Of a stretch of DNA of 64,000 nucleotides, positions 1-64,000 are shown in pieces (the first letter of the stretch is position 1; the number at the start of each line of letters is the position of its first letter). Location of the stretch: NCBI RefSeq assembly GCF_030687835.1, contig NZ_CP117449.1, forward strand, positions 868,001 through 932,000. The letters are read 5' to 3'. The notes below the pieces were generated by a model that worked only from the letters and a program-made list of their open reading frames with translations, did no database searches and was not told the origin of the DNA. Position numbers and translations under genes: made by a program. Source of the stretch: Pseudomonas hefeiensis. GTDB lineage: Bacteria > Pseudomonadota > Gammaproteobacteria > Pseudomonadales > Pseudomonadaceae.

Positions 1-264
1 AATGACGGCATGACCTTGCCCGCACAAGCGCGACAACTGGACGAGCCACAACTATGGCCGCGCAACCCGCCGGTGCGCTTTCGTAAAAGTGTGCCGACCA
101 GTTGGCTGGAATTGGTGATTCGCGAGGGGCGCAACCGTCAGGTGCGGCGCATGACCGCTGCGGTGGGCTTGCCGACATTGCGCCTGGTGCGGGTCAGGAT
201 CGGTGACTGGACGCTCGACGGGCTGGATCACGGCCAGTGGAAGGAAGTGCCGGCGCGGTTATAA
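1..264 (+). CDS. rluE: 23S rRNA pseudouridine synthase, RluE-like (3' end only)
   Basis: C-terminal 87 residues of an RsuA/RluB/RluE-family pseudouridine synthase; the reading frame is open through base 1, so the catalytic part lies outside the window. The visible block [20 protein letters not shown] followed by [11 protein letters not shown] is the conserved C-terminal RNA-contacting motif of this family. RluE modifies U2457 of 23S rRNA in E. coli. Choosing RluE over RluB or RsuA rests on the short tail after the motif and is an inference. The stop codon overlaps the end of the convergent DUF2788 gene by 6 bases. Confidence 0.8.
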
Positions 265-468
265 GGTGCCCGTCTCGATCAGGCCGATCACCACGCTCTT
301 GATGACGAATGCCGCCACGCCCAGCCCCAGCACGAAAAACAGGATGAACGAGCCGAAACGCCCGGCCTTGGACTTCTTCGCCAGATCCCAGACGATGAAA
401 CCCATGAAAATGATCAGGATGCTGACAAGGCCCGTCATCATCCACTCTTCGAAAACCACAGGATCCAT
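259..468 (-). CDS. DUF2788 small membrane protein
   Basis: A 69-residue protein with two predicted membrane helices: about residues 10-28 ([19 protein letters not shown]) and 40-63 ([19 protein letters not shown]). A basic linker, [10 protein letters not shown], joins them. Length and sequence fit DUF2788, a family of unknown function common in Pseudomonas. The gene converges on the rluE-like gene and overlaps its stop codon. No partner gene is apparent. Confidence 0.85.
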
Positions 469-541
469 CGAAACACTCCGGCGTGGGCGAGGTTAAAAAG
501 GCGGGGCGAGTATACGGCATGGGAAGAGTGCGAAGGATTGG

Positions 542-562
542 GCTGCGACGGTGTGTCGCAGC
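542..562 (-). terminator. possible terminator after the SulP gene
   Basis: Perfect 8-bp stem GCTGCGAC/GTCGCAGC with a 5-base loop, 35 bases beyond the SulP stop on the minus strand. No clear U-run follows, so it may be only an mRNA 3'-end hairpin. Confidence 0.35.
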
Positions 563-596
563 TATTCATCGCCTGGGTGACGCAGCGGCGATCTCT

Positions 597-2042
597 TCAG
601 TCGTGGTGGACATCCGCCCGTTTGAGCATCTGTTTGCAGCGTTCGGACAAGTGAAACACCCGCAGGTGCTTGCCAGCCTTGCTATAGCGTTCACGCAGGG
701 TTTTCAGTGCCGCGATGGCCGAATAGTCGACAAAGCTCAAGTGGCGACAGTCCAGGGTCACCTGGGAGGGATCGTTGGCCGGGTCGAACTGGTTGAGAAA
801 CGGCGTGGTCGAGGCGAAGAACAGGGTGCCGTGCAGGCGATAGAGCTTGCTGCCGTCCGCTTCCAGATGCGTGTCGGCGTACAGCTCCCGGGCCTGTTGC
901 CAGGCAAAGTTGAGCGCCGCAATGATAATGCCGCACAGCACCGCGGTTGCCAGATCGGTGAACACCGTGATGGTCGTCACCGCGATGATCACCAACACGT
1001 CATTGACGGGCACTTTGTTGATCACCCGCAGCGAGGCCCAGGCAAAGGTCTGCTGGGACACCACGAACATCACGCCCACTAGCGCGGCCAACGGGATGCG
1101 TTCGATCAACGGCGACAGAAACAACACGAACAGCAGAACCATCACCCCGGCCACCACGCCGGACAATCGGCCGCGCCCGCCCGAACTCAGGTTGATCACG
1201 GTCTGGCCGATCATCGCGCAACCGCCCATGCCACCAAACAGCCCGGAGGCCATGTTGGCCGCGCCCAACGCCACACACTCGCGGTCCGGGTAGCCGCGGC
1301 TCTCGGTGATCTCGTCGGTCAGGTTCAGGGTCAGCAGGGTTTCCAGCAGACCGACCATCGCCATTACCACCGCATAGGGCGCGATGATCCGCAAGGTCTC
1401 CAGGTTCCAGGGAATGTCCGGCCAGACAAAGGCCGGCAGGCCGCCGGCGATATGCGCCATATCACCCAGGGTGCGGGTCGGCAGACCGAAGAAGTAGACC
1501 GCCAGGCCAACCCCCAGGATCGCCACCAGGGCCGGCGGAACACTGCGGGTCAGGCGTGGCAACAAGTAGACGATGGCCATGGTCAGCGCCACCAGGCCGA
1601 TCATCAGGTACAACGGGCCGCCGCTCAGCCAGGTCTCGCCAGTCTTGAAGTGCTCCAGTTGCGCCAGGGCGATGATGATCGCCAGCCCGTTGACGAAACC
1701 GAGCATCACCGGGTGCGGCACCATGCGCACCAGTTTGCCCAGCCGCAACAGCCCGAACGCCATCATGATCAACCCGCCCAGCAGCACAGTCGCCAGCAGG
1801 TATTGCACACCGTGCTGCACCACCAGCGCGACAATCACCACGGCCATCGATCCCGCCGCGCCAGAGACCATGCCTGGCCGCCCGCCGAACAGCGCGGTTA
1901 GCGTGCAGATGATGAAAGCGCCATACAAGCCCATCAGCGGGTTGAGATGGGCGACCAGGGCGAACGCGATGCATTCGGGCAGCAAGGCAAAAGAAGTGGT
2001 GAGGCCGGCGAGGGCGTCGGCGCGAAGACGTGCTGGTTTCAT
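597..2042 (-). CDS. SulP/SLC26-family inorganic anion transporter
   Basis: A 481-residue inner-membrane transporter with many hydrophobic segments from about residue 10 to 375. It starts with the SulP-type segment LTTSFALLPECIAFALVAHL and contains the motif FGGMGGCAMIGQTVINLSSG near residue 260. The C-terminal 90 residues form a soluble STAS-like domain (VTLDCRHLSFVDYSAIAALK). Members carry sulfate, bicarbonate or other anions; the substrate cannot be read from the sequence. I chose the ATG at 2042 because AGGA lies 6 bases upstream and the next residues match the family start. The upstream in-frame ATG codons at 2144 and 2072 would add a non-family tail. It appears monocistronic and lies back-to-back with the gntP-like gene. 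Confidence 0.9.
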   Translation of the reverse strand: MKPARLRADALAGLTTSFALLPECIAFALVAHLNPLMGLYGAFIICTLTALFGGRPGMVSGAAGSMAVVIVALVVQHGVQYLLATVLLGGLIMMAFGLLRLGKLVRMVPHPVMLGFVNGLAIIIALAQLEHFKTGETWLSGGPLYLMIGLVALTMAIVYLLPRLTRSVPPALVAILGVGLAVYFFGLPTRTLGDMAHIAGGLPAFVWPDIPWNLETLRIIAPYAVVMAMVGLLETLLTLNLTDEITESRGYPDRECVALGAANMASGLFGGMGGCAMIGQTVINLSSGGRGRLSGVVAGVMVLLFVLFLSPLIERIPLAALVGVMFVVSQQTFAWASLRVINKVPVNDVLVIIAVTTITVFTDLATAVLCGIIIAALNFAWQQARELYADTHLEADGSKLYRLHGTLFFASTTPFLNQFDPANDPSQVTLDCRHLSFVDYSAIAALKTLRERYSKAGKHLRVFHLSERCKQMLKRADVHHD

Positions 2043-2323
2043 GATTTTCCTGGCGGGGCAGCGCTTGAACATCGGCTGCCGTGGGCGTGGTGCAAAAACA
2101 GGGTGGGGATGGTACGGAATTGAGTGCGATGCGGCCAGCCGCAAGAGAACGGTTTTGCATGAAAGTCTTGCGCTGAATTTTCATCAGCGCCGTGTCGCGA
2201 TGTCCATCAGCGACATTTCTTGTCCGTGTACGAAAATTACTTTCAGTACGTTTGAAGATCGATCCTCGAAATGATTTATGAGTTTCACAACACGACGACG
2301 TGACCCCATTCGAGGAGTAACGC

Positions 2324-3673
2324 ATGGCACCTGCATTCGGTTATTGGCTGTTGGTCTACGCGGCCATCGCCATCATTGCGCTGATCGTTTTGATCGCCCG
2401 ATACCGGCTTAATCCGTTCATTGTGATTACGCTGGTGTCCATTGGTCTGGCGCTGCTGGCCGGGATGCCGCCGTCCAGTGTGGTCGGGGCATATGAGGCG
2501 GGCGTGGGCAAGACCCTGGGGCACATCGCGCTGGTCGTGGCCTTGGGCACGATGCTCGGCAAGATGATGGCCGAGTCCGGCGGGGCCGAGCGCATGGCGC
2601 AGACGCTGATCGAACGCTTCGGCGAGCGCAACGCCCATTGGGCGATGGTGTGCATTGCCTTCCTGGTGGGGCTGCCGTTGTTTTTCGAAGTCGGTTTCGT
2701 GCTGCTGGTGCCCATCGCGTTCACCATTGCCCGGCGCGTGGGCGTGTCGATCCTGATGGTGGGGTTGCCGATGGTCGCCGGTCTCTCGGTGGTGCATGCC
2801 CTGGTGCCGCCGCACCCGGCGGCGATGCTGGCGGTGCAGGCGTTCCAGGCCTCGGTGGGGCAGACCTTGCTGTACGCGATCCTGATCGGTATTCCTACCG
2901 CGATCATCGCCGGTCCTGTGTATGCCAAGTTCATCGTGCCGCGCATCCAACTGCCGGACGATAACCCGCTGGAGCGACAATTCCTCGACCGTGAGCCCCG
3001 GCCCAATCTGCCGGGTTTCGGTATCACCCTGGGGACCATCCTGCTGCCGGTGATTCTGATGTTGATCGGCGGTTGGGCTAACCTGATCTCCGAGCCGGGC
3101 AGCGGCTTCAATCAGTTCCTGCTATTCATCGGCAACTCGGTGATTGCCTTGCTGCTGGCGACCCTTCTCAGCTTCTGGACGCTGGGCCTGGCCCAGGGCT
3201 TCAACCGTGAATCGATCCTCAAGTTCACCAATGAGTGCCTGGCGCCGACGGCCAGCATTACGTTGCTGGTGGGCGCTGGCGGTGGTTTGAACCGGATCCT
3301 GGTGGACGCCGGGGTCACTCAACAAATCGTCGGCCTGGCCCAGGAATTTCAATTGTCACCGCTGGTCATGGGCTGGCTGTTCGCCGCCCTGATGCGTGTC
3401 GCCACCGGCTCGGCCACGGTGGCGATGACCACGGCCTCGGGCATCGTCGCGCCCGTGGCGATCGGTCTGGGCTATCCCCATCCCGAGTTGCTGGTGCTGG
3501 CCACCGGTGCCGGGTCGGTGATCTTTTCCCACGTCAACGACGGCGGCTTCTGGCTGATCAAGGAATACTTCAATATGACCGTCACTCAAACTTTCAAGAC
3601 CTGGACCGTACTCGAAACGCTGATCTCCCTGGTCGCGTTCGGCCTGACCCTAGGACTTGCACGCTTGCTTTAA
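2324..3673 (+). CDS. GntP-family permease
   Basis: A 449-residue, very hydrophobic transporter of the gluconate:H+ symporter (GntP) family. Typical segments are VVALGTMLGKMMAESGGAER near residue 75, GLPLFFEVGFVLLVPIAF near 112, and LVPPHPAAMLAVQAF near 163. An RBS (GAGGAG) lies 7 bases before the ATG. GntP proteins classically import gluconate or related sugar acids. Here the next two genes are an RpiR regulator and an N-acyl-D-amino-acid deacylase, with no gluconate kinase, so I infer that the substrate is an N-acyl-D-amino acid or a D-amino acid. The gap to the RpiR gene is 27 bases, which suggests one operon. Confidence 0.88.
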   Translation: MAPAFGYWLLVYAAIAIIALIVLIARYRLNPFIVITLVSIGLALLAGMPPSSVVGAYEAGVGKTLGHIALVVALGTMLGKMMAESGGAERMAQTLIERFGERNAHWAMVCIAFLVGLPLFFEVGFVLLVPIAFTIARRVGVSILMVGLPMVAGLSVVHALVPPHPAAMLAVQAFQASVGQTLLYAILIGIPTAIIAGPVYAKFIVPRIQLPDDNPLERQFLDREPRPNLPGFGITLGTILLPVILMLIGGWANLISEPGSGFNQFLLFIGNSVIALLLATLLSFWTLGLAQGFNRESILKFTNECLAPTASITLLVGAGGGLNRILVDAGVTQQIVGLAQEFQLSPLVMGWLFAALMRVATGSATVAMTTASGIVAPVAIGLGYPHPELLVLATGAGSVIFSHVNDGGFWLIKEYFNMTVTQTFKTWTVLETLISLVAFGLTLGLARLL

Positions 3674-3700
3674 TCACAGCGCTCCAACACAGGTGCCGTC

Positions 3701-4561
3701 ATGGACATCCTTTACCAGATTCGCTCCCGTCAGGATTCCTTCAGCGCCGGAGAAGGAAGAATCGCCCGGTTGATGCTCGACGACGTAGGGTTCGCCGCCT
3801 CGGCCAGCCTGGATGAACTGGCCCAGCGCGCCGAAGTCAGCAGCGCCACGCTGTCGCGTTTCGCCCGAACCGTTGGCTGCCGCGACCTGCGGGACTTGCG
3901 CCTGCAACTGGCTCAGGCCAGCGGCGTTGGCAGCCGGTTTCTCGACCCCGCCGGCGCGCCCGAGCAATCGGCGTTTTATGGGCAGATCGTCGGCGATATC
4001 GAGACGACCCTGCGTCAGCACCTGTCGGCATTCGAAGAGTCTCGGTTCAGCGACGCGGTGCGGATGCTCGGCAAGGCGCGGATGATTCATGCGTTCGGGC
4101 TCGGTGGTTGGTCGGCGTTGTGCGGTGAGGAGTTACAGGTACGGCTGGTGCGTTTTGGCTACTCGATTGCCGCCTGCCGGGATCCGGTGATGATGCGCAT
4201 CACCGCCACGTCATTGAGCCAGGAGCATTTGGTCATCGCCTGTTCACTCACCGGCATCACCCCGGAACTGCTCGGCGCGGTTGAACTGGCGCGCAGTTAT
4301 GGTGCGGCGATCCTGGCCATCACCCGTGCCGACTCGCCGTTGGCCCGGCTGGCCGATGTGGTGCTGCCCCTGCAAGGCGCCGAAACCTCGTTCATTTATA
4401 AGCCCACGGCGGCGCGCTACGGCATGCTGCTGGCTATCGATGTGCTCGCCACCGAGCTTGCACTGGCCCACCCCGAAGACAATCAAGAACGCCTGCGACG
4501 AGTCAAACTCGCCCTGGACGATTACCGCGGCGGCGACGATCACTTGCCGCTGGGAGACTGA
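3701..4561 (+). CDS. MurR/RpiR-family transcriptional regulator
   Basis: A 286-residue regulator. The N-terminal RpiR-type HTH spans about residues 1-75 (LDELAQRAEVSSATLSRFAR). A SIS sugar-phosphate-binding domain follows at about 105-260 (MIHAFGLGGWSALCGEEL; ITPELLGAVELARSYGAAIL). SIS domains of this family usually bind phosphosugars as effectors. It lies between the permease and the deacylase gene, with its stop one base before the next ATG, so it probably controls its own operon. The natural ligand is unknown. Confidence 0.9.
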   Translation: MDILYQIRSRQDSFSAGEGRIARLMLDDVGFAASASLDELAQRAEVSSATLSRFARTVGCRDLRDLRLQLAQASGVGSRFLDPAGAPEQSAFYGQIVGDIETTLRQHLSAFEESRFSDAVRMLGKARMIHAFGLGGWSALCGEELQVRLVRFGYSIAACRDPVMMRITATSLSQEHLVIACSLTGITPELLGAVELARSYGAAILAITRADSPLARLADVVLPLQGAETSFIYKPTAARYGMLLAIDVLATELALAHPEDNQERLRRVKLALDDYRGGDDHLPLGD

Positions 4562-4562
4562 G

Positions 4563-6035
4563 ATGCTGTACGACACGCTTATCCGCAACGCACGGGTCAT
4601 TGATGGCAGCAACACCCCCGGTTACAGCGCCGACGTGGCGATCCGCGCCGGTCGCATCGAGCGCATCGCCGACCTGCGCGATGCCCGGGCAATTGAAGAG
4701 ATCGATGCCGCCGGCTGTGTGCTGGCGCCAGGGTTCATCGATGTGCACACCCACGACGACACGGTGGTCATTCGTCAGCCGCAGATGCTGCCCAAACTCA
4801 GCCAGGGCGTGACCACGGTGATCGTCGGCAATTGCGGCATCAGCGCTTCACCGGTGAGCCTGCGGGGCGAGCCGCCGGACCCGATGAACTTGCTTGGCGC
4901 GGCCCAAGCGTTCGCCTATCCGCGTTTCGAAGATTATCGTGCGGCGGTGGAGGCAGCCACGCCGGCGGTCAACGTGGCGGCGCTGGTGGGGCACACGGCG
5001 CTGCGCAGCAACCACATGGACGATTTGTTGCGCACAGCCAGCGTGGGAGAAATCACCGCCATGCGTCAGCAACTGCGCGAAAGCCTGGAGGCCGGCGCGC
5101 TGGGGTTGTCCACCGGCCTGGCCTACGCCAACGCATTTTCGGCCTCCACCGACGAAGTCATGCAACTGACCCAGGAGCTGAGCGCATTCGGTGCGGTCTA
5201 CACCACCCACCTGCGCAGCGAATTCGAACCGGTGCTCGAGGCCATGGACGAGGCGTTCCAGATCGGCCGTCACGCCCAAAGCCCGGTGATCATTTCCCAC
5301 CTTAAATGCGCGGGTGCCGGTAACTGGGGGCGAAGTCCGCAGGTGCTCGCGGCGCTGGAGAATGCGGCGAAAACCCACCCGGTCGGTTGTGACTGCTATC
5401 CCTATGCGGCCAGTTCCTCGACCCTGGATCTCAAACAAGTGACCGATGCCCATCGCATCACCATCACCTGGTCGACGGCTCATCCGCACATGGGCGGCCG
5501 CGACCTGGCTGACATCGCCGCCGAATGGGAAGTGCCGCTGCTCGATGCAGCGCGGCGCCTGCAACCGGCCGGCGCGGTGTACTACGGCATGGACGAAGGC
5601 GACGTACGACGAATCCTCGCCCATCCGTTGTCCATGGTCGGCTCCGACGGTTTGCCGGAGGATCCGTTCCCGCATCCGCGCTTGTGGGGCGCTTTCCCGC
5701 GGGTACTGGGGCATTTCAGTCGTGACGTCGGGCTTTTCCCGCTGCACATCGCCGTACACAAAATGACCGGCCTGTCGGCGGCGCGCTTCGGCCTCAAGCA
5801 ACGGGGTGAAATCCGTGAAGGCCATTGGGCGGACCTGGTGTTGTTCAATCCACACACCATTCGCGACGTGGCCGATTTCAACGAACCTCAACGGGCTGCC
5901 GAAGGGATTGATGGCGTGTGGGTCAATGGTGTCTTGAGCTATCGTGAAGGGCAGGCGAACGGGCGCCGGGAAGGGCGGTTCCTGGCGCGCGAGGGCGATC
6001 TGCGCCAGGGGTTCAGTCCATCGAATGGCGTTTAA
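4563..6035 (+). CDS. N-acyl-D-amino-acid deacylase (D-aminoacylase)
   Basis: A 490-residue amidohydrolase-superfamily enzyme that hydrolyses N-acyl-D-amino acids to D-amino acids and fatty or acetic acid. The metal-binding motif FIDVHTHDD is at about residues 59-67. Other family blocks are GNCGISASPVS (about 92-102), LSTGLAYANAF (about 182-192), ISHLKCAG (about 244) and SDGLPEDPFPHPR near 362. The C-terminal strand (REGHWADLVLFNP) is the usual beta-sandwich element. The ATG at 4563 starts one base after the RpiR stop and gives the standard N-terminus DTLIRNARVIDGS. An upstream frame extension into the regulator gene is an overlap artefact. Confidence 0.92.
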   Translation: MLYDTLIRNARVIDGSNTPGYSADVAIRAGRIERIADLRDARAIEEIDAAGCVLAPGFIDVHTHDDTVVIRQPQMLPKLSQGVTTVIVGNCGISASPVSLRGEPPDPMNLLGAAQAFAYPRFEDYRAAVEAATPAVNVAALVGHTALRSNHMDDLLRTASVGEITAMRQQLRESLEAGALGLSTGLAYANAFSASTDEVMQLTQELSAFGAVYTTHLRSEFEPVLEAMDEAFQIGRHAQSPVIISHLKCAGAGNWGRSPQVLAALENAAKTHPVGCDCYPYAASSSTLDLKQVTDAHRITITWSTAHPHMGGRDLADIAAEWEVPLLDAARRLQPAGAVYYGMDEGDVRRILAHPLSMVGSDGLPEDPFPHPRLWGAFPRVLGHFSRDVGLFPLHIAVHKMTGLSAARFGLKQRGEIREGHWADLVLFNPHTIRDVADFNEPQRAAEGIDGVWVNGVLSYREGQANGRREGRFLAREGDLRQGFSPSNGV

Positions 6036-6159
6036 GCGGCTGAGATTGGGTAAATTGGCGCCACAATAATGGCACTGCGACACTAAAGAAGCCGGATCCA
6101 AGGCCGAAGCACTAAGGTCAACCCATCTACACTGGGTCTTTTCAGCCAGGGAGCAACCC

Positions 6160-6528
6160 ATGAGCTTCGGTAAAACCACCCCGATCCTGCGGATCTTCGA
6201 TGAAACCAAGGCATTGGCGTTCTATGTCGATTTCCTGGGCTTTACCCTCGACTGGCAACATCGCTTTGGTGACGACTTTCCGCTGTACCTGCAAGTCTCC
6301 CGCGACGGATGCGTGTTGCACCTGTCCGAACACCATGGCGACTGCACCCCGGGCTCGGCGCTGCGTATCGAAACGGATGAACTGGAAGCTTTCCAGGCGC
6401 AACTGCTCGCCAAGCAATACCCCTTCGCCCACCCCCATATCCAGGCCATGCCGTGGGGCAGCCAGGACATGACGGTGGTCGATCCGTTTGGCAATCGATT
6501 GGTGTTTACCAATGCGATTAGTGTGTAA
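6160..6528 (+). CDS. glyoxalase/bleomycin-resistance-fold protein
   Basis: A 122-residue single-domain vicinal oxygen chelate protein, of the length usual for the Ble/glyoxalase superfamily. The pattern TPILRIFDETKALAFYVDFL followed by LHLSEHHGD and DMTVVDPFGNRLVFTN is characteristic. An RBS (AGGGAG) lies 6-8 bases before the ATG. Such proteins bind small hydrophobic or metal-chelating compounds; the ligand cannot be predicted. It stands alone between the deacylase operon and the chemoreceptor gene. Confidence 0.85.
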   Translation: MSFGKTTPILRIFDETKALAFYVDFLGFTLDWQHRFGDDFPLYLQVSRDGCVLHLSEHHGDCTPGSALRIETDELEAFQAQLLAKQYPFAHPHIQAMPWGSQDMTVVDPFGNRLVFTNAISV

Positions 6529-6642
6529 CGACGGCTGGACCCATTGATGGGCGAGCGGGGGCGTTGTGCTGGATCTGCCGCGACGTGACGAAAGCGCCAA
6601 GGCGATGGCTCTTTTTGAATGATTTTAATGACATTACCCAAG

Positions 6643-6670
6643 GCGCCCATTTCTTCCGGGAAATGGGCGC
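6643..6670 (-). terminator. putative terminator of the chemoreceptor gene
   Basis: Perfect 11-bp stem (GCGCCCATTTC and its complement, 6-base loop) starting 10 bases beyond the mcp stop on the minus strand. It has only a weak U-tract. Confidence 0.5.
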
Positions 6671-6679
6671 TTGTCGTGA

Positions 6680-8602
6680 TCAGACCCGGAAGTGACTCAC
6701 CATCATCTGCAACTGATTGCCCAAGCGTGCCAGTTCAACACTGGACGCTGCGGTTTCTTCGCTGGCGGCGGCGGTCTGTTCGGACACGTCGCGCACGTTG
6801 ATGATGCTGCGGCTGATCTCCTCGGCCACGGCGCTTTGTTCTTCGGCAGCGGCGGCGATCTGCTGGTTCATCGACTGGATGTTCGACACCGTGCGGGTGA
6901 TGTTTTCCAGTGATACGCCGGCCTTGCGGGTCAGGGCTACGCTGCTGTCGGTGAGGCTGCGGCTATTGTTCATCACGGCGGCCACTTGTTGGGTGCCATT
7001 CTGCAGACCGGCCACCAGCCCTTCGATTTCCTCGGTGGACTTCTGCGTGCGCTGGGCCAGGCCACGGACTTCGTCGGCAACCACCGCGAAGCCACGACCG
7101 GCTTCACCGGCACGCGCCGCTTCGATCGCCGCGTTCAGGGCCAACAGGTTGGTTTGTTCGGCGACGGCCTTGATCACGTCCATGACGCTGCCGATCTTGT
7201 CGCTTTCCTGTTGCAGCACGGTCATGGCGTCGGTGGAACGCTCCACTTCACTGGCCAGGCGTTCGATCTGGGCGATGGCTTCGTTGACCACCTGGTCGCC
7301 GGCCCGGGCTTCACCGTCTGCGGCGGCGGCTGCCTGGGACGCCTCTTCGGCGTTGCGGGCGACTTCCTGAACCGTGGCGGTCATCTCGTGCATGGCGGTC
7401 GCCACCTGATCGGTCTCGACTTTCTGGCTGTTGACCCCGGCGCTGGTCTGCTCGGTCACCGCGGACAGTTCTTCGGCGGCGCTGGCGATCTGAGTCACGC
7501 CATCACGGATGCCGCTGATCAAGTCGCGCAGGGTCACGCCCATGCGCGCGATGCCTTGTTGCAGTACGCCCAGTTCATCGCGACGGGTGACCACGACGTT
7601 TTGCGACAGGTCGCCACTGGCAATACGATCAACCACGGCCAGGGTTTCGCGCAGTGGTCGGGTGATCTGGCGAGTGATGATGACCGCCGCGATGATGCCT
7701 ACCAGCAATGCCAACAAAGTGCTGACCAGTTGCAGGGTGCGGGCCTGGGCGCTTTCGGCATCGCGACGGTCGAGCTGGATCTGATACAGCTGTTCGCTCA
7801 GGGAGACGATGGTCGTGCCCTGGTCGGTCATTTCCTTGCGGGCCTGCGCTGCCTCGGCAATGGCCAGGGTGAAAGCCTGGACGGAGCTGCGGTATTGCGT
7901 CAGGACAGCTTCGAGCTGACGCAGCTCATCTTGCCGGGTGCTGGCGAAATACACATTCAGCGGTTGGAGCGAAGCGATGGCGGCGTCCAGTTGGGCGACG
8001 GCCTTGCGTTCGTTTTCGGCGTTGCTCTTGGCGGTGTAGCCGCGCACTTCATAGCGGGCCAACATGAACGCCTGCTTGGCCTCGGTGATGGCCTGGTACT
8101 GTTCGAAGCGCTGGTCGCTCGAGAGCATTTGCTGAACGTCAGTATTGATCGTCTCGATCAGCTTGTAAGCGGTCCCGGCGTTGGCGGTCATCGTGCCGCG
8201 GGCGGTGTTGCCGGTGCGGTAGGCGTTGCGCATTTTGTTCAGGGAAACCTGATAGGCGCTGATCGTCGCGCTCTGCTCCTTGAGCAGCTTGACGTTTTCC
8301 GGGCTCTTGAAGCTGCTTAGCAGTGCGTTCTGTTGCGCCACGAAACCATCGAGGGTGGTTTGCACATTCTGTGCGGCGGTCTCGTCGCCATTGGTCAGCA
8401 TGTATTGCAGGCGCACGACGCGAAGTTTGGTCAGACCGGCATTCAGCTTGGTGATGTCGCTCATCCAGTTGCTGCGGTCGATCAGCCCTCCCAGGCTGGT
8501 CCAACTGGTCAGCGCCAGGACGCAGGTCAGTGCCAGCACCAGGCCAAAGCCCAGGCCCAGTTTCATGTTGACGCTAATGTTGCCAAACCAGCTATTCATC
8601 AA
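6680..8602 (-). CDS. methyl-accepting chemotaxis protein, HBM sensor type
   Basis: A 640-residue chemoreceptor. TM1 is at about residues 14-34 ([20 protein letters not shown]). A long all-helical periplasmic region follows at about 35-285, then TM2 at about 288-310 ([20 protein letters not shown]), HAMP at about 311-365, and the signalling domain with the invariant hairpin [20 protein letters not shown] near 495-515. Size and helical sensor resemble the HBM-domain receptors McpS and McpQ of P. putida, which sense TCA-cycle acids, but the ligand here is unproven. There is no C-terminal CheR-docking pentapeptide; the protein ends MMVSHFRV. It is monocistronic. Confidence 0.92.
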
Positions 8603-8787
8603 ATTCCTCCAGGAACGTTGTGTTGCTTGATCGTCGGTACGCTGGAAGATTGTTGTTTTTGAGCCAGCTAAAACGTGTAACAGGGCTGTATCGGCTGGCG
8701 ACTCTGGATCTGAAAGGATTTTTTTCGGGTGTCAGGCATTGGCTGAGGATTTTGCTGCGCGCCTCAGGCTTATCCTGAATTTCAGAC

Positions 8788-8814
8788 AAAAAAAAGCCCG
8801 CGGGAGGGCGGGCT
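8788..8814 (-). terminator. rho-independent terminator between katG and mcp
   Basis: Stem AGCCCGC/GCGGGCT with a 6-base loop. On the minus strand it is followed by a run of eight U. It stops transcripts coming from katG before the chemoreceptor gene. Confidence 0.85.
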
Positions 8815-8917
8815 AAAACCTTAGTTTCTTGAATGAGCGAGGGGACTTTACCCAATCACGCGAACGTGTGGGGTGAAGAAAAGTTCATGAGGGACGGGTT
8901 TCAATGAGCAGGGAAAC

Positions 8918-8950
8918 GAAGCCCTCAACCTGGATCAGATTGAGGGCTTC
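8918..8950 (-). terminator. hairpin at the katG 3' end
   Basis: Perfect 11-bp inverted repeat GAAGCCCTCAA/TTGAGGGCTTC with an 11-base loop, 18 bases past the katG stop. A short UUUCCC tract follows on the minus strand. It is probably a first terminator or an mRNA-stabilising hairpin ahead of the stronger one at 8788-8814. Confidence 0.6.
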
Positions 8951-8968
8951 TCTCAGCGCCTGACAGCC

Positions 8969-11239
<2,271 letters not shown>

Positions 11240-11468
11240 CTACCTTCGGTCGTATTCATCCAGCTATCCAGCCCGGCGGGGCTTCGAATAGCGACAGGCG
11301 AAATAAATGACACAGGGCGCAGGGCTCACAGTTCGCTCAACTGATTGTGTATGGCCACACGGCAACGCGCGACGGCGGTCTGGTTGCCAGTACGGTGGCC
11401 CACGGCAAGCCCAGTACGGTTCTGAACGCTTCCTATCTCTTGTCAGGTTTCACGGGCCGGATTACACC

Positions 11469-11484
11469 AGCCTGAATTCAGGCT
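11469..11484. repeat. 16-bp perfect palindrome in the katG upstream gap
   Basis: AGCCTGAATTCAGGCT is perfectly self-complementary. It lies in the 344-base gap between katG and the HEAGH gene (11234-11577), where I see no gene. It could be an operator for either divergent gene; there is no direct support. Confidence 0.4.
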
Positions 11485-11577
11485 AGTCCCCCTTTGCCAG
11501 ATAGCTAATAGGCGCAGTATTAACGGTCGATAGGGATAATCTTTTATCGGGGCCCAGCGGTGAGGCAGATGATATGA

Positions 11578-12243
11578 ATGGCGCCTGCCGTGACGGACCC
11601 AACAATGAACAAATGCCCGCGCAGCACGGCCTTCCATGAAGCGGGTCACGCCCTGGCCTTTTGGTGGAACGGCCAACCGATAAAACGCATCACTGTGCGT
11701 ACCAAGGTCGAGGCCTGCACAGGGCCCCTGTTCGACCTGCGCGGCAACCCGCAATACGCAGAAGGGTTGGTCGAAGCTGACTACCTTGTCCCACGTCCCG
11801 CCTTCGACGCCCCGGGGATCGCTGAATACCTGCCCTCGATGGTCGATGCCATTGAACGTGACTTGCTCCATTGCTTCGCGGGGCCCGTGGCCGAAGCGGT
11901 CTACCGGCACCGCAGGTCCGACCGGCTGATCAGGGGCAGCGGCCGGGGAGACCTGGACCGGGGGCACGAATTGATCAGCCTGTTGCCACCGCGCAAGCTA
12001 CTTGTTGCCGAATCCCAGGCCATCGCCCGCAGCAGTTGTCTGGTGCATCGTTACTGGCCTGCTGTGTGTGCGGTGGCGAATCTTCTGCAAGCGCGAGGCA
12101 TGGTCGAAGGCCACGTTGTGACGGCGCTGTTGTGTGAGATCACCGGGGAGTCGCCCAGCGTGCTGGGCAATGGGGTTAAAAGCCTTGATTCGCGAGCGGG
12201 AAGCCGCAAAGGCGTTGATCTGTTCACAGCGCCACTCACCTAA
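11578..12243 (+). CDS. HEAGH-motif metallopeptidase-like protein
   Basis: A protein of 221 residues, or 212 if the second ATG at 11605 is used. It has one clear motif, TAFHEAGHALAFWWNG at about residues 17-32. HEAGH is the zinc-binding signature of FtsH-type (M41) and related gluzincin peptidases. The rest, including LHCFAGPVAEAVYRHRRSD and GRGDLDRGHELI, loosely resembles the M41 peptidase helices (an A-G-x-x-A-E block followed by an S/D-D-L-x block). No AAA+ ATPase domain and no membrane helix are visible, so it is not FtsH. It is a stand-alone gene; its function is not recognised beyond probable zinc binding. Confidence 0.6.
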   Translation: MAPAVTDPTMNKCPRSTAFHEAGHALAFWWNGQPIKRITVRTKVEACTGPLFDLRGNPQYAEGLVEADYLVPRPAFDAPGIAEYLPSMVDAIERDLLHCFAGPVAEAVYRHRRSDRLIRGSGRGDLDRGHELISLLPPRKLLVAESQAIARSSCLVHRYWPAVCAVANLLQARGMVEGHVVTALLCEITGESPSVLGNGVKSLDSRAGSRKGVDLFTAPLT

Positions 12244-12328
12244 GAAAACGATGAATCCGTGGCCCATCAACATGTCCAGTATGTCGGTGGTCGAAGACAT
12301 GGTTGTGTTGGCGCTGTTTGAGGAGATT

Positions 12329-12409
12329 TTGGCGCAGTTATGGCGCAGTTCTCAGAACTGCGCCATTTTTGGATGAAAGAAGTGGCGCAGTTTTGACGAA
12401 CTGCGCCAC
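12329..12409. repeat. cluster of GGCGCAGTT inverted and direct repeats
   Basis: GGCGCAGTT occurs three times (12331, 12342, 12384) and its complement AACTGCGCC twice. They form a 25-bp perfect palindrome (12341-12365, 12-bp arms around one base) and a second hairpin with 11-bp arms (12382-12409). TTTTT follows the first, so it could terminate the HEAGH transcript. The doubled arrangement is more than a simple terminator needs. The surrounding 12244-12732 region has no convincing gene apart from a possible 30-residue GTG-start frame at 12611-12703. Confidence 0.55.
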
Positions 12410-12527
12410 AGCTCATCGCAGCAGAGGGATGTATTGTCTTTCGGCAGCTGTATTTCCCTCTTTGCGGCTATCAACGGGGGCGAGCCAGCCGTCCACTCGG
12501 CACATCGTCATGGCTAAAGAGGTGACC

Positions 12528-12555
12528 GTGGCGAGGGAGCAAGCACCCTCGCCAC
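12528..12555. repeat. REP-type hairpin
   Basis: GTGGCGAGGG and CCCTCGCCAC arms around an 8-base loop. This is a palindrome type scattered through fluorescens-group intergenic regions. A single copy. Confidence 0.7.
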
Positions 12556-12732
12556 AGGGTGAAATCGATAGCCGCTCACCACAACCACCGACAATAAATC
12601 TCTCGCCCCTGTGCAATTGACGAGAATACGGCGTTATACCTCCGCGGCAGCGATTCGTGAAGGTATCAACGACCTGACCAAGCGTTTCAGGCTGCCGTAT
12701 TAATCGCCTGCGTTTTTTGAAAGGGAATTCCA

Positions 12733-12909
12733 ATGCCTAGCATCATCCCCACCGGCCGCTTGGCGGCCACCCGCACGTCTCGGTTCAGATTGTTCACCAC
12801 CGCCAAGCCTCAACCCGTCATCGCGGTTGAATGCCCCAAGCAGCCCAGGCGTGCGCGGATGGCCGCTCAGGCCCAGCAGCTGCTGATGAACTATGCGCTG
12901 GGCCATTAG
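12733..12909 (+). CDS. small basic protein of unknown function
   Basis: A 58-residue frame with a good RBS (AAAGGGA, 7-8 bases before the ATG). It starts MPSIIPTGRLAATRTSRFRL and ends QAQQLLMNYALGH. It is rich in Arg and Lys with no membrane segment or known motif. It meets the MocR gene tail to tail, overlapping it by 4 bases. Sensible codon use and the RBS favour a real gene, but I do not recognise the family. Confidence 0.45.
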   Translation: MPSIIPTGRLAATRTSRFRLFTTAKPQPVIAVECPKQPRRARMAAQAQQLLMNYALGH

Positions 12910-14402
12910 ATTTTCAGGGCGTTGGCCAGGCGCAACATGGCGGCCTCAATTTCATACGCGGTCAGGGAGGAATAACCCAGCAGCCAGCCCAGTTGCTTCG
13001 GCTCGCCCGCGTACAGGCCGCTGAGGCCGGACAGTTGCACGCCGGCAGTGGCGGCCTGACGGATGGTTTTTTCCTCGGACCATCCGGCTTTCAGCAGACA
13101 GGGGATTTGTAACCCGCCCGGCGGCAGTTCGGCGGTAACCACCGTGCTCAAGTACGTGCCGATGGCATCGTGCATGATCGACCGGCGTCCGGCATACAGC
13201 TTGCGCATGGCCCGGACATGCGCGTTGTAATGGCCGTCTTCCATAAAGCGCGCCAGCGTCAGTTGCAGCGTTTGCGGAGTGTGGCCGTCCATCATGCTGC
13301 GCGCATAGGCAAAGGGCTTGACCAGTTCGGAGGGCAGCACCATATACCCCATGCGCAGGCCGGGGTAGAGGGTCTTGCTGAACGTGCCGATGTAGAGCGT
13401 GCGCTGATACTTGTCCAGACCCTGCACGCACGCCGTGGGTTGCCCGTCGTAATGGAACTCGCTGTCGTAGTCATCCTCGATGATCCACTTGCCTTTTTGC
13501 GCCGCCCAATTGATCAACTCAAGACGCCGCTCCAGCGGCAACGTCACGCCGGTGGGGTATTGGTGCGAGGGCGTGACATACACGCAATTGGCGCCGCTGC
13601 GGTCGGCGTACAGCAGGTCGGTGCGGATGCCCCGTTCATCGACATCAATGGGCAGCACCTTGGTTTCGGCGATTTCGAAGGCCTTGCGGGCGCCGTAATA
13701 GCCGGGGTTTTCCAGCAGAATCGGCTTGCCGGCGTCTACCAGCAACTGCGCGCACAGATACAACGCCTGGCGCGTACTGCTCAATACCAGCACCTGGTCG
13801 GGGGAGCATTTGGCCCCGCGTTCGAGGTTCAGGTAGGTGGCAATCGCTTTGCGCAGGGGCTCGGCCCCTTGTGGATCGCCATGCAGCAGCACGTTCGCGC
13901 GATAGTCCTTCATGACCTGGCGTTGCAAACGCTCCCAGACATCCGTCGGGAAGCTACGGGTTTCCGGCAGGCCGGTGGCGAATGCCTTGATGACTTGCTG
14001 ATCGCGCACGCCGCCGGTGTCGAAGATCATCCGCCCGCGTTGGCTGAGTCCGGCGCCCGGTGCGGCGACGCTGCTCCTGACTTCCTGAGCCTTGAGGCGT
14101 CGGCGGCCGGCACCGCGCAATTCGACGCCCACCATGTCGCAGACGTAACTGCCGGCGCCTTCGCGGCGCACGATAAACCCGTCCCGATGCAACTGCACAT
14201 AAGCGTTCTCAACGGTGTCGCGAGCGCAGCCCAGTGACTTGGACAGCACCCGCGTGGCGGGCAGTTTCAAACCGGGGCCGAGGGCTCCGTCGAGAATCAG
14301 CGCACGCAATGCACGTTGGATCCGCTGGTGCAAATCCAGCAACTGAAACTCAGCGTCGTTGAGGCGCATCTTCAGGGTTTCCAGCTCGAAGGTCTTTGCC
14401 AT
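12906..14402 (-). CDS. MocR-type (GntR/aminotransferase fusion) regulator, PdxR-like
   Basis: A 498-residue fusion. The GntR winged HTH covers about residues 15-85 (LKLPATRVLSKSLGCARDTV; AYVQLHRDGFIVRREGAGSY). A fold-type I aminotransferase domain occupies about 125-495, with FSKTLYPGLRMGYMV carrying the PLP lysine near residue 344. MocR proteins use PLP or PLP-amino acid aldimines as effectors; known members are PdxR, GabR and TauR. The gene is divergent from serC and a run of PLP-enzyme genes, which it most likely controls. Calling it PdxR itself is not justified because no pdxS/pdxT is nearby. Confidence 0.9.
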   Translation of the reverse strand: MAKTFELETLKMRLNDAEFQLLDLHQRIQRALRALILDGALGPGLKLPATRVLSKSLGCARDTVENAYVQLHRDGFIVRREGAGSYVCDMVGVELRGAGRRRLKAQEVRSSVAAPGAGLSQRGRMIFDTGGVRDQQVIKAFATGLPETRSFPTDVWERLQRQVMKDYRANVLLHGDPQGAEPLRKAIATYLNLERGAKCSPDQVLVLSSTRQALYLCAQLLVDAGKPILLENPGYYGARKAFEIAETKVLPIDVDERGIRTDLLYADRSGANCVYVTPSHQYPTGVTLPLERRLELINWAAQKGKWIIEDDYDSEFHYDGQPTACVQGLDKYQRTLYIGTFSKTLYPGLRMGYMVLPSELVKPFAYARSMMDGHTPQTLQLTLARFMEDGHYNAHVRAMRKLYAGRRSIMHDAIGTYLSTVVTAELPPGGLQIPCLLKAGWSEEKTIRQAATAGVQLSGLSGLYAGEPKQLGWLLGYSSLTAYEIEAAMLRLANALKI

Positions 14403-14430
14403 GTGGTCTGCTCTCTTTCCATGAACTGGC

Positions 14431-14489
14431 AGGTAAAGGCAGGCCAGTTTATCCGTAGACTCTGGCCCTCGCCACCCTAGGCTTTACCT
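14431..14489. promoter_or_regulatory. candidate operator between the MocR gene and serC
   Basis: AGGTAAAG at 14431-14438 is matched by its inverse CTTTACCT at 14482-14489, and GGCAGG repeats as GGCAGGTAAAGGCAGG. Repeats of this kind in the divergent gap are typical of MocR binding regions. The site is inferred from layout only. Confidence 0.35.
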
Positions 14490-14537
14490 CGGTGATTACG
14501 CACAGGGCGAGTGTTCTTGAACAGGGGTTACTCAACC

Positions 14538-15620
14538 ATGGTCCGGTCACACAACTTCAGCGCAGGCCCCACCGCTGTGCCGTTGGATGTCCTCACTAAG
14601 GCGCACGAGGAGTTTTTTGATTTCGCCGGAACCGGCATGTCGGTGATGGAAATCAGCCACCGTTCGCAGATGTTCATGGCGGTGGCCCGCGAGGCCGAAC
14701 AGGACCTGCGCGATATCCTCGGGGTGCCTGCGGCCTACAAAGTGCTATTCCTGCAGGGCGGCGCCTCGTTGCAGTTCGCTCAAGTGCCGATGAACCTGAT
14801 CGGCGATAAAGGCACTGCGGACTACCTGCACACCGGCCTCTGGTCGGGCAAGGCGATCGAGGCGGCGCGGCGCTACTGCGATGTGCGTGTGGTCGCCAGT
14901 GCCCACGCGTCCGGTTTCGACCACGTGCCCCACGCCTCGGACTGGCGGCTCAACGCCGACGCTGCCTACTTGCACTACACCGAGAACGAGACGGTGCACG
15001 GCGTGCAGTTCATCGACACGCCCGCGAGCGATGCGCCGCTGGTGTGCGATGCCTGTTCAAGCCTGTTGTCCAAGCCGATCGACATCGCCCGCCATGGCCT
15101 GGTGTATGCCGCCGCGCAGAAAAACATGGGCGTGGCCGGGCTGACAGTGGTCATCGTGGACCCGGCGTTGCTCGAGCGGTCCCATGCCTTCACCCCGGAC
15201 ATTCTCAACTACGCGCGCATCAGCGACGCGCAGTCGATGCTCAATACCCCGGCGACTTTTCCCTGGTACCTCACCGGCCTGACGCTCAAGTGGGTCAAGC
15301 AAAGCGGCGGTCTGCAGGCCCTGCATCAGCGCAACCAGGCCAAGGCTCGAATGCTGTACCACGCCATCGATACGAGTGACGGGTTTTATCGCAACCCTGT
15401 GCAGTTGCCGTACCGCTCCATCAACAACGTGCCTTTCCGGCTGGCCGAGGCGGCGCTGGAGAAGACCTTTTTGCGGCGCGCCGAGCAGGCCGGCCTCAAT
15501 GGCCTCAAGGGCCACGCCAGCGTTGGTGGCCTGCGCGCCAGCCTTTACAACGCCGTTTCAGTGCCGGCGGTCGAGGCGCTGTGCGATTTCATGAACGCGT
15601 TTGCGCGTGAGCATGGCTGA
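14538..15620 (+). CDS. serC: phosphoserine aminotransferase
   Basis: A 360-residue PLP enzyme converting 3-phosphohydroxypyruvate and glutamate to phosphoserine; in B6 synthesis it also acts on 4-phosphohydroxythreonine. It starts MVRSHNFSAGPTAVPLDVL. The ATG at 14538 fits the SerC N-terminus better than the GTG at 14511. Signature blocks are LFLQGGASLQFAQVPMNL (about residue 73) and the PLP lysine region YAAAQKNMGVAGLTVVIVDP (about 192-211). Its place in a transporter/PLP-enzyme operon, not beside gyrA/pheA as is usual in Pseudomonas, suggests a second, specialised copy. Confidence 0.93.
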   Translation: MVRSHNFSAGPTAVPLDVLTKAHEEFFDFAGTGMSVMEISHRSQMFMAVAREAEQDLRDILGVPAAYKVLFLQGGASLQFAQVPMNLIGDKGTADYLHTGLWSGKAIEAARRYCDVRVVASAHASGFDHVPHASDWRLNADAAYLHYTENETVHGVQFIDTPASDAPLVCDACSSLLSKPIDIARHGLVYAAAQKNMGVAGLTVVIVDPALLERSHAFTPDILNYARISDAQSMLNTPATFPWYLTGLTLKWVKQSGGLQALHQRNQAKARMLYHAIDTSDGFYRNPVQLPYRSINNVPFRLAEAALEKTFLRRAEQAGLNGLKGHASVGGLRASLYNAVSVPAVEALCDFMNAFAREHG

Positions 15621-15743
15621 GCCGACCGCGCAAAGTGGTCTGGCCTGCTGCGTTAAAGCGTAGGGGGGAAACGTGCCATTCAACGGCTATAAATGACCGC
15701 CTACCAGCGGCCGGATACATCGTCCAGCAAGGAGCCAAGACTT

Positions 15744-16997
15744 ATGACATCTACTCAATCCCAATCTTCCCCGCGTCTGCGGGACCTGCTTCACCCGATG
15801 GTTGCCGGGCTGATTTCGGTGCTCGTCAATTACGGCGGCACCTTCATCCTGGTCTTTCAGGCCGCCAAGGTCGCAGGGCTCAGCCCTGAGTTGACGGCCT
15901 CGTGGGTTTGGTCCGTGTCGATCGGGGTAGGGCTGACCGGGCTGTTCCTCAGTTGGGTGAGCCGCGAGCCGATCATCACCGCCTGGTCAACCCCGGCGGC
16001 GGCTTTTTTGATCGTCGCCTTGGCCACCACGCCCTACGCCGAGGCCATCGGGGCGTACATGATTTCGGCCGCAGCGTTCGTGCTGCTGGGCGTGTCCGGC
16101 TACTTTGAAAAAGCCGTTCGCCTGATCCCGCCCGGCGTGGCGGCGGGGCTGTTGGGCGGCATCCTGCTGCAATTCGGCATCGGCGCGTTCGCCAGCATGA
16201 CCGTCGACCCGGTATTGGTCGGGGTGTTGATTGGTGCCTACATCCTGTTCAAGCGCTTGAGCGCGCGCTACGCGGTGGTCGGCATTCTGGTGCTGGGGCT
16301 TGGCTTTCTGCTGATGCAGGGGCGAGTGGATTTTACGGGGCTGGCGCTGGAGTTTGCGACACCTGTGTTCACGCGCCCTGAGTTCTCGGTCAATGCGTTG
16401 TTGAGCGTGGCGTTGCCGCTTTTTCTGATCACCCTCACGGGCCAGTACATGCCGGGCATGCTGGTGCTGCGCAATGACGGGTTCAACACCAGTGCCAACC
16501 CGATCCTCAGCGTGACAGGGCTGGGTTCTTTGCTGATGGCGCCGTTCGGTTCCCATGCCTTCAACATTGCGGCGATCACGGCCGCGATCTGCACCGGTAA
16601 GGAAGCCTCCGAAGACCCGTCCAAGCGCTGGATCGCCGGCGTGGCCGCAGGCATTTTCTACATCCTGGTGGGTATTTTTGGCGTGACCCTGGCGGCGGTG
16701 TTCATGGCCTTCCCGGCAACCTTCATCACCACCCTGGCCGGGCTGGCCCTATTGGGCACTATCGGCGCGAGCCTGGCCAATGCCATGGCGGACGTGAAAT
16801 CGCGGGAAGCGTCGCTGATCACCTTTCTGGCCTGCGCGGCCAATATCACCCTGCTGGGCATCGGCGGTGCGTTCTGGGGGCTGGTCATCGGCCTGGCGGC
16901 CTACGCCGTACTCAATGGGCAGTTGCCGCGTCGTGAAAAGACTGTTGTCCCTCAGGCCGAACCGCTTGCAGGACACACCAAAGGAGCGGCGAACTGA
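15744..16997 (+). CDS. BenE-family inner-membrane transporter
   Basis: A 417-residue permease with about 11-12 hydrophobic segments. LVNYGGTFILVFQAAKVAGL near the start, WVSREPIITAWSTPAAAFLI near residue 70 and GSHAFNIAAITAAICTGKEA near 275 match the BenE (benzoate/H+ symporter) family. The ATG at 15744 has AAGGAG 9 bases upstream; an in-frame ATG at 15693 has none. No aromatic catabolism genes are nearby, so benzoate is unlikely; a product or substrate of the PLP-enzyme cluster is more plausible. Its stop overlaps the yggS start (TGATG). Confidence 0.87.
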   Translation: MTSTQSQSSPRLRDLLHPMVAGLISVLVNYGGTFILVFQAAKVAGLSPELTASWVWSVSIGVGLTGLFLSWVSREPIITAWSTPAAAFLIVALATTPYAEAIGAYMISAAAFVLLGVSGYFEKAVRLIPPGVAAGLLGGILLQFGIGAFASMTVDPVLVGVLIGAYILFKRLSARYAVVGILVLGLGFLLMQGRVDFTGLALEFATPVFTRPEFSVNALLSVALPLFLITLTGQYMPGMLVLRNDGFNTSANPILSVTGLGSLLMAPFGSHAFNIAAITAAICTGKEASEDPSKRWIAGVAAGIFYILVGIFGVTLAAVFMAFPATFITTLAGLALLGTIGASLANAMADVKSREASLITFLACAANITLLGIGGAFWGLVIGLAAYAVLNGQLPRREKTVVPQAEPLAGHTKGAAN

Positions 16998-17842
16998 TGC
17001 CTGATCAAACCCAAGACTTCAACACCCTGCATGCGCGCCATGGTCGTTACCCACAAGCCGACAGTGTCGAGGACTTTCGCCGCAACCTGGCCGCCGTGCA
17101 GCAACGCATTGTCGAGGCGTGCCGTCGGGTAGGGCGGGATCCGGCCGGTGTGCGCTTGCTGCCGGTCAGCAAAACCTTTGATGAAGCTCATCTGCGTCTG
17201 GCCTATGCCGCCGGTTGCCGCCTGCTGGGTGAGAACAAGGTGCAGGAAGCACAGCGCAAGTGGGAAGCCATGACCGATCTGCAAGACCTGCAATGGTCGG
17301 TGATCGGCCACTTGCAGACCAACAAGGCCAAGCAGGTCGCACGCTTCGCCAGCGAGTTCCAGGCCCTGGACAGTCTACGGGTGGCCGAGGCGCTGGATCA
17401 TCGCCTGCGCATCGAAGGTCGGCAGATGGACGTCTTCGTCCAGGTCAACACCTCGGGCGAAGCCAGTAAATACGGGCTGGCGCCGGATGATGTAGCGGCG
17501 TTCCTGAAAGCCATGCCAGCGTTCCCGAGACTGCGGATTCGCGGGTTGATGACTCTGGCGCTGTTCTCAGCCGACGTGGTGCGTGTGCGCCCGTGCTTTG
17601 TCCGGCTGCGTGAATTGCGTGACCGCTTGCTTGAGCACGCCCCTGATGGTGTGTCGCTAAAAGAGCTGTCGATGGGCATGTCGGGGGATTTTGAAATCGC
17701 CATTGAAGAGGGCGCGACCGTGGTGCGCGTCGGGCAGGCGATCTTCGGTGCCCGCGCCATGCCGGATGCGTACTACTGGCCGACCGCCGATGCATGCCCC
17801 CTCGATGACGACACGCCGTTGTCGATCACTCCCGGCTGTTGA
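16997..17842 (+). CDS. yggS: YggS-family PLP homeostasis protein
   Basis: A 281-residue alanine-racemase-N-like barrel protein that binds PLP and buffers its free level; it has no known catalytic activity. The PLP lysine is in RLLPVSKTFDEAHL near residue 60. Also typical are LLGENKVQEAQRKWE, WSVIGHLQTNKAKQVARF and LKELSMGMSGDFEIAIEEGA. It is some 50 residues longer than usual YggS, with an N-terminal extension (about residues 1-30) and a short tail. It overlaps the transporter stop by one base, so translation is probably coupled. A normal yggS is expected next to pilT/proC elsewhere, making this a paralogue. Confidence 0.88.
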   Translation: MPDQTQDFNTLHARHGRYPQADSVEDFRRNLAAVQQRIVEACRRVGRDPAGVRLLPVSKTFDEAHLRLAYAAGCRLLGENKVQEAQRKWEAMTDLQDLQWSVIGHLQTNKAKQVARFASEFQALDSLRVAEALDHRLRIEGRQMDVFVQVNTSGEASKYGLAPDDVAAFLKAMPAFPRLRIRGLMTLALFSADVVRVRPCFVRLRELRDRLLEHAPDGVSLKELSMGMSGDFEIAIEEGATVVRVGQAIFGARAMPDAYYWPTADACPLDDDTPLSITPGC

Positions 17843-17866
17843 TCCATTTCTACAGGAAGGCCCGCA

Positions 17867-19048
17867 ATGTCCGCTGCACCCGCTTACCTCATGCACACTT
17901 CAGCCCGCCAACCGGTTTCGTTCAGCCGAGGCCAGGGTGCCTCGTTGTGGGACACCGAGGGTGTTGAATATCTGGATGCCATCGCCGGCGTGGCGGTGAC
18001 GAGCCTGGGGCATGCCAACCCCGAAATCGCCGCGGCCATCGCCGATCAGGCCAAGGTTTTACTGCACACGACGAACCTGTTTCGCATCCCATGGCAAGAG
18101 CAATTGGGCGAACGACTGTGCCTGCTTTCGGGCATGCAAAGGGCGTTTTTCTGCAATTCCGGCGCGGAGGCCAACGAGGCGGCGCTCAAACTGGCCCGTC
18201 TGCACGCCAATGCCCGACAGGTGACCCAACCGCAAGTGCTGGTGATGGACAACAGCTTTCACGGGCGCACCCTGGCCACTCTCGCGGCCACCGGCAATCC
18301 CGCCGTGCATCGCGGATTCGAGCCCCTGATACCGGGCTTTGTGCGAGTGCCCTACGACAACATCGAGGCGATTCGCCAGGTCGCGGCGCAGTCACCCGAT
18401 ATCGTCGCGGTGCTCGTCGAGCCGGTGCAGGGAGAGGGGGGCGTGCACGCCGCCTCTGCCGGCTACCTGCAGGCCCTGCGCCAACTGTGTGATGAACACG
18501 ACTGGCTGATGATGATCGATGAAGTGCAAACCGGGCTGGGCCGAACCGGTACCTGGTTTGGTTTTGAACATGCGGACATCGAACCGGACGTCATCACCCT
18601 GGCCAAAGCGCTGGGTAACGGTTTCCCCATCGGCGCGTGCCTGGCGCGGGGCAAGGCCGCCGAGCTGTTTTCCCCCGGCCACCATGCGTCCACCTTCGGC
18701 GGTAACCCGCTGGCGTGCCGCGTAGCCTGCACAGTGCTCGACATCATGCAGCGCGATCACCTCCCGCAACGTGCTGCCGCCTCGGGCCGCCGCTTGTTGG
18801 CGGCCTTGAAGCTCGCGCTACGCAACCATCCTGAGGTGGTGTCCATTCGCGGCATTGGCTTGATGGTAGGCATCGAACTCAATCGCCCGTGCGCTGAACT
18901 GGTCGGCCGGGCCCGTGAAGAACAACGTCTGCTGATCACCGTCACACGGGGCACCACCGTGCGCCTGTTGCCGCCGCTGATCTGCGATGACGCACAGATC
19001 GACGACATCGCTGCGCGCATCACGCGCCTGCTGTCCCCCGCAGCTTGA
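17867..19048 (+). CDS. class III aminotransferase, ArgD-like
   Basis: A 393-residue PLP aminotransferase close to acetylornithine aminotransferase. It shows LWDTEGVEYLDAIAGVAVTS (about 25-44), FFCNSGAEANEAALKLAR near 94, MMIDEVQTGLGRTGTWFGFE near 215-234, and the PLP lysine in TLAKALGNGFPIGACLARG (about 244-262). The ArgD assignment is by resemblance; without other arginine genes nearby the real amino donor and acceptor are open. It lies 24 bases after yggS and 24 bases before glyA, in the same operon. Confidence 0.87.
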   Translation: MSAAPAYLMHTSARQPVSFSRGQGASLWDTEGVEYLDAIAGVAVTSLGHANPEIAAAIADQAKVLLHTTNLFRIPWQEQLGERLCLLSGMQRAFFCNSGAEANEAALKLARLHANARQVTQPQVLVMDNSFHGRTLATLAATGNPAVHRGFEPLIPGFVRVPYDNIEAIRQVAAQSPDIVAVLVEPVQGEGGVHAASAGYLQALRQLCDEHDWLMMIDEVQTGLGRTGTWFGFEHADIEPDVITLAKALGNGFPIGACLARGKAAELFSPGHHASTFGGNPLACRVACTVLDIMQRDHLPQRAAASGRRLLAALKLALRNHPEVVSIRGIGLMVGIELNRPCAELVGRAREEQRLLITVTRGTTVRLLPPLICDDAQIDDIAARITRLLSPAA

Positions 19049-19072
19049 ATTCTTGACCAAGGACACTTGCAC

Positions 19073-20338
19073 ATGTACGACTCGACGCTGACCCTCAACG
19101 CTTTCGACCCTGAGCTGTATGAATCGATTCACAATGAAGAGCATCGCCAGGAAGACCATATCGAACTGATCGCTTCGGAGAACTACGCCAGCCCGCTGGT
19201 GATGAAAACCCAAAGCACAGTGCTCACCAACAAGTACGCCGAAGGCTACCCCGGCAAGCGCTATTACAGTGGCTGCGAATACGTCGATGTGGCCGAGCGG
19301 CTGGCCATCAAGCGGGTCAAGGCTCTGTTCAACTGCGACTACGCCAACGTGCAACCCCATGCGGGTGCCCAGGCCAATGCGGCAGTCTTCCTTGCACTGA
19401 TCAACCCCGGTGATACGGTGATGGGCATGAACCTGGCCCAGGGCGGTCACCTTACCCACGGTAACCCGGCCAATTTTTCGGGGCGTCACTACACCATCGT
19501 GCCTTACGGGCTGGACCCGAAAACCGGCTTTCTTGACTATGACGAGATGGAGCGCATCGCCCTGCAGACACGCCCCAAAATGTTGATCGGCGGTTTTTCC
19601 GCGTATTCGCGGTATAAGGACTGGGCACGCATGCGCAGCATTGCCGACAAGGTAGGAGCTATCTTCTGGGTCGATATGGCCCACGTCGCCGGGTTGGTCG
19701 CGACGGGCGAATACCCGGACCCGCTGCCCCATGCGCATGTGGTTACCAGCACTACGCACAAAACTCTGCGTGGGCCACGCGGCGGTTTGATTTTGTCCAA
19801 GGGACAGGATGAAGCCTTCTACAAAAAGCTCGATAGCGCTGTGTTTCCCGGCGTGCAGGGCGGACCGCTGATGCACCAGATCGCGGCCAAGGCCGTGGCG
19901 TTCAAGGAAGCGCTTGCGCCGGAGTTCAGCACCTACCAGACCCAAGTGGTCGTCAACGCCCGCGCCATGGCGGGGGTGTTGCAAAAGCGCGGGTACAAGA
20001 TCGTCTCGGGCGGCACCGACAACCATATGATGCTGATCGACCTGTCCGATAAGCCCTACACCGGCAAGGAGGCCGACGCGGCCCTAAGCAGTGCCTATAT
20101 CACCGCCAACAAAAACTCGGTGCCGAATGACCCGCGCTCACCGTTTGTGACATCCGGCCTTCGTATCGGCACCCCGGCGGTGACCACCCGTGGGTTTGGT
20201 GTGGAGGCTTGCGAGCAAGTGGCCGGCTGGTTGTGCGACGTACTGGACGCCCTGGAAAACGGAGACAGCGACAGGGTCGGGCACCACGTGCGCGAACAGG
20301 TTGTCGCGCTGTGCCGTCGTTTTCCGGTCTATCGCTGA
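19073..20338 (+). CDS. glyA: serine hydroxymethyltransferase
   Basis: A 421-residue enzyme interconverting serine and glycine with tetrahydrofolate. Motifs: [20 protein letters not shown] near 28, [18 protein letters not shown] near 54, and the PLP lysine in [19 protein letters not shown] near 223-241. The ATG at 19073 has AAGGA 9 bases upstream; a TTG at 19067 is less likely. With serC it would form a phosphoserine/serine-to-glycine and C1 route. Pseudomonads usually have more than one glyA. It ends the PLP-enzyme operon; no clear terminator is seen in the 190-base gap to acdR. Confidence 0.95.
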
Positions 20339-20528
20339 GTCAGGCCCGGCCATTGCCTTGGCAGATATCCGGCCGTGTCGCGTAGATCAGGCAGTGCTTG
20401 TCGGCATCATTGTAGTGCCGACACACTCCGTCCCCCCGATCCAGATACTGTGGTGTTGACGGTTTCGTGAGTGGTTTGCAAGTTGCTGCTCTGGTTCGCC
20501 AGTTCCACGCCACGGGCTAATCTGAGCC

Positions 20529-21038
20529 TCAAAGGGGAATGTGGGTTGTCGACAAAACCTGACGCAACCCCATGAACGAGCGAATCTGGCGAACCCCGGG
20601 CAGGTAAAGCAATTGCTCCGCGTGGAGCCGGTTGAAACTGTTGCTGTCCTTGGTTCGTATCAACATGAAGTAATCGAATTCCCCTGTCACCACATGGCAT
20701 TCCATGCAGCCGGACACCTTTTGCGCCGCGGCTTCGAAGGCTGCGAAGGATTCTGGCGTCGAGCGGTCCAGCACCACGCCGATCAACACCACCATCCCTG
20801 CATCGAGCGCTTGATTGTCCAGCAACGCGACAATGTCCTTGATCAGGCCCGCCTGCTTGAGGCGTTCGACTCGTCGCAGGCAGGCCGGCGCGCTCAGTTT
20901 CACCTTCTCGGCGAGCGCCACATTGGAGATAGAGGCGTCTCGCTGCAGGGTCTTGAGAATGGCGCGGTCGGTCCGGTCCAGCGGGGGCGGCTCTGCGCCT
21001 GGGGTGCCGGGTTTCTTGTGGCTGTTTATTGCGTTCAT
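20529..21038 (-). CDS. acdR: Lrp/AsnC-family regulator of acdS
   Basis: A 169-residue regulator. The AsnC-type HTH is at about residues 20-80 (ISNVALAEKVKLSAPACLRR) and the RAM ligand-binding domain at about 85-160 (MECHVVTGEFDYFMLIRTKD). It is divergent from acdS, 201 bases away. This is the arrangement of acdR in P. fluorescens-group strains such as UW4, where AcdR activates acdS when ACC is present. The name rests on this position and family. Its stop is 190 bases from the convergent glyA. Confidence 0.88.
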   Translation of the reverse strand: MNAINSHKKPGTPGAEPPPLDRTDRAILKTLQRDASISNVALAEKVKLSAPACLRRVERLKQAGLIKDIVALLDNQALDAGMVVLIGVVLDRSTPESFAAFEAAAQKVSGCMECHVVTGEFDYFMLIRTKDSNSFNRLHAEQLLYLPGVRQIRSFMGLRQVLSTTHIPL

Positions 21039-21239
21039 ATTTGATTCCGCAAAATAAAAATATGTTCATAATGCTATTTGATGATTTATGTTTCTTTAAC
21101 TGATTAAAACTTGCAACACATATTTTCAGCTTTGTTCTTAATATTGAACTTGTCGAAGCCGCTCTGAAAGCACCTGGAACGCAGCCTTTTTTGCCTTTCG
21201 GTCTGGCGCTTGGATATTCAATAAACAAGGAGCAGAGTC
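21039..21239. promoter_or_regulatory. acdR-acdS divergent promoter region
   Basis: An AT-rich 201-base gap in GC-rich surroundings (for example 21046-21090, TATTTGATGATTTATGTTTC). In UW4 the equivalent region carries AcdR/Lrp, FNR-like and CRP-like sites. I did not assign individual boxes here. The acdS RBS is AAGGAG at 21228-21233. Confidence 0.6.
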
Positions 21240-22256
21240 ATGAACCTGAATCGTTTTAAACGTTATCCGCTGACCTTCGGTCCTTCTCCCATCACGCCCT
21301 TGAAACGCCTCAGCGAACACCTGGGCGGCAAGGTCGAGTTGTATGCCAAACGTGAAGACTGCAACAGTGGCCTGGCCTTCGGCGGTAACAAGACGCGCAA
21401 GCTCGAATACCTGATTCCCGAGGCGCTCGAACAGGGCTGCGACACCCTGGTGTCCATCGGCGGAATCCAGTCGAACCAGACCCGCCAGGTCGCTGCCGTC
21501 GCCGCACATCTGGGCATGAAGTGCGTGCTGGTTCAGGAAAACTGGGTGAACTACTCCGATGCGGTGTATGACCGCGTTGGCAATATCGAGATGTCTCGCA
21601 TCATGGGCGCGGATGTACGACTGGACGCCGCCGGGTTCGACATCGGCATCCGGCCCAGTTGGGAGAAGGCCATGGACGATGTGGTGGCGCGGGGTGGCAA
21701 GCCGTTCCCGATACCGGCAGGTTGTTCCGAACATCCCTACGGCGGCCTCGGGTTTGTCGGCTTTGCCGAGGAAGTACGGGAGCAGGAAAAACAACTGGGG
21801 TTCAAGTTCGACTACATCGTGGTCTGCTCCGTGACCGGCAGTACCCAGGCCGGCATGGTCGTCGGTTTCGCCGCGGATGGCCGCTCGAAGAACGTCATCG
21901 GCATTGATGCTTCGGCCAAGCCAGAGAAAACCAAGGCACAGATACTGCGTATCGCCCGGCACACCGCTGAGCTGGTGGACCTGGGTCGTGAGATCACCGA
22001 AGACGACGTGGTGCTCGATACACGCTTCGCCTACCCGGAATATGGGTTGCCCAACGAAGGTACGCTGGAAGCCATTCGTCTGTGTGGCAGCCTCGAAGGG
22101 GTGTTGACCGACCCGGTGTATGAAGGCAAATCCATGCACGGGATGATTGAAATGGTCCGCCGTGGCGAGTTCCCCGAAGGCTCGAAAGTGCTTTACGCAC
22201 ACTTGGGCGGGGCACCTGCGCTGAACGCCTACAGCTTCCTGTTCCGCAACGGCTGA
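21240..22256 (+). CDS. acdS: 1-aminocyclopropane-1-carboxylate deaminase
   Basis: A 338-residue fold-type II PLP enzyme that opens ACC, the precursor of plant ethylene, to 2-oxobutyrate and ammonia. Length and sequence agree closely with the characterised Pseudomonas AcdS as I recall it. The PLP lysine is K51 ([12 protein letters not shown]). The two residues that separate true ACC deaminase from D-cysteine desulfhydrase are both of the deaminase type: E295 (VYEGKSMHG) and L322 (AHLGGAP). It marks a plant-associated lifestyle. It leads an apparent operon with two unknown genes and an aceE-type E1. Confidence 0.97.
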
Positions 22257-22346
22257 TTAACGCCAATAACCTGGAGGAGCGAGTTTGTTCACGAAGCGCT
22301 GGGTTAGTCGGCATCGATGTTGAATGTCACGGCCTCATCGCCGCCC

Positions 22347-22361
22347 GGAGCAAGTTGCTCC
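22347..22361. repeat. short REP-like hairpin between acdS and the next gene
   Basis: GGAGCAA-G-TTGCTCC, a 7-bp perfect hairpin of a type common in fluorescens-group intergenic DNA, in the 129-base gap after acdS. It could stabilise the acdS mRNA or partly attenuate read-through. Confidence 0.55.
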
Positions 22362-22385
22362 TACCAAGCCGCCGGGAGTACCGCC

Positions 22386-22850
22386 ATGCATGCGATATCG
22401 CAATCTGCAATCTGGATCAAGGAGCCTTCGGTGGATGCCGGAGTGGTCATCGTTACCAGCGCCGCGTTGCCCAAATACATGATCGACAAGCTGCACGTGG
22501 CAATAGATGACTGGGACCAGGTGGCTTATCTAGCCGTCAAGCAATCCGAGGCGTTGATGGTCGACTGGTTGCGGGTCGGGTCTGGCCCGGAACAATCTGC
22601 TGGGGGCTACGCGTGTTATGCCAGCCAACTGTTGCACTGCGTCTCCCACGAAAGTTTTTTACTGGATGTCGAAGTCGGCCCGGTTCCCGGCTTGGCCTGG
22701 CTGGGGTCCGTGCGCGGTCACCCGTTGCGCGTCGTCGAACTGGCAACGATAGCCTCATCCACCGCAGCGATGGATCAACAGGTAGAACAAGTGCTTTCGG
22801 CGACCCGCCGTCTGGCAAAAAGCGTGCTGCAGGCGCGCGGCGTCATTTAG
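22386..22850 (+). CDS. unrecognised protein, acdS operon gene 2
   Basis: A 154-residue predicted cytoplasmic protein beginning MHAISQSAIWIKEPSVDAGV, with an RBS (GGGAG) 7-8 bases before the ATG at 22386. An alternating pattern of hydrophobic strands (VVIVTSAAL; VAYLAVKQSEALMVDWLRV; LLDVEVGPVPGLAWLGSV) and a C-terminal amphipathic helix (QVEQVLSATRRLAKSVLQA) suggest a small alpha/beta protein. There is no signal peptide and no family I recognise. Its N-terminus resembles that of the following gene product (W-[IV]-[KR]-E-P-S, then V-V-[IV]), so the two may be distant paralogues. Confidence 0.65.
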   Translation: MHAISQSAIWIKEPSVDAGVVIVTSAALPKYMIDKLHVAIDDWDQVAYLAVKQSEALMVDWLRVGSGPEQSAGGYACYASQLLHCVSHESFLLDVEVGPVPGLAWLGSVRGHPLRVVELATIASSTAAMDQQVEQVLSATRRLAKSVLQARGVI

Positions 22851-22909
22851 CCAATGTCCGCGCCAATTCACCTGTTGAATCAACCACCCAAACAACAAAG
22901 GCCACGCCT

Positions 22910-23332
22910 ATGAGCCAAGCTGCCGGCTGTCGCAGCAACGCCCTGAAGTGGGTGCGCGAGCCTTCAAATTGCACGCGTGTCGTGGTCATCGCGTGCGGGC
23001 TTGATAGCGATCACATTGACTTGATCCATCAGGGGTTCAGCTGTTTTGACAATGTTGCACTGATCCATATCGATGCTGTGAACACGCTGCCTGGCCAGCT
23101 CGCTGAAGTGCGAGTGGCCAAGGCTGACTATTGTTTTGTAGTGCTCGGTGAACTGGATGAGCGTTTATTGCGCGACCTTTCCATTGGTCAGCCCTGCATC
23201 TACCCGATTGCTTCAGACGGGACGGCCGAACGTTCGATTATTGCGGCGGTAGAACAGGTGAAAAGCCTCGCCCGGGTGAATCGTTCGCACCACCTTGAAG
23301 TGTTACCCGACACCTGCAGGAGCTGCTCATGA
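22910..23332 (+). CDS. unrecognised protein, acdS operon gene 3
   Basis: A 140-residue protein starting MSQAAGCRSNALKWVREPSN. Strands and helices alternate (VVVIACGLDSDHIDLIHQGF; VALIHIDAVNTLPGQLAEV; YCFVVLGELDERLLRDL), as in a small Rossmann-like or flavodoxin-like fold, and it ends with a Cys pair (DTCRSCS). I recognise no family. Its stop overlaps the E1 start codon (ATGA), so it is translationally coupled to the dehydrogenase and probably works with it or its substrate. Confidence 0.65.
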   Translation: MSQAAGCRSNALKWVREPSNCTRVVVIACGLDSDHIDLIHQGFSCFDNVALIHIDAVNTLPGQLAEVRVAKADYCFVVLGELDERLLRDLSIGQPCIYPIASDGTAERSIIAAVEQVKSLARVNRSHHLEVLPDTCRSCS

Positions 23333-26028
23333 GCGCGTCCGATATCCAGACCCAATTGCCGGGCCAGACAGTTGAAGATGAACAGGAAATGGCCGAGTGG
23401 CAGGAAGCGTTGCTGTCCGTTATCGCTCACGGTGGCAAGGTCCGAGCAAAACAGATCCTCGACAGGCTGGTGGCCTTGGCCGGCACTTGCGAGATCGGTT
23501 GGCGACCCAGCCACGGCACGCCTTATATCAATACGATCAGCGTCGAGCAGCAGCCGGTGTTTCCGGGCGACCTGGCGCTGGAAGAGCGACTGGCGTCGAT
23601 CATGCGCTGGAACGCGCTGGTCATGGTCGCCAGAGCCAACCAGGCCTATGGGGAACTGGGTGGCCACATCGCCAGTTACGCCAGCGCCGCCGATTTGTTT
23701 GAAGTGGGCTTCAACCATTTTTTCAAGGCGCGCACCGACACGCGCGGCGGTGATCTGGTGTTTTACCAGCCGCACTCGGCACCGGGCGTTTATGCGCGGG
23801 CCTTTCTGGAAGGACGCCTCGAGGAACAGGATCTGCAACATTATCGGCAAGAGATCAGCGCTCGTGCCAATGGCGCTCGGGGTTTGTCGAGTTACCCGCA
23901 CCCGTGGTTGATGCCAGACTTCTGGCAGTTCCCGACCGGCTCGATGGGCATCGGTCCGATCAGCTCGATCTACCAGGCGCGTTTCATGCGTTATCTGGAA
24001 CACCGCGGCCTGCAAAATACCTCGGGACGAACCGTCTGGGGGGTGTTTGGCGACGGTGAAATGGATGAGCCGGAAAGCATGTCAGCACTGACCCTGGCGG
24101 CGCGTGAAGGGCTGGATAATCTGGTGTGGGTGGTCAACTGCAACCTTCAGCGCCTGGACGGTCCGGTGCGGGGTAACGGTCGCATCATCGATGAGTTGGA
24201 GGCTCTGTTCGGCGGGGCCGGCTGGAATGTCATCAAACTGGTCTGGGGCTCCGACTGGGACGGATTGTTTGCCCGGGATAAAGACGGCGCGCTGGTCCGG
24301 GCATTGTCGGCGACGGTCGATGGCCAGTTCCAGACGTTCGCGGCCAAGGATGGGCGCTTCAACCGTGAGCATTTTTTCGGCCAGGACGAAGCCCTGGCGC
24401 ATTTGGCCCAAGGCCTGACCGACGAGCAGATCGACCGCCTCAAGCGCGGTGGTCATGACCTGGTGAAAATCTTTGCCGCGTATCAAAGCGCAATGCTCGA
24501 GGGCAAGAAGCCTACGGTCATCCTCGCCCAGACCAAGAAGGGTTTCGGCATGGGCGACGCCGGGCAGGGCAAGATGACCGTGCACCAGCAGAAGAAACTC
24601 GATAATGAGGCGTTGATCGCATTCCGCAACCGTTTCAACCTGCCGTTGACCGATGAACAGGCTATCTCGCTGAGCTTCTTCAAGCCGGGCGACGGCAGTG
24701 CCGAAATACGCTACCTGCATGAGCGCCGCCGTGCGTTGGGCGGTTACATGCCTACGCGACCGTCGACCTGCGAGTCATTGGCCGTCCCCGATGTAGACAG
24801 CTACGCCGGGTTTGCCATCGCCGCCGAAGGCAAGGAAATGTCCACCACCATGGCCTTCGTGCGCATGCTCAGCGGATTGCTGCGGGACAAGCAATTGGGG
24901 CCGCGAATCGTACCGATCGTGGCGGATGAAGCGCGTACCTTCGGCATGGCCAGCCTGTTCAAGCAGATCGGCATCTACTCCAGCGTGGGGCAGCGTTATG
25001 AGCCGGAGGACATTGGTTCGATCCTGAGTTATCGAGAAGCCCTGGACGGGCAGATTCTCGAAGAGGGCATCAGCGAGGCTGGCGCCATCAGTTCCTGGGT
25101 GGCTGCCGCGACCAGCTACTCGGTGCATGGCCTGCCGATGTTGCCGTTCTACATCTATTACTCGATGTTCGGCTTCCAGCGCATCGGCGACCTGATCTGG
25201 GCGGCGGCGGATCAGCGCGCTCGCGGGTTCCTGCTCGGCGCGACTGCAGGGCGCACAACCCTGGGCGGCGAAGGCTTGCAGCACCAGGACGGTAACAGTC
25301 ATGTGATGGCGTCGATGGTGCCCAACTGTCGCGCCTACGATCCCGCGTTCGCCGGTGAGTTTGCGGTGATTCTGGATCACGGCATGCGCCAGATGCTGGA
25401 GCGCCAGGTCGACGAGTTTTACTACGTCACCTTGATGAACGAGAACTACCCGCAGCCCAACCTTCCCGAAGGCGTCGAACAGGCGATCATCAAGGGCATG
25501 TACGCATTTGCCCGGCATGAAGTGACGAATACGCGCGGCACCGTGCAGTTGCTGGGTTCCGGCACGATCCTGCGCGAAGTCATTGCCGCCGCCGAGTTGC
25601 TGGCCCATGACTGGAGCATCGACAGTCAGGTCTGGAGCGTCACCAGCTTCAGCGAGTTGGCCCGGGATGCGCGGGAAGTGGAACGCTGGAATCGCCTGCA
25701 TCCCGGACAACCTGCCAAATGCAGTCATGTTCAGGAATGCCTCGACGACTCGGCACCGATCATTGCCTGTACCGATTACGTGCGCGCCTTGCCCCAGTTG
25801 ATCGCCAGTTATCTCGAGGCCCGTTACACCGTGCTCGGCACCGACGGGTTTGGCCGCAGCGATACCCGCAACCAACTGCGCAGGTTCTTCGAAGTGGACC
25901 GCCACCAGATTGTCTTGAGTGCGCTGACCTCACTGGTCCATGAGGGGCGTCTGGACGCCAGTGTCTGTGCCGAGGCGATTGCGCGCTATGCCATTGATGT
26001 TGATGACGTCGCGCCTTGGGACGCTTGA
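23329..26028 (+). CDS. homodimeric 2-oxo acid dehydrogenase E1 (AceE/MdeB-like)
   Basis: An 899-residue thiamine-diphosphate E1 of the AceE type. The cofactor motif is GDGEMDEPESMSALTLAARE near residue 240, with NCNLQRLDGPVRGNGRIID after it. Transketolase-like blocks VPIVADEARTFGMASLFKQI near 525 and GATAGRTTLGGEGLQHQDGN near 640 are intact. AceE makes acetyl units for the pyruvate complex and normally lies beside aceF. No E2 or E3 is present here. P. putida MdeB, an AceE homologue next to methionine gamma-lyase and an Lrp-type regulator, is reported to prefer 2-oxobutyrate. Placed behind acdS, this protein is best explained as a 2-oxobutyrate E1 feeding propionyl-CoA formation, borrowing the housekeeping E2/E3. 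That role is inferred. Confidence 0.88.
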   Translation: MSASDIQTQLPGQTVEDEQEMAEWQEALLSVIAHGGKVRAKQILDRLVALAGTCEIGWRPSHGTPYINTISVEQQPVFPGDLALEERLASIMRWNALVMVARANQAYGELGGHIASYASAADLFEVGFNHFFKARTDTRGGDLVFYQPHSAPGVYARAFLEGRLEEQDLQHYRQEISARANGARGLSSYPHPWLMPDFWQFPTGSMGIGPISSIYQARFMRYLEHRGLQNTSGRTVWGVFGDGEMDEPESMSALTLAAREGLDNLVWVVNCNLQRLDGPVRGNGRIIDELEALFGGAGWNVIKLVWGSDWDGLFARDKDGALVRALSATVDGQFQTFAAKDGRFNREHFFGQDEALAHLAQGLTDEQIDRLKRGGHDLVKIFAAYQSAMLEGKKPTVILAQTKKGFGMGDAGQGKMTVHQQKKLDNEALIAFRNRFNLPLTDEQAISLSFFKPGDGSAEIRYLHERRRALGGYMPTRPSTCESLAVPDVDSYAGFAIAAEGKEMSTTMAFVRMLSGLLRDKQLGPRIVPIVADEARTFGMASLFKQIGIYSSVGQRYEPEDIGSILSYREALDGQILEEGISEAGAISSWVAAATSYSVHGLPMLPFYIYYSMFGFQRIGDLIWAAADQRARGFLLGATAGRTTLGGEGLQHQDGNSHVMASMVPNCRAYDPAFAGEFAVILDHGMRQMLERQVDEFYYVTLMNENYPQPNLPEGVEQAIIKGMYAFARHEVTNTRGTVQLLGSGTILREVIAAAELLAHDWSIDSQVWSVTSFSELARDAREVERWNRLHPGQPAKCSHVQECLDDSAPIIACTDYVRALPQLIASYLEARYTVLGTDGFGRSDTRNQLRRFFEVDRHQIVLSALTSLVHEGRLDASVCAEAIARYAIDVDDVAPWDA

Positions 26029-26070
26029 AACCGACTTCAGACAGAATCGAATTTTCAGGAAAGGGTTATG

Positions 26071-26779
26071 AAGTGAATCAGTTTGCGATGATGTTGGCTG
26101 TGCCGACGCCTTCGCGAGCAAGCCCGCTCCCACCGGTTTTTGTGTTGAGTCCGGATGTTGTGAACACCCGCAACCCCATGTGGGAGCGGGCTTGCTCGCG
26201 AAAGCGGTGAGTCAGTTTGCGATGATGTTGGCTGTGCCGACGCCTTCGCGAGCAAGCCCGCTCCCACAGGTTTTTTGTGTTGAGTCCGGATGCTGTGGGC
26301 ACCCGCAATCCCTTGTGGGAGCGAGCCTGCTCGCGAAAGCGGTGAATCAGCTTGTGATGATGTTGGCAGTGCCGCCGCCTTCGCGAGCAAGCCCGCTCCC
26401 ACAGGTTTTTGTGTCGTGTTCAGATGTTGTGAACACCTGCAATCCCTTGTGGGAGCGGGCTTGCTCGCGAAAGCGGTGGATCAGCTTGTGATGATGTTGG
26501 ATGTGCCGGCGTCATCGCGAGCAGGCTCGCTCCCACAGTTTTTTGTGTTGAGTCCGGATGCTGTGGGCACCCGCAATCCCTTGTGGGAGCGGGCTTGCTC
26601 GCGAAAGCGGTGGATCAGTTTGTGATGATGTTGGATGTGCCAACGCCTTCGCGAGCAAGCCCGCTCCCACAGTTTTTTGTGTCGTGTTCAGATGTTGTGA
26701 ACACCTGCAACCCCATGTGGGAGCGGGCTTGCTCGCGAAAGCGGTGTATCAGTTTGCGATGATGTTGGCTGTGCCGACT
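26071..26779. repeat. tandem array of five ~134-bp REP-pair units
   Basis: Each unit has an inward REP (TTCGCGAGCAAGCCCGCTCC) and, about 69 bases later, its complement (GTGGGAGCGGGCTTGCTCGC), joined by two conserved linkers. One linker contains GATGATGTTGGCTGTGCCGA. The first type starts at 26111, 26245, 26380, 26514 and 26648; the second at 26180, 26315, 26449, 26583 and 26717. The period is 134-135 bp, with a partial sixth linker at the right. Linkers alternate between two variants. REP pairs of this kind (BIMEs) are moved by RAYT transposases; none lies in the window. Confidence 0.93.
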
Positions 26780-27933
26780 GAACTGCTCTCGCCGACAGCC
26801 AGAATAGTCGCCACCAAGGCCTGCGCGCGAGGCACCAGGGTGTCCAGTTCCAGGTATTCACGATCGGTGTGGACCTTGCCACCCACCGGCCCGAGGCCAC
26901 ACAGGGTTGGAATGCCCAGGCTGGCCGTGAATCCAGAGTCGGCGCAACCGCCGGTGAACTCGCCTTCGACGCTGAAACCCAGCGCCAGCGCTTTTTGTTG
27001 GTAGATGTGCAGCAGCCGTTCGCTGTGATGGGCTTCCATCGGTAGAAAGGTCGTCGCTTCCTTGAGGATGGCGCGGGTGCCGATCAGTTCTTCTTCTGCG
27101 ACGATGGCCTGGATTGCGCTAAAGATCTGATCCCAGTGCTTGAGTTCGATGAAGCGCACGTCCAGCCGGGCGCAGGCGCTAGGCGCAACGGTGTTGCTGG
27201 ACGTGCCACCGGACATCAGGCCCACATTAGTCGTGATGCCTGCCGAGTAATCGGTCAAGGCATGCAGCTTGACGATCTTGCGTGCCAGGGCCTCGATGGC
27301 GCTGGCTCCGTCGGCATGGTTGACCCCGGCATGCGCCGCGCGGCCGCTGACTTCGATGATCAATGTGGCTCCGCCTTTGCGCGCGCTGACCACGTTACCG
27401 CTGGCCCGGCCGGGTTCGGTATTGAGCACGGCGCGGGCGGCACGGGCGGCGTTTTCGATATGGGCTCTGGCGCTGCCGGAGCCGATTTCTTCGTCACCGG
27501 TGAACAGAACCTGCACCGGATAGGGCAACTGACCGGCGCGTTTGAGTGCCTTGAGCGCGAAGCAATTGAGCACCAGGCCGCCTTTCATGTCGGCGACGCC
27601 GGGGCCATAGGCGAGGATGGCGTCGCGGCTATAGCCGCGAGTGGTGGTGGTGCCTTTGGGGAACACCGTGTCGCGATGGCCCAGCAACAGCACCGGCTTT
27701 CCAGGTTCGCCTGGCACTTGGGCAAGCATCACGTCGCCAAAACCATCGACCGGCAGGCGCTTGAGCAGGATACCGTCGGCTTCCAGTTCAGCCGCGAGCA
27801 GCGCGCCCACCGCGTCGACGCCCGCCTTGTCATAGCTGTTGGAGTCGGTGTCGACGATACGCTGCAGCAGCGCTTCCATGGCTTGGCGCTGGCCAGCAAG
27901 CCAGTCCAGCGCCTGTTGTGGAGTGGCGCTCAT
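26749..27933 (-). CDS. M20-family metallopeptidase, carboxypeptidase G2-like
   Basis: A 394-residue zinc peptidase. Metal-site motifs are LLLGHRDTVFPKGT (about residue 80), GPGVADMKGGLVLNCFALK near 110-128, FTGDEEIGSGSAR near 143, and GCADSGFTASLGIPTLCGLG near 343. It resembles glutamate carboxypeptidase/ArgE types that remove a C-terminal residue or an acyl group. The last nine or ten residues (about VGTANIIAN) and the stop codon are encoded by the REP array linker, so the native C-terminus has been replaced. It overlaps the upstream peptidase gene by ATGA and is the last gene of the peptide-uptake operon. Confidence 0.88.
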   Translation of the reverse strand: MSATPQQALDWLAGQRQAMEALLQRIVDTDSNSYDKAGVDAVGALLAAELEADGILLKRLPVDGFGDVMLAQVPGEPGKPVLLLGHRDTVFPKGTTTTRGYSRDAILAYGPGVADMKGGLVLNCFALKALKRAGQLPYPVQVLFTGDEEIGSGSARAHIENAARAARAVLNTEPGRASGNVVSARKGGATLIIEVSGRAAHAGVNHADGASAIEALARKIVKLHALTDYSAGITTNVGLMSGGTSSNTVAPSACARLDVRFIELKHWDQIFSAIQAIVAEEELIGTRAILKEATTFLPMEAHHSERLLHIYQQKALALGFSVEGEFTGGCADSGFTASLGIPTLCGLGPVGGKVHTDREYLELDTLVPRAQALVATILAVGESSSVGTANIIAN

Positions 27934-29354
27934 TGCGCCTGCTCCCGCAACTGATGTTCCTGAGTCAGGCGTGCCGCGTCGTTGCCCAGGTCCCAGAATA
28001 GCCCGGCCATGATTTGCAGGCTTTCCTTGACCACCGGTGCGAGCAAGTGCTCGTTCGGCGCATGTTGTGAGCAGGCCGGGTACGAGTGCGGCACCCACAA
28101 TGTTGGCAGGCCGAGCACGTCCGCGAACACATCGTTGGGCAGCGATCCACCGAGGTTTGGCAGCAGCGCAGGTTTTTTGCCGGTGGTCTGTGTCAGGGAG
28201 CTGAGCGCCCAATTGACCCATGGGCTTTGCGGGTCTAGCCGAGTGGCATGCATCACATCGATGCGGCTTTGCCTGACCTCGACATTGCTGAAACCATGAG
28301 CGTCCAGGTGGGTGCGCACAGCCGGGATGAAGGTCGTGTAGTCGCTGTTCACCACGAAGCGGATATGGCAGTGGGCGTTGGCCTTGCCAGGGATCGCATG
28401 CACGGGGGCGTCCGGGTTGCCGGTCTTGAAGGCGATGACGTCGAGGGTGTTCCAGCCGAACACCTTTTCGCTCAGCGAGAGCTGCGGATTACCCCAGTTG
28501 GCGTCGATTTCCGGATCGCCCGGCCCGCCACCCACGTCAATATCGGCCAGTGCCTGGCGAACCGGCTCCGGCAGTGTCTCGGGCATCAGCCCCGCCACTT
28601 TCACCCGACCGTGTTCATCGACCATGCTCGCGATGGCATTGGCCAGAATAATGCCGGGGTTGGCCAGCAACCCGCCCCAGTTACCAGAGTGATGAGCGCC
28701 CTCGCGCAAGTTGACCGCCAACTCGAAGTTGAACACCCCGCGTGAGCCGAGAAAAATCGTCGGTCGTGATGCCGCCAGGCGCGGGCCGTCCGAGGCGATG
28801 AAAATATCTGCCGCGAGCTCTTTGCTGTGCGCGGCACAGAATGCATTCAAGCCCGGCGAGCCCTCTTCTTCGCCCATTTCCAGCAGCAGTTTGACGTTGA
28901 AACCCAGCTTGCCGTCGCGAGCCTTGAGCGTTTGCTCCAGTGCGGTCAGGTTGATCAGGTGCTGGCCTTTGTTATCTGCCGTGCCACGACCGTACCAGCG
29001 ATCGCCCTCAACCGTGACTTGCCACGGCGACAGGCCTTCCCGCCATTGCGCTTCATAGCCACGCACCACATCACCATGGCCGTAACTGAGAACGGTCGGC
29101 AGTTCTGGATGTTCAATGCGTGTGGCGATCATGAAGGGACCGCGCTCTGCCACCGGGTTGTCATAGATCTTGACGCTGAAGCCCATCGCCTCGACATGCG
29201 GGGTGATGAAGTCATTGAGGTAGCGGTACAACTCAGGCTGGCTGTCCGTTGCCTGGCTTTCGGTGTGCAAGGCGACGCTACGTTCGAGCAGGTTAAAAAA
29301 TGCGCCGTTGTCAAATTGCTCTGTGGTGTTGCTGATGGCCAGTGAACGACTCAT
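27930..29354 (-). CDS. M20-family metallopeptidase (dipeptidase type)
   Basis: A 474-residue M20 peptidase. It has YGHGDVVRGYEAQWREGLSP (about residues 88-107), WYGRGTADNKGQHLINLTAL near 119-138, LEMGEEEGSPGLNAF near 162, and the dimerisation-domain block HSGNWGGLLANPG near 225. The ATG at 29354 is chosen because it overlaps the ABC ATPase stop and has GGAG upstream; the longer frame would add 16 residues. With the following peptidase it probably cleaves peptides imported by the ABC system. Exact specificity is unknown. Confidence 0.88.
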   Translation of the reverse strand: MSRSLAISNTTEQFDNGAFFNLLERSVALHTESQATDSQPELYRYLNDFITPHVEAMGFSVKIYDNPVAERGPFMIATRIEHPELPTVLSYGHGDVVRGYEAQWREGLSPWQVTVEGDRWYGRGTADNKGQHLINLTALEQTLKARDGKLGFNVKLLLEMGEEEGSPGLNAFCAAHSKELAADIFIASDGPRLAASRPTIFLGSRGVFNFELAVNLREGAHHSGNWGGLLANPGIILANAIASMVDEHGRVKVAGLMPETLPEPVRQALADIDVGGGPGDPEIDANWGNPQLSLSEKVFGWNTLDVIAFKTGNPDAPVHAIPGKANAHCHIRFVVNSDYTTFIPAVRTHLDAHGFSNVEVRQSRIDVMHATRLDPQSPWVNWALSSLTQTTGKKPALLPNLGGSLPNDVFADVLGLPTLWVPHSYPACSQHAPNEHLLAPVVKESLQIMAGLFWDLGNDAARLTQEHQLREQAQ

Positions 29355-30340
29355 GAGTGGACAAGCTCCAGTGTTTGGGCAGGAATGTCGTGAAGGTGGC
29401 AACGCACGTTGCCGCCGATAATCGAATCATTGGCCGGGTAGGCCGTTTTGCACGGTGCGAAGCAGCTCGGGCAGCGTGGATGGAAAGCGCAACCGGACGG
29501 CGGTGACATCGGATTGGGAAAAGTCCCGTGCAGGCCGATTTCGGGAATGCCCAGGCGCGGATCGGGCGTGAGCACCGAATCCAGCAAGGCGCGGGTATAA
29601 GGGTGGCCGGGTTGAGCGAACAACGCTTCGCGACTGCGTTCTTCGACGATGCGCCCCAGATACATCACCGCGACCCGGTCGGCGAGGTGTTCGATGACCG
29701 CCAGGTTATGGCTGATCAGCAGATAGGTCAGGCCGAATTCGCGCTTGAGGTCTTGCAGCAGGTTGAGAATCTGCGCCTGCACCGAAACGTCCAGCGCCGA
29801 GGTGGGTTCGTCGCAGATCAACACGTCAGGGCGCATGATCAACGCCCGGGCAATGGCCACCCGTTGCCGCTGACCGCCAGACAGTTGGCTCGGATAGCTG
29901 TCAATGACCCGTTTGGGCAGACCGACCACATCGAGCATCTCTTCGGTCTTCTTACGCCGCTCGGCGGTGCTGCCGATGTCATGCACGATCAGCGGCAGGG
30001 TAACGATTTCGCGCAGTGTCTTGCGTGGGTTCAGCGAGGAATACGGGTCCTGGAATATCGGCTGAATGTGCCGGGACATTTCCTTGCGATCAGTCGCCGC
30101 CAGATGTTTGCCATTGACCAGCACATCGCCGCTGGTAGGTGGCAACAGCCCGAGCAGCATCTTTGCCAGGGTACTTTTTCCACAACCGGATTCGCCTACC
30201 AGACCGAGGGTCTCGCCACGCATCAGGCGCAGGGAAACGCCATCTACGGCCTTCAGGGTGGCGGCGGGTTTGAAAAAGCCCTTGTTGATCCGAAACTCAC
30301 GACGGATGTCACACAGCTCCAAAGCGATGTCTTTTTTCAT
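29351..30340 (-). CDS. peptide ABC transporter ATPase, DppF/OppF type
   Basis: A 329-residue ABC ATPase. Walker A is [20 protein letters not shown] near residue 56-75, the signature is [20 protein letters not shown], and Walker B is [20 protein letters not shown]. The C-terminal oligopeptide-transporter extension holds four conserved cysteines ([14 protein letters not shown]). The ATG at 30340 overlaps the stop of the partner ATPase gene (ATGA), and its own stop overlaps the first peptidase start. It pairs with the DppD-type subunit. Confidence 0.93.
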
Positions 30341-31353
30341 GACCGTGCACGCTCCTGAAGGCGAATCGGTGCCGGGGCCGGTGCGGCGAACAGGCAGCGC
30401 GCCATGTGTCCGTCCTGTTCGACTGCGGGGATGTTTTGCGCGCAGGCTGGAATCGCCTGAGCGCAGCGATTGCGGAACGCACAACCTTGCTGTTCGCCTA
30501 CCAGGCTCGGCACCAGGCCTGGAATCGAACCCAGCGCCTCACCCGGTTTGGTCCGGCCAGGGATAGGAATACTGGCCAGCAGACCACGGGTGTACGGATG
30601 CTGCGGGTTCTCGAACAGTTGTAAGGCAGGAGCGGTTTCGACGATTTCCCCGGCATACATCACGGCGACCCGATCGGCGATCCGTGCCACCAGCCCAAGG
30701 TCGTGGGTGATGAAGATCACCGCCAGACCGAGTTCTTTCTGAATGTCGCGGATCAAGCGCAATATCTGCGCTTGGATGGTCACGTCCAGTGCCGTGGTTG
30801 GCTCATCCGCGATGATCAGGTCCGGTTCACACATCAACGCCATGGCGATGATCACCCGCTGGCGCAAACCGCCAGACAGTTGATGCGGATACTGACGCAA
30901 GCGCTCGGCAGCATTGCTGATACCGACTTTCTCCAGCATCTGAGCGGCGCGAGCCAGGGCATCCTTGCGTGACACCTTACGATGCTGAGTCAGCACTTCG
31001 CTGAGCTGATCGCCAATGCTGTAGGCCGGGTTCAACGAGGTCATCGGTTCCTGGAAGATCATCGCCAGACGGTTGCCGCGCAGGTCACACATGCGCCGTT
31101 CGCTCTGGCCCAGCATGTCGATACCGTCCAGCGTCAGCCGGGACGCGGTGCGTTTGGCCTTGCGCGGCAACAGGTCCATCAGCGCCAGCGAGGTCAGGGA
31201 TTTACCGCAGCCGGATTCGCCAACGATGCACAACATTTCACCGCGCTCGACTTCAAAATCCAGACCGCGCACGGCATGCAGCATGTCATCCGGCGTCGGG
31301 CTGTTGCCCATGGGAATGTCCACGCGCAGGTTTTTTACATGGAGTAGTGCCAT
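30337..31353 (-). CDS. peptide ABC transporter ATPase, DppD/OppD type
   Basis: A 338-residue ABC ATPase with Walker [21 protein letters not shown] (about residue 39), signature [20 protein letters not shown], and Walker [21 protein letters not shown]. The C-terminal extension carries [14 protein letters not shown]. It energises the transporter with the DppF-type partner. It lies 15 bases after the DppC-type permease gene. Confidence 0.93.
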
Positions 31354-31368
31354 GTTAGGTTCCCTCTA

Positions 31369-32271
31369 TCAATTACGGCCGTCGGGCAGGATCAGATCGC
31401 GCAGGCCATCGCCGACCAGGTTGATGCCCAACACCAGAATCATCAGGGCGACGCCGGGAATGGCGATGACCCATGGGGAAAAGAACATGTAGGGTTTGCC
31501 TTCGGCGATCATCAAACCCCAGGACGGCGTCGGCGGTTGCACGCCCACCCCGAGGAACGACAGCGCCGACTCCAGCAGGATCGCGTGAGCCATTTCCAGC
31601 GTCGCGACGACGATCAGCGCGCCGACCAGATTGGGCAGAATTTCACTCACCAGAATGCGCAGGGTCGAGCAGCCAAGAGCCTGGGCCGACGCCACATATT
31701 CAGCATCGCGAATCTGCTGCACCGAAGCCCTGACCACCACCGCGAAGCGATCCCATAACAGGCAGCCGAGCAGCACGATGACCACTTTCAGTGAGCCGCC
31801 CATCAGCGAGGCTGAGGCCAGCGCGACCATCACGACCGGCATCGCCAGCCGGGTGGTGATCAGGTAACTGATGAAGGCATCAACCTTGCCGCCGTAGTAA
31901 CCCGCCAACAGCCCCATGACGGTACCTATAAAGCCGGAAATCAGCGCCGCGGCAATGCCGATGAACAGCGAAATACGTGCGCCGTAGAGCAGTCGCGACA
32001 GGTAGTCGCGGCCCAGCTTGTCGGTGCCGAGGACGTATTCCCAGGTGCCGTTAGCCATCCATACCGGCGGTTTCATGCGCAGCATCACGTCTTGCGCATA
32101 AGGGTCGTAAGGTGCCAGCCATGGGGCGAACAGTGCGCCAGCGAAGATGATCAGCAACAACACCGCGCCGATGGCGAAACCACGATGACGAAAGCTCTTG
32201 CCAATTACTCGGCTCAGGCTGCTCGGTGGTGGCAGGTAGTCATTGATCGCGAGGGTCGTGGGGGTGCTCAT
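31369..32271 (-). CDS. peptide ABC transporter permease, DppC/OppC type
   Basis: A 300-residue inner-membrane permease. TM1 is at about 30-52 (FAIGAVLLLIIFAGALFAPW). The conserved KLGRDYLSRLLYGARISLFI is near 93. The ATPase-coupling loop is near residues 195-215 (SAQALGCSTLRILVSEILPN), with five or six helices in all. The product ends DLILPDGRN. Nine bases separate it from the DppB-type gene. Confidence 0.92.
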   Translation of the reverse strand: MSTPTTLAINDYLPPPSSLSRVIGKSFRHRGFAIGAVLLLIIFAGALFAPWLAPYDPYAQDVMLRMKPPVWMANGTWEYVLGTDKLGRDYLSRLLYGARISLFIGIAAALISGFIGTVMGLLAGYYGGKVDAFISYLITTRLAMPVVMVALASASLMGGSLKVVIVLLGCLLWDRFAVVVRASVQQIRDAEYVASAQALGCSTLRILVSEILPNLVGALIVVATLEMAHAILLESALSFLGVGVQPPTPSWGLMIAEGKPYMFFSPWVIAIPGVALMILVLGINLVGDGLRDLILPDGRN

Positions 32272-32280
32272 GTAAGCCTC

Positions 32281-33198
32281 CTAGCGCACGCGAATGCGCG
32301 GGTCGAGCAGTGCGTTGAGCACATCGGCCAGCAAGGTGAGGATGATGTAGATCACCGCAATCAGCAGGACCACGGCCTGTACCACCGGAAAGTCGTCACG
32401 GGCGATAGCGTCCCAGGCGAGTTGTCCGATGCCTTGCAGGGAGAACACGGTTTCGATCACCACCGAGCCGCCGAGCATGAAGCCGAACTCCACCGCCGCC
32501 AGCGCGACGACCGGAATCAAGGCGTTGCGCAGTGCATGCTTGAACAACACGCGGGCAGGGCGCAGACCCTTGGCGCGGGCGGTGCGGATGTAATCGGAGC
32601 TGAGCACATCAAGCATGCCTGCGCGGGTCAGGCGCATGATTGCCGGAGTCGCGTAGTAGCCCAAGGCAATGGCCGGCATGACGAAGTGCAGCAGGGTCGA
32701 GTTACCGGACACTGGCAGCCACTTGAGCGTCACCGCAAACACCACGATCAGCATCAGCGCAAACCAGAAACTTGGCATTGCCTGACCCAGGACGGCAATG
32801 CTCAACGCCAGGCGGTCAATCCAGGTGTCGCGTTTGACGGCGGCCAGCACCCCAAGCGGAATCGCCACCAGTAGCGCAATGCCCAATGCCATCGCCCCCA
32901 GCCCGAGGGTGATTGGCAGGCGGTTGACGATCAGGTTGTAGACCGATTCCTGAAAGAAAAAAGAGTCGCCCAGATCCAACCGCAGCAAATCGCCCAGCCA
33001 GTTGAAGTACTGGGTCGGCAGCGGTTTGTCCAAACCGTACTGCACGCGGATCTGTTCGATCTGTTCGCTGCTGGCTTCCGGTCCGCCAATGGCCGTGGCC
33101 AGGTCGCCGGACAGATGCAAAAGAGAAAAACTGATCACCGACACGGTAATTGCAACGCAAAATGCGATACCCAGACGGCGCAGAAGGAATCCAAGCAT
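32281..33198 (-). CDS. peptide ABC transporter permease, DppB/OppB type
   Basis: A 305-residue permease starting MLGFLLRRLGIAFCVAITVS. The ATG at 33198 has GAGGAA about 9 bases upstream, and the family N-terminus begins there; a frame extension to 33261 lacks an RBS. Typical features are the TM1 start, the extracytoplasmic loop with YGLDKPLPTQYFNWLGDLLR, and the coupling loop RTARAKGLRPARVLFKHALR near 215-234. It forms the channel with the DppC-type subunit. Confidence 0.92.
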   Translation of the reverse strand: MLGFLLRRLGIAFCVAITVSVISFSLLHLSGDLATAIGGPEASSEQIEQIRVQYGLDKPLPTQYFNWLGDLLRLDLGDSFFFQESVYNLIVNRLPITLGLGAMALGIALLVAIPLGVLAAVKRDTWIDRLALSIAVLGQAMPSFWFALMLIVVFAVTLKWLPVSGNSTLLHFVMPAIALGYYATPAIMRLTRAGMLDVLSSDYIRTARAKGLRPARVLFKHALRNALIPVVALAAVEFGFMLGGSVVIETVFSLQGIGQLAWDAIARDDFPVVQAVVLLIAVIYIILTLLADVLNALLDPRIRVR

Positions 33199-33283
33199 GG
33201 CAAGTTTCCTCGTATCCATTGGCTGATAGGTGTGGGGGACTTGCCGTAGCACGGTTAACACCGCGCGTCACGGCACCTGTCGA

Positions 33284-34804
33284 TTACTTCCAGCTGGACA
33301 GAACGAAACGCGGTAGCTCATCCGGGTAGGGCGTGAACGCCAGGTCGGAGGTATAGGCGTAGTTCATCGAGTAATTGAACAGCGGCGCCCAATAGGCCTG
33401 CTCGCTGATGCGCTGCAACGCCTTGCGGTAGTTGTCCTTGCGCACTTGCGGGTCGAGGGCGTTGTCGGCGGTCTGCAACCAGCCCTGGACTTGCGGATCC
33501 TTGATGTTGTCGTCCGGGTTGCCTTTGAACCAGGTCCCAGCGGACGCCGAGGTGTCGAGAATCGAGAACGAACCCCAGGCCTGGAACGAGATCGGCACTT
33601 TGCCGCCACGTTGCTGATCGCGCAGGGCGGCGTACTTCAAGTAGCGCAGCTTGGCGTTGATGCCCACGGCACGCAGGTTGCCGATGATCGCTTCGACATA
33701 ATCACGGTCGCGGTAAGCGAAGATTTCTGTCTCAAAGCCATTCGGATAACCGGCTTCAGCGAGCAGCGCCTTGGCCTTGACCGGGTCATAGTTGTAGACC
33801 GTGGCTGCCGTGGTGTCGCAACCGAACTGCCCCGGATAGCAGGCGACTTGCAAGGGTTTGGCTTCGCCGCCCACCAGTTGTGAGGCCAGTGCATCGCGGT
33901 TGATAGCGTGGTTGATGGCCTGACGCACCTTAAGGTTTTTCATCGGGGAGTTTTCAGTCGAGGTGCCACGAGCATCGAGGATCAGGAAACCGATGCGCAT
34001 GGTTTCGCCGCTGGCCACGGTCAGGTTCGGCATGCTCTTGAGGTTGACTGCCTGGTCCGGTGCGACGCGCCAGGTCCAGTCGACACCGCCGGTCATCAGT
34101 TCGGCCAGACGGGTTTCCGCATCAGGGATCACCCGGAACTTGAGGTGGCCGATATGCGGTTGGCCTTGTGGGCTGTCCTTGAAGTAGTCCTTATTGAGCG
34201 CCATGGTCACGCCTTCGCCCGCCACTACTGACACCGCTTTATAGGGACCGGTGCCAATCGGTTTACGACTGAATTCAGCCAGGCCGACTTTCTCGAAATA
34301 CGTTTTGGGGAACATCGGTACGGCGTTGGACAGGTATTCCAGTGCCGCGGGAAAAGCTTTTTTCAGATGAAGACGGACGCTGTAGTCACCGGTCTTTTCC
34401 GCGCTTTTGATCCAGTCGACGTTTTGCACGGTAACGACTTTCGCTTCGGGCGATACCACGTAGTTGAGGGTGAACACCACGTCGTCGGCGGTGAAGGCGT
34501 CGCCGTTGTGAAATTTGACGCCTTTGCGCAGCTCAAAGTCGATGGTGGTGTCGTCGACCTGTTTCCAGCTGGTGGCCAGCATGGGTTTGTATTCGCTGCT
34601 TTCAGGATCGCGGTAGATCAGGTTGTCCCAGATCAGCCGGCCGAGAATCACCCCTTCGCGTAAATCGTTGTGATAGGGGCTGACGTTTTCAGGCTCGCTG
34701 TCGGAAGCGTAAACCAGGGTGTCGTTGGCTTTACCGGCATGAGCCGGAAAACTGCTGATGAGGCCCATCAGCGCAAAACTGCAGGCGAAACCTTTGATGC
34801 CCAT
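33284..34804 (-). CDS. extracellular solute-binding protein family 5
   Basis: A 506-residue periplasmic binding protein with a cleavable signal peptide (MGIKGFACSFALMGLISSFP, then AHA). Family-5 features include YHNDLREGVILGRLIWDNLI near the start, FELRKGVKFHNGDAFTADDV near 100, and a single disulfide-like Cys pair (ACYPGQFGCD). It binds peptides or peptide-like compounds for the ABC system encoded downstream. The ATG at 34804 has GGAG 8 bases upstream. It is the first gene of the operon; an 85-base gap follows. Confidence 0.92.
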   Translation of the reverse strand: MGIKGFACSFALMGLISSFPAHAGKANDTLVYASDSEPENVSPYHNDLREGVILGRLIWDNLIYRDPESSEYKPMLATSWKQVDDTTIDFELRKGVKFHNGDAFTADDVVFTLNYVVSPEAKVVTVQNVDWIKSAEKTGDYSVRLHLKKAFPAALEYLSNAVPMFPKTYFEKVGLAEFSRKPIGTGPYKAVSVVAGEGVTMALNKDYFKDSPQGQPHIGHLKFRVIPDAETRLAELMTGGVDWTWRVAPDQAVNLKSMPNLTVASGETMRIGFLILDARGTSTENSPMKNLKVRQAINHAINRDALASQLVGGEAKPLQVACYPGQFGCDTTAATVYNYDPVKAKALLAEAGYPNGFETEIFAYRDRDYVEAIIGNLRAVGINAKLRYLKYAALRDQQRGGKVPISFQAWGSFSILDTSASAGTWFKGNPDDNIKDPQVQGWLQTADNALDPQVRKDNYRKALQRISEQAYWAPLFNYSMNYAYTSDLAFTPYPDELPRFVLSSWK

Positions 34805-34991
34805 GCCGTCGTCTCCGTTGGCGAGAGTGGTTGAATCAAAGGGCAGCGAATCGCAAATGCGGTAAACGAGGAGGAGAAGCTCAGGCGTAGTTTTTTTTGG
34901 TCTGGACACGAATGTAGGGAAAGGCTATCAATGCCACAAGTACAATCTTTCGATACTTGCTTTGCCGAAAAGGCAACCCTCGGGGGCTCCG

Positions 34992-35909
34992 ATGCAGCTG
35001 TATGGCGTGCAATCCACGGCGTTGCGCTATTTTCTGGAAGTCGCGCGGTGCGGATCGATCAGCGAAGCGTCGGTGCGGCTCAATGTTGCAGCGTCAGCGG
35101 TAAGCCGACAGATTTCCAAGCTGGAGTTGGCCCTGGATGCCAGCCTGTTTGAGCGTCGCGCCCGAGGCATGGTGCTCAGCGAGGCAGGGACGAGACTGGC
35201 GGCTTATGCGCGCAAATCGCAACTTGAGGCCGAGCAGGTGGTGCTGGAAATTACCGAGCTGCACGGCTTGCAACGGGGACATGTGCATGTCGCCTGCTCG
35301 GAAGGTTTTGCCCTGGAATACATGCCCAGGAACATTAGCGCGTTCAGGCGTGAGTATCAGGGCATTCATTTCACGCTGGAGGTCTGTGCGCCTGCTGAGG
35401 CGACGGAGAAGGTTCGTTCCGGAGAAGCCGATCTGGCGATGACCTTCAGTCTGACGCCGCAAAAGGAAGTCAAGGTCGAACATTTCCTAAGCGGGGCTAT
35501 TTTTGCCGTGGTCTCCAATTCGCATCCCTTGGCCGGGCGTGAAGCGGTCAGCCTCGCCGAGTTGCAACCCTGGCCCATCGCGTTGCCGAAGGCCGATACC
35601 ACGATACGGCAACTGTTCGATATCTGTTGCGGTGTACAGGGGTTGTTGTTCGACCCGGTCTTGACCACTAATTACGTTGCCGCACTTTATAGCTTCGTCC
35701 GCGAAGAAGGCGTGATTAGCCTGGCCAGCGAAATGACCTTGCACAAACAGGTAGCGGACAAGCAGTTGCAATGCTTGCCGATCCTCGATGAAGGCATGCA
35801 GGCACGGCGCATCGAACTGCAGAGCATGGCGGGACGCAATTTACCGGCGGCGGTTTCTGCGTTCAGGGATTTTTTGATTGCTGATTTGGCGAAGGCGAAG
35901 CGTCGTTGA
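34992..35909 (+). CDS. LysR-family transcriptional regulator
   Basis: A 305-residue LysR regulator. The HTH is at about residues 5-63 (ISEASVRLNVAASAVSRQIS; FERRARGMVLSEAGTRLAAY). The effector domain covers about 90-295 (LQRGHVHVACSEGFALEYMP). The ATG at 34992 gives the normal N-terminus; an upstream TTG at 34962 is possible. It is divergent from the peptide-uptake operon, with a 187-base gap, and is the obvious candidate regulator. Confidence 0.92.
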   Translation: MQLYGVQSTALRYFLEVARCGSISEASVRLNVAASAVSRQISKLELALDASLFERRARGMVLSEAGTRLAAYARKSQLEAEQVVLEITELHGLQRGHVHVACSEGFALEYMPRNISAFRREYQGIHFTLEVCAPAEATEKVRSGEADLAMTFSLTPQKEVKVEHFLSGAIFAVVSNSHPLAGREAVSLAELQPWPIALPKADTTIRQLFDICCGVQGLLFDPVLTTNYVAALYSFVREEGVISLASEMTLHKQVADKQLQCLPILDEGMQARRIELQSMAGRNLPAAVSAFRDFLIADLAKAKRR

Positions 35910-36007
35910 CATGCGAGGAAGGTGAGTTTCCCGGCCCTTATCCCGCATCTAGCTACCCGGAATAACGATTGCCCGCGGTGGCAGAGCCATCAGCGGGAAA
36001 TAAAACG

Positions 36008-36217
36008 TCAGGCAGTGTGATTCAGCAGCCGCTCTGCGACGGTAGCGAAAGCGCTATAGCAGCGTTGGAAATCCGGCTTATCCGCGGTATAGAGCAGCGG
36101 CTTCAGGCGCTGCTCGAAGTTCGCCTTTAGCCCTTCGTGGTTAGCAGCTGAGGCCAAGCTTCGCCGAAGCACCGCGTATGGGTCCTGAGGTGACCGGGAT
36201 GATAACCGTGAGAGCAT
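36008..36217 (-). CDS. unrecognised short frame, probably a gene remnant
   Basis: A 69-residue frame starting MLSRLSSRSPQDPYAVLRRS and ending CYSAFATVAERLLNHTA. The C-terminal half reads like a soluble helical protein. There is no convincing RBS, and an overlapping frame (36127-36330) is also open and protein-like, as happens after frameshift decay. I recognise no family. It lies in the 405-base gap between the LysR gene and copZ, which holds nothing else I can support. Confidence 0.3.
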   Translation of the reverse strand: MLSRLSSRSPQDPYAVLRRSLASAANHEGLKANFEQRLKPLLYTADKPDFQRCYSAFATVAERLLNHTA

Positions 36218-36314
36218 CCGACCAGCGCGCGTTGCATGTCTATACGCCTAGTGTCGTAAACACAGCGATACGCAGACTGGTATTCATGGGGGGGCTCCAG
36301 TTTAAACATAATGC

Positions 36315-36587
36315 TTACCGGCAGCAGCAACCGCCGCCGTTCCCGCCACAGCCCGAGGTTTTCTTACTCGCTACGCTTTCCACTGTCGCCAGCTGTGCTG
36401 GATAGCCCGCGTCCTCCAGGGCTGTAAGCAGCGCATGGCTGTCCGAATCGCCGCTGACCTTCACCCGTCCGGCTTGTAGATCCACTGTTACGTCACTGAC
36501 GCCTTCAAGTGGGTGCAGTGCTTCGGTGACATGTTTGACACATGAACCACAGCTCATGCCTTGGACTTGCAGTTCAACAGTTTTCAT
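36315..36587 (-). CDS. CopZ-like heavy-metal chaperone
   Basis: A 90-residue HMA-fold protein. The metal site is GMSCGSCVKHV (residues 10-20), inside a full betaalphabetabetaalphabeta domain (MKTVELQVQ; VDLQAGRVKVSG; LEDAGYPAQLATV). An unusual Cys/Gly-rich tail (SGCGGNGGGCCCR) adds four more cysteines and a second possible metal site. The ATG at 36587 has GAGGAG upstream. It lies 114 bases after copA and should hand Cu(I) to it, because the ATPase itself lacks an N-terminal HMA domain. Confidence 0.9.
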   Translation of the reverse strand: MKTVELQVQGMSCGSCVKHVTEALHPLEGVSDVTVDLQAGRVKVSGDSDSHALLTALEDAGYPAQLATVESVASKKTSGCGGNGGGCCCR

Positions 36588-36701
36588 GGGCGACTCCTCA
36601 CAATAAAGTTGATCATGGAAAGACTGACGCATAAGGCTTTTCTGCGGCGTTGGCTTATCCTCAACCTTGCTGCCATGGCAAGGTCAAGCGGTCGTTTTCA
36701 C

Positions 36702-39059
36702 TCAATCAATGGAAGCCTGGCGCAGACGCAAGGCGTTGAATACCACCGACGCCGAGCTCACGCTCATGGCCAGTGCGGCAATGAGTGGTGACAGAAGGTG
36801 GCCGGTAAGAGGGAAGAACAAGCCGGCGGCTAGTGGGATGCCCATGGCGTTGTAAAGGAAGGCGAAGGTCAGGTTTTGGTGCATATTTCTCACCGTTGCT
36901 ACTGACAGGCTGCGAGCACGCAGGATGCCGAGCAGATCGCCCTTGACCAGGGTGACCTGAGCGCTGTTCATCGCCACGTCAGTGCCAGTGCCCATGGCGA
37001 TACCTACATCAGCGCGAGCCAATGCGGGGGCATCATTAATGCCGTCGCCGGCCATCGCCACGCGGTGTCCGGCTTGTTGCAGAGATGCCACCAGACGTTC
37101 TTTATCTTGCGGTTTGACCTCGCCATGCACCTCCTCGATGCCCAACTGGCGAGCTACCGAGCGAGCAGTCGTAAGACCGTCGCCAGTGGCCATGATGACC
37201 TTGACGCCATCCGCCTGCAGACGCTCGACGGCCAGTTTCGTGGTGGGTTTGATGGGGTCAGCAACAGCCAGCAAACCCGCCAGGGCGCCATTGACTGCCA
37301 GGTACATGATGCTCGTACCGTCGCCGCGTAACTTCTCGGCATGTACTTGCAAGATTTCGGTGGAAACGCCCGCCTCCTGCATCAACGCGGTATTGCCTAG
37401 CATCAGGCGGCGACCCTCGACCTGACCGCTTACACCAATACCTGAGGCTGACTCGAAGGTTTCAGGTGTCACCAGTTTCAACCCTGCGGCGCGGGCCTGC
37501 TCGACGATGGCGTGGGCCAATGGATGCTCACTGCCCTGATCGAGACTTGCGGCCAACCGCAGCACTTCATCCTGAGTAAATCCGGGCACGGCCTCGACGC
37601 TATGGAACGCTGGTCGACCTTCAGTGAGGGTGCCGGTTTTGTCGACTATCAAGGTGTCTATCTTGCGCAGGTTTTCGATGGCGCTTGCATCGCGAAACAA
37701 TACGCCGCTGCCAGCAGCTTTCCCTGTGGCGACCATGACTGACATCGGAGTCGCTAGGCCAAGGGCACAGGGACAGGCGATGATCATGACCGCGACAGCG
37801 TTGATCAGTCCGAACACCCAACTTGGCTCGGGCCCCCACAGCCCCCAACCGAGTAGAGTCAGCGCGGCGATAGTAATCACCACAATCACGAAGTAACTGG
37901 CAATCACGTCTGCCAGCCGTTGCATCGGCGCTTTTGAGCGTTGTGCCTGCACAACCATCTGCACAATCTGTGCGAGCAGGGTCGCCGACCCGATCTTCTG
38001 CGCCTGCATCACCAGACTGCCGTGGATGTTGAGAGTGGCGCCAATCAGTGCGTCGCCGGCCCTCTTCATGATCGGTATCGGTTCGCCGGTGAGCATCGAC
38101 TCATCTACAGCGCTTTCGCCTTGCAACACCTGACCGTCGACAGGCACTTTTTCGCCCGGTCGCACACGTAACGTATCGCCGCTGTGTACGTGTGTCAGAG
38201 GGATGTCTTCTTCCGTGCCGTCGGCATTGATCCGTCGGGCAGTTTTGGGTGCCAGTCCAAGCAGCGACTTGACGGCAGCCGAGGTTTGCGAGCGAGCCTT
38301 GAACTCGAGCATCTGGCCGAGAAGGGTCAGTGAGATGATCACAGCCGCCGCTTCAAAGTACACCCCGATGCGGCCCTCCATCATGAAGTTACTGGGGAAT
38401 ACATCGGGGGCCAGGGTGGCCACAACGCTGTAAAGAAAGGCCGCCGCCGTGCCGAGGGCGATCAGCGTCCACATGTTCGGACTTCGCTGAATCACCGAGC
38501 GCACGCCGCGCACATAAAACGGCCAGCCAGCCCAAAGCACCACGGGTGTGGCCAGTCCCAACTCGATCCAGTTTTGCGTGGGGCCGTGAAACAGCACCAA
38601 GGCATGGCCGCCCATGGCTAAAACAGTGACGATTATTGTCAGTGGCAATGTCCGCCAAAAGCGCTGAGTGAAGTCCTTGAGTTCTAAGTTCTCTTCTTCC
38701 TCCAATTCGGGGATCACCGGTTCTAAGGTCATGCCGCACTTAGGGCAGACGCCGGGGCCGATCTGTCGAATTTCCGGATGCATGGGACATGTGTATTCAG
38801 CGGCACCCGTTACTGGTGCAGCTGTTGTCTGATGGACTTGTCCAGTTTTCAGTTGAGATATTCGATAACGCTCGGGCGCTGCCCTGAAGGTCGTTTGGCA
38901 TTTCTGGCTGCAGAACCGGTAGTTTTGCCCCTCATAATCCGTGCTGAACGGGCTGTCGTTGCTGACGGTCATGCCACATACCGGGTCATGGGAACCGGTG
39001 AATTGAGGGGCAGAGTTCTGTATTGGGCCGTGCGCTTGACGAACCTCACGGGGGTGCAT
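36702..39059 (-). CDS. copA: copper/silver-translocating P1B-type ATPase
   Basis: A 785-residue efflux ATPase. In place of the usual HMA domain, the N-terminus has a YHS-type metal domain (DPVCGMTV...[12 protein letters not shown], about 25-60) and a heavy-metal-binding domain (YTCPMHPE...[10 protein letters not shown], about 88-113). Then come eight membrane helices with the CPC motif ([14 protein letters not shown]), the phosphorylation site DKTGTLTEG, and the nucleotide-domain HP ([11 protein letters not shown]). It exports Cu(I) or Ag(I) from the cytoplasm. It is the fourth gene of a five-gene copper run; an AGGAG lies 7 bases before the ATG. Confidence 0.93.
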
Positions 39060-39062
39060 GAG

Positions 39063-39314
39063 CTAACTCCTGTTCGCATCATTGGTTGAGGCTGAGGTTT
39101 CGCCGTGATGACTGTGACCACCGTGGCGGTGGCCGAAAAAATGCATCAGCGGGCACAACAGCAAAATCATGTATGGCAGCAAGCCCAGCACATGGCCGTA
39201 GTGTTCTCTTGCCAGATAGAACAGCACGATCACCAGCAGCATGCCCAGCGCTATGCCGGGTTTGCTCCTCCAAAATGTTGGAGACCTGTTAGCGGAACGT
39301 GGTGAATTCATCAT
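39063..39314 (-). CDS. DUF2933 small membrane protein
   Basis: An 83-residue protein with two close hydrophobic segments (IALGMLLVIVLFYLAREHYG; VLGLLPYMILLLCPLMHFFG) and a His-rich tail (HRHGGHSHHGETS). It fits DUF2933, a family often found beside copper and silver ATPases. Its stop is 3 bases before the copA start, so the two are coupled. The His tail may bind metal. Confidence 0.85.
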   Translation of the reverse strand: MMNSPRSANRSPTFWRSKPGIALGMLLVIVLFYLAREHYGHVLGLLPYMILLLCPLMHFFGHRHGGHSHHGETSASTNDANRS

Positions 39315-39439
39315 GATTCTGTACTCCTGAGGGAGTGCTTTTTAGTGACGCGTTGTACAGATGCAACGGGCGGCGGTTTTGTCCTTGGCTTATTGGCTAA
39401 GGTAAAACCGTCGCGGCATCGCCTACAGGCTTGTACGCG

Positions 39440-39838
39440 TCACTTGCTCATCGGCAGCTTCATCATGCTCGATTGCTGATCCATCATTCTCATCATCATG
39501 TTCATCATTCCCATCCCCATGCCGTCTTTGTTGCCGGCCATGCCCATGCCAGGACAGTTCATATGCATCATGGCCATGCTGTCCTTCATCGTCTTCATGC
39601 TCTCCTGCATGGCGGCGTGTCGCTCGGCAGGGGTCTTGGCGGCGGCTGCCTTGTCGTGTGCAGCCTGCATTTTTTGCATTTGCTCGGTCATGACATTGTT
39701 TTGCATCGGCGTAGCTGCTTCGCCTGTCTGGGCGGGAGCGGTCGGCGTCTGCTCCGGGTGATGCTCATCGACTGCCGAGGCCATGAGTGGGCTGCTCACG
39801 AGCAGAGTGGCGAGGATAAATTTCAATGAGGCATTCAT
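39440..39838 (-). CDS. Met-rich periplasmic metal-binding protein
   Basis: A 132-residue protein with a signal peptide (MNASLKFILATLLVSSPLMA, then SA). The C-terminal third is dominated by Met (MMHMNCPGMGM..., GMGMGMMNMMMRMMDQQ). Met clusters of this kind bind Cu(I) or Ag(I) in the periplasm. The mature N-terminus holds HH and the middle is a charged helix (MTEQMQKMQAAHDKAAAAKT). I see no match to CopC, PcoE or SilE beyond composition. It is encoded in the copper operon upstream of DUF2933. Confidence 0.75.
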   Translation of the reverse strand: MNASLKFILATLLVSSPLMASAVDEHHPEQTPTAPAQTGEAATPMQNNVMTEQMQKMQAAHDKAAAAKTPAERHAAMQESMKTMKDSMAMMHMNCPGMGMAGNKDGMGMGMMNMMMRMMDQQSSMMKLPMSK

Positions 39839-39937
39839 GGCAATCTCCAAAGGGTGAGGACAACTCAGGTAATACCAAGCCGCACCGGGTTGGCGCAGTC
39901 AGACAGTGCGCCGAAGATCGGCGCGCAGAAGGTCGGA

Positions 39938-40333
39938 TTAATCGTTGAAACGGACGAAAATCAGGCGGGCAGGCGGGCTGGCCGGTACAGGGCGCTGTAA
40001 TGCAAGAAAGGCAAAAGCGGAGGGGGTGGCGGGATACAAAATCAGCAACGCAGGGATCAGGAACAGAAACGTCCAACTGAACAGGTCAAATATTTGAAGA
40101 TGGAGCGAAGGGCTTACAGCTATCGCCGCATCGGCGCAGTGCTGAAGGCAACCGAGGGTATGGGCTTCGTGGCTATCGTGATCTTGCGCGGTGTTCAGCG
40201 AAACATGAGTTGTAGCCGGATTGTGGCTGGGCTGTACCAGACATCCCTGGGTCGCTGCCAGACCAAACGCTAACACCCACAGCACGATGGCGAGGCGTAT
40301 GAACGCTGGTTGACAATGGCGAAACCAGAACAT
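39938..40333 (-). CDS. membrane protein with Cys/His loop, copper operon gene 1
   Basis: A 131-residue protein with two membrane segments (about 12-30, LAIVLWVLAFGLAATQGC; about 82-104, LFSWTFLFLIPALLILYPA). A periplasmic loop lies between them with several potential metal ligands (HDSHEAHTLGCLQHC). The ATG at 40333 is preceded by GGAGA. Its position at the head of the copper run and its ligands suggest a role in copper handling. No family name can be given. Confidence 0.6.
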   Translation of the reverse strand: MFWFRHCQPAFIRLAIVLWVLAFGLAATQGCLVQPSHNPATTHVSLNTAQDHDSHEAHTLGCLQHCADAAIAVSPSLHLQIFDLFSWTFLFLIPALLILYPATPSAFAFLALQRPVPASPPARLIFVRFND

Positions 40334-40363
40334 GGAGAATCTCCGGTACTGATTAACGGGTTT

Positions 40364-40378
40364 TATGTTTTCAACATA
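40364..40378. promoter_or_regulatory. dyad upstream of the copper run
   Basis: TATGTT-TTC-AACATA, a 6-bp inverted repeat 31 bases upstream of the first copper gene. It may be an operator for a copper-responsive regulator, but no regulator gene is nearby and the match is not to a consensus I can state. Confidence 0.3.
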
Positions 40379-40447
40379 CAGCACATCGAAGTGCCAAAGT
40401 TGATCCATATCAATGTATGCAGCCGGGTGTCGACTCTCGTGGTGTGG

Positions 40448-40633
40448 TCAAATTGTATGGTTTAGAGCTGGCTTTTGGCTGTCGGTTTTTAGTGACCGCC
40501 AAATTTCGCGGTTGCCCTTAACGGCTGCTCGTATTGATGCGGGGATGACTATCCAGAAATAGTACGTGCCGTGGCGGTTTCGTGAGAGGTACGAGGGGAC
40601 TGGTTTCAAGGGGGGCACCGGTTGATGCCTCAT
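40448..40633 (-). pseudogene. N-terminal fragment of a tyrosine integrase
   Basis: Sixty-one residues starting MRHQPVPPLKPVP, then SYLSRNRHGTYYFWIVIP and REIWRSLKTDSQKPAL. This is the short N-terminal domain (DUF6538-like) that precedes the core-binding domain of many phage-type integrases. The catalytic part is missing; the frame stops after NHTI. It marks the left side of the accessory region and a past insertion. Confidence 0.65.
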
Positions 40634-40977
40634 CAGAGTGTCACGCCTTGATGGCGCATCTGCTGAAAATGCCAGCTTCAGATAGCACAGTGCACCGAGA
40701 ACGCGGCGCTGTGCCGGGGTAATTTGAACCAATCATGTAACTAACTGATATAAATCATATCTTTAGGTTGTGGAGTTCGCCTGGAATACTGTTTGGAATA
40801 CAGAGTTTTGATGCTGTTGCGTCAGGGCAGTGTCGGGTGATGTGAGCCCGTCACCTATCAGCAAAAGGAGGCTCATGGGGTGCTGGCTAATAATCAAGGT
40901 GTATCCCTGCTTCGAATTCACCGGATATCAGCCGCACTATGACTTGCGGTCGCTTCAGTTTGTGCCTTGCGGCCCAT

Positions 40978-41301
40978 TCACCCAGCTGGGCGATCACCGC
41001 TATCGGGATTATTACGTGAGCTGTTTCTTGTCTGGATTTTCTTGTCTGGATTGCGCGCGTCGAGCTGCTTGCGATTCCATCTCTTTTTTATCTCATTGAT
41101 GATCGCCTTTTGCTCGTTACGCCCGAGCAGCCTTTCTCCATCGAAAAACATGAGTAGCTCTTTGTAATTTGTAATGGGGGTGTCTCGCTGAGACCAAAGG
41201 CGGTTGTCTTTCTCCAGCTGCTCCCAAGCGCATGCGCTGCGTTTGGCACCTTCCTTTTTGTCTTCGAACTCGAATGCACTGTCCTTTGCCTTGTGCCTAA
41301 A
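40978..41301 (-). pseudogene. open frame without a start codon, gene remnant
   Basis: A 107-codon open frame on the minus strand, bounded by a stop at each end. It reads like a soluble charged protein: SAFEFEDKKEGAKRSACAWE, NRLWSQRDTPITNYKELLMF and NEQKAIINEIKKRWNRKQL. The only ATG is in the middle (41142, MFFDGERLL). The family is not recognised. Protein-like composition with no start suggests a 5'-truncated gene. Confidence 0.45.
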
Positions 41302-41346
41302 TCATTCTTTGCGAAGAGATTCGACTCCCTACGCCTTCTCCTTTAG

Positions 41347-41703
41347 TGTCAGCATTCCAAATATCAATTATGGCAATCCGAACTCGCCAGCTTGGCCCCC
41401 AGCCGGGTGCTGCATTTCGAAAAAGCAGTCAGTGTCGAGCTACCGTTACACCTCGCTAGTCATAACCCGGAAACCCTCAGATGGGCGATTCGCTACGCGA
41501 AGCTGTTTGAGCGTACGGAGTCGCCGCTCTGGCTTGCCATGCGTGCGTTGCTCGCAGGGGATGAGTGGCAAGTTTTCTTCGGTGTTTGCGACCGTTTATT
41601 GGATCAACTCAAGCCTTTTGATGAGCTGATTGTCCGCTCTGAAAAACAGCTTAAGCATTTATCGCTGCTTGAGTTGTTTTCCTACCTCAGCGTGCTGGCT
41701 TAG
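41347..41703 (+). pseudogene. open frame, probably the C-terminal part of a truncated gene
   Basis: Open from 41347 to a TAG at 41701, with no ATG at the front; TTG at 41392 is the earliest plausible start. The product contains HNPETLRWAIRYAKLFERTE and DELIVRSEKQLKHLSLLELF, a well-composed helical protein. It lies between two remnants and the type I locus, so it is most likely decayed island DNA. The family is not recognised. Confidence 0.4.
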
Positions 41704-41913
41704 GGGATAACCCACGAAGGTGCTTGCCGAATAGTGGCTGGGCGGATCTCCTGCTTGGACTCGATCTCGCACTGGTCTCCAGGCAAACCCAAAGCCGATA
41801 AGAAGTTAGTTTTGGCTGCAAAATTTTAGTTTGACTAGCAAAATGTCACGCTAAGAAAAGCCACCGTGTTACCCTCGGGGTTCACGAGAAGACTAATTTC
41901 CAGGGGCACAGCC

Positions 41914-42117
41914 ATGATCCGCTGCCATCTCGCCCGCATGATGGGCGAGCACAAAATGCGTATTGCTGACGTAGCCAGAGAAACGGGGCTCAGCCGCGCC
42001 ACGGTGACCCTGCTCTACAAAGAAACAGCGCAGAAAGTGGATCTGGAAGCCATTGAGAAACTGTGCCTAATGTTTGAATGTCAAGTAGGCGACCTGCTTG
42101 AGCTGAAACCAGCATAG
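41914..42117 (+). CDS. Cro/C1-type HTH regulator ahead of hsdM
   Basis: A 67-residue single-domain HTH protein (MRIADVARETGLSRATVTLL, then YKE; EAIEKLCLMFECQVGDLLEL), the compact type that also serves as controller proteins of restriction systems. The ATG at 41914 has GGGG about 9 bases upstream. It is 93 bases before hsdM on the same strand, so it probably sets expression of the restriction locus. That role is inferred. Confidence 0.8.
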   Translation: MIRCHLARMMGEHKMRIADVARETGLSRATVTLLYKETAQKVDLEAIEKLCLMFECQVGDLLELKPA

Positions 42118-42210
42118 ACACCGCTGCTGCCACAGCTCCGGATCACACAGCAAGCGCCTTAACGACATCCAATAAACGACTAAATCCTAGAAAATCAACA
42201 GGGAAACCGC

Positions 42211-43770
42211 ATGACCAGCACCCAACAACGCGCCGCTCTGCAGCGCCAGATATGGGCCATTGCCAACGATGTCCGTGGCGCCGTCGATGGCTGGGACTTC
42301 AAGCAATACGTGCTCGGCACCCTGTTCTACCGCTTCATCAGCGAAAACTTCGCTGATTACATGACGGGCGGCGATGAGTCAGTCGATTACGCAGCCATGG
42401 ATAATGGCGACAAGAATATCGCGGCAGTCAAAGACGATGCCATAAGGACGAAGGGTTACTTCATCTACCCCAGCCAGATGTTTGCCAATGTCGTCGCCAG
42501 CGCCAATACCAACGAAAGCCTGAACACCGACCTGGCTAACATCTTTAAAGACATTGAAGCGTCCGCCAATGGCTACCCCTCCGAACGCGATATCAAAGGC
42601 CTGTTTGCCGACTTCGACACCACCAGCAACCGCTTGGGCAATACCGTCAAGGACAAGAATGCGCGCCTCGCTGACGTGCTCAAAGGCGTAGCCGGGTTGG
42701 ATTTTGGCACCTTTGACGAAAGCCACATCGACCTGTTTGGCGACGCTTACGAATTCCTCATCTCCAACTACGCCGCCAATGCCGGCAAATCGGGCGGTGA
42801 GTTCTTCACTCCGCAGCAGGTCTCCAAGCTGATCGCCCAGCTCGCCATGCACAAGCAAACCAGTATCAACAAGATCTACGATCCCGCTTGCGGCTCGGGC
42901 TCGCTGCTGCTGCAAGCCAAGAGGCACTTTGATGAACACATCATCGAAGACGGTTTTTTCGGTCAGGAACTCAACCACACCACGTATAACCTGGCGCGGA
43001 TGAACATGTTCCTTCACAACGTCAACTACGACAAATTCAACATCCAGCTAGGCGACACCCTAGCCGAGCCACACTTTGGCGATGATAAACCTTTCGATGC
43101 CATCGTCTCCAACCCGCCCTACTCGGTGAAGTGGAAGGGCATGGACGACCCCACCCTGATCAACGACGACCGCTTTGCCCCGGCCGGCGTGCTTGCGCCG
43201 AAGTCCAAGGCCGACTTTGCTTTTGTGCTGCACGCCCTCAGCTACCTCTCGGCCAAAGGTCGCGCTGCCATCGTCTGCTTCCCCGGCATTTTCTACCGGG
43301 GCGGAGCCGAGCAGAAGATCCGCCAATACTTAGTGGACAACAACTATGTGGAAAGCGTGATTTCGCTTGCCCCCAACCTATTTTATGGCACCTCCATCGC
43401 CGTGAATATTCTGGTGCTGTCCAAACACAAGACGGACACCACCACTCAATTTATCGACGCCAGCGGTCTGCTCAAGAAAGAAGCCAACAACAACGTGCTG
43501 CTGGACAGGCATATCGAGCAGATCATGCAGGTGTTCGACAGCAAGGCGAATGTGGATCACTTTGCCCAATCCGTTCCTTTGGAGAAGGTAGCTGCCAACG
43601 ACTACAACCTGTCCGTTAGCAGCTATATCGATGCCAAGGACACCCGTGACGTGGTGAATATCGCTCAGCTCAATGCCGACCTGAAAACCACGGTTGCTAG
43701 GATCGATCAACTGCGGGCCGAGATTGATGCCATCGTTGCGGAGATTGAAGGTGAGGAGTTGGGGGTATGA
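42211..43770 (+). CDS. hsdM: type I restriction-modification methyltransferase subunit
   Basis: A 519-residue N6-adenine methyltransferase subunit. The N-terminal HsdM domain covers about 1-150. The SAM-binding motif is [15 protein letters not shown] near residue 225 and the catalytic NPPY is at about 301 ([10 protein letters not shown]). The C-terminus is a helical region ([20 protein letters not shown]) that contacts HsdS. Its stop overlaps hsdS by 4 bases. The locus layout with prrC and the S-subunit repeats points to the type IC family. Confidence 0.95.
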
Positions 43771-44996
43771 GCGGCGTGAGCTTTTTGGAGAGGCTGCTGG
43801 ATGGTGTAGTGGTGGAGTGGCTACCACTTGGTGACGTTACGAAATATGAACAACCAACTAAGTATTTAGTAGCAACAAAGAACTACAGCGACGACTTTGA
43901 AACCCCCGTTCTGACTGCTGGAAAAACCTTTGTACTCGGCTACACGGACGAGGCTCACGGTATCTATAAGGCATCTGAAACGCCTGTAATAATATTTGAT
44001 GACTTTACGACCGCTAATAAATGGGTGGACTTTGATTTCAAAGCCAAATCATCGGCCATGAAGATGATTACCTCAAGTGACGAAGGTAAGACGTTAATTA
44101 AATATATTTACTTCTGGCTTAACACATTGCCAAGCGAACTGGTTGATGGCGACCACAAACGCCAGTGGATCAGTAATTATGCATGCAAAAAAATCCCGAT
44201 CCCTTGCCCAGAAAATCCCAAGAAATCGCTTGAAATCCAGGCCGAAATCGTTCGTATACTGGATATTTTTACTGAGATGACCGCCGAGCTGACCGCCGAG
44301 CTGACCGCGCGAAAAAAGCAATACAACTATTACCGTGACCAACTGTTGAGCTTTAAAAATAGGAATGTAGAATGGAAGGCGCTGTGCGAAGTTGGTGAGT
44401 TTATCCGTGGCAAGCGTTTTACCAAGGCTGACTATGTGGAAGACGGAATCAGCGTTATCCATTACGGCGAAATATACACGCGTTACGGCGTTTTTACGAC
44501 ACAAGCTTTTTCTCAGGTCAGAAACAATATGGCTGGGTCACTGCGCTATGCAGAGCCGGGCGATGTAGTGATAACTGACGTGGGTGAGACTGTTGATGAT
44601 GTTGGTAAGGCAGTGGCATGGCTCGGAGATGAAAAGGTCGCTATTCACGACCATTGCTATGCTTTTCGGCATTCAATGAATCCGAAGTTTGTTTCCTATT
44701 GCATGCAAGCGACATCGTTCGTTGCCGAGAAGGCGAAATATATAGCCAGAACCAAAGTGAATACATTGCTGGTTAATGGATTTTCAAAGATTAAAATCCC
44801 TGTTCCGTATCCAGATGATCTGGATAAATCCCTTGCAGAACAAGCCCGCATCGTCGCTATCCTCGATAAATTATACGTGTTGACAAACTCCGTCAGCAAA
44901 GGCTTGCCGTGCGAAATTGCTTTGCGCCAAAAACAATACGCGTATTATCGCGACTTACTTTTGAGTTTCCCCAGGCCAGAAGAGGTAGCGGCGTAA
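43767..44996 (+). CDS. hsdS: type I restriction-modification specificity subunit
   Basis: A 409-residue subunit with two target-recognition domains (about 10-165 and 200-375). Each is followed by a conserved helical spacer ([19 protein letters not shown] near 180; [19 protein letters not shown] at the C-terminus). The central spacer contains TAELTAEL. In the type IC enzymes EcoR124I and EcoR124II, the number of such repeats sets the gap between the two half-sites. GC content is lower than in hsdM (for example 43980-44110), as usual for exchanged recognition domains. Confidence 0.93.
44280..44303 (+). repeat. two 12-bp repeats encoding TAEL in hsdS
   Basis: ACCGCCGAGCTG occurs twice in a row, in frame, giving TAELTAEL at residues 172-179. 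Slippage between two and three copies changes spacer length in the EcoR124 family. Confidence 0.9.
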
Positions 44997-44997
44997 T

Positions 44998-46190
44998 ATG
45001 GGCAAGACGCTATCGGAAATAGCTCAACAGTTGAGCACCCCTAAAACGGTTCAAAAAACCGTTCCTGAAAAGACGAAGGTGATAGAAGAGGCTAAACCTG
45101 TGCCCAAGGTGCAGCTTATCTATGCCTTTAACGGTACGGGCAAAACACGCCTGTCGCGTGAGTTAAAGCAGCTAATTGCACCGAAGGGCGATGGCGGAGA
45201 CGGAGCTGGTGAGGCAGATCAGCTTGAGTTATCTCGTAACAAAATTCTTTATTACAATGCGTTTACCGAAGACTTGTTCTTTTGGGATAACGATTTGGCG
45301 GGAGATGCAGAGCCCAAGCTGAAGATTCAACCGAATTCATACACGGATTGGTTGCTCGCGCTACTTAAAGATTTGGGGCAGGACGGAAACATTGTCAAGT
45401 ATTTCCAGCGCTATGCGAATGACAAACTAACGCCACATTTTAGTGAAGACTTCACAGAGGTAAGCTTTTCTCTGGGCGTGGCGATAACGAACGATCTGGC
45501 TATATCAAGATATCCAAGGGGGAGGAAAGTAATTTCGTATGGAGTGTCTTTTATGCCCTGTTGGATCAAGTAATCACGATTCTAAATTTCGCCGAGCCTG
45601 AAGGCCGGGAGACCAACCAGTTTGACCGCTTGGAATACGTCTTTATTGATGATCCGGTCAGCTCTCTTGACGACAACCATTTGATCGAATTGGCGGTCAA
45701 CTTAGGCGGGTTGATCAAATCCAGTCGATCCGACCTGAAGTTTATTGTTACGACGCACAGCCCGTTGTTCTACAACGTATTATTCAATGAGCTGAAAAAT
45801 AAGGTCTGCTATTTGCTAGAGCATCTTGATGATGGAACTTATGCTCTCACTGAAAAGCCCGGCGACTCTAACAAGAGCTTTTCCTATCATCTACATTTGA
45901 AGCAAACGATAGAGCAGGCGATTGCTGAAAACAAAGTTGAAAGGTATCACTTCACTTTGCTGCGCAATCTCTACGAAAAAACTTCCAGCTTTTTGGGGTA
46001 TCCCAATTGGTCGGAGCTCTTGCCTGATGACAAGCAGCTCTATCTGGGCAGGGTCATGAATTTTACAAGCCATAGCACGTTGTCTAATGAGGCCGTTGCA
46101 GAACCCACTCCAGCAGAAAAAGCCATGGTCAAGTTGTTGCTCGATAATTTGAAAGACAAATACGGCTTTTGGAAGCAAGAGGGCGTATGA
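44998..46190 (+). pseudogene. prrC: PrrC-type anticodon nuclease, one-base frameshift
   Basis: This is PrrC, the latent tRNA-Lys anticodon nuclease silenced by the type IC complex and released by phage anti-restriction peptides. It starts [15 protein letters not shown] and has Walker A NGTGKT near residue 45. The first frame (44998-45573) diverges after FTEVSFSLG. From 45477 the -1 frame continues the family sequence ([20 protein letters not shown]) through IDDPVSSLDDNH to the end. Restoring one base after 45476 gives 397 residues; E. coli PrrC has 396. The nuclease triad is intact with family spacing: R (about 322), E (+4), H (+32), in LLRNLYEK and NFTSHST. It lies between hsdS and hsdR as in EcoprrI. 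As sequenced it is inactive. Confidence 0.93.
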
Positions 46191-46305
46191 AGGCAGGACC
46201 GCCATCATTCCCAGTGATTACCACCGACGCTGGTAGCCATCAAGCAGCGCCCACGCGCTTAGGTGAATGTACGCACCCTGCGTGCTACAACACGAGAGAA
46301 CGACC

Positions 46306-46570
46306 ATGTCCAAGTACAACCTTACATTGCGCGATCAAACCACTGAGTTCTGCTCTACACCGCGTCTAATGGCGCGCTATAAAGGTAGAGGTATTGCTCA
46401 GCAATGAGAATATTTGGCTGACGCAGAAGCGGCTACGGCACGGTGTGCGCCAGCAGGCGGAACAGAAAACCCTCGCCGAGTATGAAAAGTTCAATACACA
46501 GCAGCGCATCGAATCTGATTTCGACCGCGACGTGAAAAAGCTGTTGCAGAAAAGGGACGCGCAAGAATGA
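46306..46570 (+). pseudogene. remnant of a RhuM-family gene
   Basis: Three out-of-frame pieces are recognisable. MSKYNLTLRDQTTEF is followed in another frame by LLYTASNGA, then by IKVEVLLSNENIWLTQKRL, which are RhuM N-terminal features. That frame runs on into [20 protein letters not shown], then [11 protein letters not shown], a RhuM-like C-terminus. Some 200 or more residues of the middle are missing, so at least two frameshifts and a large deletion have occurred. The end overlaps the hsdR start by ATGA, so an intact ancestor was part of the operon. RhuM genes often sit inside type I loci; their role is not established. Confidence 0.75.
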
Positions 46571-49500
46571 GCGATTACACGACCATCGCCGAATCGAAAA
46601 GCTTCATCGTTCTGGACCAGTACACAAAGGAATCGCAGGTAGCCGAAAGCTATCAGAGCGAAGCCGATTTGGAGCGTGAGTTTATTGAGGATCTGGTCAA
46701 TCAGGGTTATGAATACCTGCCCGGCCTGAACACGCCCCAAGCCCTGCTGGTCAATGTGCGCATGCAGCTGCAAACGCTTAATAACGCGCAGTTTTCCGAC
46801 AGTGAGTGGCAGCGCTTTGTTGAGAGCTGGCTGGACAAGTCCAGTGATGGCCTCAATGAGAAAACCCGCAAGATCCATGACGACTACATTCATGACTTCG
46901 TCTTTGACGATGGCCGTATCCAGAACATCTACCTGCTGGACAAGAAAAACGTTCTGCGCAACAAGATGCAGGTGATCAAGCAGTTTGAGCAAAAGGGCAG
47001 CCACGCCAATCGCTACGACGTGACGATTCTGATCAATGGCTTGCCCCTGGTGCAGGTGGAATTGAAGAAGCGTGGTGTGGCGATTCGTGAGGCCTTCAAT
47101 CAGGTGCACCGCTACAGCAAGGAGAGCTTGAATAGTGAGCATTCCTTGTTCAAATACCTGCAGCTAGTCGTGATCTCCAACGGCACCGACAGCCGTTACT
47201 TTGCCAACACCACTCAGCGCAACAAGAACAGCTTCGACTTCACCATGAACTGGGCGAGGGCCGATAACAGCCTGATCAAAGATCTGAAAGACTTTACCGC
47301 CACCTTCTTCCAGAAAGACACCTTGCTGAAGGTGCTGCTGCGCTATTCGGTTTTCGATACCAGCAACACACTGCTGGTGATGCGCCCGTACCAGATTGCC
47401 GCCACAGAACGCATTTTGTGGACGATCAACTGCGCGTATCAGGCCAAGAACTGGAGCAAGCGCGAAGGTGGCGGCTTCATCTGGCACACCACAGGCTCCG
47501 GCAAGACGCTGACCAGCTTCAAGGCGGCTCGTCTGGCCACTGAGCTGGCGTTTGTCGACAAGGTGTTCTTCGTGGTGGACCGCAAGGATCTGGATTACCA
47601 GACCATGAAGGAATACCAGCGCTTTTCCCCGGAAAGCGTGAATGGTTCGGACAGCACGGCGGGCCTGAAGCGTAACCTGGACAAGGACGACAACAAGATC
47701 ATCGTCACCACCATCCAGAAGCTCAACAACCTCATGAAGAGCGAGCCCGACCTGCCCATTTACGGGAAACAGGTGGTGTTCATTTTCGACGAGTGCCACC
47801 GTAGCCAGTTTGGTGAAGCGCAGAAGAACCTGAAGAAGAAGTTCAAGAAGTTTTATCAGTTCGGCTTTACCGGCACGCCGATCTTTGCAGGCCATAACGC
47901 CTTAGGTGCGGAAGATACGGCAGGCGTGTTTGGCCGTGAATTGCACTCGTACGTGATCACCGATGCGATTCGCGACCAAAAGGTGCTCAAGTTTAAGGTC
48001 GATTACAACGATGTGCGGCCGCAGTTCAAGGCCATTGAAACCGAGCAGGATGAGAAAAAACTCAGCGCGGCTGAAAACAAGCAGGCGTTGCTGCACCCCG
48101 AGCGTATCCGAGAGATCACGCAGTACATTCTGAACAGCTACCGGCAGAAAACTCACCGCCTGCACGCGGGAAATAAGGGCTTCAACGCCATGTTCGCGGT
48201 CAGCAGCGTGGACGCTGCCAAGCTGTACTACGAGTCTTTCAGGACGTTACAGAAGGGCAGTGACAAGCCTTTGAGGGTGGCCACTATCTTCTCGTTCGCG
48301 GCCAATGAGGAGCAGGATGCGGTCGGTGAGATCGAGGACGAAAGCTTCGATGTTTCTGCCATGAACAGCAGCGCCAAGGAGTTTTTGAATGCGGCTATTG
48401 CGGACTACAACGGGCTGTTCAAAACCAACTTCAGCGTCGACAGCAACGGCTTTCAGAACTACTACCGCGACCTGGCTAAGCAAGTCAAAGCCAGGGAAAT
48501 TGACCTGTTGATCGTGGTGGGCATGTTCCTCACCGGCTTCGATGCGCCCACGCTCAACACGCTGTTCGTCGACAAGAACCTGCGCTACCACGGCCTGATA
48601 CAGGCCTATTCGCGCACCAACCGGATTTTTGATGCGACCAAGACCTTTGGCAATATCGTGACTTTCCGCGATCTGGAACAGGCGACCATCGATGCCATCA
48701 CCTTGTTCGGCAACAGCAATACCCGAAACGTGGTGCTGGAGAAGAGCTACAAGGAGTACATGGAGGGCTTTACCGATGTGCTAACGGGCGAGGCGCGGCG
48801 TGGTTTCGTTGAGGTCGTTACAGAGCTGGAGCAGCGCTTCCCCAATCCTGCAGCGATTGAAAAAGAGTCTGATAAAAAGGCCTTTACCAAGCTGTTTGGC
48901 GAGTACTTGCGCGTGGAGAACGTGCTCCAGAACTACGATGAATTCGCCAGTCTGAAGGCCTTGCAAAGCTTGGACATGAACGATTCGGCGGCAATTGAGG
49001 CGTTCAAGGCACAGCATTATTTGAGCGATGAAGATCTTGCCGCACTGCAAGCGATCAAAATGCCGGCGGAGCGGAAAATCCAGGATTACCGCTCAACCTA
49101 TAACGATGTGCGTGATTGGCTGCGCCGGGAAAAAGCGGGCGCAGAAAAGGAAAAATCCACCATCGATTGGGATGATGTGGTCTTTGAAGTGGACCTGCTC
49201 AAATCGCAGGAAATCAATCTAGATTACATCCTGGAGCTGATTTTTGAGCACAACAAGAAGATCAAGAGCAAATCGGATCTGGTGGATGAAGTGCGCCGGG
49301 TGATTCGTGCCAGTTTGGGTAATCGCGCGAAGGAAAGCTTGTTGGTCGATTTCATCAACCAGACCGATCTGGATCAGATTGGCGACAAGGCCAGCGTGAT
49401 CGACGCCTTCTTCAGCTTTGCTCAAGCGGAACAGCTGCGTGAGGCACAAGATCTGATCTGCACCGAGAATCTGAATACCGAGGCGGCTAGACGCTATATC

Positions 49501-49668
49501 ACCACCTCGCTCAAGCGTGAGTTTGCCAGTGACAGTGGTACTGAGCTCAATGCTGTCCTGCCAAAGATGAGCCCATTGAATCCGCAGTACCTGACCAAAA
49601 AGCAAAGTGTTTTCCAGAAAATCGCAGCATTTGTTGAGAAGTTTAAAGGGGTGGGCGGGAGCGTTTAA
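46567..49668 (+). CDS. hsdR: type I restriction endonuclease subunit
   Basis: A 1033-residue DNA translocase and nuclease subunit. The PD-(D/E)xK nuclease core is at about residues 120-170 ([20 protein letters not shown]). The helicase motor has Walker [16 protein letters not shown] near 308, DECH in [13 protein letters not shown] near 408, and motif VI-like [14 protein letters not shown] near 680. The helical C-terminal domain (about 860-1033) docks on the methylase. It appears complete, so restriction should be functional despite the broken prrC between it and hsdS. Confidence 0.95.
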
Positions 49669-49720
49669 AAATATGAAGCTTAGTCTTGAACCATAACCTC
49701 GATATGTAAAAAAAAGCCCT

Positions 49721-49757
49721 AAAGCCTTTTATTTACGGGGCTGTAAGGCTTTTTTTT
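49721..49757 (+). terminator. rho-independent terminator after hsdR
   Basis: Stem AAAGCCTT/AAGGCTTT with an inner GC-rich loop, followed by a run of T ending at 49757. It is 52 bases past the hsdR stop. Confidence 0.85.
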
Positions 49758-49849
49758 GCTCTTTCGAATTCAGCGCTAATTGACACTCATGCTTGTGTTG
49801 TCGCCGCTTCACATTTACGCTTTGTCCCGTCGCGGTCAATCCCGTGACC

Positions 49850-49998
49850 GGGTGTCAGAACCTGAATCAAAACCAAGGCGCGGTTTCTTCCATTCCGCAC
49901 AGCCAGTGCTTCGTGCGCTAGCTGCTGCTTTTCTATGGCGGACCGTGCGGGGCAGGCTTCGGCCTGGCCGGTTCCTTGGTTTCCGGTTTCTGACCCCC
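49850..49998 (+). ncRNA. candidate structured leader RNA
   Basis: The ends pair over a distance: GGGTGTCAGAACC (49850-49862) with GGTTTCTGACCCCC (49985-49998). Just inside, AAACCAAGG (49870-49878) pairs perfectly with CCTTGGTTT (49974-49982). The core has a hairpin with a UUCG tetraloop, CAGGC-TTCG-GCCTG (49953-49966). Nested helices with a tetraloop and no sensible coding frame suggest a structured RNA. It lies 74 bases before a strong RBS and a small ORF. I recall similar leaders in Pseudomonas mobile islands but cannot name a family with certainty. Confidence 0.55.
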
Positions 49999-50071
49999 GT
50001 ACGGTTTGCCACCCTTTATCGCGTCAGAACGGTGGATGGCAATCCTTAATCAAACCAAGGAGATAAGGAAA

Positions 50072-50158
50072 ATGGCATGCCCACCTTTTAAGCTCGTGCG
50101 CCACCCCGGCCCAATGGTTCAAGCTGCAAACTATCTCGGAGGATTCCGCGATGTTTGA
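50072..50158 (+). CDS. 28-residue leader ORF
   Basis: ATG at 50072 behind an excellent RBS (AAGGAGATAAGGAAA). It encodes MACPPFKLVRHPGPMVQAAN followed by YLGGFRDV. The stop overlaps the start of the next gene, so it may couple translation of that gene to this peptide. No known family. Confidence 0.5.
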   Translation: MACPPFKLVRHPGPMVQAANYLGGFRDV

Positions 50159-50687
50159 TCTTTCGCTTCTCATCGGTCTTCCCAAGCCCAACAGCATCGA
50201 TACTTCATCGCTTACCCCTGAAGATGCAGCGATTAAACTGCGGCAGGCTGCCACTCTACGGCTTAACGGAGCCCAGAGTATTCTGCTTCATTTTCCGCAA
50301 GACGTTGAGTTGGCAGTAGAGCTGTTGGATGACGCAGCCGTGTTGTACGACAAGGCATTCCGAAATTTAACTGGTATTCCAGCTCAAAGCGTTCACCAAC
50401 AGATCCATGAGTATGTCTCTGTCCCATCTGCTGAAGGCTCTCCTGCGATCCAAACCCCGTGGGGCGATGAGTTCGCTCCGATAATTAAGGACGGTGTTCG
50501 TTGCGCAGAGACTTGGCTTGAAGGCTCATCATTACCGTTATGGTGGGCGCTGTCTCAGAATAGAAAACGCCATCGTCCAGGTGATCCCCAAGAGGCATTT
50601 GAAGCAGGTTTTTTGCTGCGGCTGCAGCAGACGCTGATCATGCGACGTGAGGCCCTCGCTTCCCAATCAACCCGCTTTGATGCCTGA
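50151..50687 (+). CDS. unrecognised island protein
   Basis: A 178-residue soluble, mainly helical protein (LTPEDAAIKLRQAATLRLNG; DVELAVELLDDAAVLYDKAF; DPQEAFEAGFLLRLQQTLIM). An RBS (GGAGG) lies 8 bases before the ATG. It has no signal peptide or known motif. It overlaps the 28-residue leader ORF and follows the structured region, so its expression is probably post-transcriptionally controlled. The function is unknown. Confidence 0.7.
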   Translation: MFDLSLLIGLPKPNSIDTSSLTPEDAAIKLRQAATLRLNGAQSILLHFPQDVELAVELLDDAAVLYDKAFRNLTGIPAQSVHQQIHEYVSVPSAEGSPAIQTPWGDEFAPIIKDGVRCAETWLEGSSLPLWWALSQNRKRHRPGDPQEAFEAGFLLRLQQTLIMRREALASQSTRFDA

Positions 50688-51298
50688 GTCTGTAATTGAC
50701 GTTTAAGATTTGCTTTTCCCGCCAAACCCTTCGATCAAGCGATCTTTGATCGCGCTGATCGGAGGGTTCACTCGCTTTTTTCTCGAAGCCTCCGCGTTCC
50801 ACCCTCCCATTTTCAAATTTGATTAACGCCACGCTTGCTTTCACCCGTCAGTAATCCCCACGATCCTGTCGGGTGCAACGCTATTCAGTGTATGTGCGAA
50901 TCTTTTCGTTGGGCATGGGTGTAGGTGTGGCGACAGCGGCGACGCCGGCGACAACCCACGTAGAGTGTGGCCTGGGGAATGGCGACAGAAGTGGCGACAG
51001 TCGCCACTTTCTCAGCGCATTGACCGTGACGCTTGACCGCCTTTTCGTGTGGGTATAAAAATTGGCGCACGGATCGTTGTCGTTGACAGCACCAGCCCAG
51101 GTAGCCAGAACCTTGAAGGCTACGCCACTCGCGTGGTGGTTCTTCCCCAAGTGCGATTAGCGTCCGGCGGCTCGCACGGTCACTCCCCAAGAGTGATGGA
51201 TGCCTACTCGACCAATCTGCCCATTGCGGCAGACGATGGACCTACCTCGCTGCATTGCAGCAACCTCACCTCTTGGCACACTTCGCTGCGCCAGACCT

Positions 51299-51331
51299 CG
51301 CCCGTCTCTTTCTCCAGGAAAGAGACGGGCG
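51299..51331. repeat. 14-bp perfect hairpin in a gene-poor stretch
   Basis: CGCCCGTCTCTTTC and its exact complement around TCCAG, without a T-run. The 50688-51603 stretch has no gene I can support. It also holds two smaller perfect dyads (51467-51483, CCTGACTG-A-CAGTCAGG; 51533-51555, GTGCCGA/TCGGCAC). It may be a replication, transfer or regulatory region of the island, or the leader of the DUF3987 operon. Confidence 0.6.
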
Positions 51332-51603
51332 CTCGTACCATTGTTGCAAGCCGCGTCGTACAGGGCATTGCCGCAACTCTCCTCGTGACAATCTGCCTGA
51401 CAACTCCGATTCGTCGCCATCCGCAACGACGCAGGCGCCGGTGCCGCAGCCCATGGATAGGCTGCACCTGACTGACAGTCAGGCGTGCCCCAGGTGTCGA
51501 TGTTGTTGCTTTCTCCCACCCAGGATCTCTAGGTGCCGAACTCGTCAGTCGGCACAGTCTCCACCCGCCCGCATCTTCAGATGCGTCTAAGGAGGCCAGA
51601 TTC

Positions 51604-51657
51604 ATGGTTTTTGCCCTTGCTCCCGGTCGTAAGGAGCCGTTCGTTCCGCGTCAGTGA
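51604..51657 (+). CDS. 17-residue possible leader peptide
   Basis: ATG at 51604 with a near-perfect RBS (TAAGGAGG, 8 bases upstream). It encodes MVFALAPGRKEPFVPRQ. A strong RBS before such a short frame suggests a leader peptide or a remnant start for the DUF3987 operon 98 bases downstream. Confidence 0.35.
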   Translation: MVFALAPGRKEPFVPRQ

Positions 51658-51754
51658 ACACCTCACCGGCCGCAGGGGCCTTGATCCCTGATAACACTCA
51701 ACAGCCGTGGCGGGACTACGTGAGGAAAACCAGCAATGAACGAGGAGAGGGCCC

Positions 51755-53164
51755 ATGCAGCAGTTAGACCCGAAGCTTGAACTACCACAATCCCCTCGAC
51801 CGCTGATTGAGTCGAATCCCGTGGCCCAGCCTTATCCGGTGCAGGCTCTGGGTGGGATTCTTGGGCCTGCGGTTGAGCGCATGGCCGAGGTCATCGGTGT
51901 CCCTCAGGCACTAGCCGCGCAATCGGTGTTGGCTGCCTCGGCGCTGGCCACCCAAGGTCATGCGGGCTTACAGCTCGACGGACGCAGTTATCCGCTGTCG
52001 CTGTACCTGATCACGGTCGCTGCGTCAGGTGATCGTAAGACCGCAGCGGATCGATTTGCACTGCTGCCAGCACGGCAATGGGAGCGTGAACAGTGGCAGC
52101 GCTATCGCGAACACCTTGCCCGATACCTTGCCGCACAGCGACAGGCGCAACGTATCAAACCTGGCGATCCTGAGTCCGCGAGCGCAATGTCGCTCGAAGC
52201 GGAGCCCTCAGCCCCTAGACTGATCACCACGGACCCGACTATCGAGGCCCTGATCAAGGGGCTTTGTCATGACTTGCCGAGCATGGGCCTGTTCTGTGAC
52301 GAAGGCGGGCAATTCCTCGGCAGCAGCACCATGAATAGGGATAACCGTTTAAAAGCCGTGACGACCTTATCGTCGCTCTGGGACGGTAGCCCGATTGATC
52401 GTGCGCGCTCGATGGCTGGCGAAAGCCTGCGAGCCTACGACCGACGCTTGAGCCTGCACCTGATGCTGCAACCGTATCTAGCCATGCAGTTACTCTGTGA
52501 CCCGTTGCTGCAGGGGCAAGGCATTCTCGGGCGCTGCCTGATGACTTGGCCCACTAGCCTAGCCGGACAACGCAGCTACCAGGCTGTCGACTTGTCCAAA
52601 GACGCTGCCCTAACGCGCTATTACCACCGCCTTTCGGCGCTGTTTCATCAGCCGTGGTCATTGTCTCCTGATGGTGCTCTACAGCTATCACTGCTGACCC
52701 TCAGTCCATTGGCCCGTCGTCGCTGGATTGATCTGCATGATGCTATCGAGGCCCAGCTGGGTGAGTTTGGCGAACTAGCAAGCGTGCGGCCTAGCGGATC
52801 GAAGGCTGCCGACAACCTGCTGCGTGTCGCCAGCATCCTTGCCGTGGTGGAGGAGAGCAGCGTCGTGGAGGTCGACCACATCCAACGGGCCTCGACCTTA
52901 ATTGGTTATTACCTTACCGAGATCCAGCGCCTGACCGAACAGGAACCGGTGTGTCGGGTAAAGGAAGAAGCAGATCGGCTGCTGCGCTGGCTCAAGGTCA
53001 AAGATTGGAAGCGTTTTAGTATCCGGGACCTGAATCGCAATGGTCCTCGCTTTGCCCGTAAGAGCAGCCGCCATACCACCAAACTGTTGGTCGAGTTGCT
53101 TGATCATCACTGGCTGATCACCGACGGTCAGACCTTCGAGGTGCGCCATGTTCAATCTCGATGA
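51755..53164 (+). CDS. DUF3987 (YfjI-like) protein
   Basis: A 469-residue protein of the DUF3987/YfjI family, often encoded on phages and islands next to integrases. The family start is visible (PYPVQALGGILGPAVERMAE; QSVLAASALATQGHAGLQLD), and YLITVAASGDRKTAADRF resembles a P-loop-like turn. GLFCDEGGQFLGSSTMNRDN near 180 is also conserved. A role in island replication or DNA processing is commonly supposed but unproven. Its stop region overlaps the next start by 17 bases, so the module 51755-54731 is one operon. Confidence 0.85.
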   Translation: MQQLDPKLELPQSPRPLIESNPVAQPYPVQALGGILGPAVERMAEVIGVPQALAAQSVLAASALATQGHAGLQLDGRSYPLSLYLITVAASGDRKTAADRFALLPARQWEREQWQRYREHLARYLAAQRQAQRIKPGDPESASAMSLEAEPSAPRLITTDPTIEALIKGLCHDLPSMGLFCDEGGQFLGSSTMNRDNRLKAVTTLSSLWDGSPIDRARSMAGESLRAYDRRLSLHLMLQPYLAMQLLCDPLLQGQGILGRCLMTWPTSLAGQRSYQAVDLSKDAALTRYYHRLSALFHQPWSLSPDGALQLSLLTLSPLARRRWIDLHDAIEAQLGEFGELASVRPSGSKAADNLLRVASILAVVEESSVVEVDHIQRASTLIGYYLTEIQRLTEQEPVCRVKEEADRLLRWLKVKDWKRFSIRDLNRNGPRFARKSSRHTTKLLVELLDHHWLITDGQTFEVRHVQSR

Positions 53165-53501
53165 AGCACTGCACAACCACTTAGCTCAACGCCAAAAGTA
53201 TCCGAAAGCGCGGTTTGTCGCCGCGACTGTCGCCACTTTGTCGCCACGCTCAAAGCCAGGCAAGACAAAGGTTGTCGCCGCTGTCGCCGATGTCGCCACC
53301 CTCCGGAAAGCTATCACCTCGACGACAGACATCATTCAGTGGTTGAAAGACGAGGGCGCGCTTCTCTACATCGCCGAAAACACGCTGTGTTTTCGCCCGA
53401 CTGATTGGGCCCAGTTCGCTATTGTGAGTGCGCACTGGCGGGTCCTTTTGCGTGAGCTCGCGGCTGTCGATCAGGAACAGAAAAATGGCTCGCGTCGGTA
53501 A
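53148..53501 (+). CDS. unrecognised island protein
   Basis: A 117-residue basic protein beginning MFNLDEALHNHLAQRQKYPK. The middle is a low-complexity stretch rich in Val, Ala and Lys (AATVATLSPRSKPGKTKVVA). It ends in a compact region (IIQWLKDEGALLYIAENTLC, then FRPTDWAQF) that may bind DNA. It overlaps both neighbours by 17 bases. The DNA is repetitive in GTCGCC around 53215-53300. No family recognised. Confidence 0.65.
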   Translation: MFNLDEALHNHLAQRQKYPKARFVAATVATLSPRSKPGKTKVVAAVADVATLRKAITSTTDIIQWLKDEGALLYIAENTLCFRPTDWAQFAIVSAHWRVLLRELAAVDQEQKNGSRR

Positions 53502-54465
53502 GCGATCTGGGCGCAATTTTGGCTTCGGTCGCCAGCTCAGCTATGCCGGCCCTCAAGCTCTGAAAGATCTATTTGGCGACGGCCATTTTGCTACCGTCAA
53601 AGCCCATAGCGATCGCTGGCAAGCATTCGTGCGTTGGTGTCGATCCGAGGAAGGGCCGAGGCTTAATGACGCGCGACAGATCGACCGCGAGATCCTCATG
53701 CGTTACGCCGCCTGTATGCGGGAGCAAGTTGACCAGGGCAACGTCGGCATCGCCACCGCGCAGAACCGACTGTCAAGCGTGAACCGAACGATGGCTGCGC
53801 TGCGCGGTGATCAGTACGTCAAAATCCCCAGTCCGAGCAAGGCGCTGGGCTTGCAGCGCTCAAGCGTGCGCGGGGAGGTCCCGCAAGGCCAAGATCGTGA
53901 TCAGATCGAGTTGATCGCACGCGTACTGTCAGAGCGAGGTCAGCAACGTGTGGCCACAATTGTGCTTCTGGCCCGGGATACTGGTATGCGCCTGCGTGAA
54001 GCGATCTTGGCGGACCTGCCCCGACTGCAACGTGAGGTTCGGCAACTGGGCAAGATCAACATCCAGGATGGCACCAAAGGTGGTCGATCAGGGGCCTCGG
54101 CACCGCGCTGGATTACGGTAACGGATCAAGTTCGCGATGCCCTGGATTGGGCCAGCGCGAACTCACCCAATGGCAGCCGGAATTTGTTGGCGTCCGACGA
54201 AAGCTACAAAGACTTTATGCAGGCAGTTGTGCGACCGGCACGGGACATCCTGCATGAGCATGGATTGAAAGGTTTTCATGAGCTGCGGGCGGCTTACGCC
54301 TGTGAGCGCTATGAGCAACTAGTCGGCTTTCCTGCACCCGTTAATGGTGGTCGTGTTCATCAAGAGGATCGAGCACTCGATCAGCGAGCCCGTAAGCAGA
54401 TCAGCCACGAATTGGGACATAACCGCATTGATGTGGTGAGTGCCTACATCGGAGGTCGGCGATGA
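53485..54465 (+). CDS. Integrase_1-type tyrosine recombinase
   Basis: A 326-residue protein. The SAM-like core-binding domain is at about residues 20-110 (FATVKAHSDRWQAFVRWCRS). The catalytic domain is at about 140-320, with VLLARDTGMRLREAILADL carrying the first catalytic Arg, and HELRAAYACERYEQL plus KQISHELGHNRIDVVSAYIG holding the later His/Arg and the terminal Tyr. The ATG at 53485 has AGGAA upstream. These recombinases occur in islands behind DUF3987 genes. It is not the ssrA-type integrase, so the region may contain two mobile units. Confidence 0.8.
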   Translation: MARVGKRSGRNFGFGRQLSYAGPQALKDLFGDGHFATVKAHSDRWQAFVRWCRSEEGPRLNDARQIDREILMRYAACMREQVDQGNVGIATAQNRLSSVNRTMAALRGDQYVKIPSPSKALGLQRSSVRGEVPQGQDRDQIELIARVLSERGQQRVATIVLLARDTGMRLREAILADLPRLQREVRQLGKINIQDGTKGGRSGASAPRWITVTDQVRDALDWASANSPNGSRNLLASDESYKDFMQAVVRPARDILHEHGLKGFHELRAAYACERYEQLVGFPAPVNGGRVHQEDRALDQRARKQISHELGHNRIDVVSAYIGGRR

Positions 54466-54731
54466 TGGCCGAGTTCGACATAGCGTTGTTTCTGCGCCCC
54501 GTGCTCAAAGGTGCACATGCCACGCAGCATCGGCACATCAGGCAAGCAGAAAGGATGCACAAGGTGATTCGTGAGCGCTGGGGTTGCGCGACTCCCTGGT
54601 CCTGGAGAGAAAAGCACGTGAGATGGTTTCTGGAGCACTACCTGCGATGCTCAGCTCCAGCTACCGTCTATTACTACGACTTAACAGCAGGGTTGATCCG
54701 CCGCAGAAAGGCAAAAGTCGTGGTTGCCTGA
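54462..54731 (+). CDS. small basic protein coupled to the recombinase
   Basis: An 89-residue protein (MMAEFDIALFLRPVLKGAHA; TPWSWREKHVRWFLEHYLRC). It overlaps the recombinase stop (ATGATG). The central part looks like a recombinase core-binding (SAM-like) fragment, so it may be a partner or accessory factor of that enzyme. No firm family. Confidence 0.6.
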   Translation: MMAEFDIALFLRPVLKGAHATQHRHIRQAERMHKVIRERWGCATPWSWREKHVRWFLEHYLRCSAPATVYYYDLTAGLIRRRKAKVVVA

Positions 54732-54747
54732 TAGACCTTTAAGCGTG

Positions 54748-54792
54748 AGCCCCTGAGTATGGGAATGCGGAGCCTTCCCATACTCAGGGGCT
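54748..54792. terminator. 18-bp perfect hairpin after the recombinase operon
   Basis: Left arm 54748-54765 starts AGCCCCTGAGTATGGGAA and its exact complement is at 54775-54792, with a 9-base loop. No T-run on either strand. It sits between the convergent recombinase operon and the P4-type integrase, probably as a bidirectional transcript end. The rest of 54793-54897 shows nothing. Confidence 0.6.
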
Positions 54793-54897
54793 TGGCTGAA
54801 AAAGCGCATGCATACCAGAGATCTGGCAACTGTCGTCACTCCTTTCGCCCTGCTACACGACACGGATCGTAGCCGGTGGCGCGTACCTTTTGGATGT

Positions 54898-56154
54898 TCA
54901 GCGAATCGGTATGACGTTGCGATCTCTGGTTTGATTGATGGCCGATGCTGACAGGCTGCCGGTGGCCGCCTTCTGGATATGTTCACTCCACCAAGCCATC
55001 ATCGGACGCCGGCGTTCGATGTAATCCGTCCGGTTGTAGGCGCTACGAACTTCGTCCTTGTCGACATGCGCCAGTGCGACCTCGATCAGCTCCGGATCCC
55101 AGCCATGCTCATTCAGGATGGTGCTCGCCATCGAGCGCAAGCCGTGGCTGACTAGACGGTCCTGAAAGCCCATGCGCTTCAACGCCATGTTGGCGGTCTG
55201 GCTATTGGCATGGGTGCGGGGGTTTCTATCTGACGGGAACACGTACTCTCTGTTACCGCTGAGTTGCTTGAGTGTCTCCAGTAAAGAAAGTGCCTGATCG
55301 GTAAGAGGGATTGTGTGCGGCCGACGCTTTTTCATGCGCTCTGGCGGAATGGTCCAAATGCGCTTGTCGAAGTCGATATCTGCCCATCGCGCGGTGGCTG
55401 CTTCGGCAGGGCGGGTCATCGTGTGCAGTTGCCATTCGATCAGGCAGCGGGTCGTGCGTTTGATGCTGGCGTTCGCGATTTCCATCATGAGCTCGGGAAG
55501 CTCCTCAGGTGGTAGCGCAGCCATGTTCTCTTTCTTGGGTTTCTTGAACACCGCCCGAATTCCATTGAGGGGGTTCGCGAGTATCAACCCGGAGTTGACC
55601 CCGTAGGTCATGATCTCGTTGAGTCGTTGGCTCAATCGTTTCACGGTTTCGAGACTCCCTTTGGCCTCGATTGGACGAAGGATCTTGATAACCATCGGAG
55701 CAGTGATTTTAGAGAGCGGCGTTGTTTTCATGCTTGGGAAAACATGAAGCGTCAGCGATCTCCAAATGTCTTCGGCGTAGGCTTTGGTTACGGAGTCTTT
55801 CTTCAGCTCGAACCAGGCCGTGGCCACCTTCTCGAAAGTGTGTTCACTCTCCGCAAGTTTGGCTTGCCTTACCTCATCACGCTGGGTTTTGGGATCAATG
55901 CCCAAAGCGAGTAACTCACGCGCCTCTGCGGCTTTCTTCCGGGCGTTGGCTAGCGAGAGGTCGGGGTATGGACCAAGCGCCATGTTGATACGGCTTCTGG
56001 TCAACGGCTCACGGTAATTGAAATTCCACATCATCGAGCCGCTGGCGCGTACTCGAAGCTGCAAGCCATCGCCGTCGCTGAGGACGAAGTCTTTACCAGT
56101 TGCCTTGACTGCCTTGAGCTGGCGATCGGAGAGGCGGGTTGCGTTAGTAGGCAT
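54898..56154 (-). CDS. int: P4-type tyrosine integrase next to ssrA
   Basis: A 418-residue integrase. The N-terminal DUF4102 arm-binding domain (LSDRQLKAVKATGKDFVLSD; LGPYPDLSLANARKKAAEAR) covers about 1-95. The core-binding domain covers about 100-200. Catalytic residues are in WQLHTMTRPAEAATARW (Arg), RLVSHGLRSMASTILNEHG (His-x-x-Arg) and the C-terminal Tyr near RSAYNRTDY. The ATG at 56154 has GGAGG upstream. It starts 187 bases from the 3' end of ssrA and reads away from it, the standard layout for islands integrated in tmRNA genes. Confidence 0.92.
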   Translation of the reverse strand: MPTNATRLSDRQLKAVKATGKDFVLSDGDGLQLRVRASGSMMWNFNYREPLTRSRINMALGPYPDLSLANARKKAAEARELLALGIDPKTQRDEVRQAKLAESEHTFEKVATAWFELKKDSVTKAYAEDIWRSLTLHVFPSMKTTPLSKITAPMVIKILRPIEAKGSLETVKRLSQRLNEIMTYGVNSGLILANPLNGIRAVFKKPKKENMAALPPEELPELMMEIANASIKRTTRCLIEWQLHTMTRPAEAATARWADIDFDKRIWTIPPERMKKRRPHTIPLTDQALSLLETLKQLSGNREYVFPSDRNPRTHANSQTANMALKRMGFQDRLVSHGLRSMASTILNEHGWDPELIEVALAHVDKDEVRSAYNRTDYIERRRPMMAWWSEHIQKAATGSLSASAINQTRDRNVIPIR

Positions 56155-56302
56155 AGGGGCTACCTCCAGCACCGTTTTGGTATCCTGAAAATAGCATTTG
56201 GTAGTCCGGGATACCACCTGGGATACCAAAGCGCCTGGAACTCAGAAATCCTCGAAAGCCCCAAAAAGCGCTGAACCCCCTGTATTCACTGGATTTTAGG
56301 CA

Positions 56303-56329
56303 CAAAAAAAGACGTCCGTGGACGTCTTT
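56303..56329 (-). terminator. ssrA terminator
   Basis: Stem AAAGACGTCC/GGACGTCTTT with a 2-base loop and a run of U on the minus strand, 12 bases beyond the tmRNA 3' end. Confidence 0.85.
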
Positions 56330-56340
56330 AGATGTTGAAG

Positions 56341-56734
56341 TGGTGGAGCCGGGGGGATTTGAACCCCCGTCCGCCAGTACTCCGCTGTCGGTACTACATG
56401 CTTAGCCGTGTCTATTAAGTTAACCCTCAGCGACCCGACGGGCAGGGTGCTTTGGGCGAGTTGTGTAAGTTTTAGCCGATTCGTCCACAACGTACTGCAC
56501 GGCGATTCCGTTCTATATGACAATCACTTTGGGTTTACGGACATCCCCTGGTGATTGCTGGACCCGAAGGTACCAGAAGGGAAGGGCTAAGGCTGCTTAC
56601 GCAGCGAGAGCGTATTCCCCGTAGGTTTCGTCATTGGCAACTATAGGAAGTTGCAACAGTGGATTTACGAGTTCTGTTACCAACTCGGCATGCACCTAAA
56701 GTTTCGCAACCGGCGTCGAATCCTAAACGGCCCC
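56341..56734 (-). ncRNA. ssrA: transfer-messenger RNA
   Basis: A 394-base tmRNA. The 5' end GGGGCCG pairs with the 3' end CGGCTCC before the encoded ACCA tail. The tRNA-like T arm (GGGGGTTCAAATCCCCC) is present. The tag-reading frame (56597-56638) encodes ANDETYGEYALAA and a TAA stop, the Pseudomonas type of degradation tag. It rescues stalled ribosomes with SmpB. The 3' end is the integration site used by the adjacent P4-type integrase. Confidence 0.97.
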
Positions 56735-56830
56735 GAGCCTGTAGCTCCGTGAATCAGTTGGAGCGACAAGCCTGTGCAGTGTACGCCAATACGTAGCTGA
56801 GGCCAACCCGAAGGTTGGCCTCACGCAAGG

Positions 56831-57118
56831 TTACTGCTGATCGCCCTTGTTGTTGTTCTGCAGTTTCTGAAGAGCCTGGGTGGTCAGCGAGATGCAGTTT
56901 TCGACGCCTTCCTTGGTGCCTTTGGCCTGCTCGGCCTTGGCTTGGCTCACTGTGGCGGTAACGTCGGTCTTCAAGCCTTCGCTCATTTGTTGAGCGGTGG
57001 TCATGTTGTTGTCAATTTTTTGCAGATTGGTATCGCAAAGGGTTGTTTCCGCTGCAAACACCGGAGAGGCCAACAGTGCCGCGGAAATGAACAAGCCAGC
57101 AAATGCAGTGTGCTTCAT
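56831..57118 (-). CDS. small exported protein of unknown function
   Basis: A 95-residue protein with a signal peptide (MKHTAFAGLFISAALLASPV, then FAAE). The mature part is helical with two cysteines (TTLCDTNLQKID; VENCISLTTQALQKL) that could form a disulfide. The ATG at 57118 has AAGGAG 6-7 bases upstream; the longer frame is spurious. It is monocistronic. No family recognised. Confidence 0.75.
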   Translation of the reverse strand: MKHTAFAGLFISAALLASPVFAAETTLCDTNLQKIDNNMTTAQQMSEGLKTDVTATVSQAKAEQAKGTKEGVENCISLTTQALQKLQNNNKGDQQ

Positions 57119-57185
57119 GTGTATCTCCTTGAACGTTTGGTCTCGGTGCTGGCGGATGGACGTGGCCAGGCCCGAGTCAATAAAG

Positions 57186-57204
57186 GGCCCGACGGCGTCG
57201 GGCC
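57186..57204 (-). terminator. terminator of the lactate operon
   Basis: Stem GGCCCGAC/GTCGGGCC with a 3-base loop, 12 bases beyond the dld stop, followed by CUUUAUU on the minus strand. Confidence 0.75.
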
Positions 57205-57215
57205 TATTCAAGTGA

Positions 57216-60083
57216 CTACAGTGAAACGCAGGAATTCGATTTTTCTTCGGGGGCGATGGGGAGCCCTTCAGCGTCAGTGGATTTGGGCCGGGTGACGCGA
57301 TCCACCAGATACACCAGGCCGTGGTAGTCGATTTCGCCATGGCGCGTCAGACCGATCTCGCAGGTGCGGCTGGTGGAGACGCCTTCACTGCAATGCTGCA
57401 CCGCGTCCTTGAGGGTTCGCAGTGAGTGGGCGTTGAGCTCGGGTGTGGTGAAGCCTTTGTCTCCGGCAAAACCACAGCAATGGATGCCTTCGGGGATCAC
57501 GACTTGCTTGCTGCATTTGCGCGCCAGGTCGATCAGTGCCTGGCTCTCGCCCAGGTGCTGGGTACTGCAAGTGACGTGTACGGCAATCGCTGCATCCTGC
57601 GGGGTGAATTCGAGACGGTCCATCAAGTGCGTACGAATGAATCGCACCGGGTCGTACAGGTCCAGTCGAACATTTCCCAGGTCCTGGACCAGGCGCAGCG
57701 TGCAAGGGCTGGTGTCGCAGTAGATCGGGTCAATTCCGCCGCGGCTGGCGTGGAGCAAGGCGCCGATCAACTCCTGGCGCTTGTGCTCGGCCTGTTCTGC
57801 GTAGCCTTTGGATGCGAAAGGCTGGCCGCAGCAAAGGTTGTCCACGTTGTCTGGAAAGACCACTTGATAGCCGGCTTTTTCCAGCAGGCGCTGGGTTTTT
57901 TCGTACAGCGACATCTGTTCTTTATCACCCGCCGCCGGCGCCATGGCGCGCGACACACACGCGGCCAGATAGACCACGCGCGGGCGTTCGTCGCAGACGG
58001 CCGGGCTGAAGCGGATGGCTTTTTCCGGCTGCGGCATGGCGTTATCCCACTGGGGGACCTGCCCCTTCGACAGCCGGGTCAGGCCGGCTGACAGGCGGGC
58101 CAGTCGCGGTGCGCCCAGCAGCATTCGGGCGCCGTTGGCGACGTGCAGGGTAAAGCGTGCGCCTTGCAGGGCGATGGCGAAATTGCTTGCCAGCCAATCG
58201 GCGGTTTTCGTACGCGTTGCGCTGCGGCTACGGAGTTTTTTCACCAGCTCGCCGGTGTTGATGCCGACCGGGCAACGTTGTGCGCATAACCCGGTGGCGG
58301 CGCAGGTGTCGATGCCGTGATATTGATAGGCCGTTTCCAGCGCAGAGGTGTCGATGCCTGCGCGCTTTTTCGCCTGGATGTCCCGCCAGATCACGATGCG
58401 CTGGCGCGGGCTCAGGGTCAGGTCTTTGGACGGGCAGACCGGCTCGCAGAAGCCGCACTCGATGCACTTGTCCACTATCTCGTCGGCCGCTGGCAGCGGC
58501 TTGAGGTGCTTGAGGTGGATTTGTGGATCTTCGCTGAGCACCACGTCCGGGTTGAGGATGCCGTTAGGGTCGAGCAGGCGTTTGAGTTGCCACATCAACT
58601 GGTAGGCGTCGCTGCCCCACTCCAGCTCGACGAATGGCGCCATGTTGCGTCCGGTGCCGTGTTCGGCCTTCAGCGAACCGCCGAACTCCACCGCCACCAA
58701 CTGCGCCACGTCATCCATGAACGCTTGATAGCGCGCGACTTCTTCGGCGTTATTGAAGCCTTGGGTGAAGACGAAGTGCAGATTGCCTTCCAGCGCGTGT
58801 CCGAAAAGGATCGCTTCGTCGTAGTGATGTTTGTCGAACAGCTCGATCAGGCGGTTCACGCCCATGGCCAGTTGCTCGACCGGAAAGGTCACGTCTTCGA
58901 TGATCACCGTGGTCCCGGTTTTGCGGACCGCGCCCACTGCTGGAAAAGTGTCTTTGCGGATGGCCCAGAGTCGGGCGTTTTCTCGCGGGTCTTCGGTGAA
59001 GTCGACCTGTTTTTCCACAGGGAAACCGGCCAGCGATGCCATGATCCGGGCCAGTTGCTCTTGCAGCAAAGAGGACGAAGCCGCGCGGGACTCAATCAGC
59101 AGGGCGCAGGCATTTGTCGACAGATGCTGTACGAAATCCGGCATGCCCGGTTTGTCCTGCACCGAACGCAAGCTGCGGCGGTCCAGCAACTCCACCGCCG
59201 ATACCGGTTGGCTTTTCAACACCGTGACTGCATTGCAGCAGGTTTCCACGTCCGGGAAGACGATCAGCGCCGAGGCTTTGTTCGGATGATCGATGACGGT
59301 GTTGTAGGTCACCGCGCTGATGAAGCCGAGTGTGCCTTCGGAACCCACCAGCAGGTGGCTCAAGATATCCACAGGCTCGTCGTAATCCACCAAGGCATTG
59401 AGCGACAGGCCGGTGGTATTTTTCAGACGGTACTTGTGGCGAATTCGAGCGGCCAGTTCGGTGTTGGCGCGGGTCTCACGGCCAAGGGTTGCCAGACGTT
59501 CCAGCAGTTCGCCATGGCTTGTACGAAAGGCCGCCACGCTGGCTTCATCTTCAGTGTCCAGGCGGGTGCCATCGGCCAGTACCAGGCGGATGCCGGCGAG
59601 GGTGTGATAGGTGTTTTGCGCTGTGCCGCAGCACATGCCGCTGGCATTGTTGGCGACGATGCCGCCGATCTTGCAGGCGTTGATCGATGCCGGATCGGGG
59701 CCGATCTTGCGGCCGAATGGGGCTAGCCAGGCATTGGCCTGAGCGCCGATCACGCCGGGCTGCAAGCGGATCTGCATGCCTTCTTGGCGAATTTCGCGAG
59801 CGTTCCAGTTATCCCCCAGCACGATCAGCACCGAGTCGCTGATGGCTTGCCCCGACAGGCTGGTGCCGGCCGCGCGGAAAGTGACCGGCACCTGGTCGCG
59901 TTGGGCCAGTTGCAGCAGGGCTACCACTTCGTTTTCGGATTCGACGCGTATCACCAGTTTCGGAACCAGTCGATAGAAACTGGCATCGGTGCCGAAGGCC
60001 AATGTCGACAGCGGGTCGTCGAAACGGCGCTTTTGCGGGATTAGCTGGTGTACGTCGCGCAAGAAAGGGGCCGGAAGCGTCAT
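57216..60083 (-). CDS. FAD/Fe-S D-lactate dehydrogenase (Dld-II type)
   Basis: A 955-residue membrane-linked D-2-hydroxyacid dehydrogenase. The FAD-binding PCMH domain covers about 30-260 (VPVTFRAAGTSLSGQAISDS; IVANNASGMCCGTAQ) and the FAD-oxidase C domain about 260-530. Two 4Fe-4S motifs follow (CIECGFCEPVCPSKD near 538; CAATGLCAQRCPVG near 594), then two CCG domains (NLCCGQPF near 750; GIHCCGFAGDKG near 869). The layout equals Dld-II of Shewanella, which oxidises D-lactate and passes electrons to quinone. The ATG at 60083 overlaps the lutC stop. D-2-hydroxyglutarate is an alternative substrate for the broader family, but operon context favours D-lactate. Confidence 0.9.
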   Translation of the reverse strand: MTLPAPFLRDVHQLIPQKRRFDDPLSTLAFGTDASFYRLVPKLVIRVESENEVVALLQLAQRDQVPVTFRAAGTSLSGQAISDSVLIVLGDNWNAREIRQEGMQIRLQPGVIGAQANAWLAPFGRKIGPDPASINACKIGGIVANNASGMCCGTAQNTYHTLAGIRLVLADGTRLDTEDEASVAAFRTSHGELLERLATLGRETRANTELAARIRHKYRLKNTTGLSLNALVDYDEPVDILSHLLVGSEGTLGFISAVTYNTVIDHPNKASALIVFPDVETCCNAVTVLKSQPVSAVELLDRRSLRSVQDKPGMPDFVQHLSTNACALLIESRAASSSLLQEQLARIMASLAGFPVEKQVDFTEDPRENARLWAIRKDTFPAVGAVRKTGTTVIIEDVTFPVEQLAMGVNRLIELFDKHHYDEAILFGHALEGNLHFVFTQGFNNAEEVARYQAFMDDVAQLVAVEFGGSLKAEHGTGRNMAPFVELEWGSDAYQLMWQLKRLLDPNGILNPDVVLSEDPQIHLKHLKPLPAADEIVDKCIECGFCEPVCPSKDLTLSPRQRIVIWRDIQAKKRAGIDTSALETAYQYHGIDTCAATGLCAQRCPVGINTGELVKKLRSRSATRTKTADWLASNFAIALQGARFTLHVANGARMLLGAPRLARLSAGLTRLSKGQVPQWDNAMPQPEKAIRFSPAVCDERPRVVYLAACVSRAMAPAAGDKEQMSLYEKTQRLLEKAGYQVVFPDNVDNLCCGQPFASKGYAEQAEHKRQELIGALLHASRGGIDPIYCDTSPCTLRLVQDLGNVRLDLYDPVRFIRTHLMDRLEFTPQDAAIAVHVTCSTQHLGESQALIDLARKCSKQVVIPEGIHCCGFAGDKGFTTPELNAHSLRTLKDAVQHCSEGVSTSRTCEIGLTRHGEIDYHGLVYLVDRVTRPKSTDAEGLPIAPEEKSNSCVSL

Positions 60084-60751
60084 TGGTCCTCCAGAATCAG
60101 AACCACCAGATCCTTCGGACCGTGGGCGCCATAGGCCAGCACCTGTTCGATGTCGGCCGTCTTGGAGGGACCCGAGACCAGCAGCGCGTTGGTGGGCATG
60201 CCCTGGGCCCATTCGAATTCCTGTTGCACTTCATAGAAGTTGTCGCGGATTTCGCTGGCCTTGAGCACAGCAAAATGCACCGGCGGAACCAGGCTCATCA
60301 GCCGCGGTTCTTCCCGCGTCGGCCAGAGAATCAGGCTTCCGGTCGCCGCAATGGCACCCAAGGTCCCGGTCAGGCTGGCGGGGGTGTCGTTGAACAGTTC
60401 GGCCTTCCATTGCTCGACAGGTCGGTCGTAGGCCTTGAGGGTTGGCAGCTCGGGATTGTTCGCCCAGAACTGGGTGATTTTTTGCCCGTGAGGCGTCGTC
60501 GGGGCGATGAGCAGGCTTGGCAATTGACGGTCGCGCAGCAACTGCGCCAGCAGCGCCGGCCAACCTTCGCCAGACGTCAGGTGGATTTCAGTGTGCACCG
60601 CTTCCATCAGTTTGCGCAGTTGAGCTATGCGCTCCTCGGGGGCGTAACGATAGGTTTTCGTCACCAGGTCGACATCGAAGTTGTCGGCCACAGGCGTGGT
60701 GCCGGTCAGGCTTTTACGCAGCTTGGCGAGGATATTGTCCTTGGCGCTCAT
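60080..60751 (-). CDS. lutC: L-lactate dehydrogenase complex subunit LutC/LldG
   Basis: A 223-residue subunit of the LUD domain family. GAIAATGSLILWPTREEPRL near 133 and VLVISGPSKTADIEQVL-like text (SGPSKTADIEQVLAYGAHGP) near 195 are typical. It has no Fe-S motif. It works with LutA and LutB in L-lactate oxidation. It overlaps both neighbours by ATGA. Confidence 0.92.
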   Translation of the reverse strand: MSAKDNILAKLRKSLTGTTPVADNFDVDLVTKTYRYAPEERIAQLRKLMEAVHTEIHLTSGEGWPALLAQLLRDRQLPSLLIAPTTPHGQKITQFWANNPELPTLKAYDRPVEQWKAELFNDTPASLTGTLGAIAATGSLILWPTREEPRLMSLVPPVHFAVLKASEIRDNFYEVQQEFEWAQGMPTNALLVSGPSKTADIEQVLAYGAHGPKDLVVLILEDQ

Positions 60752-62205
60752 CGACGGTCTCCCTGCTGGTTCAGGTGTTCGCGGGCCAGGTCATGCAATG
60801 AGCGGGCGGCGGGTTTGGGGGCGCTGTGGTTCTGCGTCCATGGGCCGACGTTGTTGGGCGTCAGGGCGCGCAGGCGCGTGGCGAGGAAAGCGAACAGCCG
60901 ATACAGACGCGGCGAGCTGTTGAGCCGGGCCCAGGCATTCCAGATGAAACGTTCCTTGGGCGAATACTTACTGCCCTGGCCGCGCATCACTGGGTTCGGG
61001 CTGTCCGGTGCCTTGACGTTTTCTTCGCGCAGTCGCCGCAACAGCGCCGGAATGGGAATCTTCACCGGGCACACTTCGCCACAGGCACCGCACAGCGAAG
61101 AGGCGCTTGGGTGATCCGGCACTTTGGCCAGGCCCACCATGTGCGGTGTGATGATTTTTCCGATAGGCCCCGGGTAAACCTCGCCGTAGGCATGACCACC
61201 GATTCGGGTGTAGACCGGGCAATGATTCATACAGGCGCCGCAACGAATGCAGTTCAGGGTCTGGCGCAGTTCGCTGTCGGCAAATGCCTGGCTGCGCCCG
61301 TTGTCCAGCAGGACCAGGTGGACTTCCTGGGGGCCGTCCAGTTCGTCGGCCTTGCGCGGGCCGGAGATCATGTTGACGTAGGTGGTGATCGGCTGGCCGA
61401 GGGCCGAGCGGGTCAGCAGCGAGAGCAGCGGCACCACGTCTCGCAGGTTCTCCACGACTTTTTCGATGCCGGTCACGGCAATGTGAACCGGCGGCACGGT
61501 GGTGGACATCCGCCCGTTGCCTTCGTTTTCCACCAGCAGCAGCGTGCCGGTTTCAGCCACGGCGAAGTTGACGCCAGAGACGCCGATGTCAGCCTCGAAG
61601 AACTTCTGCCGCAAGACCTTGCGACCGATCTGAATGAGTTGGTCAACGTCCTTGGTGTACTCCACGCCAAGTTTGTCGTGGAACAAGGACGCGACCTGAC
61701 CGGCGTTCTTGTGGATCGCCGGCATAATGATGTGTGAAGGCTTCTCGTGGTCGAGCTGGACGATGTATTCCCCCATGTCGGACTCGAGACATTCGATGTC
61801 CCGACCCTCGAGGAAATGGTTCATCTCCATCTCTTCGCTGACCATCGATTTGCCCTTGATCACTTGCCGCGCCTCGTGAGCGCGGATGATCGAGAGGACG
61901 ATGCCATTGGCTTCGTCCACCGTTTCCGCCCAATGTACTTTCACACCGTTGCGGGTCAGGTTGGTTTCAAGCTGCTCGAGCAGGTCGGGCAACTTCGATA
62001 ACGCACGAGCGCGGACGGCATTGCCCAGCACTCGCAGATGTTCTCTTTCGTGGGCATCGCTGAAGGACGCTGCCCGCTTGGTCATCAGTGAATCCATCGC
62101 CGTGCGAAAGTTGTTTCGCAGTTGCGTGTCGTCCAGGGCCTTGTGGGCCCGGGCGCGAAAATCTTCCTGCACCTCAACGGTCGGAATCAGCGTCGGCGTG
62201 CTCAT
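60748..62205 (-). CDS. lutB: L-lactate dehydrogenase Fe-S subunit LutB/LldF
   Basis: A 485-residue subunit. The LUD domain covers about 70-300 (VAETGTLLLVENEGNGRMST). Two 4Fe-4S motifs follow (CIRCGACMNHCPVYTRIGGH near 312; CGACGEVCPVKIPIPALLRR near 364), then a basic C-terminal tail. The ATG at 62205 overlaps the lutA stop; the longer frame would run into lutA. Middle electron carrier of the LutABC complex. Confidence 0.94.
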   Translation of the reverse strand: MSTPTLIPTVEVQEDFRARAHKALDDTQLRNNFRTAMDSLMTKRAASFSDAHEREHLRVLGNAVRARALSKLPDLLEQLETNLTRNGVKVHWAETVDEANGIVLSIIRAHEARQVIKGKSMVSEEMEMNHFLEGRDIECLESDMGEYIVQLDHEKPSHIIMPAIHKNAGQVASLFHDKLGVEYTKDVDQLIQIGRKVLRQKFFEADIGVSGVNFAVAETGTLLLVENEGNGRMSTTVPPVHIAVTGIEKVVENLRDVVPLLSLLTRSALGQPITTYVNMISGPRKADELDGPQEVHLVLLDNGRSQAFADSELRQTLNCIRCGACMNHCPVYTRIGGHAYGEVYPGPIGKIITPHMVGLAKVPDHPSASSLCGACGEVCPVKIPIPALLRRLREENVKAPDSPNPVMRGQGSKYSPKERFIWNAWARLNSSPRLYRLFAFLATRLRALTPNNVGPWTQNHSAPKPAARSLHDLAREHLNQQGDRR

Positions 62206-63026
62206 ACGACACCCCCGGTACGCTGCCAGAGGAAGCTCGCCAGGTGCTGCCCGCGTAACGCTTGCTGCTGTTTCTCCAGGGCGCCGTTGATATTCATCAG
62301 GCAACCGCAGTCGGCACTGACGACCTGGTGCGCGCCGGACTCCTTCAGCGCGCGGGTCTTGTCGGCCACCATCGCGCCGGAAATATCCGGCATGCGAACG
62401 CTGAACGTTCCTCCAAACCCACAGCATTCACTTTCATGGCTGTGTTCGACGCGCTCCACGTTGTCCAGCTGCGCCAGCAAGGCACGGCCATGCAGGTGGG
62501 TGTTCATTTCCCGTCGTGCCGAGCAGGACGTGTGCAGCGCGACCTTCACCGGTTCGCCACTGTCGTTCAACTGCACTTTGCAGACAAACAGCAGGAACTC
62601 GGCCAACTCATAGGTCCGGGCCGCCAGGGCCTGGACCTGTTTGAGCGTATCGGGCTCGTCCTTGAACAGGTCGGCGTAATGCTCGCGCAGCATGCCGGCA
62701 CAGGAGCCCGACGGCACCACCACCGGATAATCCCCGGCAAACAACGCCAATTGCGCCCGCGCTACCGTCCGGGCCTGCTCGGTGTAACCCGAGGTGTACG
62801 CCGGTTGCCCGCAACAGGTTTGCCCTTGCGGGTAGTCCACCCGGATCCCTTCGCGCTCCAAAAGATGAATCGCGTCCATCCCGGCTTCGGGATAGAACAG
62901 GTCCACCACGCAGGTTCCGAACAGGTAAACCCGTTCGGGCTTTTTGCTGGGGTACTGCCGAGGCTCGGGCAATGGCGGGGCGACACGGGTCGCATTCGGC
63001 ACGGCGTTGTAAAAAAGCTCGCTCAT
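62202..63026 (-). CDS. lutA: L-lactate dehydrogenase CCG-domain subunit LutA/LldE
   Basis: A 274-residue protein with two CCG cysteine-rich domains (GQTCCGQPAYTSGYTEQA near 71; SECCGFGGTFSVRMPDISG near 200) that hold an unusual Fe-S cluster, as in heterodisulfide reductase subunit B. It starts MSELFYNAVPNATRV and has the LFGTCVVDLFYPEAGMDAIH strand. It is the first enzyme gene after the permease. Confidence 0.94.
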   Translation of the reverse strand: MSELFYNAVPNATRVAPPLPEPRQYPSKKPERVYLFGTCVVDLFYPEAGMDAIHLLEREGIRVDYPQGQTCCGQPAYTSGYTEQARTVARAQLALFAGDYPVVVPSGSCAGMLREHYADLFKDEPDTLKQVQALAARTYELAEFLLFVCKVQLNDSGEPVKVALHTSCSARREMNTHLHGRALLAQLDNVERVEHSHESECCGFGGTFSVRMPDISGAMVADKTRALKESGAHQVVSADCGCLMNINGALEKQQQALRGQHLASFLWQRTGGVV

Positions 63027-63126
63027 CAGGCGTGTCTCCGGGTGGTCCCGGTTATCCGTCCGCTGAGGCTGCTGAATATAGATAAGGAATCTTTCAGCAG
63101 CCTTGCAGACCCGGTTATCAATAGCA

Positions 63127-63150
63127 GACGCCGAATCGTGGTTCGGCGTC
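63127..63150. repeat. hairpin between lldP and lutA
   Basis: GACGCCGAA/TTCGGCGTC, 9 bp with a 6-base loop, in the 151-base gap. The only T-run is on the plus-strand side (GTTCTTTTTC). On the minus strand it has no U-run, so it may tune the permease-to-enzyme ratio by mRNA processing and not end transcription. Confidence 0.5.
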
Positions 63151-63177
63151 GTTCTTTTTCGGTGTTAGCTGTTGTGC

Positions 63178-64000
63178 TTAGTGCACCAGCATGCCGGTTA
63201 ACCAGTAGGCTTGGGCCAAGGTGATCAAGCCCACGATCGTTGCAAAGAATAGGCTGTGTTTCAGGGTGAAACGGAATAGATCCGATTCTTTGCCCACCAG
63301 GCCGGTTGCAGCACAGGCCACGGCAATGGACTGTGGCGAAATCATCTTGCCGGTCACACCGCCGCTGGTATTGGCGGCTACCAGCAAGGTGTCGTTGACG
63401 CCGATCTGGTGTGCGGTAGTGGCTTGCAGCGAGCCGAACAGTGCGTTGGACGATGTGTCAGAACCGGTCAGGAACACCCCCAGCCACCCCAGGAACGGCG
63501 AGAAGAACGGGAACGCCGCGCCCGTGCCGGCCAGCACCAGGGCCATGGTGGACGACATGCCCGAAAAATTGGTGACGAAGGCGAACGCCAACACCATGCC
63601 AATGGACAGGATAGGCCAGCGTAGCTCGTAGAAGGTTTCTTTTAAAGTGGTAAGACCAGTTCTGAGGTTGATCTTCAGCACCAGCATCGAGATCAAGGCC
63701 GAAAAGAAAATCGCCGTGCCGGTGGCGGAAATCGGATCAAGTTTGAAGATCGCCGGGATGGCCGTTGGATTGGTCACGATCGGCGCGACCTTGATCACCA
63801 TCTGATCCAGGTGCGGGATGGCAAAATTGAACACCCAGCCGTACATCGATCCACCCGGGGCGAACATCGCCTTGAACGGTTTGAGCGTCCAGATCGTCAC
63901 CAGCACGGTGAGGATCAGGAACGGTGACCAGGCCTTAATGATTTCACCCAGGCTGTAGGGGGAAACCACGGTGCTGCGCGGCTGGCCGAAACCGCCGACG
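63178..64000 (-). CDS. lldP: L-lactate permease (3' part)
   Basis: The C-terminal 273 residues of a LctP/LldP-family lactate permease; the frame is open to the window edge, and the family is about 560 residues. Several helices are visible ([59 protein letters not shown]), the last two being strongly conserved in the family. It ends [10 protein letters not shown]. It heads the lactate operon and imports L- and D-lactate, possibly glycolate. Confidence 0.94.

Follow-up and report, generated by a model that had tools for sequence, protein, structure and literature searches.

The DNA analyzed here (the window) is a stretch of 64,000 nucleotides that corresponds to positions 868001-932000 on a single 6,451,026-bp contig. 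Bases 42211-49668 of the window hold hsdM, hsdS, prrC in two frames, a remnant of rhuM, and hsdR. The locus is a real type IC restriction operon with an EcoprrI-type PrrC anticodon nuclease: hsdM, hsdS and hsdR are intact around prrC, and HsdR carries an EcoR124_C domain. The features are as follows (P0124 is an intact PrrC protein described below):

41914..42117, + strand: small Cro/C1-type helix-turn-helix gene upstream of the operon (Pfam HTH_26, 78 bits)
42211..43770, + strand: hsdM, modification subunit, 519 aa, open (TIGR00497, 645.6 bits)
43767..44996, + strand: hsdS, specificity subunit, 409 aa, open (Pfam Methylase_S; PADLOC Specificity_I)
44280..44303, + strand: 12-bp repeat, present twice in hsdS and coding for Thr-Ala-Glu-Leu (direct reading)
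44998..45474, + strand: prrC first piece, 159 residues, with Walker A (PADLOC PrrC, 153 bits; equals P0124 residues 1-159)
45471..45477, + strand: recorded frame change in prrC (open reading frames and conservation)
45477..46190, + strand: prrC second piece, 237 residues (equals P0124 residues 161-397; PADLOC PrrC)
46305..46570, + strand: rhuM remnant, both ends kept, with an internal loss of ~780 bp and small indels
46567..49668, + strand: hsdR, restriction subunit, 1033 aa, open (TIGR00348, 676.1 bits; EcoR124_C domain)

A helix-turn-helix gene similar to the one upstream precedes hsdM in related loci L032, L069, L070, L076 and L117. The Thr-Ala-Glu-Leu (TAEL) repeats of hsdS determine the spacing of type IC sites, according to the portion of PMC3874165 on which we draw. 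A preliminary description of this DNA gave the gene order as hsdM-hsdS-prrC-hsdR, as in EcoprrI; this order holds, except that the rhuM remnant sits between prrC and hsdR.

The PADLOC PrrC model matches both prrC pieces, with 153 bits for the first and 268.8 bits for the second (45561-46187), while an NCBIfam search of the two pieces gave no match for either and a sequence search of solved structures at an E-value of 0.001 matched none to prrC. The ABC ATPase motifs are complete: the first piece supplies Walker A, and the second supplies the ABC signature, Walker B and the switch histidine, along with the PrrC box and the nuclease triad. Full conservation of NGTGKT, IDDPVSSLDD and the R-x3-E-x31-H triad had been described previously, and we found each of these, together with the ABC signature, across the two pieces. 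The triad has its exact spacing in the second piece, as it does in 78 of 80 related loci, and within the PrrC family the gene is unexceptional. A search of the genome with PF13166 matched one place only, in the second piece, which speaks against a second PrrC-like gene.

The recorded frame break

As recorded in the window, prrC is not one continuous frame. It starts at 44998 in a frame that stops at 45573 (191 aa); a second frame, offset by -1, is open between 45447 and its end at 46190, so that the two overlap at 45447-45573. The split described earlier is thus present in the record, both in the open reading frames and in the PADLOC PrrC matches to the two halves. Conservation places the frame change within a few bases at ~45471-45477, in agreement with the proposal of a missing base after 45476 as far as position goes; the break itself is probably not in the organism, where the intact P0124 points to a whole gene.

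The arrangement of the two frames, with the second at -1 and overlapping the first, is one that programmed -1 ribosomal frameshifting could join, in which case the recorded sequence would be right and the gene would work. However, inspection by eye revealed no classical slippery heptamer at the break, the downstream RNA folds no better than shuffled sequences (z 0.18), no stimulatory fold being seen, and in 78 of 80 relatives prrC is read without any shift. We consider the probability of such frameshifting close to nil.

The related loci were kept from genome contigs and picked by similarity to the second half of prrC alone. In 78 of the 80, prrC lies in one frame without a stop. The exceptions are L007 (Enterobacter sp. 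EA-1), whose prrC has frame changes, and L051, whose prrC has one stop. In L007 the hsd matches are also fragmented by frame changes, and with these matches in short pieces it looks like an indel-prone assembly.

Phase-type switching at a short G-run had also been put forward, with slippage at the site turning prrC on or off within a population. The records do seem to show two states of prrC in what is apparently a single strain (see below), but the longest single-base run within 24 nt of the break is 4 in the window, which is short for slippage switching, and the long simple repeat tract that marks the switch point of a phase-variable gene is absent. Single-base runs at the site range from 2 to 6 in the 78 intact relatives, and are at least 5 in 18 of them; of the 80 related loci, 78 are in frame. 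We found no support for reversible switching, and regard it as very improbable.

Amino-acid changes unique to the window number 2 in the first prrC piece and 7 in the second, compared with 1-12 and 1-24 in seven relatives. These counts show no clear excess, as would fit either an error in the record or a mutation of very recent origin. Old decay of prrC was also considered and set aside; the counts fall inside the range of the relatives and do not clearly speak for or against it.

An intact PrrC identical to both pieces

We searched 5.8 billion proteins with a profile built from two intact relatives plus the window's two pieces, entered as separate rows, scoring the 8000 candidates that shared most words and considering the best 120. 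Fourth among these 120 was P0124, a 397-aa PrrC that opens with the 159-residue piece and closes with the 237-residue piece, with a single residue between them. It is identical to the window at 159/159 and 237/237 residues, and it is continuous. In the protein search, P0124 was flagged as the window's own protein.

The cluster to which P0124 belongs has 15 member sequences on 3 contigs, and its longest contig, a value given for the cluster and not for P0124 itself, is 6,451,022 bp, 4 bp below the 6,451,026 bp of the window's chromosome. The likeliest reading is that the cluster represents another record of the same chromosome with a whole prrC; the 6,451,022-bp contig would then come from the same strain and carry the intact gene. 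When the broken 191-aa product was searched on its own, it was absent among the best 120 of 1024 matches, and the highest identity in those 120 was 87%.

Other single-base breaks in the assembly

We compared 864 kb of the window's genome (G000) and 800 kb of G010. The latter genome is closed, belongs to the same genus and is 87% identical to G000 over 4 kb beside the tmRNA gene. The comparison yielded 74 alignments totaling 430,766 bases, with 92 isolated frame-changing indels, which we filtered by the codon-position periodicity of substitutions on both sides. Sixteen of the 92 have periodic substitutions on both sides. Sorted by eye, 11 of these were set aside as gene ends, spacers, and short or shadow frames, 3 fall in one gene, and 2 are clean single-base breaks in genes that are open in G010: msbA at 614319 and a galactarate dehydratase gene at 1018360. 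On the G010 side of the 430,766 aligned bases, we recognized no clean break. Among the 11 set aside, a two-base indel at 569100 is uncertain and may represent another break.

The msbA gene (G000:C1:613585-615301; L203, L210) is here two abutting frames, and the MsbA model matches the pieces with 259.8 and 521.5 bits, neither reaching the cut-off of 602. The galactarate dehydratase gene (G000:C1:1017964-1019479; L211, L212) likewise lies in two abutting pieces, none above the curated cut-off, with a further three-base gap relative to G010 nearby. An open MsbA-like paralogue is found elsewhere in the genome (494.5 bits), and the part of PMC10128140 consulted reports msbA as essential in P. aeruginosa but also a Tn5 mutant recovered in P. 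putida KT2440. Because of that mutant and the paralogue, the msbA break may be real. A third gene, at G000:C1:975191-975615, is open in G010 and has three frame-changing indels here (17, 1 and 5 bases); it is probably a real pseudogene. Overall, the survey supports, without proving, that the prrC break is an assembly error.

Decay and exchange within the operon

The closest whole operon that we found, L081 of Stutzerimonas stutzeri V81, has an open rhuM of 351 aa (Pfam RhuM, 335 bits). The window's remnant consists of two DNA pieces 88% identical to this gene, with the ~780 bp between them missing and small indels; its 52-aa piece, searched alone against Pfam, matched no family. The rhuM beside prrC is truly decayed. 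By contrast, hsdM, hsdS and hsdR show no frame-breaking indel relative to L081 over ~6 kb. Since rhuM has decayed while the hsd genes are free of such indels, this operon loses accessory genes, making a true mutation of prrC plausible.

A real and very recent mutation would mean that the sequenced stock is broken while another stock of the strain is intact, with restriction kept and the suicide nuclease lost. The gathering of indels in accessory genes fits this account, as does the otherwise intact look of both prrC pieces, expected of a young lesion. The stop in prrC of one relative, L051, also counts against the reading as an error. Against a recent mutation, the same assembly splits other conserved genes in the same way, the intact protein has been recorded, and the best 120 of the 1024 matches to the broken product do not include that product. 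Recent loss, one of three options originally listed, is accordingly disfavored, the decayed neighbor lending it some plausibility; we judge it unlikely. That both records are right, the stocks differing as a suicide nuclease is costly in culture and prrC is shed while restriction is kept, we hold to be a distinctly long shot.

DNA identity to L081 is 87-89% on both sides of prrC, and falls to 65% within prrC (window 45023-46305). By these identities, prrC has been exchanged relative to its closest sister locus. The slot between prrC and hsdR also differs among loci (L002, L011, L022, L037, L046, L055, L065, L076 and L081): searched against Pfam, the nine slot frames comprise three RhuM (one also Fic), one Fic, two DUF1016/YhcG, two Bro-N and one RelA/SpoT.

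The operon lies in a variable region, window 8728-49759, that has no alignment of at least 1 kb to G010. An integrase gene adjoins the tmRNA gene (noted with window 8728-49759 and 54898-56734), and RNA family matches to C4 antisense RNA and radC RNA are found behind the operon (window 49931-50016 and 51059-51203). In E. coli NCCP 15734, an intact prrC operon (L160, 2901-11518) sits in a prophage-like region with terminase and Phd/Doc, which we take to be P1-like. Just behind its hsdR is a gene annotated as a 3'-phosphatase; a repair-type gene next to a tRNA-cutting gene is worth a look.

An ordinary PrrC locus with a probable error in its record

In the organism, prrC is most likely whole, with the frame break most probably arising from an error in this genome record. 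We favor this reading because a cluster that includes a contig 4 bp shorter than this chromosome contains an intact PrrC matching both halves exactly, and because other conserved genes of the assembly are also split by single-base differences. Assembly error was among the options of the preliminary description, and it is the one to which the intact counterpart and the other split genes point. The locus would then be an ordinary EcoprrI-type locus, with a single-base break introduced in sequencing or assembly.

Passages of PMC3014915 and PMC3874165 describe how, in EcoprrI, PrrC is silenced by the restriction complex, is freed when a phage factor blocks restriction, and cuts tRNA-Lys. By family membership, the PrrC encoded here would be a latent nuclease kept silent by the Hsd complex; a phage factor that blocks restriction would release it, and the released protein would cut tRNA-Lys in the anticodon loop. 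By analogy, the mode of action of E. coli PrrC is expected to apply to the intact PrrC.

The case for a pseudogene, and for an on-off switch based on it, depends on a base for which the other record offers no support. Moreover, as the assembly carries other single-base gene breaks, any pseudogene called from a single base in it should be checked. Beyond that, the PrrC locus is an ordinary one in which prrC has been exchanged and a neighboring gene has decayed.

Comparison with known systems

The locus shares the gene order hsdM-hsdS-prrC-hsdR with EcoprrI (prrABCD) of E. coli, as given in the portion of PMC3014915 used here. It also has the motifs and triad spacing of an annotated E. coli anticodon nuclease (L162, E. 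coli B1), which is 74% and 84% identical to the two prrC pieces and whose triad at R320, E324 and H356 agrees with the numbering in an excerpt of PMC2610378. It differs from EcoprrI in that prrC is recorded as split and is followed by a rhuM remnant before hsdR begins; in addition, EcoPrrI hsdS has three TAEL repeats, and the window's hsdS two.

The operon of L081 is close to the one described here throughout its hsd genes, with HsdS 90% identical as protein and DNA identities of 87% for hsdM and hsdS and 89% for hsdR. In contrast, its prrC is in one frame and 65% identical as DNA, and its rhuM is open.

RloC, as presented in the same excerpt of PMC2610378, shares the ABC ATPase motifs and an R-x3-E-...-H triad with PrrC. 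In that account, RloC has a zinc-hook/coiled-coil insert and a triad spacing of 36-52, and is seldom linked to a type I locus, whereas the protein here has a triad spacing of 31 and a length of 397 aa (P0124), and its gene lies inside a type I operon.
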